Assembly: GCA_020831625.1 (NCBI GenBank)
Contig: JAFIGD010000010.1
Coordinates: 1-64,000, forward strand
DNA length: 64,000 nt
Source: Verrucomicrobiota bacterium
GTDB lineage: Bacteria; Verrucomicrobiota; Kiritimatiellia; SS1-B-03-39; UBA6053
Direction: 5' to 3'
The position numbers and the translations under genes are program-made. Shown one piece after another: positions 1 through 64,000 of this stretch; position 1 is the first letter of the stretch, and each line of letters opens with the position of its first letter. Under the pieces are notes generated by a model. It saw only the letters and a program-made list of their open reading frames with translations, was not told the DNA's origin and did no database searches.

Positions 1-2
1 CG

Positions 3-500
3 GTGGCGGAACAAGCGGGGGTGCGGCTGGCGGCCCATCCGGACGACCCGCCGGTCGAACGCCTGCGCGGTCAGCCCCGGCTGGTCAATCAGCCCTCGCT
101 GTATCAGAAACTCATCGATCTCAACCCGGGTCCGTCGAACGCGCTGGAGCTGTGTCTGGGCAGTCTGGCGGGAATGACCGAGGGCGGTGTGTATGAGTGG
201 ACCCGGCGCTATGCCGAGGCGGGACGCATCGGGTATATTCATTTCCGCAATGTGCGGGGTCAGGTGCCGAACTATCACGAAGTGTTCATCGATGAAGGCG
301 ACCTCGACATGCGCACGATCGTGCGCATCCTTCGCGAAAGCGGTTTTGACGGGGTGCTGATTCCAGACCACACCCCTAAAATGTCCGCGCCCGGTCCCTG
401 GCATGCCGGCATGGCCTACGCGATGGGCTACATGAAGGCCCTGCTGGGTGAAAACGGCATGAGCAGCACCGAAGCCTTCCAAACCTACGGCGTCCTTTAA
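3..500 (+). CDS. uxuA: Mannonate dehydratase, C-terminal part (5' end outside window)
   Basis: The frame is open from the left edge, so only the last 165 or so residues of a roughly 350 to 400 residue enzyme are present. The family dehydrates D-mannonate to 2-keto-3-deoxygluconate in glucuronate breakdown. Visible family features are the HFRNV strand near residue 80, the IPDHTPKM metal-site segment near residue 120 and the [13 protein letters not shown] helix near residue 132. The stop is 11 bases before the SDR gene, suggesting one operon. The GH67 and esterase genes downstream fit a glucuronate-feeding role. Identification rests on the C-terminal motifs only. Confidence 0.85.
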
Positions 501-511
501 GGAGACTCACA

Positions 512-1282
512 ATGAACATTTCAAAAACACCTTTTGATCTCTCCGGCGAGTGCGCGCTGATCACGGGCGGCGGCAGCGGTCTGGGGCTGGCCATGGCGCA
601 GTGCATGGCCGCGGCCGGGGCGCGCGTGGTGCTGGTCGGCCGCCGCGAATCCGAACTCCTCCAGGCGGCGGAGTCGATCGGCGAAGTCGCCTCGGTGGTG
701 GCACAGGACATCACCCGACTGGAGGCGGCTCCGGAGCTGGTGGCCACGGCGGAAGAACGCGCGGGCTGTCCGGTTTCCATTCTCGTGAACAACGCCGGGA
801 TTCATGTGAAAAAGCCGGTGGAGGAGACCAGTGCCGAGGAGTTTCAATCCGTGCTGAGCACACATCTCTGCGCGGCGCATGCGCTCAACCGGGCGGTGAT
901 TCCGGGCATGAAGGCGCGCGGTCACGGGAACATTCTTTATACTGCGTCCATGGCCTCGCTGTTTGGGATTCCGTGGGTGGTGGCCTACAGCGCCGCGAAA
1001 TCCGCGCAGCTCGGCGTGGTGCGCTCCATGGCCTCCGAACTGTCGCCGGCGGGCATCCGGGTAAATGCCATCGCCCCGGGATGGATTGATTCGGCGATGA
1101 TGCGCAAGGCGCTTGCCGGAGATGAGGCCCGCTCCAACAAAATTCTCTCCCGCACGCCGCTGGGATGTTTTGGCGAAGCCGAAGACATCGGCTGGGCGGC
1201 GGTCTATCTTGTCAGCCCCGCCGCGAAATTTGTCACCGGGGTCTGTCTGCCGGTCGACGGCGGCGCCTCCATCGGATTCTGA
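512..1282 (+). CDS. SDR-family oxidoreductase, probable fructuronate (mannonate) reductase
   Basis: This 256-residue classical short-chain dehydrogenase has the cofactor motif TGGGSGLG at residues 18-25, NNAG at 93-96, and a Ser146, Tyr159, Lys163 catalytic set (YSAAK at 159-163). A GGAG ribosome site precedes the ATG. SDRs beside mannonate dehydratase often reduce fructuronate to mannonate, replacing UxuB; gluconate 5-dehydrogenase-like activity is the main alternative. The NAD(P) family is clear, the substrate is inferred only from the neighbour 11 bases upstream. The next gene begins 3 bases after the stop, consistent with an operon. Confidence 0.85.
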
Positions 1283-1285
1283 TTC

Positions 1286-2711
1286 ATGAAGCCCATGCTC
1301 CTCGACATGGTTCACCACAATCCCGGTGAAGCGCCGTACACCACCCGCGGTTATCGAAGAGCGTCGGGCCGATTTGTGCGACGAACAGGGCCGGATCGAT
1401 GTGACCCGTCCGGCGGTGCTGGAGATTCACCGGGAACTGATCGACGCGATGTTCACCCGCTTTCCGCAGGTGGACGGTCTGGTGATCCGCGTGGGCGAAA
1501 CCTATCTGTTCGACACGCCCCATCACGGAGGCAACACCGCGGTTCCGCTGCATGACAGCTCGTTCTCCCGCGCGGAACAGGCGGACCGCTTCACGCGTCT
1601 GCTGCAGTTTTTGCGGGAAGAGGTTTGTGTGCGCCACGGCAGGACGCTGATTCACCGCACCTGGGATTATTTTCCGGACCGTCTTCATGCCGATCCCGCG
1701 TTTTATCAGGAAGTGACCGACGCGGTCGCGCCGCACGAAAAGCTCGTGTTTTCGATCAAACACGTGGCCGGAGATTTTTGGCGGGGCTGTGTGCCCAATC
1801 CCTGTCTGGGCCTGGGGCGGCATCCGCAGATTGTCGAAGTGCAGTGCGCGCGCGAATACGAGGGCAAAGGCGCGTATCCCAACTACATCGCGCGCGGGGT
1901 GATCGAGGGATTCCCCGAGGTGCCGAATCCGCTGGGGCTGAAGCACTGGCGGGAATCGCCCCTGTTTCGGGGGGGGTGGACCTGGTCGCGCGGAGGCGGC
2001 TGGTACGGACCCTTTCTGACCCATGAATTCTGGCCCGATCTCAACACCCGCGTGCTCGCGGCATGGACGCTGGATCCGGCCAAATCCGAGCGCCTGCATT
2101 TCGAGGCGGTTTGCCGCACCGTTTACGGCATGGACGCGGGATCGGTTTCAGCGCTGCGGAAAATCTGTGACCAGGCCGAAGAGGGCATCTGGCTGGGCCG
2201 CTCCATTCCCGCCTTCGCCCGGCTGCGGAAATTCGCGGATGCCGATTGCGCCCTGCTGTGGATGCGGGATGACAAACTGGGCGGGCTGGATCAGTTGGGG
2301 GACATTTTCCGTCAGCTTGAAGCCGCCGGGATGCTGGAGGAGGCGGTGGAGGAAAAGCGGGAGGCGGCCCGGATCTTCGCCGGTCTGCCGGCCCTGGCCG
2401 CGTCCGTGATGGCAGCGGATCCGGCGGTGACCGACACCGTCCGCAGCTCCGCCGAATACGGCGCGCGGCTTTTCGCCCTGATCGCCGCCGGCTGGGAGAT
2501 CCTGGCCCGGCGCTGGCGGACGCGGGAGGGGATCGCAACCCCGCCGGTGACCCCGCAACAGGTGGAGGACTTTCAGGCCAAATACGATGCTTTTTGCAGG
2601 GTGGCGGAACTTCCGCAGGCCGCCTCGCTTTATGAGCTGGGCTATTGGCACTGGCCGGATGATCCCGCCGCCCCCGGGATGGGGGCGGAGGTGTTTGGGG
2701 AGAGGGGGTAG
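1286..2711 (+). pseudogene. Broken copy of a GH67-like protein (internal deletion plus frameshift)
   Basis: The first codons from 1286 read MLLDMVHHNPGEAP, matching the start of the intact paralogue at 13191 (MIHHNPGEPAF). Near 1340-1350 the homology jumps to a different frame and to paralogue residue about 95, so roughly 75 codons and the frame are lost. The rest, to 2711, is open and aligns throughout: RVGETYLFDTP, LIHRTWDYFPDR, KHVAGDF and VEVQCAREYEG are all kept. A GTG at 1326 could start a shortened product of 461 residues. It lies 3 bases after the SDR gene. A misassembly or sequencing deletion is possible instead of real decay. Confidence 0.65.
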
Positions 2712-2722
2712 GGGGGGGAGGG

Positions 2723-2845
2723 AAGAGATCAGGACAAATCGGGACAAATCAGGACAACTCGGGACGGGGGAGATCGGGACAAATCGGGACAAGGGGGGGG
2801 CTCTGAGCCTGTCGGAGTTGTCCTGATGTGTTCTGATTTGTCTGA
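2723..2845. repeat. 11-bp-unit hairpin repeat, copy 1
   Basis: Tandem units of GGACAAATCRG (with CAACT variants) run from about 2731 to 2790. After a short spacer comes an inverted stretch containing GTCGGAGTTGTCCTGA at about 2811-2826 and a further TTCTGATTTGTC. The same architecture recurs at 3493, 6264 and 8952. It overlaps the region just before the four-helix-bundle gene. Confidence 0.85.
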
Positions 2846-2888
2846 GTTTTCGCTTGACGGAACTATGCGTATGTATTTCCATGCCCGC

Positions 2889-3494
2889 ATGAACAACAAG
2901 CCTAAGCCTTTTCAGCCGTTTGGCGGATATGAGTCGTTGCGGGTGTATCCTTTGGCGGAGTTGATTTATGATGCGACGGTGATTTTCTGTGAGCGGTTTT
3001 TGTCGGAGAACCGGCGCACGACCGATCAGATGGTGCAGGCGGCGCGGAGCGGGGTGCGGAACATCAGCGAGGGCAGCGGGGCCGCCGCCACCTCGAAGAA
3101 GTCGGAGATGTTTCTGACCAATGTGGCGAGGGCGAGTCTCAAAGATGAGCTGCTGCCGGATTATAAAAGCTTTCTGCGGCAGCGGGGCTTGCAGATCTGG
3201 GACAAAGACGCGCCGAAGACGCTGGAGATGCGGCGGCGCCTGAAGGTGCGGATGGCGGGCAATCTTCCCGAACCCGCGCCGGGAAAGGTGATTCTCACGG
3301 GGCAGGAGGGGCTGGTGGAGTTTGTGCGTCACGCGGAGCCCGAACTCGCGGCCAACGCGATGATCTGCGCCATCTACCAGGCCACCTGGCTGCTCTGGCG
3401 GCAGATGCAGGGGCAAATGCGCCAGTTTGAATCCGAAGGGGGATTCAGCGAGGAGCTGTTCAGGAGGCGGTCGCAGGGGCGTAAGCGGGGGTGA
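2889..3494 (+). CDS. Four-helix-bundle (S23/suffix-type) protein
   Basis: The product begins MNNKPKPFQPFGGYESLRVY and continues into YDATVIFCERFL, RSGVRNISEGSGAAATSKKS and LKDELLPDYKSFLRQR, typical of the four-helix-bundle proteins related to the 23S rRNA intervening-sequence protein and to the Avd protein of diversity-generating retroelements. A C-terminal extension continues to residue 201. The frame is open to 2826, but those codons lie in the repeat arm; in-frame ATGs at 2865 and 2889 are better starts and 2889 is chosen because homology begins there. Function of the family is unknown; RNA or nucleic-acid association is an inference. Copies of one repeat family flank the gene on both sides, and no reverse transcriptase is visible nearby. 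Confidence 0.75.
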   Translation: MNNKPKPFQPFGGYESLRVYPLAELIYDATVIFCERFLSENRRTTDQMVQAARSGVRNISEGSGAAATSKKSEMFLTNVARASLKDELLPDYKSFLRQRGLQIWDKDAPKTLEMRRRLKVRMAGNLPEPAPGKVILTGQEGLVEFVRHAEPELAANAMICAIYQATWLLWRQMQGQMRQFESEGGFSEELFRRRSQGRKRG

Positions 3495-3645
3495 AGAGAT
3501 CGGGACAACTCAGGACAACTCGGGACACCTCAGGACAGAAGAGATCGGGACAAATCTGGACACCTCAGGACACCTCGGGACGGGAGGAGGCCTTTTTGCG
3601 GCGGTGGTCGGATTTGTCCTGAGGTGTCCAGATTTGTCCTGATTG
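3493..3645. repeat. 11-bp-unit hairpin repeat, copy 2 (convergent gene ends)
   Basis: Direct units (GGGACAACTCA, GGACACCTCA and variants) fill about 3500-3580. A central segment CCTTTTTGCGGCGGTGGTCG is followed by the inverted units ATTTGTCCTGAGGTGTCC and ATTTGTCCTGA. The arms can pair into a long stem. It sits between the converging stops of the four-helix-bundle gene and the isomerase on the other strand, so it may act as a bidirectional terminator. Confidence 0.85.
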
Positions 3646-3647
3646 TT

Positions 3648-4427
3648 TCACGGCACAAACCCCTCCCCCCAAACCGCCTCGGCCCGTTCGGGCCTGGGCA
3701 CCCACATGACGCACCCGGGATCGTCGAGGTATTGCTGCCAGATGGGGCACTTGGGGCGCAAACCCAAGGCTGCGTAGTCGGCGGGGCGCTTGCAGTCCAG
3801 CGGCCGCAGAACCGGATAGCGGGGATTGGGCTGCCAGGCGAGCTGGCCGCCGGACGTGAAGGTGGGAAACCAGGCGAGGCCACCGTGGGCGCGCACGCCG
3901 GTGTAGTCGAAGCCAAAATCCCGCACGCACCAGGCGCCGAAGGTGAGGGGCTGCGCGGGGTCGGCGCTGATGGTGGCGTGCGCCCAGTCGGGGGGAACCA
4001 CCACCTGCTCGCCGGGGCCGGCTTCGACCGCGAAGCAGCGTCCGGGATCGTCCCCGGCGCTTTCCTGCATAAGGATCACCGCGCGGCCGCTCCAGATCTC
4101 GTAGAGTTCCGGGGTGGAGCGTCCGCAACTGGCGCTGACGGCGTGGATGTGACCCTGGGAGCGGACGGGTTCGCGCCCGAGTTGTCCGGCGGCGTAGGTG
4201 ACCACACCGAAGAGCAGGTTGCGCTGCAGCAGATCCGCGCGGCGGTCTTCGGTGCCGACGTCCATGGCGATGGCGTAAACGGGGTCGGGGCCGTCGCAGT
4301 CGGGATCGAGCAGACTGGGGCGGATGGCGTCCAGGCGGCGCAGCTCGCAGGCGGGGCCGAAGACCCCGGGGCCGTAGCGGAAGCCCATGGGGTCGCGGAC
4401 CGGATGAATGTCGAACCCGGGGTTCAC
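3648..4427 (-). CDS. Cupin-type glucose-6-phosphate isomerase-like protein
   Basis: The 259-residue product has a cupin core with GHIHAVSASCGRSTPELYEIW (metal ligands of the HxH...E type) and a later VVPPDWAHAT histidine, the pattern of archaeal-type glucose-6-phosphate isomerases. The GTG start at 4427 overlaps the stop of the upstream gene by four bases (GTGA), so the pair is translationally coupled. The frame is open further 5' but that stretch is antisense to the real upstream gene and is not coding. C-terminal residues WQQYLDDPGCVMWVPRPE extend beyond the minimal cupin. The substrate could be another phosphosugar; a second cupin isomerase lies at 6352. Confidence 0.75.
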   Translation of the reverse strand: MNPGFDIHPVRDPMGFRYGPGVFGPACELRRLDAIRPSLLDPDCDGPDPVYAIAMDVGTEDRRADLLQRNLLFGVVTYAAGQLGREPVRSQGHIHAVSASCGRSTPELYEIWSGRAVILMQESAGDDPGRCFAVEAGPGEQVVVPPDWAHATISADPAQPLTFGAWCVRDFGFDYTGVRAHGGLAWFPTFTSGGQLAWQPNPRYPVLRPLDCKRPADYAALGLRPKCPIWQQYLDDPGCVMWVPRPERAEAVWGEGFVP

Positions 4428-6202
4428 GCTTTGCACCTCACGAAGGCTTTGACGGTGGCACATTCTTCGCCGGGAACCGCGGGACGGATGGTGTAGGGCC
4501 CCACGGCGGCGGGAATGACAAAGGTTTCGGCGTAATGTACCGTAAAGGGGTCGAAGGCCCCCGCCGGACTTTCCACCACCGCCTCCGTGCCCTGCACGAG
4601 GTTGAGCACCTGCACGCTGCCCTCGGCTTCGCCGCCGGTGTGATGGGTCACGGGGGCGGTGAACCAGTGACGGCGGGTTTCGATGAACTCCGCAGGATGC
4701 AGTCCGGTTTTTTCCTCGCGCCAGCCGTCGCCGCTTTCCAGCGGGGTGATCTTGTTCACGAGATGCTCGCGGGCGTAGCTTTCGTTCCGGTGCCACTGCA
4801 CCACCTGCTTGCCGCGCGCCAGATTGACCGGACGCGGCTTGCCGTCCAGTCCCATGCGGTTCCAGTCCCAGAGCTTGAAGGTAAAGATATAAGGCGTGGC
4901 ACTGATTTCCAGAACCATGGAGTTCTCGCCGGAGCAGTGCAGGGTCCCGGCGGGAATGAGGAAGTGATCGTGTTTGCGGGCCGGGAAGGTGGCGGAAAAG
5001 CGCTCCGCGTCGAATACCTTTTCGCCCCGCTGGGCGGCTTCGAGATCGGCGAACATTGCTTCGGGGTCGGTGCCGTCCCTGCAGCCCAGATAAACAATCG
5101 CGCCGGGCTCGGCGTCGAGGATGTAGTAGCTCTCGTCCTGGGTGTAGGGCAGGCCGAAGTGCTCGCGGGCGAATTCGGTGAGCGGGTGCACCTGAAAGGA
5201 GAGATTGCCGCCCTGCATGGTGTCGAGGAAGTCGAAGCGGATGGGAAACTCCGGGCCGAAAAGGCCGTAGACCGGTTCGCCCAGGAGGGCGCGGGGGTGA
5301 CGGAAGACGAGGTTGTAGGCGGGGATCTCCACGGTGACGCCGCCGTGAAAGCGCAGCAGCAGGGAATTCTCCTCGGGCACGCCGTCGAAACTCCAGGCGT
5401 AGTTCGGCGGACCGTCGGGCAACTGACACACCTCGCGCATCCACTGACCGCCCCAGGGGCCGGGATCAAAGAAGGGCATGAGCCGGAAGGGACGGCGGGA
5501 GAGTGCTTTCAGGGCGGCCAGGTGGGCGGTCCCGGTGATGAGTTTGGGCGCGGCGGGGGTTGTGCTGTCCAACAGATAGTCCCAGCGGGCCATGGTGGCA
5601 ACCTTATGACGGTCGGCGACACGCCAGTCGATGAAGAAGCTGCGTTTGTATTGCAGGGAGGCTTTGAGGCCGCGGTTGCGGGTGCCGAGGTTGTCGGCCT
5701 CGCCCCGACGCTGGCGCAACTGACCCTCCCAGCGCGGCATGTCGGCGTAAACCAGGATGTCCGCGTCGGGTGCCAGCACGGACGCTCCCGGTCCCACGAT
5801 GAGGGTGAGGCCCGGGGCCCCGGAGAGATCGGGGAGGCGGGTGGGATCGAAGAAGTCGGACAGGCTCAGGGTCTGATTGAGGAAGCCGAAAACCGGATCG
5901 TCCCCGCCGAGGAACGGTTCGACCATGACGTCGATGTCCGCTTCGGGTTTGAAGGCGGTTTTGCTGTCCACGGTGCGGGCGGGCGTCAGGGCTTTGGCGA
6001 GGATTTCGCGGACGGCGTCGTCATCCACTCCGGGATAACACTCCACCGCGATTTGCCGCGCGGAGGCGGCACGGGATTGGAGTTCAGCGGCGATGGCGTT
6101 CCAGCCGGAATGGCACTGGTCGGCGACAGGTTCCGGGACGTCGGTGGCGGGGCGGGTGTCGTAGTTGGGGGCGGTGAGGCCGAGGCGGGGGAGGTAGGAC
6201 AT
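4424..6202 (-). CDS. Class I mannose-6-phosphate isomerase-like protein with N-terminal extension
   Basis: The last 350 or so residues carry the type I phosphomannose isomerase pattern: FGPEFPIRFDFLDTMQGGNL and SFQVHPLTEF with the zinc-site region, then KHDHFLIPAGTLHCSGENS. At 592 residues it is far longer than ManA (about 300 to 390). The first 230 residues include GLTLIVGPGASVL and ADILVYADMPRWEGQLRQRR, resembling the nucleotide-kinase-like N-terminal part found in some long isomerase-like proteins, though a full P-loop is not clear. The gene is coupled to the cupin isomerase downstream. Interconversion of a hexose 6-phosphate is likely; exact substrate unknown. Confidence 0.7.
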   Translation of the reverse strand: MSYLPRLGLTAPNYDTRPATDVPEPVADQCHSGWNAIAAELQSRAASARQIAVECYPGVDDDAVREILAKALTPARTVDSKTAFKPEADIDVMVEPFLGGDDPVFGFLNQTLSLSDFFDPTRLPDLSGAPGLTLIVGPGASVLAPDADILVYADMPRWEGQLRQRRGEADNLGTRNRGLKASLQYKRSFFIDWRVADRHKVATMARWDYLLDSTTPAAPKLITGTAHLAALKALSRRPFRLMPFFDPGPWGGQWMREVCQLPDGPPNYAWSFDGVPEENSLLLRFHGGVTVEIPAYNLVFRHPRALLGEPVYGLFGPEFPIRFDFLDTMQGGNLSFQVHPLTEFAREHFGLPYTQDESYYILDAEPGAIVYLGCRDGTDPEAMFADLEAAQRGEKVFDAERFSATFPARKHDHFLIPAGTLHCSGENSMVLEISATPYIFTFKLWDWNRMGLDGKPRPVNLARGKQVVQWHRNESYAREHLVNKITPLESGDGWREEKTGLHPAEFIETRRHWFTAPVTHHTGGEAEGSVQVLNLVQGTEAVVESPAGAFDPFTVHYAETFVIPAAVGPYTIRPAVPGEECATVKAFVRCKA

Positions 6203-6207
6203 GAAGA

Positions 6208-6263
6208 GGTTAGAGGTTAGAGGTTAGAGGTTAGAGGGTAGAGGGTAGAGGTTAGAGGTTAGG
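6208..6263. repeat. TTAGAGG heptamer array
   Basis: About eight consecutive 7-bp units of TTAGAGG with some TAGAGGG variants lie just 5' of the isomerase-like gene. A reverse-oriented array (CCTCTACCC) ends the next gene at 6352-6375, so the two arrays could pair across the interval that also holds an 11-bp-unit repeat. Confidence 0.85.
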
Positions 6264-6331
6264 GAAGAGATCGGACAAATCAGGACAAATTGGGACAAAT
6301 CAGGACGGAAGAGATCGGGACAAATCAGGAC
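6264..6331. repeat. 11-bp-unit repeat, copy 3 (direct arm only)
   Basis: Starts with GGAAGAGATCGGACAAATC and continues with GGACAAATTG and GGACAAATCA units. The inverted arm and central core seen in copies 2 and 4 are missing here. It lies between two genes of the same strand. Confidence 0.8.
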
Positions 6332-6351
6332 GGCTTAGATTGAAGGTCATG

Positions 6352-6936
6352 CTAACCTCTACCCTCTACCCTCTCTCTTAAGGCCGGCTGGCCGTTTTGC
6401 TCGACGATGGTCATGCGGAAATTTTTGTCGGCGATGGCTCCGTAATCGTGGCCGGCGTTGCTTGGGTAGATGCCGAGGTAGACGAGGGGAGTGTCGCCGG
6501 TGTTGAGGGTGCGGTGGGCGGTGTGACCCGGCACGTAGACGACGCTGTTGGCGCGGAGGGGGACCATGCGGCTTTCGCTGCTGTGCTCGTCTTCGAGCAG
6601 CATGGCCCCTTCGCCTTTGAGGCCGACGTAGACTTCGGCGGCGGGGCGGTGGCTGTGATAATGCCCTTTCGTGAGGAAATATTCATCGCCGATTTTGCCG
6701 GGATAGAGAATGCCCAGTCCGTAGTGAAGCTGTCCGTCGCCGTTGGCGGGTTCGACGGCGGTGACTTCGTAGAGGACGGGATCCTCGGCCGCCAGCGCGG
6801 CATCATAGGCCGCGGTGTCGGCAAAGCAGCCGCGCAGGTCGGAGAGACGGCGCTGCACAAAAGGACGTTCGCCGATGCGGGCGGAGTCGAGGCCAAAGGC
6901 CACAAATAGATCTTCAGGGGATATAGAGTTTAGCAT
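6352..6936 (-). CDS. pgiA: Glucose-6-phosphate isomerase, archaeal (cupin) type
   Basis: The 194-residue product, starting MLNSISPEDLFVAFG, contains the cupin signature TKGHYHSHRPAAEVYVGLKG, a GEGAMLLE strand and YVPGHTAHRTLNTGD, matching metal-dependent cupin glucose-6-phosphate isomerase (fructose-6-phosphate/glucose-6-phosphate interconversion in the cytoplasm). ATG 6936 is chosen because upstream codons are made of the CACGGATGAA repeat. The last nine codons, ending ERVEGRG, are built from the inverted TTAGAGG array, so the natural C terminus seems to have been replaced or extended by repeat. It lies upstream of, and on the same strand as, the ManA-like gene. Confidence 0.85.
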   Translation of the reverse strand: MLNSISPEDLFVAFGLDSARIGERPFVQRRLSDLRGCFADTAAYDAALAAEDPVLYEVTAVEPANGDGQLHYGLGILYPGKIGDEYFLTKGHYHSHRPAAEVYVGLKGEGAMLLEDEHSSESRMVPLRANSVVYVPGHTAHRTLNTGDTPLVYLGIYPSNAGHDYGAIADKNFRMTIVEQNGQPALRERVEGRG

Positions 6937-6964
6937 GGGAATAAGGGGGAGGGGTGAGTTGTTT

Positions 6965-7158
6965 TTTAACCACGGATGGACACGGATGAACACGGATAGG
7001 GTACTGGAACACTGTTTTATTAAACCACTGATGAACACTGATGAACACTGATCATTGCGTTGGAAAATGGATCTTTTTTTGGAAGGATATATCCTTAAGA
7101 AATGATATTGAAAAAAATTCTGCACGATCCGTGTTCATCCGTGTTCATCCGTGGTTGA
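6965..7158. repeat. CACGGATGAA decamer repeats, direct and inverted
   Basis: Between the isomerase start and the kinase stop, AACCACGGATGGACACGGAT-type units occur at about 6968-7000, a CACTGATGAA variant at 7023-7051, and the reverse complement (CCGTGTTCATCCGTGTTCAT) at 7129-7156. The copies face each other and could form a stem-loop. The outermost inverted unit supplies the stop region of the kinase gene. Confidence 0.85.
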
Positions 7159-8097
7159 ATTTTCTTTGTCTTCTTTGCCCAGCAGCCGGCGGGCGTTGAT
7201 GGCGGCGCCGTCCAGCGGAGAGCCTTCGGGTTCGATGATGCGGACCTGCGGGACCTGTTTGCGGATGGCGGCTTCGATGAGGGGTTGGTAGGGGGCTCCG
7301 GAGCGGGCGCAGCCGCCGAGGAGCACCACGTCGGCACCTTTTGGAAACGCGAGGGCTTGAACGGTGCCTTTGACGATTTCGGCGAGAGCGTTTGCTCCAT
7401 CGCGCAGCACTTTTTTGGCGGCGGCGTCTCCTGCCTCCGCGCAGCGGCCGACCACGGGGGCGAAGGCGGCGATTTCGTCGGGGGTCCAGGGGGTGACATG
7501 CAGGCGGGCGAGCATTTCCTCCGGTTCGGAGAGACCCAGAAAGGCGAGGGCGGCGGGCAGCAGGCGGGTGGGACGGGCCCGTCCGTCGGCGGCGCGGACC
7601 GCCGCGTGGAAGGCTGCCAGGGCGAGGCCCATGGCGCTGCCGCGGTCATCCAGAATCCAGGCCCAGCCGCCGCACATAAAGGTGTCGCCGCTTTCGTCCC
7701 GTCCGAGACAGTTGGCGCCTGTGCCGGAAATGAGGGCGATGCCCGGACGTCCGCCGAGTCCGCCCGCGAGGGCGTTGTGGAGATCGTTTTCCACCGTGAT
7801 TTCCCCGGCGGGGGCGAGCCCCGCGCGTTCCGCCGCCGCGCGCAGGCGGCTTTTATCCAGCGAGGATTTGATCCCCGCGCAGCCGAGAAAGGCAACGGCG
7901 GGACGGCAGGATTTCAGCCCCGCATCGGCGAGGGCGGCCTCACTGGCCGCTTTCAGGTTGGCGACGGCCTGATCCAGGCCCACATTGTGATAATTTCCGG
8001 ACCCGGCTTCACCCCGGCCCAGCATCCTGCCGGTTTCGTCCACCAGCACGGCGCGGCTGTGGGTGCCGCCACCATCGATTCCCAATGCGTGTTTCAT
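7135..8097 (-). CDS. BadF/BadG-type sugar kinase (N-acetylglucosamine kinase-like)
   Basis: This 320-residue ASKHA-fold protein begins MKHALGIDGGGTHSRAVLVD with the phosphate-binding DGGGTHS at residues 8-14, then ENDLHNALAGGLGGRPGIAL and SGTGANCLGRDESG for the second phosphate loop and VVLLGGCARSG for the adenosine site. Family members phosphorylate amino sugars or other hexoses in the cytoplasm. The start at ATG 8097 is set by homology; the frame runs a little further upstream. The final residues, about STTDEHG, come from the inverted CACGGATGAA repeat. It is divergent from the DeoR gene with 74 bases between, so the regulator probably controls it. Confidence 0.8.
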   Translation of the reverse strand: MKHALGIDGGGTHSRAVLVDETGRMLGRGEAGSGNYHNVGLDQAVANLKAASEAALADAGLKSCRPAVAFLGCAGIKSSLDKSRLRAAAERAGLAPAGEITVENDLHNALAGGLGGRPGIALISGTGANCLGRDESGDTFMCGGWAWILDDRGSAMGLALAAFHAAVRAADGRARPTRLLPAALAFLGLSEPEEMLARLHVTPWTPDEIAAFAPVVGRCAEAGDAAAKKVLRDGANALAEIVKGTVQALAFPKGADVVLLGGCARSGAPYQPLIEAAIRKQVPQVRIIEPEGSPLDGAAINARRLLGKEDKENSTTDEHG

Positions 8098-8171
8098 GCT
8101 CTTCTCTTGACAAAGGGATTCCCCGAACACAAGAAAGATAACAGAACCTAACACAAAACGAAAAACATAAC

Positions 8172-8945
8172 ATGAAATCACTATCCCCCGCCGCCCGTCA
8201 TCAGCGCATCCTGCATTGGCTTCAGGAGGAGGAGGAGCTGCGGGTGCGGGATCTTACCGAACGGCTGGGGGTCACCTCCATGACGGTCTGGCGGGATGTG
8301 AAGCTGTTGGAGGAGCAGGGTCTGCTGCGCAGGGACCACGGGGGCATCCGCCGTCCGGCGGCGGCGCTGCGGGAATTGGATTTCGAGAGCAAGGACCAAA
8401 CCGGGCTGGCGGCGAAGCGGAAAATTGCGGAACTGGCCCTGGGGGCCTTTGTGCGGGAGGGCGATGTGATCGCGATGGAGGGAGGCACCACGGTGGCGGC
8501 ACTGGCGGAGCTGCTGCCCAAACAACGGGTGTCGGTCATCACCAACAGCCTGCCCATTGGGCTGCGGCTGCGTCAGTCGCATCCGGAGATTCCCGTGCGC
8601 ATGATCGGCGGCTGGGTGAGTCCGGTGTCGGGCAACTGCACGGGGCCGGACGCGCTGCGGGAGATCCGGCGTCATCCGGCCACGGTCTGCTTCCTCAGCG
8701 CCACCGGCTGGGACGCGGCCAGGGGGCCCACCGATCCGAATCCGCTGGAGATCGAAGTCAAACGCGCCCTCGCGGCCATGGCCGACCGGGTGGTGCTGCT
8801 GATGGACAGCCGCAAGTTCTCCGTGGAGGCGGCCTCGCTGATGATCCATCCCCGGCGTCTGCACGCACTGGTGAGCGAGCGGGAGGTGCCGGAGGCGGTG
8901 GGGAGGATGCTGGGGGAATACGGGGTGGAGGTGGTTGCGGGGTGA
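8172..8945 (+). CDS. DeoR/GlpR-family transcriptional regulator
   Basis: The 257-residue protein has an N-terminal winged helix-turn-helix (RHQRILHWLQ at 9-18, VTSMTVWRDVKLLEEQGLLR at about 34-53, then DHGGIRRP) and a C-terminal sugar-phosphate sensor domain with the GDVIAMEGGTTVAALAEL segment and FLSATGWD. DeoR proteins usually repress sugar kinase and isomerase genes and are released by a phosphosugar. The divergent kinase 74 bases away is the likely target. The stop is followed immediately by a long hairpin repeat that also serves the convergent pseudopilin gene. Confidence 0.88.
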   Translation: MKSLSPAARHQRILHWLQEEEELRVRDLTERLGVTSMTVWRDVKLLEEQGLLRRDHGGIRRPAAALRELDFESKDQTGLAAKRKIAELALGAFVREGDVIAMEGGTTVAALAELLPKQRVSVITNSLPIGLRLRQSHPEIPVRMIGGWVSPVSGNCTGPDALREIRRHPATVCFLSATGWDAARGPTDPNPLEIEVKRALAAMADRVVLLMDSRKFSVEAASLMIHPRRLHALVSEREVPEAVGRMLGEYGVEVVAG

Positions 8946-8951
8946 GGGGGG

Positions 8952-9108
8952 GAGAAGAGATCAGACAAATCAGGACAAATCGGGACAAATCGGGACGGGG
9001 GAGATCGGGACGACTCAGGACAAATTGGGACATCTCGGGACGGGAAGAGGACTCTTTGCGGAGGCGGTCGGAGTTGTCCTGAGGTGTCGGAGCTGTCCTG
9101 ATCTCTTG
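8952..9108. repeat. 11-bp-unit hairpin repeat, copy 4 (convergent gene ends)
   Basis: The 5' arm starts AAGAGATCAGACAAATC with GGACAAATCG units, and the 3' arm ends GTCCTGATCTCTT, its complement. The centre ACTCTTTGCGGAGGCGGTCG closely matches that of copy 2, followed in both by TTGTCCTGAGGTGTC. It fills almost all the space between two converging genes, again suggesting a two-way terminator. Confidence 0.88.
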
Positions 9109-9109
9109 G

Positions 9110-9862
9110 CTACAGAGGCCGCCAGCCCGGCCAGCCCCAGGGGTGCTGCTGCTGACGGTTGCCGGTGACTTCCAACCAGAGTGGATCCACGCGTTCCGTG
9201 GCCACGCGGCCGTCGACATAGAGGATGTTCGCGCTGTCTTCATTACGACCCTGGCGGCGGTCCAATAGTCCATCTACGGATCCGGGGCGGAGCGGCCGGT
9301 TACAGTCAGTTGAATCTCCCGCGAGAATCACCCGTTCCGGATTGGTGATTTGGAACACGGTTCGTTGACGCCCTTCCTGTTCGGTTTCACTGCCGTTGAC
9401 ATAAATATTCATTCCGTAGTCCGCGTAATTTCCGCTGCGCGTCCGGTTGGTGCTGTTGGGGCAGGCGAAGACCCCGACAGGCCGTTGGCCGATACGGGCG
9501 TTTAGATCTTCCAGTGAAAATTCATCCAGATAAGGAGCAATGGCAACATGCCAGGTGCGGCGGTCCGCAGCTCCGGCAATACCGATTTCAAATGGAAACC
9601 TCCCCTGATTCTCAGTGGCATAGTTTTGAAAGGCCTGACCGATCTGCCGTAAATTGGACAAACCGACTGTAGTTTTTGACCGGCGCATCGAGGCCGAGAC
9701 CGACGGGAAGATAATGGCAGCCAACAGCGCGATGATGGCGATGACCACCAGCATTTCTATCAGGGTAAAGCCTGACTTTTTATGTTTTCGCCGGGGCTTC
9801 AACGGGCATAGGGGTGATTTGATGCCGGTGAAGGCTTTTGGTGAGAATTCAGAGGGATTCAT
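9110..9862 (-). CDS. Type II secretion-like pseudopilin (prepilin-type N terminus)
   Basis: The 250-residue product has a 29-residue basic leader, then the prepilin peptidase motif KKSGFTLIEMLVVIAIIALL with cleavage expected after the Gly and an N-methylated Phe. The rest is a globular domain ending with ANILYVDGRVATERVD, a variant of the DG[HR]V motif found near the C terminus of PVC-type pseudopilins. It is probably membrane-anchored and exported. The neighbouring GH29 gene on the same strand starts upstream, with 136 bases between. The role of these many-copy pseudopilins is not known. Confidence 0.85.
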   Translation of the reverse strand: MNPSEFSPKAFTGIKSPLCPLKPRRKHKKSGFTLIEMLVVIAIIALLAAIIFPSVSASMRRSKTTVGLSNLRQIGQAFQNYATENQGRFPFEIGIAGAADRRTWHVAIAPYLDEFSLEDLNARIGQRPVGVFACPNSTNRTRSGNYADYGMNIYVNGSETEQEGRQRTVFQITNPERVILAGDSTDCNRPLRPGSVDGLLDRRQGRNEDSANILYVDGRVATERVDPLWLEVTGNRQQQHPWGWPGWRPL

Positions 9863-9998
9863 GGTTTATCTCCGGGTGATGTAAGATCGTCTGGGTGATG
9901 TAAGATCGTGGATCCAATACGGTGTTTTGAGTCGTTATCTTTGCTTTTAACTTTAAGGATAGGATGATGGAAATGTATATGTCAACCTTCGGGTTCGC

Positions 9999-11300
9999 TT
10001 ACCTTTCGAGGGATGCGTTGTCTTTTTCCAGCCGGGCACGGCGGGGCGGTTTGTCGAATTCGAGCTTGATGACGGGGGCGGTGTTGTTGAGCAGGGTTTC
10101 GGGCAGATCGTAGAGCCGCAGAAAGCCGGTGTGATGTTCGTGGTCCCAGGGAAGCAGATCGTTGCGGGTTTTGACGGGTTTGCCGGTGGTCAGTTCCGTG
10201 GCCCGCACGGGCAGACTGGTAAACGGTTTGAGGGGGACGGCACGGGTGGTTTGTTGTTTGTGAAGGATGACGTACCAGGTTTTCGCGTCTTTGCGGGTCA
10301 GGAGCGCATCGCGGGTGCTGATGAGGTCGGAGACGCGTTTGACGCCTTCGAAGGCTTCGCGGGTGGCGCGGAAGATCCCGCCCAGTTTGCGGAGGGTGCG
10401 CCGCTCGGCGAGATTGATGGTCCCGTCGGGGCGGGGCCCGGTGTTGAGGAGGTAATGACCGCCCTTGCCGCGGATTTTGGCGATGGAGCGGGCGAGGTGG
10501 GCGCAGGTGTAGTAATCCTCCTCTTTCCGATGTCCCCAGCTTTGACTGCCCAGGGCCTGACAAGCTTCGGTGGGATGGGTGAAGACGAGTTCCGTGTTCA
10601 CGGATTCATCCCAGTCGCGTTCCGGGGTGCCGAAGTCGCCGGCGTCGAATCCGCGGTTGTTGATGACGATCCCGGGCTGCAGTTTGCGGATGAGGGTGTT
10701 GATGGACGGATCGCGCCAGGCGGCGGGGTTGGCATCCCACCAGAAGCCGTGGATTTTGCCGTAGTTTGTGCAGAGTTCGGTGACCTGAGCTTTCAGGTAC
10801 TCGAGATAGTTCTTTTTTGAGGGTTTGTCGCCGGGCTGCGGAACGGGATATTCCCAGCGGCGGCCCGCGTGCGGGTAGGCGTGATGGTGTTCATCCACGA
10901 TGGAGTAGTACAGAAACAACGGCATCCCGCGGGCGTGGCAGGCGTCGGAAAGTTCACGGACGACATCGCGTCCGAAGGGGGTGTTGACGGAGGTGTAGTC
11001 GGTGTGTTTGGAATCGAAGAGGCAAAAGCCGTCCGCGTGTTTGGTGGTGAGGCATAGGTAGCGCGCGCCCAGTTCTTCGGCGACATCGATCCAGTGATGC
11101 GGGTCAAATCTCCGCGCGGTGAAGCGTTGGGCGAGTTTGGTGTAGTCTTCGCGGCTCCATTCGCGCCGCCACTGATCCTGTTCGTGCCAGGCTTCAATGG
11201 AATAGAGACCCCAATGGAGAAAGAGGCCGAGTTTAGGCTCTTTAAACCAGGCGGCGGTGGCGCGGGAAGGGGACGGGATATTTTGACGGCTCATATTCAT
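9999..11300 (-). CDS. GH29 alpha-L-fucosidase
   Basis: The 433-residue protein shows the GH29 order: GLFLHWGLYS at residues 25-34, TKHADGFCLFDSKHTDY at 86-102, and GFWWDANPAAW near 185-195, where Asp189 fits the catalytic nucleophile. It removes terminal alpha-L-fucose by a retaining mechanism. I see no signal peptide, so it appears cytoplasmic and would act on imported oligosaccharides. It is transcribed away from the LacI gene at 11397; the 96-base gap contains a LacI-type palindrome at 11341, so repression by that regulator is likely. Confidence 0.88.
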   Translation of the reverse strand: MNMSRQNIPSPSRATAAWFKEPKLGLFLHWGLYSIEAWHEQDQWRREWSREDYTKLAQRFTARRFDPHHWIDVAEELGARYLCLTTKHADGFCLFDSKHTDYTSVNTPFGRDVVRELSDACHARGMPLFLYYSIVDEHHHAYPHAGRRWEYPVPQPGDKPSKKNYLEYLKAQVTELCTNYGKIHGFWWDANPAAWRDPSINTLIRKLQPGIVINNRGFDAGDFGTPERDWDESVNTELVFTHPTEACQALGSQSWGHRKEEDYYTCAHLARSIAKIRGKGGHYLLNTGPRPDGTINLAERRTLRKLGGIFRATREAFEGVKRVSDLISTRDALLTRKDAKTWYVILHKQQTTRAVPLKPFTSLPVRATELTTGKPVKTRNDLLPWDHEHHTGFLRLYDLPETLLNNTAPVIKLEFDKPPRRARLEKDNASLER

Positions 11301-11340
11301 AGTTTAGCCCTTTGAGGCCTCCGGTGCGATTCTCCGACAT

Positions 11341-11354
11341 GTAAACACGTTTAG
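11341..11354. promoter_or_regulatory. LacI-family operator candidate (fucosidase/lacI divergent region)
   Basis: GTAAACACGTTTAG is a near-perfect palindrome with the central ACG/CGT typical of LacI-family operators. An almost identical palindrome (GTAAACGTGTTTAC) lies at 12444 just after the lacI gene, so both probably bind the product of 11397-12440. Confidence 0.7.
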
Positions 11355-11396
11355 AGTTTATTGACATCCCGGCGGAACTTTGGCAAGAGATTGTCC

Positions 11397-12440
11397 ATGA
11401 GTGAATCCTCCCCGTCCAAGCGTTCCCGAGTGACCATCCGTGACATTGCCAAAGAGGCGGGCGTGAGCGCCGCGTCGGTGAGCCATGCCTTCCGCGGGAA
11501 TCATCATGTGTCGGCGGAGACGCGGCGGCACATTCTGGAGGTGGCGGAAAAGATGGGATACAGTCCGCATCCGATGGTGTCGGCGCTGATGGCGGAGATC
11601 CGCAGGAACAAATCGGTACAGGAGGAGACGGTGCTGGCCATGGTCGACTTTTTCACAGGCGCCGCCCGGCTGCGGAAAACCAGCCGGAATTTGATTTACG
11701 AGGGGGCGGCGAAGCGGGCGAAAGCGTTGGGATACCGGCTGGATTTGTTTGAACCGATTGAAGAGGGCTGGAGTCTGGACCGCTTTGCGAAAATCCTGCG
11801 GGCGAGGGGAATCAACGGGATCATTGTGCCGCCGCTGCCGGGACAGCCGGATTTGCCGGAGGGTTTTCCCTGGGAGGATTTCAGCGTGGTGACGGCGGGG
11901 TTTGTCTGCCGGTCTCATCCGTTCAACAGCGTGCGGCCGGATCAGCTTGGGGGGATGGAGCTGGCGCTGAGCGAGGTGTCGAAGCGGGGGTATCACCGGG
12001 TGGGGCTGTATATTTCGGCGGAGCTGGACCGGCGGGTGCGCCATGCCTGGAGCGGACTGTACTACTGGCACTGCTCGAATCTGGAGCATTCCCCGCCCGG
12101 GGAGTTGCTGCATTTTTATGACCAGCCCTCGCATGAGGAATTCGCCGAATGGCTGGAGTCGACCCGGCCCGAGGTGGTGATTTCGGATTTCGGCGTGGCC
12201 TGGGACCTGATTCAGGAGTACAGCAAGGGCCGGAAAACCGACTATGTGCTGCTCATCTGTAATCAGGACAATCCACCGTTTTGCGGCATAAATCAAAATT
12301 ACGCAATTGAGGGGGCCTCGGCGGTGGAGCTGCTGTCGACACAGTTGTACCGGAACGAGCGGGGCGCGCCGGCCCTGCGGATGAACGTTCAGATTTCACC
12401 GACCTGGGTCGAGGGCGACAGCCTCTCGCGGAAACGCTGA
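11397..12440 (+). CDS. LacI-family transcriptional regulator
   Basis: The 347-residue protein opens with a LacI helix-turn-helix and hinge: VTIRDIAKEAGVSAASVSHA at residues 12-31, then HVSAETRRHILEVAEKMGY. A periplasmic-binding-protein-like sensor domain follows to the end. ATG 11397 is preferred over an in-frame TTG at 11361. Matching palindromes flank the gene, at 11341 upstream and 12444 downstream, which predicts autoregulation plus control of the divergent fucosidase and of the pseudopilin/GH67-like operon that follows. The ligand is unknown, presumably a sugar released from fucosylated or uronate-bearing glycans. Confidence 0.88.
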   Translation: MSESSPSKRSRVTIRDIAKEAGVSAASVSHAFRGNHHVSAETRRHILEVAEKMGYSPHPMVSALMAEIRRNKSVQEETVLAMVDFFTGAARLRKTSRNLIYEGAAKRAKALGYRLDLFEPIEEGWSLDRFAKILRARGINGIIVPPLPGQPDLPEGFPWEDFSVVTAGFVCRSHPFNSVRPDQLGGMELALSEVSKRGYHRVGLYISAELDRRVRHAWSGLYYWHCSNLEHSPPGELLHFYDQPSHEEFAEWLESTRPEVVISDFGVAWDLIQEYSKGRKTDYVLLICNQDNPPFCGINQNYAIEGASAVELLSTQLYRNERGAPALRMNVQISPTWVEGDSLSRKR

Positions 12441-12443
12441 AAA

Positions 12444-12457
12444 GTAAACGTGTTTAC
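12444..12457. promoter_or_regulatory. LacI-family operator candidate (pseudopilin operon)
   Basis: GTAAACGTGTTTAC is a perfect 14-bp inverted repeat, 48 bases before the next start codon and 3 bases after the lacI stop. It differs from the 11341 site at only a few positions. Confidence 0.75.
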
Positions 12458-12504
12458 ACATCAAAGAAGAGACACAACGAGGCGTTTAAGGGTATGATGT
12501 TGAA

Positions 12505-13170
12505 ATGAAAACACATTCCAACTCCAAGTCATCCGGTTTTACACTGATTGAAATGCTGGTGGTGATTGCGATCATCATCCTGCTGGCCTCCCTGATTACG
12601 GGGGGTGTCAACCGCGCGGTGGGCCGTGCGCGCACCACACAGGTCGCGAACAATCTCCGGCAAATTGGACTGGGGATGCAGATGTACCTGATGGATCACA
12701 ATCAGATGTATCCGGTGATGTTCGGACAAAGTATCGCGTACGGTAAAGACTTAAACGGCCGTGCGCGGCATTGGCAGGAGCAGATGAATTCCTATGTCGG
12801 CGGGCCGGAGGAAGGTGAAAACAATTCCATTTTTAATCATTCCCGGAATCCGATCTGGTATTCGCCGCACGCGGAGCGCATGGGTACCCAGCATTTTGGA
12901 TTAAACCGCTTCATGGCCTTTCCTGAATGGGAATATCGTCATCTTCGAATTCCTGAGCCGGCCAAAATCGTGATTGTGGGAGAGATGAATGCCAACGCCA
13001 GTGATTTTCGGCCCGATGTCGAGCCCGTCTTCAACGGGAATACCGCAACCCGTTACCGCATCTCCAATCCCGGGGATGTCGCGCTGTATCTGTTTGCGGA
13101 CGGACGGGTGGAGCCCCGCAAGGGGAATCAGGGAATGTCCGTGAATCCGTCCTGGTACCGCTGGTGGTAA
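12505..13170 (+). CDS. Type II secretion-like pseudopilin
   Basis: The 221-residue product has a short leader MKTHSNSKSSGFTLIEMLVV with cleavage expected after Gly11, a hydrophobic helix (VVIAIIILLASLITGG) and a globular region ending DVALYLFADGRVEPRKGN, again the FxDGRV motif. It resembles the protein at 9110 in plan but not closely in sequence. A LacI-type operator sits 48 bases upstream and the GH67-like gene follows without an intergenic gap, so it is probably co-expressed with carbohydrate enzymes. Confidence 0.85.
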   Translation: MKTHSNSKSSGFTLIEMLVVIAIIILLASLITGGVNRAVGRARTTQVANNLRQIGLGMQMYLMDHNQMYPVMFGQSIAYGKDLNGRARHWQEQMNSYVGGPEEGENNSIFNHSRNPIWYSPHAERMGTQHFGLNRFMAFPEWEYRHLRIPEPAKIVIVGEMNANASDFRPDVEPVFNGNTATRYRISNPGDVALYLFADGRVEPRKGNQGMSVNPSWYRWW

Positions 13171-13190
13171 TCGGAAACGGAGCGACGGAA

Positions 13191-14882
13191 ATGGACTTTC
13201 GGATTGATATGATTCATCATAATCCGGGTGAGCCGGCGTTTGACAGCGCGTTTTCGGATCCCGGCTATTTGAAGGCCTGCGGGTATACGGGGCAGGCCTT
13301 TAAACATATCAACACTGTGCTTACGTTCGAAGCGGTCGCGCCGGGGGTGTTCCCGGGCACGGTGGAGGAGGCCCGGTGGCTGGAGGACTCCCGCGCCCGC
13401 ATCCGCGGCGAAATCGCCGACGCGAAAGCGGCGGGTCTGTCGGTGTTTTATCATATTGATCTGTTTGTGCTGCCCAGACGGATTCTGGAGCGGTTCGGGG
13501 ACCGCCTGCGGGATCCGGACACGGGCCGCGTTTCGGTGGATCAGCCCTTCACGCTGGAGCTGCACCGGGCGATGTTTGAGGAACTGTTCCGGGACTTTCC
13601 GGAGGTGGACGGTTTGATTATCCGGGTGGGGGAGACCTATTTGTTTGATACCCCGTATCACGCCGGCAACGGGGCGGTTCATTATTCCACCGACAACCCC
13701 GAAGAGAACAAAGTCCGGCAGTTTGTCAGATTGTTGAATTTTCTTCGGGAAGCGGTGTGCGAAAAACACGGAAAGATTCTGATTCACCGCACCTGGGACA
13801 CCTGGCCAAACCGGTTTCACGCGAACCTTGATTTTTATTTGCGGGTGACGGATGCGGTTCCGCCGCATCCGAAGCTGATTTTTTCCGTGAAGCACACGCA
13901 GGTGGATTTCCACCGCTGGGTGGAATTCAATCCCTGTCTGATGCGGGGAAACCATCCGCAGGTGGTGGAGGTGCAGTGTCAGCGGGAGTATGAAGGCAAA
14001 GGCGCCTATCCGAATTACATCGCCCGCGGGGTGATTGAAGGGTTTCCCGAACAGCGGGAGCCGAAAGGATTGCGGGATATTCAGGACGATCCGTTGTTCG
14101 CGGGGATGTATACCTGGTCGCGGGGCGGGGGATGGTACGGTCCGGCGGTGGACCGGCACAACGAACTCTGGTGCGACCTGAATGCGCGGGTGCTCATGCA
14201 GTGGGCCCGGGATCCGGCGCGGAGCGAGGAGGCGGTGTTCATGGAGGTGGCGAAAGAGGGGTATGGCATCAGCACGCGGGATGCGGAAGTGTTCCGGCGG
14301 ATTGCCCTCGGTTCCTGCAAGGCGGTGTTGAAAGGAAAATGCTGCGAAGTATACGACCGGCGCGAAAAGGAGCATCCCGGGTATCCGACCAACCAGTGGA
14401 TGCGGGACGATGTGCTGCAGGGGTTTGAACGGTTGGGACCGGTCTTCGATTATCTGTTGGAGGCGGGAGGCGTGGAGGAGGCTCTGCGCGAGAAGGCGGA
14501 AAGTGCTTCCCGCTGGCGGGCCATGCGCGAGGATTGTCAAGGCTTCAGCCCCGGGTTGGATGCGAACCTGCGGCAGGTGATTCTGACTTCGGTGGAGCAT
14601 GGACTGCGTTTCTTTACCGCCATTGAAGCCGCCTGGCGGGCCTTGCTGCCGGGATGGTGTCTGAAGCAGGGGGGCGGCGCGGACCGCGGGGCGATGGAAC
14701 GCGCGCTTTGCGATTTTGACCGGGCCTGGGCGCGGTATGAGGCTTTGCCGGAGGAATATCCCCGTTGCGCTAGTTTGTACCGGCTTCACGGCTGGGCCTG
14801 GCCGGATCAGACGCCTCCGCCGGGTCTGTCCGGCGCGCTGGACGAAATTCGCTCCCTTTTGCGGGAGCCCGCCGCGGTTTGA
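13191..14882 (+). CDS. GH67-like protein of unfamiliar family (intact copy)
   Basis: This 563-residue protein is not a recognisable member of a family I can name, but its motif order matches the true GH67 at 18556. RVGETY with Glu148 corresponds to the acid Glu in VKADSEG; ILIHRTW at 196-202 to LFWRTFV; KHTQVDF with Asp239 to IKCSAIDF; and VVEVQCQREYEG with Glu260 to CVEFALTKEYSG. I infer a TIM-barrel glycosidase acting on a uronate or related sugar. Other marks are MIHHNPGEP at 7-15 and YTWSRGGGW. ATG 13191 is preferred to a GTG at 13164 overlapping the pilin gene. No signal peptide is seen. The broken paralogue lies at 1286. Confidence 0.6.
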   Translation: MDFRIDMIHHNPGEPAFDSAFSDPGYLKACGYTGQAFKHINTVLTFEAVAPGVFPGTVEEARWLEDSRARIRGEIADAKAAGLSVFYHIDLFVLPRRILERFGDRLRDPDTGRVSVDQPFTLELHRAMFEELFRDFPEVDGLIIRVGETYLFDTPYHAGNGAVHYSTDNPEENKVRQFVRLLNFLREAVCEKHGKILIHRTWDTWPNRFHANLDFYLRVTDAVPPHPKLIFSVKHTQVDFHRWVEFNPCLMRGNHPQVVEVQCQREYEGKGAYPNYIARGVIEGFPEQREPKGLRDIQDDPLFAGMYTWSRGGGWYGPAVDRHNELWCDLNARVLMQWARDPARSEEAVFMEVAKEGYGISTRDAEVFRRIALGSCKAVLKGKCCEVYDRREKEHPGYPTNQWMRDDVLQGFERLGPVFDYLLEAGGVEEALREKAESASRWRAMREDCQGFSPGLDANLRQVILTSVEHGLRFFTAIEAAWRALLPGWCLKQGGGADRGAMERALCDFDRAWARYEALPEEYPRCASLYRLHGWAWPDQTPPPGLSGALDEIRSLLREPAAV

Positions 14883-14933
14883 GCCGTTGGGTTTTCGGGT
14901 GCGGGAACGAGTTCGAACAGGAGTTGGGACTGG

Positions 14934-14998
14934 GATTAAGATTAAGATTAAGATTAAGATTAAGAGTAAGAGTAAGAGTAAGAGTAAGAGAAAGAGAA
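14934..14998. repeat. GATTAA/GAGTAA hexamer array
   Basis: Five or so units of AGATTA are followed by about five of AGAGTA and then AGAAAG units, all 6 bp long. An array of the same unit in reverse orientation (CTTAAT) lies at 50719. It occupies the gap between the GH67-like gene and the next gene of the presumed operon. Confidence 0.88.
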
Positions 14999-15044
14999 AG
15001 ATTTTGAGTATGAAGAGAAACCACAACCTTGAGAGATTCCACAT

Positions 15045-16403
15045 ATGACCACCATGCTTCCGTTTGCCGGTGAACCGGTGTGTCCCCGCGACTTGAACCC
15101 GATTTTTCCCGTGCCTCCGGACCCGCAGACCCGCGAGGCAATTCAGGCGGACGTCCGTCTGGACGAGTGCCGGGCCATGGCCATCCAGTGCCTGAAAGGC
15201 GGGTTGAATGCGGGCAGTCATTTTCACGAAGTCTGGATCCGCGATTTGAACACCTTTCTGGTGCCGGCGCTGGAGGCGGTGCCGCCGGCGCAGGTCCGCG
15301 AAGCCCTGCTGGAGTTTCTGCATTTCCAGGGCGCGGACGGCAATATCCCCGACGGGGTGGTGGCGGAGAAAAAGCACGACCCCTATTACAAACGCTTCAT
15401 GCGCGTGGAGTCGCTTCCCGGCCGGATGGCCATGAAAAACGACGTCAGCGCCGACCAGGAAAGCTCCTTTGTTCAGGCAGTGGCCCGCTATGTGCGCACC
15501 ACCGGGGACCGGAGCATTCTCGATGAACAGGTCAACGGCCGGAGCTGTCTGGACCGGGCGGTGGACGCGATGGCGTTCCTGTGGCGGGACCGGTGGTCGG
15601 AGAAACACGGCCTGATCTGCAACGCGGCCACGATTGACTGGCATGACGTGCAGCCCGAGGATTCCCACGGACTGGAAATGGATGAGAACAGTCACCGCGC
15701 GGTCGGGGTGTACTCCAACGCGCTGGCGATGCTGGCGCTGGAGGATCTGTTCAGTCTGGACGCGCTGGATGCGGAGACCGCCGCGCTGTGGCGGCAGCGG
15801 CAAAAGGATCTCGGCACCGCCATCCGGGAGGTGCTGTGGGATGAAAACCGCGGCAAATTTGTGCCCCACCGCTATTTGGAGGAGGGCTCGCCGTTCCCGC
15901 CGGAACTGGATGAGGACGCGATTTTCTTTCCGCTCGGCACCGCGCTGGCGGTTCGGGCCGGCGTGTTGAACGCGGAAGAGACCGCGCATTCCTGGGCGGC
16001 CACGCTGGAGGCGGTGCGCCGCGCCGGGGCGGCTTCGATCGGCTTCAGTCCCTGGCCGCCGTATCCGGCCGGGTGTTACGCCGCCAAGGGAATTCAGCCC
16101 TGGGGATATGCCAACGGGGGTGACTGGACCTGGTGGGGAGCGCAGACCGCCGCCGCCTACGCGGATGCCGGTTATGTGGCCGGGGCGTACGCGGCGCTGC
16201 TGCCCATGGTGGAGCGGGTGCTGCGCGACCGGGAATTTTTCGAGTGGTACGACCGCGACAATGTGCCCGCCGGGAAAGTCAAAGATCCCTCACCGGAGCT
16301 GATCGGACAGGGCTGGGGTGCGCTGGCCAAAGGCGCGGCCCAGTTCCGGGGCGCGGCGGGAACCCTGGTGATCGCCATCGATCTGCTGCGGCGGATGTCC
16401 TGA
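15045..16403 (+). CDS. (alpha/alpha)6-barrel glycosidase-like protein
   Basis: The 452-residue product has features of six-hairpin glycosidases of the amylo-alpha-1,6-glucosidase/GH63 type: HEVWIRDLNTF near residue 60, QGADGNIPDGVV near 100, DVSADQESSFVQAV near 135, and the late GYANGGDWTWWGAQTAA segment near 350. Asp and Glu residues in these segments could serve as catalytic acids, but I cannot place the protein in a numbered family. No signal peptide is present. It lies 162 bases after the GH67-like gene, on the same strand, with only the hexamer repeat between. Confidence 0.6.
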   Translation: MTTMLPFAGEPVCPRDLNPIFPVPPDPQTREAIQADVRLDECRAMAIQCLKGGLNAGSHFHEVWIRDLNTFLVPALEAVPPAQVREALLEFLHFQGADGNIPDGVVAEKKHDPYYKRFMRVESLPGRMAMKNDVSADQESSFVQAVARYVRTTGDRSILDEQVNGRSCLDRAVDAMAFLWRDRWSEKHGLICNAATIDWHDVQPEDSHGLEMDENSHRAVGVYSNALAMLALEDLFSLDALDAETAALWRQRQKDLGTAIREVLWDENRGKFVPHRYLEEGSPFPPELDEDAIFFPLGTALAVRAGVLNAEETAHSWAATLEAVRRAGAASIGFSPWPPYPAGCYAAKGIQPWGYANGGDWTWWGAQTAAAYADAGYVAGAYAALLPMVERVLRDREFFEWYDRDNVPAGKVKDPSPELIGQGWGALAKGAAQFRGAAGTLVIAIDLLRRMS

Positions 16404-16407
16404 GGCG

Positions 16408-17526
16408 TCAGGAGTTCATTCCGAACTCGTGTTGAAACCAGTCCAGCGAATGGTTGTGGCTGGGGGGATCCACCCTTGGATCGGTTCCGCCTTCCGGCAG
16501 CCGGGTGCTGTTCCCGTCCCGCCAGCGGCCCGGCACCCGCATGAGTTTCGGGATGTCGGGGATTCCGTATTCATTGCGCTGGATGTGGGCCGCGAGCAGA
16601 TCCACGGCGGCGGATCCGAGCTGATGCGGCAATACATCGATGCCACTCCAGCCGGGGGTGTCTTCGGCCAGGGCTGAATGGGCCAGCCCGGTGTCCTCCG
16701 GCACCCGCGTCTCTTCGGTCAGCCAATCGCGGACATGGACAAAGGTGCAGAGAACCGCGTCCGGTTTTTCTTTGCGGAACCAGGCCCGGAAGCGTGCCTC
16801 CGCCTCCTTGTGCGTGTTGGCCACATACAGACCGGTGAGAGGCGGGACGCGATTCTTTTTGGCCACCCGCTGCTGATTGAACAAAAACGACCCCCAGAGC
16901 GTTCCCTGATTGGACACAGCCCCCTGCAGATGCTCGCAGAAGCCGATGCGTTTGTGCCCCAGGGCCAGCAGATGTGAAAAAGCGGTGGTCATGTTCGTGA
17001 AATGATCCGGGGTCACGGTATGCATGGGGGTGGCGGAGGGCGTGGGGCCGATGCCCACCCGCGCGATGCCGTTCAGGTCGGTCAATTCCGGACCCTTGTA
17101 ACGTATATGGGGCACGATCACGCCGCGAATACCCCGGGCCGCCAGTAAAGAGCCCAGGCGTTTGCTTGAAAGCTTTTCCGTGTCCAAATGCGTCTCCAGC
17201 GCAAAGCCCAGTTCTTTCGCCCGCGCCGCCACGCCCTCCCGATACGGTCGAATCCAGGCGAAATCCTTGTGACCCGGTGTCAACTCACTCCCCAGCCACG
17301 CCAAATTGCAGTCCGGAGCACTGCCTTTTCCGCGGCGGATCTGCGCCGCATACGCCGCCACCAGCGGATTCGGACGGTAGCCCATCCGCTCCGCCACCTC
17401 CCGCACTCTCGCTTTGGTTTCCGCGGAAACATTCGGCGCATCCCGCAACGCGCGGGAAACGGTGATGTGCGATACCCCCGCCTTCGCGGCAATTTCGCGG
17501 ACATTAACAGCGGTGACTTTTGCCAT
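16408..17526 (-). CDS. LacI-family transcriptional regulator
   Basis: The 372-residue protein starts MAKVTAVNVREIAAKAGVSH with a LacI helix-turn-helix, followed by RALRDAPNVSAETKARVREV and the hinge, then a sugar-binding sensor domain. ATG 17526 is chosen because DNA-binding homology begins there; an upstream GTG at 17544 is in frame. Its stop is 4 bases past the converging (alpha/alpha)6 gene stop. A palindrome at 17543-17554 lies between this gene and the divergent PEP-CTERM gene, which may be a target. Confidence 0.87.
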   Translation of the reverse strand: MAKVTAVNVREIAAKAGVSHITVSRALRDAPNVSAETKARVREVAERMGYRPNPLVAAYAAQIRRGKGSAPDCNLAWLGSELTPGHKDFAWIRPYREGVAARAKELGFALETHLDTEKLSSKRLGSLLAARGIRGVIVPHIRYKGPELTDLNGIARVGIGPTPSATPMHTVTPDHFTNMTTAFSHLLALGHKRIGFCEHLQGAVSNQGTLWGSFLFNQQRVAKKNRVPPLTGLYVANTHKEAEARFRAWFRKEKPDAVLCTFVHVRDWLTEETRVPEDTGLAHSALAEDTPGWSGIDVLPHQLGSAAVDLLAAHIQRNEYGIPDIPKLMRVPGRWRDGNSTRLPEGGTDPRVDPPSHNHSLDWFQHEFGMNS

Positions 17527-17542
17527 GACACAAGGAACATAC

Positions 17543-17554
17543 ACAAACGGTTGT
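17543..17554. promoter_or_regulatory. Possible LacI-type operator
   Basis: ACAAACGGTTGT is an imperfect palindrome (five of six positions pair) placed just upstream of the LacI start and in the shared promoter region with the PEP-CTERM gene. Confidence 0.4.
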
Positions 17555-17634
17555 CGCTTGGCAAGTTTAATGGCATTCTCTCAGAGTTGATGATCTAGAC
17601 CCCGGTTTCAAACCCACCTGTAAGGAAGATGAAC

Positions 17635-18447
17635 ATGAAGAAAAAAATGATGCTTTTGATTGCGGCCCTGTGCTCGCAAGCGGTTTTTGCCGCCACGATC
17701 GCTGTGCAACTGACTGGTGATGGCTGGGCCACGGCGACCAATGCCCTGGGCAACGGCAATTCTGTGATGACCGGTGCCAACATTCAACCGGCCACCGGAT
17801 ACAGCGGCCCGGCATTCCGCGGCGGCGCGGTTGCAACCGATACCATCATCGGTGACTGGCAAATCAGCAACAACGGCGGATCGAACGTGTTGTTGGGGAA
17901 AGATGTGTTCCGCTTGAGCCTTGGCTCTACGGTCAGCCAGACTGAAACCAAGTTCCACCACGGGGTGATTTTCTTTGACCAGTCTTCTTTTGGTAATGGT
18001 CTGGATGCTGTCGCGGGGGGCGTGACGTTGAACAGCGAAACCTCGCTTTCCTACACTGCCAAACGCGTGTCCGGCAATCCTTCCCGGATCGGCTACGTCC
18101 TTCAGGCCGACGGGAATTATTTCCTGCATCAGATTGCTTATAATGACAATGAGCGGGGTACAGGCCAAGGCCATCTTTTCACCCTCACGGACCCCACAGC
18201 GGTGACGTGGAATACTTTTGATCCGACGGTTTCTCTCTCCAGCTTTGGTCCCGCCGCCACTCCCGACTTCACCAAAGTGACCGGAATCGGCCTCTGGTTC
18301 GAGAATGCGCGAGACGGAAGCGCCACCACAGGCTTGGATTTCCGTGTGGGCGAAATCACTTTCGCCGCCATCCCCGAGCCCTCGACCCTGGCCCTGCTGG
18401 GGATCGCGCTGGGATCGGCGGTGCTGTTCCGCCGCCGCAAGGCATAA
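17635..18447 (+). CDS. PEP-CTERM sorting-domain protein
   Basis: The 270-residue product has a Sec signal peptide (MKKKMMLLIAALCSQAVFA, cleavage near residue 19) and a C-terminal sorting tag: AAIPEPSTLALLGIALGSA, a hydrophobic helix, then FRRRKA. Such proteins are exported and processed by an exosortase, which is not in this window. The middle is a beta-rich jelly-roll-like stretch of unknown function. ATG 17635 is preferred to 17629 because AAGGAAG abuts the first ATG but is six bases from the second. A strong terminator follows. Confidence 0.88.
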   Translation: MKKKMMLLIAALCSQAVFAATIAVQLTGDGWATATNALGNGNSVMTGANIQPATGYSGPAFRGGAVATDTIIGDWQISNNGGSNVLLGKDVFRLSLGSTVSQTETKFHHGVIFFDQSSFGNGLDAVAGGVTLNSETSLSYTAKRVSGNPSRIGYVLQADGNYFLHQIAYNDNERGTGQGHLFTLTDPTAVTWNTFDPTVSLSSFGPAATPDFTKVTGIGLWFENARDGSATTGLDFRVGEITFAAIPEPSTLALLGIALGSAVLFRRRKA

Positions 18448-18464
18448 CACTTCTCTGTGTGGGG

Positions 18465-18499
18465 AAGCCCCCTGCCGGGTGACCGGAGGGGGCTTTTTT
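18465..18499 (+). terminator. Rho-independent terminator after the PEP-CTERM gene
   Basis: AAGCCCCCT pairs with AGGGGGCTT around a GC-rich loop and is followed by six T residues. Confidence 0.9.
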
Positions 18500-18502
18500 G
18501 TG

Positions 18503-18550
18503 GGAAGAGATCGGACAACTCAGACAACTCAAACAAAGCGGACAACCCGG
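18503..18550. repeat. 11-bp-unit repeat, diverged copy 5
   Basis: Begins GGAAGAGATCGGACAACTC like the other copies, followed by CAGACAACTC and GGACAACCC units. No inverted arm is present. It lies directly 5' of the GH67 gene. Confidence 0.6.
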
Positions 18551-18555
18551 ACGGC

Positions 18556-20601
18556 ATGATGACGCAAGAAACCAGTTTGTTGGCGTTTCCCCCGGACGAA
18601 TCCGGGGGGGAAGCGTGGCTGCGGTATCCACGGCTTTGCGCGGCGGATGCAAGCGCATTGCAGGCGCTTTGCACGGTGAACGCCTGCCCGGGCGCGGAGG
18701 CGGCGCTTTCGGAACTGGACCGGGCGCTGGCGGGCTGGGGATTGCCGCCCCGCACGGACGGCGACGGACTGAGTTTGTCCCTCGATCCCGCCTTGCCCGA
18801 AGAGGGGTTTTGTATTTCGCGTCCCTCGCCGCAACAGGTGCGTTTGGCGGGCGGCTCGCCGCGCGGTCTGCTCTACGGCATGTTTCATCTGTTGCGCTGC
18901 GTGAACTGCGGGCTGCCGCTGGAAGGGGCCTCCGCGCCGGCGGTGCCTCTGCGGATGATCAATCACTGGGACAATCTGGTGTGCGACCCCGTTCACGGCA
19001 GCATCGAACGGGTCAAGGGCGGCGACACGATCTTCGACTGGACCGATCTCGCGCGTCCCAATCCACGCTATGAGGAGTATGCCCGTCTGCTGGCCTCGGT
19101 CGGCCTGAACGCCACCTGCCTCAACAACGTCAATGCCGAACCGGAAATCCTTTCCACCGACATGATCCGGGGACTGGCCGCGCTGGCCTCCGTCTTCCGT
19201 CCCTGGGGCCTCCGCATCTTCATCAGTGTGAACTTCGCCACGCCGGTGCTGCTGGGGGAACTGGACACCGCCGATCCGCTGGATGCGCGGGTGCAGGACT
19301 GGTGGCGGAACAAAGCGGATGAAATCTATGCCGCGATTCCCGACTTCGGCGGCTTTGTGGTCAAAGCCGACAGTGAGGGCAAACCGGGTCCGGGCACCTA
19401 CGGACGCAATCATGTCGAGGGCAGCGCCTGTCTTGCCCGCGCGCTGGCGCCCCACGGCGGCACCCTTTTCTGGCGGACCTTCGTGTACGGCCGCAATCTT
19501 GCCGACAAGCTGCCCGATCCCAAGGCCCGCGCCGACCGCGCCAACCACGCCACCCACGAGTTTATGGGGCTCGATGGCCAGTTCGAGGAGAACGTCATTT
19601 TGCAGATCAAATGCTCGGCCATTGATTTTCAGATTTGGGAGCCGGTGCACGCGCTCTTCGGCAAGCTGTCGAACACCCGCATGTGCGTGGAGTTCGCGCT
19701 GACCAAGGAGTACAGTGGTCTGGATGTGCATATGAACTGGGAGGGCCCGTATGTCTCGGAGATTCTGCGGTCCCCGCTGGTCGCGGGGCGCATGGATGCG
19801 GTGACCGCGGTGGCGAACCTCAACAATTCCCGCAACGGCTTCGGGCATCTGCTGCACGGCGCGAGCCTGTACACCCACGGACGTCTCGCCTGGCGGCCGG
19901 ATGCGGATCCGCGCGCGGTGCTGGACGAATACACTGTGCAGATGTTCGGTCCGGAGGCCGGTCCGGCGGTGTCGGAGATGATGGCCGACAGCTACGACAC
20001 GGTGGCCTCCTACACCATGCCGATGGGGATGACGTACATCAGTGAGTTTCTGCATCATTTCGAGCCCGACCCCTGGGCGAACCACGACGGGGCGGGCATC
20101 ACCGCCGATGGCATCGGCGTGGACCGCACCGCCGCCACCGGCAGCGGGTACATTGGACTCTATCCGCCTGAGCTGGCGGGGCGTTTCGAGGATCCCGCCA
20201 CCTGTCCGCTTCGCTGTCTGCTTTATTTTCATCATCTCCCCTGGACTCACAGTCTGCCCGGAGGCGAAACCCTCATTCAGTCTCTCTACGACAGCTACTG
20301 CGGCGGCGTGGAGACGGTTCGCGGATACCGGCGTCAATGGCGGGCTTTGCACGGCCAGATCGATCTCGAACGCTGGGCGCATGTGTGCGAGAAGCTGGCT
20401 CTGAAGGAGCGTCACGCGGAGCGCTGGCGGGATTTGGTGTGTCGATTTCTGGAGGAGATTTCGGGGATTAAGGATGCGCAGGGGCGTTTCGATGCGCCAT
20501 CGGTGCATAATCGAGTGCGTAGTGGATACCGGCAGGCATTTGAGGATTACCGGGCGCGGGTGGAGCGGGAGCGCGGGGTGATGCGGAGGAAACCGATTTG
20601 A
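18556..20601 (+). CDS. aguA: GH67 alpha-glucuronidase
   Basis: The 681-residue length fits GH67, which removes (4-O-methyl)glucuronic acid from the non-reducing end of xylooligosaccharides. The catalytic region is clear: DFGGFVVKADSEGKPGPGTY gives acid Glu274, IKCSAIDFQIWEP gives Asp357 and RMCVEFALTKEYSG gives Glu379. An N-terminal domain precedes the barrel and a helical C-terminal domain follows. ATG 18556 is chosen because the frame further upstream runs through the terminator and repeat. No signal peptide is seen, so it probably acts on imported aldouronates, supplying glucuronate for the uxu-type genes at the window start. Confidence 0.9.
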   Translation: MMTQETSLLAFPPDESGGEAWLRYPRLCAADASALQALCTVNACPGAEAALSELDRALAGWGLPPRTDGDGLSLSLDPALPEEGFCISRPSPQQVRLAGGSPRGLLYGMFHLLRCVNCGLPLEGASAPAVPLRMINHWDNLVCDPVHGSIERVKGGDTIFDWTDLARPNPRYEEYARLLASVGLNATCLNNVNAEPEILSTDMIRGLAALASVFRPWGLRIFISVNFATPVLLGELDTADPLDARVQDWWRNKADEIYAAIPDFGGFVVKADSEGKPGPGTYGRNHVEGSACLARALAPHGGTLFWRTFVYGRNLADKLPDPKARADRANHATHEFMGLDGQFEENVILQIKCSAIDFQIWEPVHALFGKLSNTRMCVEFALTKEYSGLDVHMNWEGPYVSEILRSPLVAGRMDAVTAVANLNNSRNGFGHLLHGASLYTHGRLAWRPDADPRAVLDEYTVQMFGPEAGPAVSEMMADSYDTVASYTMPMGMTYISEFLHHFEPDPWANHDGAGITADGIGVDRTAATGSGYIGLYPPELAGRFEDPATCPLRCLLYFHHLPWTHSLPGGETLIQSLYDSYCGGVETVRGYRRQWRALHGQIDLERWAHVCEKLALKERHAERWRDLVCRFLEEISGIKDAQGRFDAPSVHNRVRSGYRQAFEDYRARVERERGVMRRKPI

Positions 20602-20639
20602 GGTTTGATTTCAGGTACTGCGGGTTTACTCAGGAGAAA

Positions 20640-20770
20640 GAATGTTAAACCACGGATGGACACGGATAAACACGGATACCACACCGCTGTGCTTGGGCGG
20701 AGGAGATTTAGGATATGGTGAGGGAAAACCACTGATGAATCGGATGGCAACGGGTGGATACGGATGGGCG
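20640..20770. repeat. CACGGATGAA decamer repeats
   Basis: AACCACGGATGGACACGGAT and following units occupy 20644-20680, and degenerate ACCACTGATGAATCGGATGG units occupy 20729-20766, between the GH67 and esterase genes. Confidence 0.8.
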
Positions 20771-20797
20771 GATTCTTTATTCAATAAACTTTGATTC

Positions 20798-22627
20798 ATG
20801 AAAACGTCCTCCAGCAAGTCCCATACGCATATTGACGAGGAATCCCGGGTGCCGGAGTATGATTTGCCGTCCCTTTTGCCGGAGGGCGGACAGGCGGATT
20901 GGCCCGCCCGCCGCCGGACGTTGATGGATTTTTTTTCCGATCATGCCTACGGCCGCACGCCCGATGCCGCGCCGGAGGGCGGGGTGCGGGTGGTGGACAC
21001 AGTGCGCGGTGCGGCCCCGCAGGTTGAAGGCGCGGTAAGGATTCAGTTCACTCTGGAGATCGGGCCGGTGTCGAACCGTCATGCGGTCCGGGTGTTGCTG
21101 TATCTTCCCGCTGAGAAGCCGCGGTGCTGTTTTCTGGGGGTGAATTTCGCGGGGAATCACACGATTGATGCCGATCCGGAGATCGAACTCCCTCGGGGGT
21201 GGATGTATCCTTGGGAGGGCACAGGGGTTGTGGCGCACCGCGCGACGGCGTCGGGGCGGGGGACGCGTTCGCGCCGCTGGCCGGTGGCACGGATTTTGGA
21301 AAAAGGGTTCGCGCTGGGGACCTTTTATTGCGGCGATCTCGCGCCGGATCAGGCGGGGCATCCGAAAATTGCCGACTTCAAGCGTTTGTTTCCGGCGCCG
21401 CCGGACCCCGGGAGTGAATGGGGCAACATCGGCATCTGGGCCTGGGGACTCTGCCGGGTGCGGGAGGTTTTGGCGGCGCTGCCGGAACTGGAGGGTGTTC
21501 CCTGCGTGGCGGTCGGTCATTCCCGCATGGGCAAAACGGCCCTCTGGGCGGCGGCGCAGGATGAGGCGTTTGCCGGGGCGCTGAGCAACTGCAGCGGCTG
21601 CATGGGGGCGGCGCTGAGCCGTCGGTGTTTCGGGGAGACAGTGGAGAAAATCACCCAAGGATTCCCGCATTGGTTTTGTCCGCGTTTGCGGGCGTGGGCC
21701 GGCCGCGAGGCGGAGATGCCGATGGATCAGCATATGCTGCTGGCGCTGATTGCGCCCCGTCCGCTGTTGGTGTGCAGTGCGGTGGAGGATTTGTGGGCCG
21801 ATCCGCGCGGGGAATTTCTCGCCACCCGGGCCGCTTCCCCAGCCTATGCGATGCATGGTCATGCTTCGTTTGCAGATTCGGAGTTCCCTGAACCGGGTCA
21901 GGCGGTGATCCGGGACCTAATCGCCTATTATCTCCGCTCTGGAAAACACGATATGCCCCTGCCGGTTTGGGAACAGGGTCTGACGTTCTTCACAAACGAT
22001 GTTCGTTATATCCGCTACTTTCATCCGGAAAAACCCAAGGAAATTCATGAGAACCGTTTGCCCCACTGGCAGATGGAAGGGGCCATGTATTTTGTGACCT
22101 GGCATTTGGGGGATTCCCTGCCGGTGGCGGTGTTGAAAAAATGGCGTTTGGAACGGGAGGATTGGCAGATGACCCATCCGCGCCCATGGACTCCGGAAAC
22201 GGAAGCGGAATTTCACCGAAATTTTTCCCGGCGGTATGAGGAGGCGCTGGATAAAGGATGCGGCTCCTGTTTGCTGCGCAACCCGATTTACTCGGAGATT
22301 ATGGCGGAATGTTTCCGGCATTTCGATCAGGCCAGGTATCATTTGGATTGTTTTGTAATTATGCCGAATCATGTGCATGTGCTGTTTACGCTGGCGGGGT
22401 CCTGGAAACTGCAGGACATTCTTCAACAGTGGAAAAGTGTGAGTTCGCACAAAATCCAGAAGCAGCGAAACACCTCCGGCAAACTCTGGCAAAAAGATTC
22501 CTGGGACCGCATGATCCGGAATCCCCTGCATTATAAACGCTGCCGAAATTATATTCGTGAGAATCCATCGAAAGCCCGGCTGACAGAGGGGCATTTCGTT
22601 TTATATGACAGCAAGGGGGCGTTTTGA
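20798..22627 (+). CDS. CE15-like glucuronoyl esterase fused in frame to a RAYT transposase
   Basis: Residues 1 to about 403 form an alpha/beta hydrolase of the glucuronoyl esterase (CE15) type: VAVGHSRMGKTALWAA puts nucleophile Ser242 in the GxSRxGK motif, MDQHMLLALIAPRPLLV lies near 309-325, and HGHASFAD near 353-360 gives the likely His. The usual family end, YYLRSGKHD...WEQGLTFF, is present at 377-398. The frame then continues without a stop into a complete REP-associated tyrosine transposase (RLPHWQMEGAMYFVTW at 420-435, PNHVHVLF with His525 and His527, and YIRENPSKA with Tyr585). No signal peptide is visible. Glucuronoyl esterases cut lignin-xylan ester links, fitting the nearby GH67. 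Whether the fusion is translated as one protein is unknown. Confidence 0.75.
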   Translation: MKTSSSKSHTHIDEESRVPEYDLPSLLPEGGQADWPARRRTLMDFFSDHAYGRTPDAAPEGGVRVVDTVRGAAPQVEGAVRIQFTLEIGPVSNRHAVRVLLYLPAEKPRCCFLGVNFAGNHTIDADPEIELPRGWMYPWEGTGVVAHRATASGRGTRSRRWPVARILEKGFALGTFYCGDLAPDQAGHPKIADFKRLFPAPPDPGSEWGNIGIWAWGLCRVREVLAALPELEGVPCVAVGHSRMGKTALWAAAQDEAFAGALSNCSGCMGAALSRRCFGETVEKITQGFPHWFCPRLRAWAGREAEMPMDQHMLLALIAPRPLLVCSAVEDLWADPRGEFLATRAASPAYAMHGHASFADSEFPEPGQAVIRDLIAYYLRSGKHDMPLPVWEQGLTFFTNDVRYIRYFHPEKPKEIHENRLPHWQMEGAMYFVTWHLGDSLPVAVLKKWRLEREDWQMTHPRPWTPETEAEFHRNFSRRYEEALDKGCGSCLLRNPIYSEIMAECFRHFDQARYHLDCFVIMPNHVHVLFTLAGSWKLQDILQQWKSVSSHKIQKQRNTSGKLWQKDSWDRMIRNPLHYKRCRNYIRENPSKARLTEGHFVLYDSKGAF

Positions 22628-22755
22628 GAGAGAGGCGAAATGATGCCGGAGAGGCGACGCCCTCGTCGCTTATAATATTTCAGCGGCGGGGCGCCGCCGC
22701 TCCGGTGTTTTTGGGCGCCGCCGCTCCGGTGTCTTTTGGCGCCGCCGCTCCGTTG
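22007..22755 (+). mobile_element. RAYT transposase domain with downstream REP-like hairpins
   Basis: The transposase part starts near 22007-22060 and ends at 22627. The next 130 bases hold REP-like palindromes: GCGACG-CCCT-CGTCGC at 22654-22669 and AGCGGCGG-GGCG-CCGCCGCT at 22682-22701, then GGCGCCGCCGCTCC twice more at about 22714 and 22738. RAYT enzymes are known to process REP hairpins in single-stranded DNA, so these are plausible partners. Confidence 0.7.
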
Positions 22756-22771
22756 TGGTCAGCGGGCTGAA

Positions 22772-24733
22772 TCAGTCCTCGACCAGCCAGAGGAGCTGAT
22801 AGGCGTCGAGGACGAGGCTCCCGGCGGTTGAATGCACGGCGCCGGTGAGCAGATCTTTATAAAAATGTCCGAGGCCCTGGGCGCGGAGGAAGCGGATGTC
22901 GATTTCCTGCGGGATTTCGCTGAAGTTGGCCATGACGATCAGGGCGTTGGCGTCGTGCCAGCGGCGGTAGAGGAGCACGTGGGGATTGTCGACGTGCAGG
23001 AGGTGCATGTGATTGCCGCGCAGGGCCTCGGTTTCGCGGCGGAGGGTGAAGAGTTTTTGGAGCTGGAGATAGATCCGCTTGTGGGGGGAGGATTTCTTTT
23101 TGAGTTCTTTGGGAAGCTCCCAGTCCATGCGGGGGCGGTGTATCCAGCGGCTGTCGTCGATTTTGTCGATGTCGTCGAGATAGGATTCGTCGTTGAGGAC
23201 CCCGAATTCCTCGCCGAGGAAGATAAGGGGAATGCCGCCGATGCTGCAGAGGACGCCGTAGAGCACATGGATGCGGCGGAGGGCCATTTCGAGGTGGTGT
23301 TTGTTGCCGGTCTCGAGGGCCTTCTGCAGACCGGCGAGCGAGGCCATGGTTCCGCAGACGCGCATGTCGCCGGTGGTCTCGTTGTGCTGAAAGGGAACGC
23401 CGCTGGCGAAGGAGCCCTCGAAGCGTCCGGTGTAGAAGCGGTTCAGGAAGTCGCGGTGGCCGTCGGGATGAATGCCGACCGCCCAGGCGTCTCCGTTGTC
23501 GAAGGACCAGCCGATGTCGTCGTGGCCGCGAAGGTAGTTGACCCAGACGGTGCCGGGGGACAGGCTGTGGCGGTGGGCGAGGGATTGTTTGAGCAGGCGG
23601 GTCTCGCGGGTGGCGATGCTTTCCCAGAGCAGGGCCATGAGGGTGGGGTTGTAGGAGAGCTGGCACTCCTCGCGGCCGATGTATTTGACGACTTCGTCGG
23701 GGTGGACGATGGCTTCGGATTTGAAGACCAGGCCGGGGGCGGCGATGCGGCAGATGGCGTTGAAGGCCTGAATGATGGTGTGGGCCTCGGGCAGGTTTTC
23801 GCAGTTGGTGCCCATTTGCTTCCAGATAAAGGCGACCGCGTCGAGGCGGAGGATTTCCACCCCGGTGTTGGCGAGGAAGAGCATCTCTGCGGCCATGGCG
23901 CGGAAGACTTCGGGATTGGCGTATTTGAGGTCCCACTGAAAGCTGTTGAAGGTGGTCCAGACCCAGCGCTGCATGCCTTCGTGCCAGGTGAAATTGCCGC
24001 GGCGGATGGTGGGGAAAATTTCGCGGAGGTTGCGCTCGTATTGGTCGGGGATTTCGCGGTCGGGGTAGATATGGTAGTACTCCATATACTCGCGTTCGCC
24101 CTCCTGGGCGCGGATGGCCCATTCGTGGTCGTCGGAGGTATGGTTGAACACGAAATCGAGAACGAGGGAGATGCCTTCATCGCGGAAGTCGCCGGCGAGG
24201 CGTTCGAGATCCCCGAGGGTGCCGAGGCGGGGCTCGACGGAGCGGTAGTCGCTGATCGCGTAGCCGCCGTCGCTGTTGCCGGGGCGGGAGGCGAAGAGGG
24301 GCATGAGGTGGACGTAATTGAGTCCGAGATGTTTGAAGTAGGGGATTTTTTCGCGGAGGGTGCGCAGGTCGTCGCTGAAGAGATCGACATAGAGGGAGCC
24401 GCCGATCATGCGTTCGGAGAGATACCAGCCGGGATCGTTTTCGCGGCGGAGGTCGAGCTGAAAGAGGTCGTCGGGGCGGGTGAGCCAGCAGTCGATGCAG
24501 GTGAGGAGGATGTTTTCGAGGTAATAGAAGAAGTCGTAGTGGCCGCCGTAGAGTTCATGCAGGAGGCGGAAGAGGCGGGGCCAGTGCTCGTCGAGACGGG
24601 CGTCCATAATCTGGATGCGCTCCTCGGGGCAGTAAAGGGAATCCCCGCAGGCCGCTTCAATGCGGGCGAGGATTTTGGGGCGCAGGCGCCGGAGAGAGCG
24701 CTCCGCTTCGTAGGGAAGATCGAATTCGGCCAT
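22772..24733 (-). CDS. Amylosucrase (GH13 subfamily 4)
   Basis: The 653-residue enzyme matches amylosucrase in length and order: an all-helical N-terminal region (residues 1-90), a GH13 barrel with LDFVFNHTS at 192-200, [12 protein letters not shown] with nucleophile Asp298, FKSEAIVHP with acid Glu340, and [11 protein letters not shown] with Asp405/406, then a beta C-terminal domain. It converts sucrose into alpha-1,4-glucan and fructose, or isomerises sucrose. The start is five bases after the sucrose-phosphate synthase stop, so the two form an operon. The catalytic residues are all present. Confidence 0.88.
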
Positions 24734-24738
24734 GGCGC

Positions 24739-26907
24739 TCAGCCGTCGTTGTCGGATTTCTCGTTGGGGATGACGATGGAATCCAGGAACTGATAGTACT
24801 CAATCCCCTCGAGAATTCCGGCGGCGTGGTGCGCCTGCGCGAAGTAGACCCGGGGATATTTGCGGAGTTTTTCGAGTTCGGGACTGTAGTTGCCCACAAC
24901 CACGCCGAGGGTGTTGCCGGCGAGCATTTCCTCGTCATTGCCGGAATCGCCGGCGATGAGGATTTTCTCGAGCGGAAAGCCCCATTTGTAGGCCATGTGG
25001 CGGATGCTGAGTCCGCTGCCCGCCTGGGAGGGGATGATGTCCAGAAACATGTTGTGGGAGCCGATGACTTTGGCCCGGAGTTTGTGCTCCCGCAGAATCC
25101 GTTTGAGCTTCTGAATGGAGGGTGCGACCGAAAAATCGATTTTGTAACTGATTTTGAAATGGGACTGTTCCTCGTCCGGCTGGATGAAGAGGCCCTCCAT
25201 GCTGTTGAGCACTTCGCGGATGCGGTCGGGCTCCCAGCGGAAATTGATGTGCTTCTCCCAGCTTTTATCGAGGGTGAAATTTTTGCCGTAGTAAATTTCG
25301 GTGCCGACGGAGGTGATGAGCACCTCGGGGTGGGGCATGCCGTGGGAGTCGATGAGTTTGGTGACCTCCTCGAAGCGGCGGCCGGTGGCGATGCCGAAGC
25401 CGATGTGCTCGTCCGCGTGTTTGATGAGGTCAAAAAACCGGTGCATGGCCTCGTCGTCGCCGGTGACGGTGTTGTCGATGTCGGCGATAATCAGCCGGTC
25501 GATCTGGGGAAGCCGGCGGGTTTTGCGTCCGTGCACGATTTGAGGAACCTCTTCGAAGCCTTTCAGGATTTCGTGAATGTCGCGCATGTAGCGCTGGGCG
25601 TGGCGTTCCCAGGAGTAGTGGGTGTGTACGTTTTTGAGGCCGGCCTCGGACCACTTTTGCCATTCTTCGGGCTCCAGGAACATGTGAAGGAGGGCGCGCT
25701 CGATGGCTTTGCCGTCGAAGGGATCGACGAGAATGCCGTTGTGGCAGTTGGCAATGATGTCGCTGGGGCCGCCGTCGTTGGTGGCGATGATCGGGGCACC
25801 GCTGGCGGCGGCTTCAAGCAGGGTGAGGCCGAAGGGTTCGGTCATGGCGGCGTTGACGAAGACCCCTTTGGATTTGGTGATCATGCGGTACAGGGCGGGG
25901 ACCTCATCGGAGCTGTGCTGCTTGGGGTAGGCGACTTTACCGTAGAGATCGTGGGTGTCGATGAGGGTGAGCACGTTCTGGAGCACGCGGCGCTGGCCTG
26001 CGGGCATGTCGCGGATGTCGTCGCGGCAGCCCATGATGAGCACCAGGTTGGCGGTCTTTTGAAGTTGAGGGGACTGACCGTAAACATCGACCAGTTTCTC
26101 CAGGTTTTTGCGCTCGTCTGGGCGGGCCATGGCGACGATCATGGGTTTGCCCGGATCGTCGAGAAAACGGTTGATGGCCGCGGCGACATCGGGTTCGGGA
26201 TCGTCTTCGCGGGGCGGACGGAAGGAGGCGAGGTCGACGCCCGGGGGAATGACCTCCATGCGTTCGGGGATGTAATTCTCGTAGATCTCGTACTGTTCGC
26301 GGACCTCCTGGTGGGTGCTGGTGCAGATCAGCGAGCAGGTTTCGAGCGCGAACTCCTCGGCCTCGATGCGGGTGGAGATGTTGTAACGGGATTCGATTTT
26401 TTCGGGATCGAGTCCGGAATCCAGCAGGCGCTGTTTTTTGACGCGTCCGAGGGAGTGTCCGGTGAAAACAAAGGGCACGCCCAGAAGACGGGCGAGCTGA
26501 CCGCCGCCGTAGCCGGCGTCGGCGTAGTGGCCGTGGATGATGTCGGGCGAGGAGTCGGTCCGCTGGAAATAATTCAGACACTGGTCCACAAACATTTCCA
26601 TGTAGGGCCAGAGCTTGGTTTTGTTGAGGTAGCGGCGGGGACCGAAGGGGATGCGGACGATAAAGGCCTTTTCCGCGATTTGCTCCTCAAGCTGCGCGTA
26701 ATCGTCGGAGACGCGGTCATCGATAATCTGACGGGTGATGAGGTCGACGCGTTCGATGTCCTCCCGTTCGGAGAGGGCGCGGGCGAGTTCGAGAACATAC
26801 CGGATCTGGCCGCCGGTGTCCTCGTCTTTGCCGAGTTCCATGTGATGGCCGCGAATGAGACCGTGGAGACTGATCAGGGCGATGCGAAGTTTCGGTTTAT
26901 CGGGCAT
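24739..26907 (-). CDS. Sucrose-phosphate synthase with fused phosphatase domain
   Basis: Residues 1 to about 470 are a GT4 glycosyltransferase of sucrose-phosphate synthase type: [20 protein letters not shown] near 22-41, [32 protein letters not shown], and the later [20 protein letters not shown]. Residues about 475-722 are an HAD-type sucrose-phosphate phosphatase domain ([21 protein letters not shown], and [10 protein letters not shown]). The protein would make sucrose from UDP- or ADP-glucose and fructose 6-phosphate. Whether the phosphatase half is active is uncertain, but both Asp of DxD are kept. It heads the operon with amylosucrase, divergent from a second phosphatase gene 50 bases away. 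Confidence 0.88.
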
Positions 26908-26957
26908 AAATACGTCCTTTTCCTTTAAAAATCATGAAGCCAGTATAAGGGTGAAGC

Positions 26958-27779
26958 ATGCAAAAATCCAAGAAAGAAAGCTTTTTTAATGTCCGGGTCC
27001 TTGCAACCGACCTGGACGGAACCCTGATTCCGCTGCCGGACCGTCCTGAAAATGTCCGGGCCTTGAACGAGTTGTCCACGCGTTTGACGGAGCGGGACCG
27101 GGAACTGATTTTCTGCACGGGGCGTCATTTCGAGTCGGTGATCGATGCGCTGGATGAATTCGGGTTGCCGAGGCCGGCGTGGATGATTTGCGGGGTGGGC
27201 AGCGCGATGTATGTGCGGGAGGGCGACGGGTATGCGCGCTTTGCGCCCTATTATGCGCATCTGGATGAACTGACGGGGCATGTGGACCGCGAGGGGATTC
27301 AGGCGCTGCTGGCGGATATGGAGGGACTGACGCTGCAGTGCGCGGCGCATCAGGGGGAATACAAGATCAGTTATGACTGTGCGGCGGAGGCGATGGAGGG
27401 GCTCATTGCGGAGATTGACCGGCGGCTGGAGCAGCACGGGTGCCGGTTCCGCTGCATGGGGAGTGTGGACCCGTTCACCGGCGGCGGACTGGTGGATTTG
27501 CTGCCGGAAGGGGTGACCAAGGCCTACGCGCTGGCGTGGTTGTCGACCCATGGCGATTTTGATCCCGAGGAGGTGGTGTATGCGGGCGACTCGGGCAACG
27601 ACCTGGCGGCGCTGACCCATGGATTCCGTGCCATTGTGGTGGGGAATGCGACGGAGGCGCTGGCTGGTCAGGTGCGGGACGCGCTGACGGCAAAAGGGAT
27701 GGCGGACCGGTTCTACCGGGCGGAAGGTTTCGCCACCAGCGGGGTGCTGGAAGGGTGCGGACATTTCGGGCTGGTGTAA
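26958..27779 (+). CDS. HAD-family phosphatase, sucrose-phosphate phosphatase-like
   Basis: The 273-residue protein has HAD motif I VLATDLDGTLIPL (Asp18, Asp20), motif II in ELIFCTGRHFESV, and motif IV VVYAGDSGNDLAALTHG, with the Cof-type C2 cap seen in sucrose-phosphate phosphatases. It lies divergent from the synthase and probably finishes sucrose synthesis by removing phosphate from sucrose 6-phosphate. AAGGGTGA precedes the ATG. Other hexose or glucosylglycerol phosphates are possible substrates. Confidence 0.8.
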   Translation: MQKSKKESFFNVRVLATDLDGTLIPLPDRPENVRALNELSTRLTERDRELIFCTGRHFESVIDALDEFGLPRPAWMICGVGSAMYVREGDGYARFAPYYAHLDELTGHVDREGIQALLADMEGLTLQCAAHQGEYKISYDCAAEAMEGLIAEIDRRLEQHGCRFRCMGSVDPFTGGGLVDLLPEGVTKAYALAWLSTHGDFDPEEVVYAGDSGNDLAALTHGFRAIVVGNATEALAGQVRDALTAKGMADRFYRAEGFATSGVLEGCGHFGLV

Positions 27780-28085
27780 CCAGGGCTCCGGGGTCAGGTG
27801 CAAAACCTCTGATCCACACGGATCTTTGGGGCAGGGGAAGGAGTTAAACCACGGATGAACACGGATGGACACGGATCTTTGGGGCAGGGAATCCATGGGG
27901 AGGGGCGGCATTCCTGCCGCACACCCCGGTAATATTTTCGCCGCGATTTTTGTGGTGTTTTTTGCGGCAGGGAGAAAGAGATAAACCACGGATAACACTG
28001 ATTGACACGGATCTTTGGGGCAGGGCGGGTATTCTTTGGGGAAGAGCGGTGCTCCTGGGGAACATCTGGGTGACGGAGATTTTTT
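27780..28085. repeat. Composite repeat: CACGGAT units plus CTTTGGGGCAGG module
   Basis: Three copies of an ACACGGATCTTTGGGGCAGG junction lie at about 27815, 27872 and 28004, each preceded by CACGGATGAA-type units. At 27885-27925 the module continues as ATGGGGAGGGGCGGCATTCC and TGCCGCACACC. The stretch from 27845 to about 27925 is closely matched at 43481-43560. No gene is supported here. Confidence 0.85.
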
Positions 28086-28262
28086 TTACAGAAGGAAACG
28101 AAGGGAGTAAAGCATGTCCGCTGCCTTTTTTGACAGGATCGACGGGATGGACGGGATTGATCGGGAGAGGGGGTGCGGTGGAAATATGCGGCGAAGCCGC
28201 CCTGGAGTGCTTTAGCGAATTTTATGAGCTACAGCCTTTTGCCCTCTGGGTTGAAGATGAGG
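28085..28262. repeat. Long dispersed repeat, copy A (about 170 bp)
   Basis: Runs from TTTTTTTACAGAAGG through GACAGGATCGACGGGATGG, GCGGCGAAGCCGCCCTGG (a hairpin) and GAGCTACAGCCTTTTGCCC. A clearly related copy lies at 29858-30030 and its last 45 bases recur at 43566. From 28263 to 28516 I see only degenerate repeats such as CGCAAAGCCGCGAAGAACGC and no gene. Confidence 0.85.
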
Positions 28263-28516
28263 TCTGGCATTCATAAAGGATACAAGGTTTTTTCCCGGCC
28301 TTTCCGAGCAGGCATTGGAAAACCGGCGGCTCATTCTTCCGGCCCATCGGAAATTCCGCCAAGAACTAAAATCCTGACCGTGAGGTAAACGCAAAGGGAC
28401 TTTCGCAAAGCCGCGAAGAACGCAAAGGGAATAGGGTTCATTCATTTAATTTCCTCTCTTAAAATCCTCGACAGCCCGGATTGAGATCGGTTGACTGGTG
28501 TTTGAAAGGAAATCCC

Positions 28517-29665
28517 ATGTCCGATACAACTTCCCATCCACAATCCCTGCGGAAAATTCTACTCTGTTGTTTGATTATGATCGTGGCTTTACCAGTACAA
28601 GCCACTTACCAGTTGGGTGACCTCATCCTCATCGATGGAGAGTGGTACCAAATCAGGGCCGGAGTATCTGCAGCCAACCTTTTTGCTCCTGATTCAATCA
28701 AACCTGAAAATGAAGATGAGGAACATATACAAAGATGGGAGGAATGGGAGGCTTTCCGTGAGCGATATGCAAGCTGGAACTCCGGAAATTGGAATGGTTT
28801 TGTCGGCCTTTGGAAAATCGCGGATTCCAAACTGATTTTAATAGATTTGGTTTACGGGAATGAAGCGTTTAAAAAGCTTGATCCTGAACGGAATTATAGT
28901 ACTCGGAACAGACCGAATCTGCCTGTATATCTCATTACCGGCGACACAAAACTCCCACATCATTTTCAAGAGGTGAACACCACTTTGCGCATCACCATTG
29001 ACGGATGGCACCCTCGTCCTGAACATTGGCCGGAATTTGGCCCTTCTTTATTCGAGCACTCAATTTACATGAAAGTTGAAAACGGCGTGGTTGTGAAGGA
29101 AATCACTGTAAATGAGGTCGAACTTCCTCAATGGCACTATCCATCTTTTGAACAAACTTGGGGCTTACAAAATGCATATTTTCACTTCGATCCATTTCAG
29201 GGTCCAAAAAATGACGATTCCGGGGATTGGATTGATCTTAGAACCATTCAACATAAAAAGGTCATGGAAATAGATGATTTCCCGAAGCCTATGGTTACTC
29301 GCGGGATGCTGAAGAAGGATAACAGTGGCCGTTTTGTAATGTGGTTACCGTCAGCATTGTTTGATAGCGAGGACTTCCAAATCTTACTAAGCCGGGTGCC
29401 AACTGAGGTTTTATCAGAGTTTGAAGAACAGTCGAATATAACCAGGGAGTCATATCTTAAACTGTCCAGATCTTTTGATCCGTTCGATTTAAATGTACCC
29501 AATGCGTATATTCCAATTGAGGCGGAAGGATTATTAATTCTCGACGATGACATTGAATATATCCGTGTACAAAACGCCCGCGTTTTAAAAGAGGACGAAT
29601 CCATGTTTAAATATTCCTTCAGGTTACCCTCTATTCGATGGAGAAAAAGCGGTTGGAGTTTTTAG
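28517..29665 (+). CDS. Secreted protein of unknown function, AT-richer than neighbours
   Basis: I do not recognise this 382-residue protein. It has a signal peptide, LRKILLCCLIMIVALPVQA, ending near residue 29, then a mature chain rich in Trp, acidic and aromatic residues (QLGDLILIDGEWYQIRAG at the start). No catalytic motif, repeats or membrane segment after the signal are visible. GAAAGGAAATCCC provides a good ribosome site for ATG 28517. Codon use is clearly more AT-rich than the surrounding genes, and it stands alone between two copies of the 170-bp repeat, which hints at acquisition. An extracellular or periplasmic role is inferred from the signal only. Confidence 0.7.
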   Translation: MSDTTSHPQSLRKILLCCLIMIVALPVQATYQLGDLILIDGEWYQIRAGVSAANLFAPDSIKPENEDEEHIQRWEEWEAFRERYASWNSGNWNGFVGLWKIADSKLILIDLVYGNEAFKKLDPERNYSTRNRPNLPVYLITGDTKLPHHFQEVNTTLRITIDGWHPRPEHWPEFGPSLFEHSIYMKVENGVVVKEITVNEVELPQWHYPSFEQTWGLQNAYFHFDPFQGPKNDDSGDWIDLRTIQHKKVMEIDDFPKPMVTRGMLKKDNSGRFVMWLPSALFDSEDFQILLSRVPTEVLSEFEEQSNITRESYLKLSRSFDPFDLNVPNAYIPIEAEGLLILDDDIEYIRVQNARVLKEDESMFKYSFRLPSIRWRKSGWSF

Positions 29666-29857
29666 AATTCAGAGCACGAAATGAAAGGTTCCAGCAGGAT
29701 TGCTACCCCATTTCCTGACCCTTTCATCGAAAAGGGTGCATCTTCCTCTCCTTAAAAACCTCACATAAACAGCAGAAAAGCGATAAAGAGGAAGAGAAAC
29801 TGTACCAATTTCTTCACGCTCCGCCCGCGCAGCAAGCTGCCGCACACCCGGGAGACC

Positions 29858-30030
29858 GGATTGTTTTACAGAAGGGAGCGAAGCCTCGCCTCCGTTTTTT
29901 TTGACAGGATTGACGGGATGGACGGGATTGATCGGGAGAGGGGGAGTTCGGTGGAAATGTGCGGCGAAGCCGCCCTGGCGTGCTTAAGCAAATGGTATAT
30001 GCTACAGCCTTTTGTGCCGCGGGTTGGATG
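29858..30030. repeat. Long dispersed repeat, copy B (about 170 bp)
   Basis: Matches copy A in order: GTTTTACAGAAGG, GACAGGATTGACGGGATGG, ATTGATCGGGAGAGGGGG, TGCGGCGAAGCCGCCCTGG and GCTACAGCCTTTTG. It follows a CAAGCTGCCGCACACC segment at about 29830 that recurs at 30140. The rest of 29666-30240 shows no gene. Confidence 0.85.
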
Positions 30031-30245
30031 AGGCCGGGGGTTGATGGCAGGTTTGGGTTGGAAGGCGGTAGCTCGCAGGGCTCGTTACACGCACTCCAGG
30101 GACGCTTCGCGTCGGGCGGCGGAACTGCGCGGCGCAGGGGCAAGCTGCCGCACACCAGGCTCACCCGTCCGTGCCTGTCCGTGCCCTGCCGTGCCCTGCA
30201 GCCTTCTGCGCCGTGGGGTAATATGATTTTGAACCGAATGTTCTG

Positions 30246-30326
30246 TTTTCCGAGGTTCGGAAAAGGGATTGTTCACTTTTCCGAGGGTCGGAAAAGCGGG
30301 GCGGGGGTTTTCCGAGGTTCGGAAAA
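30246..30326. repeat. Three TTTTCCGA palindromes upstream of panD
   Basis: TTTTCCGAGGTTCGGAAAA at 30246-30264, a one-base variant at 30277-30295 and an exact copy at 30308-30326. Each has 8-bp perfect arms and a 3-bp centre; the starts are 31 bp apart, about three helical turns. This could be an operator array or a repeat element. Confidence 0.85.
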
Positions 30327-30412
30327 CGGGGTTTTGCGGGGCGGTTGGCGGATGTGGGGAATCCGGGAAAAGAGATGGACAGCCGGGGGGTTTTCCCTTA
30401 TGAAACCGCGTC

Positions 30413-30820
30413 ATGTTGAAAAAAATCCTTTGTGGGAAAATTCATAACGCGCGGGTGACGCAGTGCAACCTCAATTACGTGGGATCGATCACGGTGGATG
30501 AGGATCTTCTGCGCGCCACGGGCATGGTGGCGAACGAGTTTGTGATGATCGCGGATATCGACAACGGGGCTCGGTTCGAAACCTATGTGATCAAGGGCAA
30601 GGCGGGCAGCGGGATCATCGGGATCAACGGCGCGGCCGCGCATTTGGTGAACCACGGGGACCGGATTATCATTTTTTCGATGGCGCTGATGGGGCCGGAC
30701 GCGCTGGAGTCGCACCGCTCCAAGGTGGTGATTTGTGACGATCACAACCGGATTCTGCAGCGGTTGGAGTATCCGACTTCGCTGGACGAGACCCTGGACC
30801 CGATCCCGGTCGCGGATTGA
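30413..30820 (+). CDS. panD: Aspartate 1-decarboxylase proenzyme
   Basis: The 135-residue protein matches PanD: MLKKILCGKIHNARVTQCNL with Lys9, NYVGSITVDE with the self-cleavage Gly24-Ser25 that yields the pyruvoyl group, and GINGAAAHLVNHGDRIIIFS. It makes beta-alanine from aspartate for pantothenate and coenzyme A. It is a single gene here, without panB or panC. Three strong palindromes lie 87 to 167 bases upstream and may influence its expression. No clear Shine-Dalgarno sequence precedes the ATG. Confidence 0.93.
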   Translation: MLKKILCGKIHNARVTQCNLNYVGSITVDEDLLRATGMVANEFVMIADIDNGARFETYVIKGKAGSGIIGINGAAAHLVNHGDRIIIFSMALMGPDALESHRSKVVICDDHNRILQRLEYPTSLDETLDPIPVAD

Positions 30821-30890
30821 TCTATATGAATTTATAGGCGGATGTCATCGCGGGCTTGCAAAGAATTTAAACAAATGTATTACTGAGGTT

Positions 30891-32708
30891 ATGGCCACCA
30901 AAAAAGCGCATAAATACGACGAAAGCACCATTAAGACGCTGTCTTCGATTGATCACATCCGGGCGAGAACGGGGATGTATATCGGCCGGACCGGGTCGGG
31001 GTCTCACTATGACGACGGCATTTATGTGTTGCTGAAGGAGGTGATCGACAACGGGATCGACGAGCACATCATGGGGTACGGCTCGAAGCTGGATATCCGG
31101 CTGGACGGTTCGGATGTGGTGATCCGTGACTTCGGGCGCGGGATTCCGCACGGGAAGGTGATCGATTGTGTGTCGCGGATCAATACCGGGGCAAAGTATA
31201 ACGACGATGTGTTCCAGTTTTCGGTGGGGCTCAACGGGGTGGGCACCAAGGCGGTGAACGCGCTTTCGTCCTATTTCACGGTCTGCAGTTACCGGGACGG
31301 CCGCTTTTTCGAGGCGAGCTTTGAAAAAGGGGCGCTGGTCTCGCAGGACGAGGGGGCGACGGAGGAGAAAGACGGGACGCTGGTGTCGTTCACCCCGGAC
31401 GAGACAATTTTTAAGAATTTTAAGTTCAAAGAGGAATATATCCTGCGCCGGCTGAAGTTTTACACCTATCTGAATCCGGGGCTGACGCTGGCGTTCAATG
31501 GCAAAAAGCTGGAGGCGAAAAACGGTCTGCTGGATTTGATTGTGGAGGAGTCGGAGAGCGATTCGATTTATCCGCCGCTGCATTTTCGTGATCAAACCCT
31601 GGAAATCGCGCTGACCCATGCGCAGTTGTACGGGGAGGAGAACTGGTCGTTTGTGAACGGTCAGTACACGGTGGACGGCGGCACCCACTTGAGCGCGTTC
31701 CGCGAGGGGGTTTTGAAGGCGTTCAACGAGTTTTCGAAGAAGAAATACGAGGGGGATGATGTGCGGGAGGGTCTGATCGGGGCGATCGCAATCCGCCTGA
31801 AGGAGCCGATTTTTGAATCGCAGACCAAAAATAAACTGGGCAACGGCGAGATCCGGTCGGATTTGGTGAACCGGGTGCGGGATGTGATTGTCGATTTGCT
31901 GCACAAGAATCCGAAGGCGGCGGAGCGGGCGTTTTTGAAGATCGAGGAGACGCAGAAGCTCCGCAAGGAAATCAATACGGTTAAAAAATTGGCCCGGGAG
32001 AAATCCAAGGCGATTTCGATCCGGATTCCCCAGTTGAAGGACTGCAAGATTCACTGGGACGCGGCGAAGCAGAAGGGTCAGGAGTCGATGATCTTTTTGA
32101 CCGAGGGTCAGTCGGCGGCGGGATCGATGGTGTCCTCGCGGGATCCGAACACGCAGGCGATTTTCACCTTGAAGGGCAAGCCGCTGAATGTGGCGGAACT
32201 CAAGCGGGACGCGATTTACAAGAACGAGGAGCTGTACAACCTGATGCAGGCGCTGCGGGTGGAGGATTCCGTGGACGGTCTGCGGTATCACAAAGTGGTG
32301 CTGGCGACGGACGCGGACGTGGACGGGATGCACATTCGGAATCTGCTGATCACCTATTTCCTGCGCTTTTTTCAGCCGCTGGTGACCGAGGGGCATTTGT
32401 ATATTCTGGAGACACCGCTGTTCCGGGTGCGGAACAAGAAGGAAACCCGCTATTGTTACAGCGAGGAGGAGCGTCAGCGGGCCCTGAAGGAAGTGTCCAC
32501 GCCGGAGGTGACCCGCTTTAAAGGGCTGGGGGAAATCTCGCCCAAGGAGTTCCGGGCGTTTATTTCCGAGGGGATGCGGCTGACGCCGGTGTGCATTGAC
32601 GATCCGCCGGATGTGCCGCATATTTTGAAGTTTTACATGGGCAAAAACACGCCGGCGCGGCGGGAGTATATTTTGAACCACCTGGTGGTCGATGAGGAGG
32701 CGGTATGA
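30891..32708 (+). CDS. parE: DNA topoisomerase IV subunit B (ParE-like)
   Basis: The 605-residue type IIA topoisomerase ATPase subunit has the GHKL fold (LKEVIDNGIDEH, IRDFGRGIPHGK, NGVGTKAVNALS), the transducer, and a TOPRIM domain with FLTEGQSAAGSM and ATDADVDGMHIRN metal-binding residues. The order and the paired ParC-like gene suggest topoisomerase IV rather than gyrase, close to the type seen in Bacteroidetes and PVC bacteria. ATG 30891 is chosen, with a TGAGGTT ribosome site; upstream in-frame codons overlap panD. It overlaps the next gene by 4 bases. Confidence 0.9.
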   Translation: MATKKAHKYDESTIKTLSSIDHIRARTGMYIGRTGSGSHYDDGIYVLLKEVIDNGIDEHIMGYGSKLDIRLDGSDVVIRDFGRGIPHGKVIDCVSRINTGAKYNDDVFQFSVGLNGVGTKAVNALSSYFTVCSYRDGRFFEASFEKGALVSQDEGATEEKDGTLVSFTPDETIFKNFKFKEEYILRRLKFYTYLNPGLTLAFNGKKLEAKNGLLDLIVEESESDSIYPPLHFRDQTLEIALTHAQLYGEENWSFVNGQYTVDGGTHLSAFREGVLKAFNEFSKKKYEGDDVREGLIGAIAIRLKEPIFESQTKNKLGNGEIRSDLVNRVRDVIVDLLHKNPKAAERAFLKIEETQKLRKEINTVKKLAREKSKAISIRIPQLKDCKIHWDAAKQKGQESMIFLTEGQSAAGSMVSSRDPNTQAIFTLKGKPLNVAELKRDAIYKNEELYNLMQALRVEDSVDGLRYHKVVLATDADVDGMHIRNLLITYFLRFFQPLVTEGHLYILETPLFRVRNKKETRYCYSEEERQRALKEVSTPEVTRFKGLGEISPKEFRAFISEGMRLTPVCIDDPPDVPHILKFYMGKNTPARREYILNHLVVDEEAV

Positions 32709-34849
32709 GCAAGGATGATGATTTGTTCCCGGAGGAAGAGGCCAAAGAAGAGGTCGGAGGTCAGAGGTCAGAGGTGAGTGGGGAGGATAAAGAAAAACGA
32801 ACGTCGAACATCGAAGAATCTGCTGAACCCGACACTCGTCACTCGTCACTCGGCACTCGTCACTCGTCACTCGACACTCGTCACTCTGGAGAGGATGATC
32901 CGGCGTTGCGGGAGATGATGGATGACAATTTTCTGGAGTATGCGTCGTATGTGATCCGTGACCGGGCGATTCCGCAGCTGGAGGACGGTCTGAAGCCGGT
33001 GCAGCGGCGGATTATGTGGTCGCTGCACCGCAACGACGACGGCAAATTCATCAAGGTCGCGAATATTGTCGGCTATACCATGCAGTTCCATCCGCACGGG
33101 GACGCCTCGATCGCGGACGCGCTGGTGACGCTGGCGAACAAGCGCTATCTGATCGAGGGGCAGGGGAACTATGGGAACATTCACACCGGCGACCCGGCGG
33201 CGGCCTCGCGGTATATTGAGTGCCGGTTGACACCCCTGGCGCGCGAACAGTTGTTCAACAAGCATTTGACCCGGTTTATTCCCAGTTATGACGGACGGAA
33301 TCAGGAGCCGGTCACGCTGCCGGCGAAAATTCCGCTGCTGCTGATGCTGGGAGCGGAGGGGATCGCGGTGGGACTGGCCACGCGGATTCTGCCGCATAAC
33401 TTCGGCGAACTGCTGAAAGCGCAGATCGCGATTTTACGGAAACGGGGCTTTGAGCTGTTCCCGGATTTCATCACCGGCGGGGTGATGGACGCATCGGACT
33501 ACGATCAGGGCCGCGGCCGGGTGAAGGTCCGCGCGGTGATCGAGGTGAAAGACAAGACCACGCTGATTGTACGGGAACTGCCGTTCAACACCACCACCGA
33601 GACCCTGATCAAAACCATCGAGGACGCGATCCGGAAAAAGAAAATCAAAATCCGCTCAATTCACGATTACACCGCCGAAAACGTGGAACTCCATCTGAAT
33701 CTGCTGTCGGGTCAGGATCCGCACGAGACGATTGAAAAGCTGTACGCGTTCACGGACTGCGAAATCAGTGTGAACAGTTCAATTCTCTGCATCGAGAACA
33801 ACCGTCCGGTGGAATTGACGGTGAATGAGGTGCTCAAAAAGCTGACGCACCGGTTGGTGGAGATTCTGGAGCAGGAGCTGGAATGGGAGAAAGCCCGGCT
33901 GCTGGACGAGTTTCACAACAAGACGCTGGTGCAGATTTTCATTGAGAACCGGATCTACAAAGACATTGAGGAATGCAAAACCTATGACGCGGTGCAGCAG
34001 GCGGTGCTGGACGGGGTAAACCGCTTCCGGCATTTGCTGCGCCGCGACGTGGTGACCGAGGATGTGGAAATGCTGCTGGCGGTGCGGATCAAGCGCATCA
34101 GCCGTTTCGACATTGATAAAAACCGCAAGGATCTTGAGGATATTCTCATTGCGCTGGAGGCGGTGGAGGAAAATCTCAAGCGGATGGTGGATTACACCGT
34201 GGATTACCTGAAGGATCTGCACAAGAAATACGCCAAAGAGTATCCGCGGTTAACGGTGATTTCCGAGGACGGCTTCAAGAAGATCGAGGTGCGCAAGTTG
34301 ACCGCGAGCGAGCTGAAGCTTCGTTACGACACCGCCGGCGGGTATCTGGGCCATGCCATGAAGGATGGCGACGAGATTCTGGAATGCAGTTCCCTGGACA
34401 AAATCATGGTGGTGTGGAAGGATGGACGGTACATGATGATACCGCCTCCTGATAAACTGTTTGTGGACAAAGATGTGCTCTATGTCGGTGTGTTTGACCG
34501 CGACAAAGAGTTCATCATGGCCTACACCCACAAACAGACCACCTATCTGAAGCGCTTTACCTTTGGCGGCGCGATTCAGAATAAGGAGTACAGTTTGTGC
34601 CCCGACGGAAAAACCAAGGTGGTTCTGTTTGAGGAGGGCGCGCCCGAGCATGTGTATGTGAAGTTCGCGCCGATGAAAAATCAGCGGGTGCATCAGCAAC
34701 TGCTGGAGGTGGAGAAATACCAGGTGAAAGGCGCGAAAACCAAGGGGTATCAGATCACCATGAAAAAAGTGCAGAACATCGCCACCAAGCGTCCCCGGAA
34801 CTGGGACGACAGCACGAATCTGGATCCCAACGCGGTCATGGACTTTTAA
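32705..34849 (+). CDS. parC: DNA topoisomerase IV subunit A (ParC-like) with repeat-derived N-terminal linker
   Basis: The 714-residue protein has the breakage-reunion domain from about residue 65 (DNFLEYASYVIRDRAIPQLE, GLKPVQRRIMW, QFHPHGDASIADAL) with catalytic Tyr170 in AAASRYIECRLTP, a long coiled coil and a reduced C-terminal beta domain. It acts with ParE to decatenate DNA. Residues about 19-62 are encoded by repeat sequence: GAGGTCAGA-type units, then GTCACTC units giving RHSSLGTRHSSLDTRHS. ATGA overlap with parE shows coupling. The linker is probably disordered and tolerated. Confidence 0.9.
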   Translation: MSKDDDLFPEEEAKEEVGGQRSEVSGEDKEKRTSNIEESAEPDTRHSSLGTRHSSLDTRHSGEDDPALREMMDDNFLEYASYVIRDRAIPQLEDGLKPVQRRIMWSLHRNDDGKFIKVANIVGYTMQFHPHGDASIADALVTLANKRYLIEGQGNYGNIHTGDPAAASRYIECRLTPLAREQLFNKHLTRFIPSYDGRNQEPVTLPAKIPLLLMLGAEGIAVGLATRILPHNFGELLKAQIAILRKRGFELFPDFITGGVMDASDYDQGRGRVKVRAVIEVKDKTTLIVRELPFNTTTETLIKTIEDAIRKKKIKIRSIHDYTAENVELHLNLLSGQDPHETIEKLYAFTDCEISVNSSILCIENNRPVELTVNEVLKKLTHRLVEILEQELEWEKARLLDEFHNKTLVQIFIENRIYKDIEECKTYDAVQQAVLDGVNRFRHLLRRDVVTEDVEMLLAVRIKRISRFDIDKNRKDLEDILIALEAVEENLKRMVDYTVDYLKDLHKKYAKEYPRLTVISEDGFKKIEVRKLTASELKLRYDTAGGYLGHAMKDGDEILECSSLDKIMVVWKDGRYMMIPPPDKLFVDKDVLYVGVFDRDKEFIMAYTHKQTTYLKRFTFGGAIQNKEYSLCPDGKTKVVLFEEGAPEHVYVKFAPMKNQRVHQQLLEVEKYQVKGAKTKGYQITMKKVQNIATKRPRNWDDSTNLDPNAVMDF
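32745..32888. repeat. In-frame short repeats inside parC
   Basis: GGTCAGA units at about 32755-32775 and six or so CGTCACTCGTCACTCG-type octamer units at 32826-32886 lie within the coding frame. Reverse-complement relatives (GTGACGAATGACGAATG) occur at 37590-37630 in non-coding DNA, followed by the same GGTCAGAGGGTAGAGG motif. Confidence 0.85.
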
Positions 34850-34850
34850 C

Positions 34851-35606
34851 GTGAAACGCCTCCTGCTACTTTTCTGGGTTTGTGTCGGTCTTTCGGGCCA
34901 CGGGGATGTGCGTCCGTTGATGGAGCGGGCTGAGCGGGCCCGGGAGCGGGGACGGCTGGAGGAGGCGCGCGAGACGCTGTTCCGCGCGATGCGGTTCGCG
35001 GAGGAGCCTGAAGCCCTGGCCGAGGTTCGCTCCCGGCTGGGCGAAATCAATCTGGAGTTGCTGCATTCCCGTCACCCGCAGGCGGAAAGCGCCTGGGTGG
35101 AGATTCGTTCGGGGGACACGCTGGGGAAAATCGCGGCCCGGGAGGGCACGACGGTGGAGCTGTTGCGGACGTCGAATCAGATCCGGGGGGATTCGATTCG
35201 GCTGGGTCAGCGGTTGAAAGTGCTGCGGGAGCCGTTTCTGATTCGGGTCAATAAAGAGAACAACGAGCTGGTACTGTATTTGGGCGGGCGATTTTTCAAG
35301 GCCTACCAGGTGTCCACCGGCGCGGGAGCGAACACGCCCGAAGGTGAATTCAGGATCACGGACCGGATTGTGCATCCGGACTGGTGGCATCCGGAAACCC
35401 GGCGGCGGATTCCCTATGGCGATCCCGACCACCGGATCGGCACCCATTGGCTGGGCTGGAATGTGCGTGGATTCGGGATCCACGGCACGGATGAGCCGGA
35501 AAGGCTGGGCGAACCGGTGTCGCTTGGCTGCGTGCGGATGCACAACGATGATGTGAAAGAGCTGCACGATCTGGTGCCCTCTGGCACGCGGGTGATTGTC
35601 GAGTAG
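34851..35606 (+). CDS. L,D-transpeptidase (YkuD) with LysM domain
   Basis: The 251-residue protein has a signal peptide or anchor (MKRLLLLFWVCVGLSGHG), a short helical region (residues 20-75) that looks TPR-like, a LysM peptidoglycan-binding domain (WVEIRSGDTLGKIAAREGTT, about 82-124), and a YkuD catalytic domain with HGTDEPERLG at 211-220 and SLGCVRM with catalytic Cys227. It crosslinks peptidoglycan or attaches proteins to it in the periplasm. The GTG start is one base after the parC stop, so it is probably co-transcribed with the topoisomerase genes. Confidence 0.88.
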   Translation: MKRLLLLFWVCVGLSGHGDVRPLMERAERARERGRLEEARETLFRAMRFAEEPEALAEVRSRLGEINLELLHSRHPQAESAWVEIRSGDTLGKIAAREGTTVELLRTSNQIRGDSIRLGQRLKVLREPFLIRVNKENNELVLYLGGRFFKAYQVSTGAGANTPEGEFRITDRIVHPDWWHPETRRRIPYGDPDHRIGTHWLGWNVRGFGIHGTDEPERLGEPVSLGCVRMHNDDVKELHDLVPSGTRVIVE

Positions 35607-35735
35607 GGGAAGATCCAACGGGTGGCTTCGCCGGACAACGGATAAAGACAGAGGGAACCACGGATAGCTTTGCCGGACCACGGATGATGACGGGAAAGAT
35701 CCAACGGATAGCTTCGCCGGACAACGGATGAGGAT
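35607..35735. repeat. AACGGATGGCTTCGCCGGAC repeat cluster
   Basis: Units of CAACGGATRGCTTCGCCGGA occur at about 35617, 35636, 35661 and 35700 with variants; each contains CGCCGG and the start ATCCAACGG. Related clusters are at 36098-36210 and 50543-50712. No gene is seen in 35607-36256. Confidence 0.8.
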
Positions 35736-35749
35736 AGGGGGGGGCTTGT

Positions 35750-36087
35750 CTTCGTGCAGGCTGAGCATGCTCGGCCGACCGCACGCATCTTATATCCGGA
35801 CAGCTTGGCTCTCACACACCGCGCATCGAGCTTGCTCGTTGCGCGGAATCATCTCATCTTTCGGGGAAAGATGTTTTGCGGTCCACGAGCAAGCTCGTAG
35901 ACCGCTTTCTTTTTTTGGGGGGCATTTGTCGTGGAATGAGATGTTTCGCAGCCCCCGGGACAAGCCCGGAATTGCGATGGAGGAGATGTCTGCGCGGAAC
36001 GGGGCGAGCCCGTTCCTTGCTTATCCTTGTTGGGCGGCTGTCGTGGAATGAGATGTTCCGTCCTTGACGAGCAAGCTCGGAGGGCGG
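35750..36087. repeat. Array of GAGCAAGCTC-centred hairpins, copy 1
   Basis: Long palindromes share the core GAGC(A/T)(A/T)GCTC: one near 35755-35785, GCGCATCGAGCTTGCTCG plus TTGCGC at 35821-35844, GCGGTCCACGAGCAAGCTCG plus TAGACCGC at 35878-35905, and CCGTCCTTGACGAGCAAGCT plus CGGAGGGCGG at 36058-36087. GTCGTGGAATGAGATG links some of them. The same ordered set recurs at 50812-51045. Confidence 0.85.
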
Positions 36088-36097
36088 GATGACAGGG

Positions 36098-36212
36098 TTA
36101 ACCAACGGGTGGCTTTGCCGGACCCCGGATGCTGTGGGGCAAAGTTGGGGGGAGACCACGGATGGAAGACCCCGGATGCTGTGGGGCAGGATTGGGGAGA
36201 GACAACGGATGA
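36098..36212. repeat. ACGGATG repeat cluster
   Basis: ACCAACGGGTGGCTTTGCCG, CCCCGGATGCTGTGGGGC (twice, at about 36123 and 36170) and ACAACGGATGA units fill the gap before the lipocalin gene. Confidence 0.75.
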
Positions 36213-36256
36213 TTTGTCGTTCCGTAAGGAATGCCGGAGGGCTTCGATCTATTGAT

Positions 36257-36781
36257 ATGAAATTCCTTCCTATCTTAATTGTGCTTTTTCTGTCAGGATG
36301 TGCGTCTATGAAACCGATTCGAACCGCTGAGGCTGTTGATCTGGACCGTTTTATGGGGGATTGGTATGTGATGGCCAATATTCCGACCTTTTTGGAGCGG
36401 GATGCCTGGAACGCGCTGGAGCATTACGAATTGCGGGAGGACGGGGTGATTTTGACGACGTTCACCTTTAATAAAGGGGGGCCTGAGGGGCCGTTGAAGG
36501 AATATCATCCCAAGGGCTTTGTGCGGGACACGGAGTCGAACGCGGTCTGGGGGATGCAGTTTATTTGGCCGTTCCGCGCGGAATTTATCATTGTGCATGT
36601 GGACGAGGATTATTCTGAAACCATTATTGGCCGCAGGAAACGGGATTATGTGTGGATCATGGCCCGGGATGTGAATTTGCCCGGGGAGGATCTGGACCGG
36701 CTGATTCAAATCGCGGTGGACGAGGGGTATGACCGCGATAAAATTCAGCGGGTTCCCCATTCAAACCGTAAATCGGAATAA
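36257..36781 (+). CDS. Lipocalin-family lipoprotein (Blc-like)
   Basis: The 174-residue product has a lipoprotein signal, FLPILIVLFLSGC, with lipidated Cys15, then the bacterial lipocalin start LDRFMGDWYVMANIPTFLER, a beta-barrel and the ending DYVWIMARDVNLPGEDLDRL. Bacterial lipocalins sit on the outer membrane and bind lipids or other hydrophobic ligands. The ATG at 36257 follows a repeat-filled gap, so the gene seems to be transcribed alone. The typical YxxE(Y) segment after the GxW motif is partly changed. Confidence 0.85.
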   Translation: MKFLPILIVLFLSGCASMKPIRTAEAVDLDRFMGDWYVMANIPTFLERDAWNALEHYELREDGVILTTFTFNKGGPEGPLKEYHPKGFVRDTESNAVWGMQFIWPFRAEFIIVHVDEDYSETIIGRRKRDYVWIMARDVNLPGEDLDRLIQIAVDEGYDRDKIQRVPHSNRKSE

Positions 36782-36800
36782 AAAAGTCGGGTATAGAGCT

Positions 36801-36830
36801 TTGACATTCCCGGCTTCGGGTTGATATAGG
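36801..36830 (+). promoter_or_regulatory. Candidate sigma70 promoter for the suf operon
   Basis: TTGACA at 36801-36806 and TATAGG at 36825-36830 (or GATATA two bases earlier) are spaced 16 to 18 bp. The start codon is only eight bases after the second box, so the mRNA leader would be almost absent. Confidence 0.5.
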
Positions 36831-36837
36831 GAGTGCG

Positions 36838-37281
36838 ATGATCAAGCTCGGCAAAAAAACGCACTATGCCCTGGTGGCAATGTTTCATTTGGACCGCGTG
36901 GCTCCGAAAGGAACCCGCGTGAACACGCATGATCTGTCCCAACGGTATGATATTCCCGAGCAGCATTTGGGGAAAGTGTTGCAGTCATTGGGGAGAGCGG
37001 GATTGCTGAAGTCGGTTCAGGGGGTTCAGGGCGGCTATGAGCTTCTCAAAGATTTAAATGAGATTCGTCTCGGGGATGTCCTGGAGGCGCTCGGGGGGAA
37101 AGCCGCTCCGGCGGTTCGGGAGCCGCACACCATTTTAACCCTTTTTCCCGCATGTTATGTGCAGGGTCTGGCCCATGAAGTCGAACGGAATGTCGTGGAG
37201 CGTGTTCACGCGATGCGGTTGACCGAGGTGCTCAGCCAGTTTGACCTGCCTGAATCCCCGAACCTGGAGGCCACCGGATGA
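36838..37281 (+). CDS. Rrf2-family regulator of the suf operon
   Basis: This 147-residue protein has the Rrf2 winged helix (MIKLGKKTHYALVAMFHLDR, then LSQRYDIPEQHLGKVLQSLG and GLLKSVQGVQGGYEL). IscR and SufR use three Cys to hold an iron-sulfur cluster; here only one Cys is present (FPACYVQGL, about residue 102), so cluster sensing must differ or be absent. It heads the suf genes and overlaps the next by 4 bases, so it probably represses its own operon according to iron-sulfur status. Confidence 0.87.
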   Translation: MIKLGKKTHYALVAMFHLDRVAPKGTRVNTHDLSQRYDIPEQHLGKVLQSLGRAGLLKSVQGVQGGYELLKDLNEIRLGDVLEALGGKAAPAVREPHTILTLFPACYVQGLAHEVERNVVERVHAMRLTEVLSQFDLPESPNLEATG

Positions 37282-37592
37282 GTGACGCTGTTTTTACCCC
37301 CGAACAAGTGTTTGATGTGTTGAAAAACGTGGTGGATCCCGAGATCCAGTACAACATTGTGGATCTGGGTCTGATTTATGATGTGAAGGTCAATGAGTCC
37401 AAAGACGTGGCGATTCAGATGACGCTGACCTCGCCGGCCTGTCCGTTTGGTCCGATGATCATTCACGATGTGCGGGAGTCCACGCTTTCCCTGGGTGCCG
37501 GTGACGTACAGATTGATCTGGTCTGGCAGCCGCCCTGGAGTCCGGACCGCATGAGCGACGAGGCCAAGCTTGATTTGGGGTTTGACCTTTGA
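37278..37592 (+). CDS. sufT: SufT/MIP18-like iron-sulfur assembly factor
   Basis: The 104-residue DUF59 protein shows VVDPEIQYNIVDLGLIYDV and the LTSPACPFGPMI loop with the conserved Cys, typical of SufT and related metal-sulfur cluster assembly proteins. They help mature iron-sulfur proteins. The start ATG overlaps the Rrf2 stop (ATGA). A roughly 125-base gap before sufC contains GACGAATG repeats. Confidence 0.88.
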   Translation: MSDAVFTPEQVFDVLKNVVDPEIQYNIVDLGLIYDVKVNESKDVAIQMTLTSPACPFGPMIIHDVRESTLSLGAGDVQIDLVWQPPWSPDRMSDEAKLDLGFDL

Positions 37593-37660
37593 CGAATGCC
37601 GAGTGACGAATGACGAATGACGAATGAAGAGTGAAGAGAGAGGTCAGAGGGTAGAGGGTG
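37590..37660. repeat. GACGAATG octamer array
   Basis: GAGTGACGAATGACGAATG units followed by GAAGAGTGAAGAGAG and GGTCAGAGGGTAGAGG lie between sufT and sufC. They are the reverse complement of the octamer inside parC. Confidence 0.8.
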
Positions 37661-37717
37661 GAGAAAGAATTTAGACAGGATTTAATCAGAAAAATTAAAA
37701 CAGTAACGGAGAGAAAA

Positions 37718-38473
37718 ATGGCAGATCTGGAAATTAAAAATCTTCACGCGCAGATTGGCGACGTGAAAATTCTGAAGGGTGTGAACCTGGAAATCAACAA
37801 AGGCGAGGTGCATGCGCTGATGGGTCCGAACGGGTCCGGCAAGAGCACCTTGTCGAGCGTGATCATGGGACATCCCGATTATGAAGTCACCGAAGGCGAT
37901 ATCCTGTTCATGGGGGAAAGCATTCTGGAAATGGACCCGGAGGAGCGCGCCAAAGCGGGTGTTTTTCTGTGTTTCCAATATCCGGTGGCCGTGCCCGGGG
38001 TAAGCATCTCCAGCTTTTTGAAAAAAGCGGTGGATGCGCGTCATCCCGAAGGCAAGGCCCCGAGCGGTCCATTTCTGAAGGAAATGCGCGAAAACATGGC
38101 GTTTCTGGAAATGGATGCCTCCTTTGCGAACCGCGGGCTGAACGAGGGCTTTTCCGGCGGTGAGAAAAAACGCATGGAAATTCTGCAGATGATGATGTTC
38201 AAACCGGGCATGGTGATCATGGACGAGACCGATTCCGGGCTGGATATTGATGCGCTGAGGATTGTCTCCAAAGGCGTGAACAAAATGAAGAACGACGACA
38301 TGGGTCTGTTGGTCATTACGCATTACGAGCGGATTCTGACCTACATCAAACCCGATCATCTGCACATCCTCATGGAGGGGCGCGTGGTGATGTCCGGCGG
38401 TCCGGATCTCGTGAAGGAACTGGAAGAAAAAGGCTACGACTGGGTTCGTGAACAAGCCGCCGCAACGGCCTAA
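37718..38473 (+). CDS. sufC: Fe-S cluster assembly ATPase SufC
   Basis: The 251-residue ABC-type ATPase has Walker A GPNGSGKST at 36-44, the signature FSGGEKKRMEI, and Walker B MVIMDETDSGLDID, all typical of SufC. It drives the SufBC2D scaffold that builds iron-sulfur clusters. ATG 37718 has an ACGGAGAG ribosome site; the frame upstream is repeat. SufB follows 22 bases later. Confidence 0.95.
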   Translation: MADLEIKNLHAQIGDVKILKGVNLEINKGEVHALMGPNGSGKSTLSSVIMGHPDYEVTEGDILFMGESILEMDPEERAKAGVFLCFQYPVAVPGVSISSFLKKAVDARHPEGKAPSGPFLKEMRENMAFLEMDASFANRGLNEGFSGGEKKRMEILQMMMFKPGMVIMDETDSGLDIDALRIVSKGVNKMKNDDMGLLVITHYERILTYIKPDHLHILMEGRVVMSGGPDLVKELEEKGYDWVREQAAATA

Positions 38474-38495
38474 TCAAACCTAAAGGAGGTTTATC

Positions 38496-39926
38496 ATGCC
38501 TGAATTTGACACCGACAGTAAATTGGCTCAGGAATATAAATACGGTTTTTATACCGATATTGAGCAGGAAACGATTCCCAAGGGGCTGAGTGAAGACGTG
38601 GTCCGCATAATTTCGGCGAAAAAAGAAGAGCCGGAATGGATGCTGGAGTGGCGGCTGAAAGCCTACCGCCGCTGGCTGAAAATGAGCGAGCCCCGCTGGG
38701 CCTATCTGGATTATCCAAAGATTGATTATCAGGATATTCACTATTTCTCTGCGCCGAAGAAGCAGGAGGAGGGTCAGGAAATGGACCCGGAGTTGCTCAA
38801 GACATTTGAACGCCTCGGCATTCCCATGAACGAGCGGGAAGCCCTTTCCGGCGTGGCGATGGATGTGGTGTTCGATTCGGTTTCGGTGGGGACCACCCAC
38901 ACCGAGCTGCTGGAAAAAGAAGGGATTATTTTCTGCAGTATTTCCGAAGCGATTCAGAAGCATCCGGATCTGGTGAAACAGTATTTGGGCACGGTGGTTC
39001 CTCCGTCGGACAACTTTTTTGCGGCACTGAATTCGGCGGTCTTCACGGACGGCTCGTTCTGCTTCATTCCGAAGGGTGTTCGCTGTCCGATGGAACTGTC
39101 CACGTATTTTCGGATCAACGCGGCGGACACGGGGCAGTTCGAGCGCACATTGATTGTGTGCGAGGACGACGCCTACTGCTCCTATCTGGAAGGATGCACG
39201 GCACCGGCGCGGGATAACAATCAGTTGCACGCGGCGGTGGTGGAAATCGTGGCCTTGAACAATGCCGAAGTGAAATACTCCACGGTTCAGAACTGGTATG
39301 CCGGGGATGAAAACGGCAAAGGCGGGATTTACAACTTCGTCACCAAACGCGGTCACTGCCGGGGACATCACAGCAAGATCTCCTGGACGCAGGTGGAGGT
39401 CGGCGCGGCGATCACCTGGAAATATCCCAGTGTGGTCATGGAGGGAGATTATTCCTCCGGTGAATTCTACAGTGTGGCGCTGACCAATAAAAAGATGCAG
39501 GCGGACACCGGCACGAAGATGATTCATGTCGGCAAAAACACCAGCAGCACCATTGTGTCGAAAGGGATTTCGGCGGATCAGTCCAGCAACAACTACCGCG
39601 GACTGGTGCAGGTGAACCCCGGCGCGGACAACGCGCGGAACCACAGCGCCTGCGATTCGCTGCTGATCGGCCGCGAATGCAGCGCGAACACGTTTCCGTA
39701 TATCGAATCGGAAAACGCCAGCGCGGTGCTGGCGCACGAGGCGACGACCTCCTCGATCAGCGAGGAGCAGTTGTTCTATCTGCGCAGCCGCGGGATCGCC
39801 GAGGAGGACGCCGCCTCGCTGGTGGTCCGCGGCTTCTGCAAAGACGTGTTCAAACAGCTCCCGCTCGAATTCTCCGTGGAGGCGATCAAACTCCTGGAGA
39901 TCAAACTTGAAGGCAGTATCGGCTGA
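38496..39926 (+). CDS. sufB: Fe-S cluster assembly protein SufB
   Basis: The 476-residue SufB has the family start with [19 protein letters not shown], a beta-helix core and the C-terminal [18 protein letters not shown] segment with the cluster-related Cys and the following [20 protein letters not shown]. It forms the scaffold with SufC and SufD. AAAGGAGG lies seven bases before the ATG, an ideal ribosome site. Confidence 0.95.
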
Positions 39927-39944
39927 CCAAAAGGAATTTATCAT

Positions 39945-41276
39945 ATGCCCACTTTAGCACTCCCCCCCGCCGTCGAACCGGCGATTCTGCCCGGTTTCGA
40001 TGAAAACGTTCTCGATGCGGCCCTGAAAGGCGAGCCCGCGCTGTTGCAGGCCAAACGCACCGCCGCGTATGAGGCCTACACCACCATTCAGAATCCGGAG
40101 GCCTTCCACGAGGAATACCGCCGGATGGACCCGCGCAAATTCAAGTTCGGGTCCTTCACCCGGCTGGATATTCCGCATCAAACCATCGCTTACAACGCCC
40201 AGCCGGTGGACGGGCACTACGATGTGGTGATTTCGGTCACGCCGGAAGGCATTGCCATCGAAGACCGCGGGGACGTGACCGCCTCCGGCAAGGTGCGGGT
40301 TCAGACGCTGCAGCAGGCGGCCCTGGATTACACCACCGAGGTGGAGCAGGCGCTCGGCACCGCCATCGAATCCGAGGAGCCCCGCAAGTTTTTTGAGCTG
40401 AACAGCGCGTTTTGGAACGTCGGGTTTCACATCCACGTGGCCAAAAACGCGACGCTGGAGCGGGGGATTCTGCTCCGCTACCACAATGACCGCGAGGGGT
40501 CGGCCCTGCTGCCGCGTCTGCTGGTGACTGCCGAGTCCGGCGCGGCCTTTGCTCTGGCCGAACAGTTCACCTCGCCGGACGGCGTGGCGACACTCTGCAT
40601 CAGTGCACGGGAGTTTCATCTGGCGCCGAACGCGGATGTGAAACTGGTCTCGCTGCAGGACTGGGGGTCCGCCGGGATTCATATTGGCGAGGACTGGGCG
40701 CGCATCAAGCGGGACGCCAAAGTCGATCTCTTCAGCATGACGCTGGGCGGGAAAGTCAGTAAAATGACAGTCGGCTGCGATGTGTGCGAGCCCAACGCCA
40801 ACGCCTACCTGGGCGGACTGTTTTTTGCCAACGGCAAACAGCACTTCGACCAGAAGACGCTCCAGTTTCACTCCGCGCCGAACACCTATTCCAACATGCT
40901 CTACAAAGGCGCGGTGAAGGATACCGGATACTCGGTGTATCAGGGCATTATCCGGGCGCTGAAAAACTGCGTCGGGGTGGATTCGTATCAGACCAACAAC
41001 AACCTGGTGCTGGATCCCGGTGCGCGCGCCGATTCGCTGCCGGGACTGATCATTGACGCCGACGAACTGGCGTGCAGTCACGGAGCCACCATGGGCAATC
41101 TGGATCCCGAGCAGATGTACTATCTGCGCTCCCGCGGCATTCCCGAGTCTGAAGCGCGGCGGATGCTGGTGCTTGGATTCTTCGAAGAGGTGATCGAACG
41201 GGTGCCCTTTGAAACCATGCGCGACCGTCTGCACGAGGTCATTGAACAGAAGCTGAATCCTGTGACGGAGAAATAA
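39945..41276 (+). CDS. sufD: Fe-S cluster assembly protein SufD
   Basis: The 443-residue protein ends with the SufD pattern IDADELACSHGATMGNLDPE and MYYLRSRGIPESEARRMLVL, where the His after CS is involved in cluster assembly. The N-terminal half is less conserved, as is usual. AAAGGAATT precedes the ATG. It is followed one base after its stop by the Rieske gene. No SufS or SufE gene is found nearby. Confidence 0.93.
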   Translation: MPTLALPPAVEPAILPGFDENVLDAALKGEPALLQAKRTAAYEAYTTIQNPEAFHEEYRRMDPRKFKFGSFTRLDIPHQTIAYNAQPVDGHYDVVISVTPEGIAIEDRGDVTASGKVRVQTLQQAALDYTTEVEQALGTAIESEEPRKFFELNSAFWNVGFHIHVAKNATLERGILLRYHNDREGSALLPRLLVTAESGAAFALAEQFTSPDGVATLCISAREFHLAPNADVKLVSLQDWGSAGIHIGEDWARIKRDAKVDLFSMTLGGKVSKMTVGCDVCEPNANAYLGGLFFANGKQHFDQKTLQFHSAPNTYSNMLYKGAVKDTGYSVYQGIIRALKNCVGVDSYQTNNNLVLDPGARADSLPGLIIDADELACSHGATMGNLDPEQMYYLRSRGIPESEARRMLVLGFFEEVIERVPFETMRDRLHEVIEQKLNPVTEK

Positions 41277-41277
41277 C

Positions 41278-41595
41278 ATGGCCTGGATGGAAGCCGCAAA
41301 GCTTGCCGATTTCAACGGCACCGACCGGAAATACTGCGAACTCACCGACGAGGTGCAGATCGGGCTGTTCAAGCACGACGACGGCAAGTTCTATGCCGTC
41401 GAAGTGTGGTGCAGTCATCAGCGGGTGTCGCTGATCAACGGCGATCTGGAGGACTACGAACTCATGTGCCCGCTGCACGGGGCCTGCTTTGATCTGCGGA
41501 CCGGAAAACACCTCAGCCTCCCCGCCGTAAAGCCCATTGAGGCTTATCCCGTGAAGGTAGAGGGTGACGTGATCCTAGTGAATGTGGAGGAGTGA
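41278..41595 (+). CDS. Rieske [2Fe-2S] ferredoxin-like protein
   Basis: The 105-residue protein has the full Rieske ligand set: Cys45-x-His47 (WCSHQR) and Cys64-xx-His67 (CPLHGAC). Small Rieske ferredoxins are sometimes encoded at the end of suf operons, and may pass electrons or act as a cluster test substrate. The ATG begins one base after the sufD stop. No membrane helix or oxygenase domain is present. Confidence 0.92.
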   Translation: MAWMEAAKLADFNGTDRKYCELTDEVQIGLFKHDDGKFYAVEVWCSHQRVSLINGDLEDYELMCPLHGACFDLRTGKHLSLPAVKPIEAYPVKVEGDVILVNVEE

Positions 41596-41831
41596 GGTAG
41601 GCGTTTGAGTCGTTTTTCGGCCGGGAATAATGAATAAGCTTGTTTCCTGAATCCGCACAATCTCTTTCGCCACACGATCTTGCACGTCTTCTTTGCAAAT
41701 ATCTCACGGATTCAGGTGTTTGTCTATTTTTCGGGACTTGATTCAATTTTCCCCTTGATGTTCATCCCAATTTTGGGGAGGGTATTCAACACGAACCCGA
41801 TTGCAGCCATCCAACCAGGGGAGTTTCAAAC

Positions 41832-43373
41832 ATGAGAAATCCAATCATCGCGGATAATAAACCGGTCAAGGCGGATTTGACGCAGGGGACTGAGTACTAT
41901 TACTGCACCTGCGGGCAGTCAAAAAACCAGCCGTTCTGTGACGGGGCACATGCGGGCACAGATTTTAAACCCAAATCTTTCATGGCGGAGGAAACCGGCG
42001 AGGCGTATCTTTGCCGTTGTAAGCATACGGGGAACGCCCCGTTTTGTGACGGAACGCACAAAGAATTCACCGGAGATCAGGTGGGACGGGAAGGTCCGGG
42101 GGTGTCCGCGTCCGACGATGAAGCCCCTGCCGCGAAAGCCACCCCGGAAGAGCCAACGGTTGAGTTTATTCACCAACTGGCCAGAGAGGGCCTCACCAAG
42201 GTTGGCCATCACGGGCCGATGACCTCGATGGGGGTTCCCCGTCACAAACTGCCGCATTGGGATGACTTGCAAATCATGGTGGCCCAAATGGCCGTGAAAC
42301 CGCTGATGGAGGATGTGCCGGTCGCCACGGAACTGGTCATTGGACCGGAAGCGGAAAAGCCGCTCACGCTGAAGATTCCGCTTTTTGTCTCGGACATGAG
42401 TTTCGGGGCCTTGTCCGAAGAGGCTAAAATCGCTCTCGCGCGGGGTGCGGAACTTGCCGGGACAGGCATTTGTTCCGGAGAGGGGGGGATGTTGTCTGAG
42501 GAGCAGGCCGAAAATTCCCGCTATTTTTATGAACTGGCCAGCGCCCGTTTCGGGTATCGGGAGGAGCTGCTGAGACGCGTGCAGTGCTTTCATTTCAAGG
42601 GCGGCCAGGGCGCCAAGACCGGTACCGGCGGACATCTGCCCGGTATCAAAAACAAGGGGAAAATTTCCGAGGTGCGCGGATTGCCCGAGGGAACGGACGC
42701 GGTGTCGCCGCCCACCTTCAAGGACATGTCGACCGTGGCGGATTTCGCGCGGTTCGCGGCGCGCGTCCGCGAAATCACCGGCGGCATTCCGGTCGGGTTC
42801 AAGTTAAGCGCCAACCACATCGAGCGCGATATTCAGTTTGCCCTGGACGCGGGCGCGGATTACATCATTCTGGATGGACGCGGCGGCGGCACCGGGGCCG
42901 CGCCCGAAATGTTCCGGGATCATATCAGCGTGCCCACCATTCCCGCCCTGGCCCGTGCCCGCCGCTGTCTGGACGAGCAAAAAGCCAGCGGACGGGTGAC
43001 GTTGATCATCACCGGCGGCTTGCGCGTGCCCATTGATTTTGTCAAGGCCATGGCTCTGGGCGCGGACGGAATCGCGCTTTCGAACAGCGCCATGCAGGCT
43101 ATCGGGTGTGTGGGCGCCAGAATGTGCAACACCAACAACTGTCCCGCCGGAATCGCCACGCAAAGGCCCGAGTTGCGGAAGCGCCTCAATATCGACGCCT
43201 CCGCGCAGCGTCTCAACACTTTTTTCCGGGCCTCCGTGGAACTCATGCAGGTGATGGCCCGCGCCTGCGGACACGACGCCCTCCACAAATTCAACCGGGA
43301 GGATCTGGCGACGTTTCACCGGGACATGGCCCACCTGTCCGGCGTAAAGTACTCCGGGTTTGAAAGCCTGTAA
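41832..43373 (+). CDS. Double-CDGSH protein fused to glutamate-synthase-like FMN domain
   Basis: Residues 20-80 hold two CDGSH iron-sulfur motifs: Cys25, Cys27, Cys36, His40 and Cys61, Cys63, Cys72, His76. A short linker leads to a GltB-type FMN-binding barrel (about 140-513) with SDMSFGALSEEAK, FKGGQGAKTGTGG, LDGRGGGTGAAPE and the [3Fe-4S] set CVGARMCNTNNC. The glutaminase and C-terminal GXGXG domains of GltB are missing, so it is not a full glutamate synthase. Electron transfer from CDGSH clusters to FMN is an inference. AGGGGAG precedes the ATG. Its place after the suf operon fits an Fe-S-rich product. Confidence 0.88.
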   Translation: MRNPIIADNKPVKADLTQGTEYYYCTCGQSKNQPFCDGAHAGTDFKPKSFMAEETGEAYLCRCKHTGNAPFCDGTHKEFTGDQVGREGPGVSASDDEAPAAKATPEEPTVEFIHQLAREGLTKVGHHGPMTSMGVPRHKLPHWDDLQIMVAQMAVKPLMEDVPVATELVIGPEAEKPLTLKIPLFVSDMSFGALSEEAKIALARGAELAGTGICSGEGGMLSEEQAENSRYFYELASARFGYREELLRRVQCFHFKGGQGAKTGTGGHLPGIKNKGKISEVRGLPEGTDAVSPPTFKDMSTVADFARFAARVREITGGIPVGFKLSANHIERDIQFALDAGADYIILDGRGGGTGAAPEMFRDHISVPTIPALARARRCLDEQKASGRVTLIITGGLRVPIDFVKAMALGADGIALSNSAMQAIGCVGARMCNTNNCPAGIATQRPELRKRLNIDASAQRLNTFFRASVELMQVMARACGHDALHKFNREDLATFHRDMAHLSGVKYSGFESL

Positions 43374-43477
43374 TCGAAAAGGTGGCGTTTTGAATTTCAA
43401 CGTTCGATTATGCGGATGAATACCGCGGATGTTTACCCGAAGCAGGTGGGCTTTGTGGCGGGGGGGCGGGAGAAAGA

Positions 43478-43610
43478 GAAACCACTGATAACACTGATAT
43501 TCACTGATCTTTGGGGCAAGGCATCAATGGGGAGGGGCGGCATTCCTGACGCACACCATGGTATCGCGAATGGTATGAGCTACAGCCTTTTGCCCCGGGC
43601 TGAAGTGGAC
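43478..43610. repeat. Composite dispersed repeat, third copy
   Basis: AACCACTGATAACACTGATA, ATCTTTGGGGCAAGG, ATGGGGAGGGGCGGCATTCC and GAGCTACAGCCTTTTGCCCC follow one another. The first part matches 27845-27925 and the last matches 28215-28255, so this locus joins modules that are separate in the 27.8-28.3 kb region. Confidence 0.8.
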
Positions 43611-43617
43611 GGTTCAC

Positions 43618-44157
43618 TTACAGGGGTGCGGGGAGGGGCAGGGGGACTTCGAGGTGGTCGACATCGTGGTCGATGCCGTTGAGCGAAAAGGCGGCGGTTT
43701 CCCGGAAAAGGAAGGTGAATCCGTGGCGCTCGTAGAGACGGCGGGCCTGTTGGTTATGGGTCTCTACGGTGATGCGGCAGCGGGTCAGGGACCAGGATTC
43801 GTGCGCGTGGCGGCAGCTGTGGGCCAGCAGCGCGGCTCCGAGGCCCTGTCCGCGCGCCTCCGGCAACATGAACATGCTGTAAATGAGTCCGTAGATCACG
43901 TCGTGTTGACGCCGCATGCCGAGTCCGTTCATGCCGACGAGGGTTTCCCCGAGCCGGATGCCGAGAATGCATTCGCGCCTGCGGGCGGCGATCCGAAGCA
44001 GAAAACGCTGATAGTAGGCCTCGGTTTTGGCCAGTTCCCAGTCGGGATCGGTTCCGAACGCGGTCGGGGCCTCCCGCAGTGCCGCATGGCGCAGACGCAT
44101 CATTTCCGACGCGTGACGGGGCAGGAGGGGGGCGATCTTGTACAGTGGAGTCTTCAC
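43618..44157 (-). CDS. GNAT-family N-acetyltransferase
   Basis: The protein of about 179 residues has the GNAT acetyl-CoA loop MLPEARGQGLGAALLAHSCR and the C-terminal VETHNQQARRLYERHGFTF. The acceptor is unknown. The start is uncertain: GTG at 44157 (giving VKTPLYKIAPLL) is chosen because conserved sequence starts soon after, and codons further upstream look non-coding. It is divergent from gltB with about 290 bases between, where I see only a small hairpin (CTGACGGTTTGTCAG at 44403-44417). Confidence 0.75.
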   Translation of the reverse strand: MKTPLYKIAPLLPRHASEMMRLRHAALREAPTAFGTDPDWELAKTEAYYQRFLLRIAARRRECILGIRLGETLVGMNGLGMRRQHDVIYGLIYSMFMLPEARGQGLGAALLAHSCRHAHESWSLTRCRITVETHNQQARRLYERHGFTFLFRETAAFSLNGIDHDVDHLEVPLPLPAPL

Positions 44158-44450
44158 GTGAACCCAACACTTACCGTTTTTCGCGGAGACTGAAAGAACG
44201 AGTTTTGGAAAAGGAAGGTACAAAACTGTAATTCCTGATGAAAATATTCTACAATAATGTATTTTTTTAAGGCTGTGCTGGAGTGGGATGTAAAAAAAAT
44301 CTTGTAGAAATGCGGGTTCGGGTGTATTCATTCCTGCCCCAATTTCACTGAAAAACGCCTTGGTTTTTCCTATACGTTTTCAACCCGCTTTTTTCGGTTG
44401 TTCTGACGGTTTGTCAGGATGCCGGGTCAAGTCAGCTTTTAGGACACTTT

Positions 44451-49046
<4,596 letters not shown>

Positions 49047-49063
49047 TTTAAGGAAAAGACATC

Positions 49064-50542
49064 ATGGGTAAAATCACCGGATTTATGGAGTTTGAACGCG
49101 AGTTGCCTAAAAAACGCCGTGTTGAAGAGCGTATTCGTGACTATAAAGAGCTGTATCTGCCGATGCCGGAGGAAAAGCGGCGCGAGCAGGCCGGACGCTG
49201 CATGAATTGCGGGGTTCCGTTCTGTCACACCGGCTGTCCGCTGGGGAACCTGATTCCCGACTGGAATGATTTGGTTTATTCCGGCAACTGGAAAGAGGCC
49301 CTGCACGAATTGCACGCGACCAATAACTTCCCGGAATTCACCGGACGTCTCTGCCCGGCCCCCTGTGAGGAGGCCTGCGTGCTGGGCATCAACGCTCCGG
49401 CGGTTACGATTGAGGAAATCGAAAAGTCCATCATTGAAAAGGGTTTTTCCGAAGGCTGGGTGAAACCCGAGCCCCCCGAAAACCGCACCGGAAAGAAGGT
49501 TGCGGTGATCGGTTCCGGTCCGTCCGGCCTCGCGGCCGCGCAGCAGTTGAACCGCGCCGGGCACTGGGTGACCGTGTTTGAGCGGGCCGACCGTATTGGC
49601 GGACTGCTTCGGTACGGAATTCCGCATTTCAAGATGGAAAAATGGGTGATTGACCGCCGTCTTGAGATCATGGAGCAGGAGGGCATTGTCTTCAAAACCT
49701 GCGTCAAGGTCGGCATCGACGTGACCAAAGAGGATTTGGAGAAAGAATTTGACGCGGTGGTTTTCTGCGGCGGGGCGACAAAATCCCGCGACCTGCCGAT
49801 TGAAGGCCGGGAACTGGACGGCGTTCATTTCGCCATGGACTTTCTGCCGCAATCCAACGCCCGGGTGGAGGGGGACAATGTGTCCGCCCGCTGGGGGGAT
49901 GAGATTCTGGCCACCGGCAAGAACGTCATCGTGATCGGCGGCGGCGACACCGGATCGGACTGCATCGGCACCTCGATCCGTCAGGGATGCAAGAACGTCG
50001 AAAACTTCGAACTGTTGCCGATGCCGCCGGTGGGGCGTCCCGAGTCGCAGCCCTGGCCGTTCTGGCCGATGAAGTACCGCACCAGCACCTCCCATGAAGA
50101 GGGATGCGAGCGGCACTACAGCATTCTCTCCAAGCGCTTTGTCGGTGAAAACGGCAAGCTGACCGGAATTGAAACCATTAACATTGTGTTGGAAACGCCC
50201 GAAGGCGGCGGTCGGCCGAATTTGAAAGAGATTCCCGGCACCGAAAAGACCTGGGAGTGCGATTTGGCGGTGCTGGCGCTCGGTTTCGTCGGTCCGGAAA
50301 CCGATTCAATTGTCGGTCAGTACGGATGCGAACTCGACAGCCGCGGAAACGTGAAAGTGGACGACAACTGGATGAGCAGCACCCCTGGCTTCTTCGCGGC
50401 GGGTGACTGTCAGCGGGGTCAGTCCCTGATCGTCTGGGCGATTTCCGACGGGCGTGAGTGCGCGGCTTCGGTGGACGAGTATTTGATGCAGCGTCCCACC
50501 GTACTGCCCCGTAAACTCGGCGCGGATTTGCCGCGGGTTTGA
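49064..50542 (+). CDS. gltD: Glutamate synthase, small subunit
   Basis: The 492-residue GltD has N-terminal Cys clusters (AGRCMNCGVPFCHTGCPLGN and RLCPAPCEEACVLG) for [4Fe-4S] centres, an FAD motif VAVIGSGPSGLAAAQQLNRA, and an NADPH motif VIVIGGGDTGSDCIGTSIR. It passes electrons from NADPH to GltB. AAGGAAAAG lies before the ATG. Repeats follow at once after the stop. Confidence 0.96.
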   Translation: MGKITGFMEFERELPKKRRVEERIRDYKELYLPMPEEKRREQAGRCMNCGVPFCHTGCPLGNLIPDWNDLVYSGNWKEALHELHATNNFPEFTGRLCPAPCEEACVLGINAPAVTIEEIEKSIIEKGFSEGWVKPEPPENRTGKKVAVIGSGPSGLAAAQQLNRAGHWVTVFERADRIGGLLRYGIPHFKMEKWVIDRRLEIMEQEGIVFKTCVKVGIDVTKEDLEKEFDAVVFCGGATKSRDLPIEGRELDGVHFAMDFLPQSNARVEGDNVSARWGDEILATGKNVIVIGGGDTGSDCIGTSIRQGCKNVENFELLPMPPVGRPESQPWPFWPMKYRTSTSHEEGCERHYSILSKRFVGENGKLTGIETINIVLETPEGGGRPNLKEIPGTEKTWECDLAVLALGFVGPETDSIVGQYGCELDSRGNVKVDDNWMSSTPGFFAAGDCQRGQSLIVWAISDGRECAASVDEYLMQRPTVLPRKLGADLPRV

Positions 50543-50757
50543 TTCAACGGATGAAGACAGTGGGAGACCACGGATGGAAGACCACGGATAAATCACGGAT
50601 AGCCTTGCCGGCTAACGGATGAAGTAGGGGCCAGCCCCGCGAATGTCCTTGCCGTCCCGCGAATGGAAATGGAGGAGAATCCAACGGATGGCTTGCGCCG
50701 GACAACGGATGATATGCTTTCTTTATCTTAATCTTAATCTTAATCTTAATCGTAATC
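50543..50757. repeat. ACGGATG repeat cluster and CTTAAT hexamer array
   Basis: AACGGATGAAGACAGTGGGA, CACGGATAGCCTTGCCGG and CAACGGATGGCTTGCGCCGG units run to about 50712, then five CTTAAT hexamers at 50719-50757. The hexamers are the reverse complement of the array at 14934. No gene is seen in 50543-51046. Confidence 0.8.
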
Positions 50758-50811
50758 CAACCCGAATCCGGCCATAAGTACTGGCACGATTTTATACTGA
50801 ATGGTGAGGAT

Positions 50812-51045
50812 GTTCGTGCAGGCTGAGCTTGCTCGGCCGCCCGCACGCATTTCATATCAGGACCTTGTGGCCCTCCCCCCCCGCGCATCGAGCTTGCTCG
50901 TTGCGCGGAAACATCTCATCTTTCAGAGTGGCAAAGATGGGTTTCGATCCACGAGGCAAGCTCGTGGATCGCTTTTTTTGGGGGCAGTTCGTGGAATGAG
51001 ATGGTTACGCCCTTGCCCGAGCAAGCTCGGAGGGCGTGTGTGACT
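50812..51045. repeat. Array of GAGCAAGCTC-centred hairpins, copy 2
   Basis: The ordered hairpins of 35750-36087 recur: GTGCAGGCTGAGCTTGCTCG, GCGCATCGAGCTTGCTCG with TTGCGC, ATCCACGAGGCAAGCTCG with TGGAT, GTTCGTGGAATGAGATG, and ACGCCCT at 51007-51013 pairing with AGGGCGT at 51031-51037 around CCGAGCAAGCTCGG. The last hairpin is just after the transketolase stop and could end its transcript. Confidence 0.85.
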
Positions 51046-51046
51046 C

Positions 51047-53269
51047 TCAAAGAGATTTGACGGCGTCGATGACGGCTTCGGCGGTGAGGCCGAAGTGGGC
51101 CCAGACTTCGCTGTGGCCGTCGGAGGGCGCAACCGTGGGATCGGTGATGCCGACATGGGCGAGTTTGACCCCGCTGCCGCTGGCGGCGCTCTGCACGAGG
51201 GAGGCGAAGCCGCGGAGGCCGACACCCTTGTGTCCGATGATGCCGTCCTCGATGGTGACCAGTCCGCCGCTGTATTTGGCGATGAGCTGTTCGAGTTCGT
51301 TCGCACCGAAGGGGAGTCCGTTGACGACGATCACGTCGACATCGCCGAGCTGTTTGGCCGCTTCGGCGCCGAGGAAGGCGGTTGCGCCCATGGCGAGAAT
51401 GGCTTTTTTCGCTCCGGTGTTTTCGATCATCGGCGTGCAGGGGGTCCACTTGTCCTCGGGATTGAAGAGGGCGGAGCCGTCGGCTTTGGCGAGGATCGGA
51501 AGGTTGTCGCGGGGAATGCCGACGATGCTGGCGCCGTAGCGGGCGCAGGCGTCGTGGGTGGCGATGAACGCGGAACGGGCGTCGGCCGGGGTGTAGAACC
51601 GGTCGAGGTAGGGGAGGTAGCCCATGGCAAGGGTGATCCAGTCGAGGGACCAGCCGGAGAAGTGGTCGCGGCCGGTGCAGGCTCCCACGTGGGAGAGATG
51701 CATGATGGCGTTGAGGCCTTCGTTGACCCCGTTGAGGTTGCGGGTGTAGCGCCACATTTCGAGGCCCTCGCGGGCAATGCCTTCGAAGAAGGCGGCGAAG
51801 GTGGCGAAGACGACCGCATGGGGGGCGTTGTCGGCCATGGCGATGCCGTTGGCCATGAGGGCGGAGACCTGTTCCTCGATGCTCATCTGGAAGTTGTTGT
51901 GCGCGGGAATGAAACCTACGGCGTTGGCGAGCTTGGTGGAGGGGTCGAGGTCACAACTGACGTTGAAGAAGCGGTCGGGATAGGTTTTGGCGACGATGGC
52001 GTAGCCTTCCTGAGATCCGGCGCGGGGGCTGACGGATTTGCCGACGGCGGGCAGTTCGACTTTGGCGCGTTCGGCGGCGTCGACCACCAGGTTGGCGGAG
52101 CCGGGCGCGGGGCGGGTTTCGGTGACCACGACGCGGGGCGCGGCCGCTTCGAGGGCTTCGAGCGCGCGGGTTTCGGCCTCGTCATCCGCAAACAGCGGGT
52201 TGGAGAGGACGGAGGCGAGCTCGCGGCCTTTCATGTGGCCGTCGTGATGGCCTTCGCCGCCGGGGAGTTCGTTGACCAGGAAGATGCATTCGAGCATGGG
52301 AATGACATCGCGCCAGGACATCAGCGATCCGGGAACCCAGATGGTCTTGCCTGTGTCCACGCCGTGTTCGGCGGCGAATTTGTTGACGACATCCGAGATG
52401 CCGTAGGTTTCGCCGAGGCCGGCGACCGTGGTTTCGAAGCCGGTGGGGTAGATCAGGCTGGGCCGGCCGTCCTGAGCGAGCGCGTAAGCCTTTTTGTAGG
52501 CCGCGAAGAGTTCCTGTTTGTTGTGCAGGCTGGTGACTTCGATGATTTCGATCCCGAGCGAGGCGATGACTGGCCGCGGATCCTTGTCCATGATGCTCTT
52601 GCAGGAGCCGGAGAGCTGAATGCCGTTGCGGTGCATGACAAAGCAGATGGGCGCGCCGTGCAGGTCGGCGCCGTTGAAGCCGTTGAGGGCCTGGCCGGAA
52701 ATCCAGGCGGCGTCGCCGCAGTGACAGACCGTGAACGCGTCCTTGCCGTGGTAGGATTTAGAGGCGAGGGACTGGCCGACGGCGACGGGGACCATGATGC
52801 CGAGGCGTCCGCCGTTCATCTGGGTGCCGCCGGGGAGCCAGGAGACGTGTCCGGCGATGTCGAGGCTGCGGCGGAAGGTGTCGACGACCGATTCCTTGGA
52901 AATAAAGCCGAGCGCGGAAAGCGCGCCGTAGTAGCCGATGGAGGTGTGGGCGTGCTCGATCGTGTAGTGTTTGGCCTTGTAGTCGGTGATGGCCAGGGTC
53001 ATGAGCAGAGAGGGAATGAGTTCGAGTCCGCCGCCGAGGTGGTCGAGTTCGCCGATTTTCGCGAGGGAGGCCAGGGAGCCGAGTGCGGTTGCCGCAGCGC
53101 GTTTTTCGAGGGCGTTGAGGGCGGCGACCTGCTCATCGGTGAGCTTATCGGCGCTGAGATCGAGTTGAAAGGGGAGCACTTTGCTTTCCACGGTGCCTTT
53201 GAGGTAGGTGGATTGCGCGAGAAGGTTCTGATTGCGTTTGGCTTGGGATTCAAAGGTGTGAGCACCCAT
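51047..53269 (-). CDS. Transketolase family protein (divergent)
   Basis: The 740-residue protein has the thiamine diphosphate motif from GDAAWISGQALNGFNG to FVMHRNG, an N-terminal HTSIGYYGALSALGF substrate region, and a middle PYR-type domain with SIEEQVSALMANGIAMADNA holding the activating Glu and ATFAAFFEGIARE. Transketolase links the pentose phosphate pathway and glycolysis. It is longer than usual TktA (about 660) and many standard motifs are altered, so it may prefer another ketose donor. ATG 53269 is preferred over an upstream start. It is followed by a hairpin. Confidence 0.8.
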   Translation of the reverse strand: MGAHTFESQAKRNQNLLAQSTYLKGTVESKVLPFQLDLSADKLTDEQVAALNALEKRAAATALGSLASLAKIGELDHLGGGLELIPSLLMTLAITDYKAKHYTIEHAHTSIGYYGALSALGFISKESVVDTFRRSLDIAGHVSWLPGGTQMNGGRLGIMVPVAVGQSLASKSYHGKDAFTVCHCGDAAWISGQALNGFNGADLHGAPICFVMHRNGIQLSGSCKSIMDKDPRPVIASLGIEIIEVTSLHNKQELFAAYKKAYALAQDGRPSLIYPTGFETTVAGLGETYGISDVVNKFAAEHGVDTGKTIWVPGSLMSWRDVIPMLECIFLVNELPGGEGHHDGHMKGRELASVLSNPLFADDEAETRALEALEAAAPRVVVTETRPAPGSANLVVDAAERAKVELPAVGKSVSPRAGSQEGYAIVAKTYPDRFFNVSCDLDPSTKLANAVGFIPAHNNFQMSIEEQVSALMANGIAMADNAPHAVVFATFAAFFEGIAREGLEMWRYTRNLNGVNEGLNAIMHLSHVGACTGRDHFSGWSLDWITLAMGYLPYLDRFYTPADARSAFIATHDACARYGASIVGIPRDNLPILAKADGSALFNPEDKWTPCTPMIENTGAKKAILAMGATAFLGAEAAKQLGDVDVIVVNGLPFGANELEQLIAKYSGGLVTIEDGIIGHKGVGLRGFASLVQSAASGSGVKLAHVGITDPTVAPSDGHSEVWAHFGLTAEAVIDAVKSL

Positions 53270-53345
53270 GGTGATATTCTCCGATTGTATGTTAAAGGTA
53301 CGAAAGTGGGGTTTACCTATGAAAAACAGGGGGAAAAGCAAGCGG

Positions 53346-54110
53346 TTAGGCCCGCATAACCGCCCGGATTTTCATTTTGGCGGCTTCGGCGCGGCTGGCG
53401 GGAGTGCCTTCGGATCCGAAGAGAATGGAACGGGAGGCGTTAATCAGGTTCGGCGCGGTGCGGGAGGCGATATCCAGCCGCGAGGGATCGCCGCCCTGGG
53501 CTCCGAGGCCGGGTATGAGGAGCGGAATGTCGCGGACCCGGGAGAGGACATCGTCGGACACGTTGGTGAGGCCGACCACGAGGCCGACATCGCCGGGAAG
53601 ATCCTTTGCGCGTTCGGCGTAGTCCTGAATGAGTTCAAACACGTGGCGGTCGCCGATTTTCTGCAGTTCGATATCGGCGGCACCGGGGTTGGAGGTGACG
53701 CCGAGCAGGTACACGCCGCGTCCGGGGGTGTGCAGGAAGGGTTCGATGCTGTCGAAGCCCATGAATCCGTTCAGGGTGACCGCGTCCACATTCCAGGTTT
53801 TATAATAGGCCTCGGCGTAGTATTTCATGGTTTCGGGGATGTCGCTTCGTTTGGCGTCGAGCACGATGGGGATGTCATTGGGAATGTGCTGAATGATATG
53901 CTCGAGGATGCGGATGCCATCGGAGCCGCGGGCTTCGAAGTAGGCGACGTTGGGCTTGAAGGCGGCGGCGTGGGGCGCGGTCTGCTCGACCACATTGAGG
54001 AGAAACGTTTCGAGGTCGCCGGTGATGAGATCGGGACGGGGATCAAGCCCCACACAGAGGTTGGAGTCCACAGCGGCGATTCGATGGGCGAGTTTTTCGG
54101 CGTAGGTCAT
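53346..54110 (-). CDS. pyrF: Orotidine 5'-phosphate decarboxylase
   Basis: The 254-residue protein matches the longer PyrF class: SNLCVGLDPRPDLITGD, AAFKPNVAYFEARGSDG, and the catalytic IVLDAKRSDIPETMKYYAEA, ending with LIPGLGAQGGDPSR and ASRSILFGS. It makes UMP. The ATG at 54110 (MTYAEKLAHRI) is chosen; the frame is open far upstream but that overlaps the methyltransferase region on the same strand and lacks homology. Confidence 0.93.
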   Translation of the reverse strand: MTYAEKLAHRIAAVDSNLCVGLDPRPDLITGDLETFLLNVVEQTAPHAAAFKPNVAYFEARGSDGIRILEHIIQHIPNDIPIVLDAKRSDIPETMKYYAEAYYKTWNVDAVTLNGFMGFDSIEPFLHTPGRGVYLLGVTSNPGAADIELQKIGDRHVFELIQDYAERAKDLPGDVGLVVGLTNVSDDVLSRVRDIPLLIPGLGAQGGDPSRLDIASRTAPNLINASRSILFGSEGTPASRAEAAKMKIRAVMRA

Positions 54111-54169
54111 GTGATCCCGGGGGTAAAGGCTGAAGGGGAGAGTTACCATGCCGATTCCTGTCCGGAATG

Positions 54170-55117
54170 TCAAATCCTGTTCAAAGCAAACCGACCGTCG
54201 CGCACTTCGGCCTCGCGGCGGGCGCGGATGGCGTGGCCTGTGTCGGTGAGAGCGGGGTCGCGGAAGGGGATGTTTTTGGGGTAAATCCGGAAGGGGACGG
54301 GGTCGACGGGATGCGGAAGCGCGGCGGGGTCGGGGGAGGCCATGGTTCCGCCGCGGTGCGGGGGGACGGCCGGGGTGGCGCCAATGTGAGAGCCGGCCTG
54401 GAGGAGTCCGGCCCGCACGGCGGCGGATTCGGAGTAGGTGAGCAGGAGTCCGTCCGGCTTGAGGCGGGCGAAAAGCAGCCGGAAGACATCCAGGGTCCAG
54501 CATTCGGTGTTTTTGAGGGGGCTGAACGGATCGTGAAAGATCAGGTCATAGGGTTCGGTAAGGTCGGGGAGGCTGCGCCGGAGATCGCCATCATATCGGG
54601 TGATACGGCAATGACGGTCCTCAAAGCGCCCGGTTTCGGCGAGGGCGCGGGTTACCGCGCAGTCGGGATAGAGTTCGCGGGCGCGGAGCCAGGCGTCGGG
54701 ATCGGCCTCAAGGGTGTCGAGGGTCAGTGGAAAGCACCGCCGCCGACGGGAATCGGGATTTGAAGGCGTAAGACCCGGCGGCGGGGGGGATGGGGTTTTG
54801 GGGGATGCGGTGATGGGAATTCCATCACAACACCGCAACAGGTCCCCATCACACCGGGACTCAGACATGGCCGATGCGGCGTGGGCGATGCCCACCGCGG
54901 CGCGGCAATTGACGCCCAGGCCGAAGCCGACATCGAGGAGCCGGACCGATCCTGTGGTCAAACGGGCCGCAAGCCGGGAGGGCCGGATGAACTTGGATTC
55001 GGCTTCGGAACGGGCGCCCTGCAGGGCGTGATAGGGTTCGCCGAAAAGAGGATGACGGCAGGTGAGGCTGCCGTCATCGGTTACGATTTTTTCTGTGCGG
55101 ATCGGCTCAGAAATCAT
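54170..55117 (-). CDS. MnmC-like tRNA-modifying methyltransferase with an insert
   Basis: The 315-residue protein resembles the methyltransferase part of Mnm[17 protein letters not shown] near 29-44, the SAM motif [20 protein letters not shown], and [20 protein letters not shown] with the acceptor-site FHDPFSP. Such enzymes act on the wobble uridine of tRNA. Between AHAA and [12 protein letters not shown] lies an unexpected Ser/Pro/Arg-rich insert of about 45 residues, encoded by DNA with a palindrome at 54810. No FAD domain follows, so only the methylation step is expected. It overlaps fabA by 11 bases. Confidence 0.75.
54810..54828. repeat. Palindrome inside the MnmC-like gene
   Basis: GTGATGGGAATTCCATCAC has perfect 7-bp arms around GAATT, within the coding stretch for the unusual insert. 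A partial match (CCCCATCACACC) lies about 20 bases further on. Confidence 0.75.
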
Positions 55118-55631
55118 CCGTGGATTTGAAAATCCCCACGCGCATGGAGTTCATCGTGTAGATTTCGCGGTCATCCACAAATACCTGACCGTCGGAAATG
55201 GCCATCACCAGTTTGCGGTTAATGACGCGTTTGATGTGGACGTGATAACGGACGGTTTTGTTGGTGGGGAGGACCTGGCCGACGAATTTGACTTCATCGA
55301 CACCAAGGGCGCGGCCGCGGCCGGTGTGGCCCTGCCAGGCGAGAAAAAAGCCGGTGAACTGCCAGGTGGCGTCCAGTCCAAGGCAGCCGGGCATGACCGG
55401 ATCGTCCTGAAAGTGGCATTTAAAGAACCAGAGGTCGGGGTTGATGTCCAGCTCGGCGATGACTTCGCCTTTGCCGTACCGGCCGCCGGTTTCGTTGATT
55501 TCCACGACGCGGTCGGCCATGAGCATGTTGGGAAGGGGTAGTTTTGCGGAGTCGGGTAAAAAAAGCTCCCCGCGGCCGGCGCGGAGCATGTCTTCTTTTC
55601 CGTACGAATTTTTGGTGCCGTCTAAAGCCAT
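55107..55631 (-). CDS. fabA: 3-hydroxydecanoyl-ACP dehydratase/isomerase
   Basis: The 174-residue protein matches FabA (172 in E. coli): [20 protein letters not shown] at 72-91 gives the catalytic His73 and Asp87 with the FabA spacing of 14, and [19 protein letters not shown] follows. FabA dehydrates and isomerises the C10 intermediate to start unsaturated fatty acids without oxygen. FabA is mainly known from Proteobacteria, and no FabB is visible here. Its stop region overlaps the start of the next gene. Confidence 0.88.
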
Positions 55632-55756
55632 AAGGATTCTCCAGGAGATGTATAAAGGAATTGTGTTAAAATTGCAGGCGGAATGCCAATGAACGAAAAC
55701 ACTTGTCGATTTAAATCCTTTCGGTCAAGGAAGACTTTCGTTTGTTTCATGTTTCC

Positions 55757-57376
55757 ATGCCGATGCCTGATCTGCCCAATCCCTCTCTGGACGCCCTCGA
55801 ACTCCTCTTTGCCCACCCGCTCTGGCCCCGGGCGGGGATGGTGTTGCGTCTTCTGTTCCATGCCGGTTTCGCCTGGCTTATGTTCCGCTTCGGGCGGCAG
55901 ATCCGCCGCGAGGCGAAGCCGCCGGCGAACGGATACTGGCCGAATGCGCTGACGCTGATCGGAGGGGTGTTTTTCGGGGTGCTGGCGTTGCGTCAGGCGG
56001 ACTGGCAACTGATGGGGCAGCGGAACGAGAAGTTTCTGGCGTTCATGCAGCGCTATGACCGGCGGGAATTCAATCCGGCCCACCGCTTCCGCGCGGGACG
56101 GATCACCGACCGCAAAGGACGGACGCTGGCGGGGAGCCGGGTGACGGAGGGGGGGATTCGGCGTGTTTATCCCTACGGTCCGGTGTTTTCGCATGTGATC
56201 GGGTACAATCATCCGATTTACGGCATGACGGGTCTGGAGGCAGCCGGGCGGACCCGGTTGATGCGGGGGAGTCTGCGGACGCGCGGGGATTTGGCGCATC
56301 TGGGGGCCGCGTTGCTGGACCGGGAAGGACACACCGAGGGTCCGGCACTGACCAGCACCCTGGATGTGGATTTGCAGCTCACGGCGCACACCCTGTTGGA
56401 GGGGCGGCGCGGCTCGGTGGTGCTCATGGATGTGCGGACCGGCGATCTGCTGGCCCTGGTGAGCCGTCCGGAATTTGATCCGAACCGTCTGCATCCCCGG
56501 CTGTTCTCGGGTCAGACCGAGGGATCGCCGCTGCTGAACCGCTCTTTGGCGGGGCTGTATCCACCCGGGTCCGTGTTCAAGGTGCTGGTGGCGGCGGCGG
56601 CGCTGAACGGGGGATTCACCGGCACCCTGGACACGCCCGCGGACGGGTTCACCACCGCGCCCGCCAATCCCAAAATCCGCGATCATGATTATTACATCGC
56701 GCGGCAGGCCGGACGGGAATGGCGGGGGCACGGGCGGATCGGGCTGGCGGAGGCGCTGGCGAAATCCTCCAATGTCTTTTTTGCGCAACTGGGCATTCGC
56801 ACCGGCGCGGGGGCGCTGACCGATGCGATGGACGCGGCGGGGATGCTGAGCCGGTTTTCGATCTCGGAGCGGCCCGAGGCCACCCTGTCCCAGGGCCCGG
56901 CTCGTGTGACCGCGCTTTCCGACGCGCGGCCCTACGGGATCGCCCAGTTCAGCATCGGGCAGGGGGATCTGCTGGTGAGTCCGCTGCATATTGCGATGAT
57001 CACGGCGGCGGTGGCGCGGGGCGGGGAGACGGTTTTTCCCCGGATCGACAGCGCGCAGCCGGTGCGGACCGGCGGTCGGCTTTGCAGTGAGGAGCACGCC
57101 GCCGCGCTGCGGTGGATGTTGCGCCGGGCGGTCACCGAGGGCACGGGCCGGGGCGCGGTGATGCCGGAGATCAGCGTGGCCGGGAAAACCGGCACCGCGC
57201 AGACCGGCGCGGGACGGGAGAGCCACAGCTGGTTCACCGGATTCGCGCCTTCGGAGGATCCCCGCTGGGCGTTTGCGGTGATTGTGGAGCACGGGGGCTA
57301 CGGTTCGCGGGCGGCGGTGCCGGTGGCGCGTCAGTTGTTGCAGACCGGGGTCGCGGAAGGGTGGCTGGTTCCGTGA
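55757..57376 (+). CDS. Penicillin-binding protein, transpeptidase
   Basis: The 539-residue protein has two N-terminal hydrophobic segments, then the class B penicillin-binding order: SVFK at 272-275 (active Ser272), SSN at 337-339 and KTGTAQTG from 477. The dimerisation region before the transpeptidase is short, resembling PbpA/SpoVD-type enzymes. It crosslinks peptidoglycan in the periplasm. The stop overlaps the GTG of an FtsW/RodA gene, as usual for these partner pairs. ATG 55757 is chosen over a TTG at 55742. Confidence 0.88.
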   Translation: MPMPDLPNPSLDALELLFAHPLWPRAGMVLRLLFHAGFAWLMFRFGRQIRREAKPPANGYWPNALTLIGGVFFGVLALRQADWQLMGQRNEKFLAFMQRYDRREFNPAHRFRAGRITDRKGRTLAGSRVTEGGIRRVYPYGPVFSHVIGYNHPIYGMTGLEAAGRTRLMRGSLRTRGDLAHLGAALLDREGHTEGPALTSTLDVDLQLTAHTLLEGRRGSVVLMDVRTGDLLALVSRPEFDPNRLHPRLFSGQTEGSPLLNRSLAGLYPPGSVFKVLVAAAALNGGFTGTLDTPADGFTTAPANPKIRDHDYYIARQAGREWRGHGRIGLAEALAKSSNVFFAQLGIRTGAGALTDAMDAAGMLSRFSISERPEATLSQGPARVTALSDARPYGIAQFSIGQGDLLVSPLHIAMITAAVARGGETVFPRIDSAQPVRTGGRLCSEEHAAALRWMLRRAVTEGTGRGAVMPEISVAGKTGTAQTGAGRESHSWFTGFAPSEDPRWAFAVIVEHGGYGSRAAVPVARQLLQTGVAEGWLVP

Positions 57377-58704
57377 GCGCGGCGAAAGCGAAAGGCGCGA
57401 AGCGCAAGCCGACTGGGGGCGGTAAAGGCGCCGGACGTTCGGCGAAGCCGCGCACGCAGGAGGCCCCGAAGCCGGTGTTTTTCTTTTTGGGGATTGTCGG
57501 TCTGGTGACGGTTGCGCAGGTTCTGGTGCTGAGCGCCCGGGCGGGGGAGGGGAGGCCGCTGATGATGATGGATATTTGGCCGTATCTGTTTTGGCTGGTG
57601 TCCTCGGCCGCGGTGGCGGTGGCGCTGAAGGCGGCGCGGTGGCGCGGATCGGGGGCGCTGCTGGCGGGGATTTTCCTGCTGAGCGGTCTGGGGGTGGTGG
57701 TGCGGAGCCGCATGAGCGGCATGTCGCCGGGGGTGACGGATATGCATGTGCTGATTCAGCCGGCGGGCTTTGCGCTGCTTTTCGGAGCCTGGTTTTGCTT
57801 TCGCCGCGGACGGGTTGAGCTGCTGCGTCCGTTTTGGGGGCTGTCGCTGTTGCTGATGCTGGGGCTGGCGGCGGGCATGCTGGTGTTGGGCGCGCGCTAT
57901 CGGGGCGGCCTGTACGCGCCGGGCGGGCTGACACCCACGGAGATTCTGAAACTGTTCGCGGTGCTGGGGCTGGCGGGTTTTTTCAGTCGGCCGAATGCGG
58001 ATTGGGAGGGGCGCGGCGTGTTCCGGCCTCCGTTGGGGGACACGTTTTTTCTGTTGGTGATATGGGGGAGTCTGGCGGGAATGCTGGTGCTGCACCGGGA
58101 TTTCGGATTGTTTCTGCTGTTGAGCGCGACGGCGCTGGTGATGTTGATGTGCGCGACCTGTCGGCTGTCCTGGGGGGTGGCGGCGCTGGCGGCGATGGCG
58201 GGCGGCGTGTGGGCGGTGCTGCGCTATTTCGCGCACGGCGCGCGGCGGTTTGAGGCGTTTCTGGACCCGTTCTCGGATCCGACCGGCTCCGGCTGGCAGG
58301 TGCTTCAGGGGCTGACGGGGATGTATGCGGGCGGGTTGATGGGCATGGGGCTGGGCGCGGGGCGTCCGGAACGTCTTCCCATCGCGAGCAGCGATTTCGT
58401 GTATGCGGTGTATGCGGAGGATGCGGGCTTTGTGGGGTCGGTGCTGCTGTTGATCCTGTTTGCCCGGATTTTCCGGAGCGGGGTGCGTATTACCCGCCGT
58501 CAGGAGGAGGACTTCGCCCGCCTGCTGGGGGCGGGGCTGGTGGCTTCGCTGGCGGTGCAGACGCTGGTGAACATCGGCGGAGTGGTGAATGTCCTGCCGA
58601 TCACCGGGATTCCGCTTCCCTACATCAGTCAGGGCGGAAGCAGCTACTGGGTGACCAGTCTGCATTTCGGTCTCCTGCTGGCTTTATCGGACCGCGCGCG
58701 CTAA
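57373..58704 (+). CDS. FtsW/RodA/SpoVE-family peptidoglycan glycosyltransferase
   Basis: The 443-residue membrane protein has a basic N-terminal tail (KGAKRKPTGGGKGAGRSAKP) and about ten transmembrane helices. SEDS-family features include LTPTEILKLFAVLGLAGFF, FLDPFSDPTGSGWQVLQGL, YAEDAGFVGSVLLL and the late GIPLPYISQGGSSYW. It polymerises lipid II together with the overlapping penicillin-binding protein. GTG 57373 is set by the overlap with the previous stop. Elongation or division role is not certain. Confidence 0.9.
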   Translation: MSAAKAKGAKRKPTGGGKGAGRSAKPRTQEAPKPVFFFLGIVGLVTVAQVLVLSARAGEGRPLMMMDIWPYLFWLVSSAAVAVALKAARWRGSGALLAGIFLLSGLGVVVRSRMSGMSPGVTDMHVLIQPAGFALLFGAWFCFRRGRVELLRPFWGLSLLLMLGLAAGMLVLGARYRGGLYAPGGLTPTEILKLFAVLGLAGFFSRPNADWEGRGVFRPPLGDTFFLLVIWGSLAGMLVLHRDFGLFLLLSATALVMLMCATCRLSWGVAALAAMAGGVWAVLRYFAHGARRFEAFLDPFSDPTGSGWQVLQGLTGMYAGGLMGMGLGAGRPERLPIASSDFVYAVYAEDAGFVGSVLLLILFARIFRSGVRITRRQEEDFARLLGAGLVASLAVQTLVNIGGVVNVLPITGIPLPYISQGGSSYWVTSLHFGLLLALSDRAR

Positions 58705-58755
58705 TTCCTTTTTTTAGACACTTGCAAATTTCCGGCGGCTCCGTAGCTTGAGGTT

Positions 58756-60546
58756 ATGAAAAAACGGATCTGCTTTTTGTTGTTGTCGTTGAGTTGTTTC
58801 GGAGTGTCCGCCGCAGAGACGCAGGTGATTCCGCCGGAAGGGTGGGAACCGGAGGTGTCGCCGCTGGCCTCGGAGTGGGCGGAGCCGGGCGGGCGGTTCC
58901 GGACGTTCGCGTCGCAGTATCCGCGGAGTTTTAATTATTATTTGGATCAGAATGTGTTTTCGGCCCAGTTGTTCGGACATCAGTTCGAGACGCTGATCAC
59001 CCGAAACGGGATCACGTTGGAGCCGGAGCCTGCTTTGGCGAAACGGGTGACGGTGGAGACGCATGAGGATCGGCAGGTTTTCACCTTTGAGTTGGATCCG
59101 CGGGCGGCGTGGAGCGACGGGAAGCCGATCACGGCGGAGGATGTGGCCTGGACCTTTAACGCGATTATGGATGACGCGAATCTGACCGGTCCGCACAAGG
59201 TGGGGTTGAGTAAGTTTCATCCGCCGGAGGTGCTCGACGAGCGCACGGTGCGCTTCACTTCGACGGAAGTGCACTGGCGCAATCTGTGGTCGATTGGCGG
59301 ATTCAATATCCTGCCGAAGCACTGGTGGACGGATCAGGAGTTCAACCGGGTGAATTTTGAATTTCCGGTGGTGTCGGGGCCTTATGAAATTGTGCGGCTG
59401 AGCGAACCGCGGTCGGTGCTGCTGCGGCGTCGGGAGGATTATTGGAACAAAGACGATCCCCGCGCGGAGCATCTGGGAAATTTTGATGAGATTGAATACC
59501 GGTTTTTCGGCGAGCGGGATCAGGCGCTGGATAATTTTCTGCGCGGAGACTTTGATGTGCACGCGATTTACACCGCCCGGTTCTGGGTGGAGCGGGCCAC
59601 GGGGGAGCGGTTCGACAACAACTGGATTGTGAAGCAGCAGGTGTTTAATCAGAATCCGCAGGGGTTTCAGGGCTTCGCGATGAATATGCGGCGTCCGCTG
59701 TTCCGCGACCGCCGGGTGCGCCGGGCGCTGGCGCATTTGCTGGACCGCGAACGGATGAACGCGTCGCTGATGTTTAATCAGTATGCACTTTCGCAAAGTT
59801 ATTTCGAGGATTTGTATCCGGAGGGGAATCCGAATGAACTGATCCCGTTCGATGTGGAGGCGGCGCGGCGTTTGCTGGCGGAGGCGGGGTGGACGGTGAA
59901 CGACGCGGGCCGCCTGGTGAAGGACGGTCGGCGCTTTGTGATCAATTTCCTCACGCGTGATTCGGTCGCGGACCGCTTTCTGATGATTTACCGGGAGGCG
60001 CTGGACCAGGTGGGCATCGAGCTGAACATCAACCGCAAGGACTGGGCGGCGTGGTCGGCGGATATGCAGGATTTTAATTATGACATGACCTGGTCGGCCT
60101 GGGGCGCGGGGGTGTTTAAAGATCCGGAGGCAATGTGGCACAGCCGTCACGCCGACACCCGCAACAGCATCAACATCACCGGCTTCGCGCGGGAGGATGT
60201 GGATGAGATGATCGACGGACTGGCGACGGAGTTTGATGTCGACAAGCGGCATGAGGTGGTGCGGAAAATTGACGCGATTTTGGTGGAGGAGGTTCCGTAC
60301 ATTCTGCTTTGGAACAGTGATCACACGCGCCTGCTGTACTGGAACAAGTTCGGGATGCCGGATCACGTGCTGGGCAAATACGGGGATGAGCGCAGCGCGG
60401 AGGCGTACTGGTGGATTGATTTGGACCTGGACGAGGAACTCCGCGCGGCTCAGGAGGCGGGGCTGAAGATGCCGGCGCGTCCGTATCGGGTGAATTTCCA
60501 GGATTTCGCGCCGTTAATTCCGACGCAGATTGAACCTTCGCGGTAA
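58756..60546 (+). CDS. Oligopeptide ABC transporter substrate-binding protein (YejA-like)
   Basis: The 596-residue protein has a signal peptide (MKKRICFLLLSLSCFGVSAA) and a family 5 solute-binding fold: WSDGKPITAEDVAWTFNAIM near 112-130, FPVVSGPYEIV, RDRRVRRALAHLLDRE and YEIELNI-type late strands. It heads the Yej-like operon and probably captures peptides in the periplasm. The first permease gene begins 21 bases after the stop. Confidence 0.88.
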   Translation: MKKRICFLLLSLSCFGVSAAETQVIPPEGWEPEVSPLASEWAEPGGRFRTFASQYPRSFNYYLDQNVFSAQLFGHQFETLITRNGITLEPEPALAKRVTVETHEDRQVFTFELDPRAAWSDGKPITAEDVAWTFNAIMDDANLTGPHKVGLSKFHPPEVLDERTVRFTSTEVHWRNLWSIGGFNILPKHWWTDQEFNRVNFEFPVVSGPYEIVRLSEPRSVLLRRREDYWNKDDPRAEHLGNFDEIEYRFFGERDQALDNFLRGDFDVHAIYTARFWVERATGERFDNNWIVKQQVFNQNPQGFQGFAMNMRRPLFRDRRVRRALAHLLDRERMNASLMFNQYALSQSYFEDLYPEGNPNELIPFDVEAARRLLAEAGWTVNDAGRLVKDGRRFVINFLTRDSVADRFLMIYREALDQVGIELNINRKDWAAWSADMQDFNYDMTWSAWGAGVFKDPEAMWHSRHADTRNSINITGFAREDVDEMIDGLATEFDVDKRHEVVRKIDAILVEEVPYILLWNSDHTRLLYWNKFGMPDHVLGKYGDERSAEAYWWIDLDLDEELRAAQEAGLKMPARPYRVNFQDFAPLIPTQIEPSR

Positions 60547-60567
60547 ATTTCGGGTCTGACCCTGCCT

Positions 60568-61626
60568 ATGCAAAACCGCCTCCATTATTTTCTGGTTCGC
60601 CTGCTGCTGGTGGGCGTGAGCTTTATGGGGATCATTGTGGTGTGTTTTCTGTTCACCACCCTGGTGCCGGGCGGTCCGATGGAGCAGTATCTGGCGTCGA
60701 TGCAGGCAGTGGGCGGGGAAACGGCGGGAGGCGGCAGCGAGCTGGCCAGCGCGGCCATGTCGGAGGATCAGCTTGAGTCGATCCGCCGCGCATTCGGGCT
60801 GGATCTGCCCACGCATGAACGGTTTTGGAAATGGCTGGTGACGGACCGCATGGGCATGCGGGCGCAGTCCTTTAAATACACCAACCGGACCTCCTGGGAA
60901 CTGATCTCCTCGCGCTTTCCGGTGTCGTTGAGCTTCGGCATTCCCAGTCTGGTGCTGACGTATTTGATCTGCATCCCGCTGGGCATCGCCAAGGCGCTGC
61001 GGAACGGGAAACCGTTTGATCTGGTGAGCAGTTTTGTGGTGTTCACGCTGTACGCGATCCCGACGTTCGCCTTCGGGATGGTGCTTAAAATGCTTTTCAG
61101 CGGCACGGTGGAGGGATTTTGGGATATCTTTCCGCTGGGAGGTCACCGCTCGCCGCCGGAAATCTGGGACACGCTGTCGGCCTGGGAGCGGGTGAAGGAT
61201 CAGACCTGGCATATGTTCCTGCCGGTGCTGTGTTATGTGATCGGAAATTTCGCGGTGATGACGCTGCTGATGAAAAATTCGCTGCTGGAGCAGATCAACC
61301 AGGATTATGTGCGCACGGTGCTGGCCAAGGGCGGGACGATGCGGCGGGCGGTGTGGCGGCACGCGGTGCGCAACGCGCTGATTCCGCTGGCGACGGGGAT
61401 CGGCGGTCTGCTGTCGGTGATGTTTGCCGGTTCGGTGATTATTGAGCAGATTTTTGACATTCAGGGGCTGGGGACTTTGAGCTATGAGGCACTGGTGGGG
61501 CGGGATTATGTGCTGTTTCTGGCGATTATCAGTATTCAGTCGATCATAGGTCTGGTGGGCCTGGTGCTGTCGGATTTCTGTTATGTGCTGATCGATCCGC
61601 GGATCCATTTCGGAGGGGACCGCTGA
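60568..61626 (+). CDS. ABC transporter permease (YejB-like)
   Basis: The 352-residue permease has an N-terminal helix (YFLVRLLLVGVSFMGIIVVC), the family LFTTLVPGGPMEQ start, and a permease core with AKGGTMRRAVWRHAVRNALI, the EAA loop that contacts the ATPase. YejB-type proteins carry a longer first periplasmic loop, as here. Its stop overlaps the next start by one base. Confidence 0.9.
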   Translation: MQNRLHYFLVRLLLVGVSFMGIIVVCFLFTTLVPGGPMEQYLASMQAVGGETAGGGSELASAAMSEDQLESIRRAFGLDLPTHERFWKWLVTDRMGMRAQSFKYTNRTSWELISSRFPVSLSFGIPSLVLTYLICIPLGIAKALRNGKPFDLVSSFVVFTLYAIPTFAFGMVLKMLFSGTVEGFWDIFPLGGHRSPPEIWDTLSAWERVKDQTWHMFLPVLCYVIGNFAVMTLLMKNSLLEQINQDYVRTVLAKGGTMRRAVWRHAVRNALIPLATGIGGLLSVMFAGSVIIEQIFDIQGLGTLSYEALVGRDYVLFLAIISIQSIIGLVGLVLSDFCYVLIDPRIHFGGDR

Positions 61627-63191
61627 TGGCGTTTATGGATCCGACCACCCGCGAAAAGTTCGCGCGCTTTCGTCAACAGAAGCGGGCCTGGGTGTCGCTT
61701 TGGCTGTTGACGCTGATTTTCGTGACGAGTCTGTTCGCGAATCTAATCGCCAATGACACGCCCTGGCGGGTGCGTTTTGAGGGGCAGAATTATTTTCCGC
61801 GCTGGCGGCATGTGCCTCAGGATCTTTTTCTGAATGACGGGGTGATGACCCGTCCCAATTTCCGTGAGATTCAGCGGACGGAGGCGTTTCGGGATCAGCC
61901 GGAGAATCGAATGTTCTGGGCCCCGATTCCCTACGGACCGCGCAGCACCGTGAATCCGGTGGATATTCCGGTGGACCGCGAGGTGACGGTGATGCGTCGC
62001 CGGGTGCAGCGGGTGGGCAGTGTGAACATCGGGGAGGATTTCGAGGTGATGCAGGGCATGTCGGCGGCCTGGTTTTTCGGGGATGCGTCGGATGGGGCTT
62101 TGGCGGGGCGTTCAGTGCCGCCGGAGGTGCGGGAGATTCTCGCGCCCCGTTTCGCGAACGAGGCGTCACCGGGACGGACGCTTTCGGACCCGGACGGGCG
62201 GTTTGAGTGGTCGTTTTCGGCGTTTGAACCCCGGGCGCGGGCGCCGAGGCGGGTGCGGGTGACGCTGCGTGAATCGTTTCCGGTCACGGCGGCGGTGCGG
62301 GATCAGTTCACGATTCCGGAGGTGGGTGATCCGCGCTGGCCGGGCTGGTGGCATGATGTGCCGGAAGCGGTGCGGGAACAGGTGGCGGATGCGATTGAGG
62401 AGGTGCGGGTGGTGCCGGTGCGTCCGGTGCGCTACGATGAACCGGGGGGCTACGCCTGGGAGATTCAGGTGACGTTTGAGTCGATTCAGTTTCCGTTCCG
62501 TCCGGTGCGGGGGCACCGCATGGGGTTCGATGACAGCGGGCGGGATGTGCTGGTGCAGGTGCTGTACGCGACGCGGATCAGTCTGTCGTTCGGCTTTCTG
62601 CTGGTGATCAGCAGTGTGGTGCTGGGAACGGTATTGGGGGCCTTGCAGGGATATTTCGGGGGATGGATTGATCTGGTGGGGCAGCGGCTGATCGAAATTT
62701 ATCAGTCGATTCCGTTTCTGTATGTGATGATTTTTGTGGGATCGGTGTTCGGGCGGAGTTTTATCTTATTGTTGCTGGTGTACGCGGTGTTCAACTGGAT
62801 TTCGATTTCGTATTACATGCGGGCAGAGTTTTTGCGGCTGCGGCGTCAGCCGTTTACCGAGGCGGCAAAGGCGCTGGGTTTGCCGACGGCCCGGATTATG
62901 TGGTTTCACCTGTTGCCGAACGCGCTGGTGCCGATTATCACCTTTTTTCCGTTCATGCTGGTGGGGGCGATCGGGAGCTTGAACGCCCTGGATTTTCTGG
63001 GATTTGGTCTGCCCGCGGGCACCCCGAGCTGGGGAGCGCTGCTGCGTCAGGCCCAGACCGCGCGGCACGCGTGGTGGCTGATCACCTATTCGTCGCTGGC
63101 GCTGTTCATCGTGATTCTGCTGACGGTGTTTATCGGCGAGGGATTGCGGGCGGCGTTTGATCCGAAACGGGAGGCCCATTGGGAAGCGTAA
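61626..63191 (+). CDS. ABC transporter permease (YejE-like) with large periplasmic insert
   Basis: The 521-residue protein has one N-terminal helix (SLWLLTLIFVTSLFANLI), a region of about 270 residues before the core, then the permease domain with GHRMGFDDSGRDVLVQVLYA and the EAA loop ALGLPTARIMWFHLLPNALV. The YejE family usually has about 340 residues, so the insert (about residues 60-290) is notable. The stop TAA shares a base with the following ATG. Confidence 0.85.
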   Translation: MAFMDPTTREKFARFRQQKRAWVSLWLLTLIFVTSLFANLIANDTPWRVRFEGQNYFPRWRHVPQDLFLNDGVMTRPNFREIQRTEAFRDQPENRMFWAPIPYGPRSTVNPVDIPVDREVTVMRRRVQRVGSVNIGEDFEVMQGMSAAWFFGDASDGALAGRSVPPEVREILAPRFANEASPGRTLSDPDGRFEWSFSAFEPRARAPRRVRVTLRESFPVTAAVRDQFTIPEVGDPRWPGWWHDVPEAVREQVADAIEEVRVVPVRPVRYDEPGGYAWEIQVTFESIQFPFRPVRGHRMGFDDSGRDVLVQVLYATRISLSFGFLLVISSVVLGTVLGALQGYFGGWIDLVGQRLIEIYQSIPFLYVMIFVGSVFGRSFILLLLVYAVFNWISISYYMRAEFLRLRRQPFTEAAKALGLPTARIMWFHLLPNALVPIITFFPFMLVGAIGSLNALDFLGFGLPAGTPSWGALLRQAQTARHAWWLITYSSLALFIVILLTVFIGEGLRAAFDPKREAHWEA

Positions 63192-63218
63192 TGGGAAGCA
63201 TAATGGAAAGCGTAATGA
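63183..63218 (+). repeat. 12-bp tandem repeat over the stop/start junction
   Basis: Three consecutive units of (G/A)AAGC(G/A)TAATGG each contain TAATG. The first gives the stop of the permease, and each gives an ATG in the ATPase frame. Confidence 0.85.
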
Positions 63219-64000
63219 CTCAGGAACCCTTGTTGACGGTGAAAAATTTGTCGGTTTCTTTTCAGACCGATGACCGCTTTGTGCGCGCGGTGGACGATGT
63301 GTCCTTTGAGGTGAGACCCGGCGAGGTGCTGGGGCTGGTGGGGGAGTCGGGCAGCGGCAAGACGGTGACAGGCATGTCGATTCTGCGTTTGAATCCCAGA
63401 CCGCCTGCGACCTATGAGGGGGGCGAGATTTGGTTTGAGGGGCAGGATCTGTTGAAAGTGAAGCCGGAGGATCTGCGGAAAATCCGGGGCTCGAAAATCA
63501 GCGCGATTTTTCAGGAGCCGATGACCGCGCTGTCGCCGCTGAAGACGGTGGGGGATCAGTTGCGGGAATTGCTGGATATTCACCGTTCGGACTGGACGCG
63601 GAAGGAGAAGGACTCGTTTGTGGTGGAGTGGCTGGCGAAGGTGGGGATTCCGGAGCCGGATGCGCGGCGGCATCAATATCCGTTCCAGTTCAGTGGCGGG
63701 ATGCGGCAGCGGGTGACCATTGCCATGGCGCTGATGTTGGAGCCGAGGCTGGTGATCGCGGACGAGCCCACGACCGCCCTGGATGTGACCCTGCAGGCGC
63801 AGGTGTTTGATTTGATGATGAAGATGAAGTCGGCGAAGACTTCGCTGATCTTTATTACCCACGACATGGGGGTGGTGTGGGAACTGTGCGACCGGGTGCT
63901 GGTGATGAAGGATGCGAAGCTGGTGGAGGAGGGGGAGGCGGTGAGTCTTTTCGCTTCGCCGAGTGAGGCGTACACCCGGAAGCTGCTCAATGCGGTGCCG
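63191..64000 (+). CDS. Oligopeptide ABC transporter ATP-binding protein (YejF-like), 5' part
   Basis: The frame is open to the right edge. Walker A GESGSGKT, the Q-loop FQEPMTALSP, signature FSGGMRQR and Walker B VIADEPTTALDV are all present, with HDMGVV as the H-loop. YejF has two such halves, so the rest lies outside the window. Three in-frame ATGs at 63191, 63203 and 63215 sit in a 12-bp tandem repeat (AAGCGTAATGGG type), so the start is ambiguous; MTQEPLL at 63215 best matches family starts. Confidence 0.9.
   Translation, partial: MGSIMESVMTQEPLLTVKNLSVSFQTDDRFVRAVDDVSFEVRPGEVLGLVGESGSGKTVTGMSILRLNPRPPATYEGGEIWFEGQDLLKVKPEDLRKIRGSKISAIFQEPMTALSPLKTVGDQLRELLDIHRSDWTRKEKDSFVVEWLAKVGIPEPDARRHQYPFQFSGGMRQRVTIAMALMLEPRLVIADEPTTALDVTLQAQVFDLMMKMKSAKTSLIFITHDMGVVWELCDRVLVMKDAKLVEEGEAVSLFASPSEAYTRKLLNAVP

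Follow-up and report, generated by a model that had tools for sequence, protein, structure and literature searches.

What does the 563-residue product of the open reading frame at positions 13191–14882 do, and how close does it stand to the GH67 alpha-glucuronidases, a true member of which is encoded in the same stretch of DNA? The question arises within a 64,000-nucleotide contig segment from a Verrucomicrobiota bacterium (the window), all of whose genes discussed here lie on the forward strand. The reading frame, an alignment of relatives, a structural model and the pattern of codon selection together assign this target protein to a GH67-related family, termed family A below.

The target protein and family A

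Translation of the reading frame places the starts of the motifs VGETY, HRTW, KHTQVDF and VVEVQCQREYEG at residues 146, 199, 234 and 258, in agreement with the motifs and the numbering of Glu148, Asp239 and Glu260 given in an earlier sequence-only reading of this DNA. The residues with which that reading had compared them in the window's GH67 protein, Glu274, Asp357 and Glu379, are correct when counted from the ATG start; they are Glu307, Asp390 and Glu412 (33 higher) in the numbering used here, which counts from the GTG at 18457. The Asp–Glu spacing that it gave, 21 residues in the target versus 22 in the window GH67, holds on both translations. An obvious signal peptide is absent from the target, as judged by eye from its N terminus.

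A relative of equal length (locus L033) is 72% identical to the target across all 563 residues. The nucleotide differences between the two genes number 111, 107 and 258 at the first, second and third codon positions, respectively, and since they are mostly third-position changes the frame is under protein-level selection. The long antisense open reading frame over the target is taken to be the shadow of a GC-rich reading frame.

Searches of the target against Pfam (even at an E-value of 10) and NCBIfam produced zero matches, and a direct search against PDB sequences produced nothing convincing. Open-literature searches, with subscription papers outside their scope, did not find a paper describing the family. 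It is accordingly called unnamed here in the sense of being absent from Pfam (2025 copy), NCBIfam (June 2026) and the searched open literature, and may already carry a CAZy number. Some relative is present in 57 of 388 genomes of the phylum and is near full-length in about 18, counting the window's own; the other near full-length relatives show 31–53% identity. When peptides of the target were searched in 84,980 species genomes, three close relatives turned up, in records labelled Verrucomicrobiota or PVC-group; such a scan detects close relatives only and says nothing on absence elsewhere.

Residues Arg145, Glu148, Arg200, Lys234, Asp239 and Glu260 are all invariant among 20 aligned members of family A, and because Glu148, Asp239 and Glu260 are among them the E/D/E motif of the target is not a chance feature. 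Longer, partly hydrophobic N termini can be seen by eye in the alignment for five members (L010, L011, L012, L013 and L017). One of these, L010 (544–3216), has 891 residues and an extra C-terminal GH16 domain.

Relationship to GH67 in sequence and predicted fold

Comparison of a profile of 20 family A members with one of fourteen true GH67 proteins using hhalign gave a probability of 97% (E 8e-11). Eleven families from the gene neighbourhoods, most of them other sugar-active enzymes, served as decoys (GH29, GH95, GH78, GH106, GH13, GH36-like proteins, UxuA, sulfatases, SASA esterases, beta-helix proteins and one family without a name); these, and GH67 profiles that had been shuffled or reversed, reached at most 1.6% against family A in the same program. 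A profile of nine GH115 proteins gave a probability of 0.2%, and GH115 was rejected at this level; GH67 was the only named family to match in the profile–profile search.

The hhalign alignment pairs target residues with residues of the window GH67 at five of the invariant positions. Arg145, at the position of Lys303, begins the codons 13623–13634 that run to the predicted catalytic acid Glu148 after barrel strand 4; Glu148 itself is one gap away from Glu307. Arg200 of HRTW (13788–13790) pairs with Arg340, and the stretch Lys234 to Asp239 (KHTQVD; 13890–13907) is aligned with Lys385 to Asp390, Asp239 being the predicted base. Glu260 (13968–13970), its predicted partner, pairs with Glu412. Glu285 and Glu386 of the Geobacillus GH67, both named as mutated residues in PDB titles, fall together with Asp364 on the same E/D/E motifs in an alignment. 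In Cellvibrio GlcA67A the glucuronate is contacted by a lysine four residues before the acid glutamate, an arginine 33 after it and a lysine five before the aspartate.

Weak (sub-threshold or marginal) matches to the Pfam GH67M model occur in seven of the 20 family A members, and two relatives scanned singly narrowly pass its cut-off of 23.5 bits (L011, 25.9; L014, 25.2). The target does not reach this middle-domain cut-off, and a GH67C match above the cut-off was not obtained.

An AlphaFold2 model computed on the 20-member alignment has a mean pLDDT of 90.7 and a pTM of 0.90. Strands at residues 3–7, 34–38, 84–89, 141–145, 196–200, 229–234, 257–261 and 303–308, which are accompanied by two short ones, are read as the eight strands of a TIM barrel, with Glu148 just after strand 4, Asp239 after strand 6 and Glu260 in strand 7 of the model. 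Ranked by Z, the first nine fold matches (Z 19.3–20.4, rmsd 3.7–4.3) are without exception GH67 structures. The top one, at Z 20.4, has 414 residues aligned with an rmsd of 3.8 and spans GH67 residues 142–679, the identity in the structural alignment being about 13%, and the leading Foldseek match is also GH67 (E 5e-12). Residue 1 of the model, two residues ahead of its first strand, pairs with residue 142 of 1k9d, and the GH67 N-terminal domain is thus absent from the target. GH138 follows at Z 18.1 (rmsd 4.6 over 481 residues; Foldseek E 6e-11) and then GH84 at about 16, while GH115 matches with Z about 15 over 390–430 residues, below GH67. A viral fold library gave weak matches only.

These results support a shared ancestry of family A with GH67, as a distant relative with the same predicted barrel and catalytic layout. 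The distant GH67-related family proposed in the sequence-only reading is borne out by the profile score relative to the decoys, the weak GH67M matches, the fold search and the aligned K/R-E-R-K-D-E positions; that reading had named a fold other than a TIM barrel, or acids lying far apart, as grounds against it, and the model predicts a TIM barrel whose acids occupy strands 4, 6 and 7, their location in GH67 too.

The closest alternative is that the target simply belongs to GH67 as a divergent, N-terminally shortened member with the same aldouronic xylo-oligosaccharide substrates as the true GH67 encoded 4 kb downstream. The coincidence of the catalytic positions and the GH67M scores, including those of L011 and L014, are what this reading would predict; however, the target has no Pfam match and no GH67N domain, no GH67C match above the cut-off, and the genome already contains two true GH67 genes, so that plain membership is judged unlikely. 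Lacking both the Pfam match and the N-terminal domain, the target falls outside GH67 proper as far as these tests go, but it most likely works in the same way.

Gene neighbourhoods

The target is preceded by a LacI-family regulator gene (11361–12440; Pfam LacI, E 1.1e-13) and a gene for a pseudopilin-like protein with an N-methylation motif (DUF1559-like; 12505–13170), in keeping with the sequence-only reading, which had put the target behind a LacI operator and a pseudopilin. A perfect 14-bp palindrome, GTAAACGTGTTTAC, is found between these two genes (12444–12457, forward strand). An operator-like palindrome with one mismatch lies just upstream of lacI (11341–11354, reverse strand). Sites with at most one mismatch number only three in the 4.9-Mb genome, and 0.08 sites would be expected in the window at up to two mismatches; the palindrome at 12444 is a probable LacI operator on this evidence. 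The third copy (one mismatch; G000:C91:32025–32038, locus L081) is found some 60 bases ahead of a gene whose secreted product, of 2102 residues, has a heparinase-like sequence on reading. This copy was set aside as an operator because chance alone would supply about one such site.

Downstream of the target lies a gene for a probable (alpha/alpha)6 glycosidase (15045–16403), assigned from weak GH94/MGH1/trehalase profile matches and a weak alkaline invertase match. The order in the window is thus lacI, palindrome, pseudopilin, target and glycosidase, and the order of the last three genes recurs in L033. Tandem short repeats of the ATTAAG, AGTAAG and GAAAGA types occupy 14935–15010, between the target and the glycosidase gene. 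Intergenic units of GGGACAAATC/AGGACAAATC, apparently a dispersed repeat of the genome, recur at 2725–2800 and at about 8945–9080.

Two further genes follow 4–8 kb downstream of the target. The first encodes the true GH67 alpha-glucuronidase (18457–20601 from the GTG start, with the ATG at 18556; Pfam GH67M, E 2e-106, and GH67C, E 3e-60). The second (20798–22627) encodes a glucuronoyl-esterase-like domain (residues ~170–354) and, further along the same frame, an IS200-like/REP-associated transposase domain (~500–597). This REP-associated tyrosine transposase domain sits at the 3′ end of the gene as if inserted in frame.

The mannonate dehydratase UxuA is an enzyme of glucuronate breakdown. A UxuA gene (3–500), cut by the contig end and the only one found in this genome, opens the window and is followed by an SDR oxidoreductase gene, a putative mannonate/fructuronate reductase (512–1282). 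Directly after these comes a second family A copy (1286–2711), 46% identical and broken: its N terminus is short by about 75 residues, and a frame shift follows HHNPGEAPY. Intact relatives are similarly arranged elsewhere, those at L034 and L058 standing directly after genes for RraA-like, SDR and UxuA proteins. UxuA and SDR genes therefore adjoin family A in three loci (L034, L058 and the window copy), out of 25 family A genes examined. The pair in the window stands beside the broken copy rather than the target. The genomes G000 (the window's own) and G023 have one UxuA locus each in the whole genome. By a rough estimate about one random gene in a thousand would adjoin a sole UxuA locus, which makes the presence of family A at the sole UxuA locus in two genomes unlikely by chance. 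In Geobacillus, GH67 and uxuAB share one locus, and the GH67 works intracellularly, cleaving aldotetraouronic acid after its import (PMC4194401). The neighbouring genes point towards ordinary glucuronate as the sugar that the target would release.

Around family A in 24 stretches, sulfatases were found in six, GH29 in five, GH95 in four and GH78 in four, and GH106 was also seen. The substrate may therefore vary, with many members sitting among sulfatases, fucosidases and rhamnosidases, and family A may act on several glycan types to remove a uronic acid, a possibility raised by these varied neighbours together with the GH16 domain of L010.

The majority of the remaining relatives fall into a sister group, group B, whose proteins have about 575 residues (for example L003 at 1081–2814, which is G000:C65, and L024–L032). 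Alignment of ten members shows that Arg160, Glu163, Arg206, Lys242, Asp247 and Glu268 correspond to the six positions of family A and are all kept. The group B profile matches family A at 100% probability (E 2e-39) and GH67 at 90%, and its best fold match is also GH67. Its gene in the window's genome adjoins a ribosomal protein S1-like gene, and in seven of 21 loci a gene combining a PHP domain and a glycosyltransferase occurs in the same stretch; recurrent sugar-degradation neighbours were not found around group B in these 21 loci. The S1-like and PHP-domain/glycosyltransferase neighbours suggest that group B is perhaps a housekeeping glycan enzyme.

Proposed activity and comparison with known systems

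The reading that we favour, and consider likely, is that the target is a probably cytoplasmic, inverting exo-alpha-uronidase of an unnamed family related to GH67, probably an alpha-glucuronidase, and is probably repressed by LacI. The GH67 fold, the six active-site positions and the glucuronate-gene neighbours make family A probably a new kind of sugar-clipping enzyme. We infer the activity, stereochemistry, sugar, location and inducer of the target as follows. Glu148 would protonate the oxygen of the glycosidic leaving group while Asp239 and Glu260 activate a water molecule for attack, with the uronate bound by Arg145, Arg200 and Lys234. The sugar released would most likely be D-glucuronate or its 4-O-methyl ether, and D-glucuronate would enter the fructuronate–mannonate (UxuB/UxuA) pathway to KDG. 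A cytoplasmic location is probable, and the upstream LacI protein probably represses the gene until an inducer arrives, which could be an imported oligosaccharide or its product.

Two other substrates have to be weighed against this. A GH138-like alpha-galacturonidase acting on a pectin-type or other galacturonide would fit the rank of GH138 BP0997 as the next fold match after GH67; but GH67 stands above it in that ranking, the recognisable neighbours are UxuA (of the glucuronate branch), the true GH67 and the glucuronoyl-esterase-like gene, and pectin enzymes were not recognised near the target, all of which leaves such an activity improbable. Least credible of all is a TIM-barrel glycosidase whose substrate is of another kind altogether, such as a hexosaminide (as in GH84/GH20), and that keeps the acids for other reasons: GH84 and GH20-type chains do match the fold at Z about 15–16, but mostly with an rmsd of 8–9 Å, where GH67 gives 3.8, and at the profile level it is with GH67 that the residue pattern lines up.

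If the alpha-uronidase assignment is true, a separate GH67-related family would widen the set of enzymes that remove glucuronic acid from plant or algal glycans, and would illustrate how a conserved GH67 active site can persist in a changed domain architecture. The prediction specifies residues and one product and is thus testable. More tentatively, and with rather less confidence than for the target alone, family A (with or without group B) could constitute a new GH family within a GH67 superfamily, in which a secreted branch would free glucuronic acid not from xylan but from sulfated glycans that contain fucose or rhamnose, and group B would have a housekeeping function in metabolizing the cell's own glycans.

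The main alpha-glucuronidase families in the surveyed literature are GH67 and GH115. GH115 enzymes are reported to be inverting and to have active-site residues that differ from those of GH67 (PMC3879575). The GH115 alpha-glucuronidases have a related core fold (Z about 15) and show no profile similarity to family A at the 0.2% given above. GH138, represented by the rhamnogalacturonan II enzyme BP0997, is the second-best fold match with 10–11% identity, a likeness compared by fold alone. The closest known system is GH67 itself (1k9d and 1mqq from Geobacillus; 1gqi and 1h41 from Cellvibrio), which like family A combines a barrel with a helical C-terminal domain and has E, D and E at strands 4, 6 and 7, the K/R, R and K positions, an EVQxxxEYxG motif and an association with uxuA. 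Family A differs from it in the low identity (~13%), in the missing N-terminal domain and in a motif of its own, HHNPGE, after strand 1.
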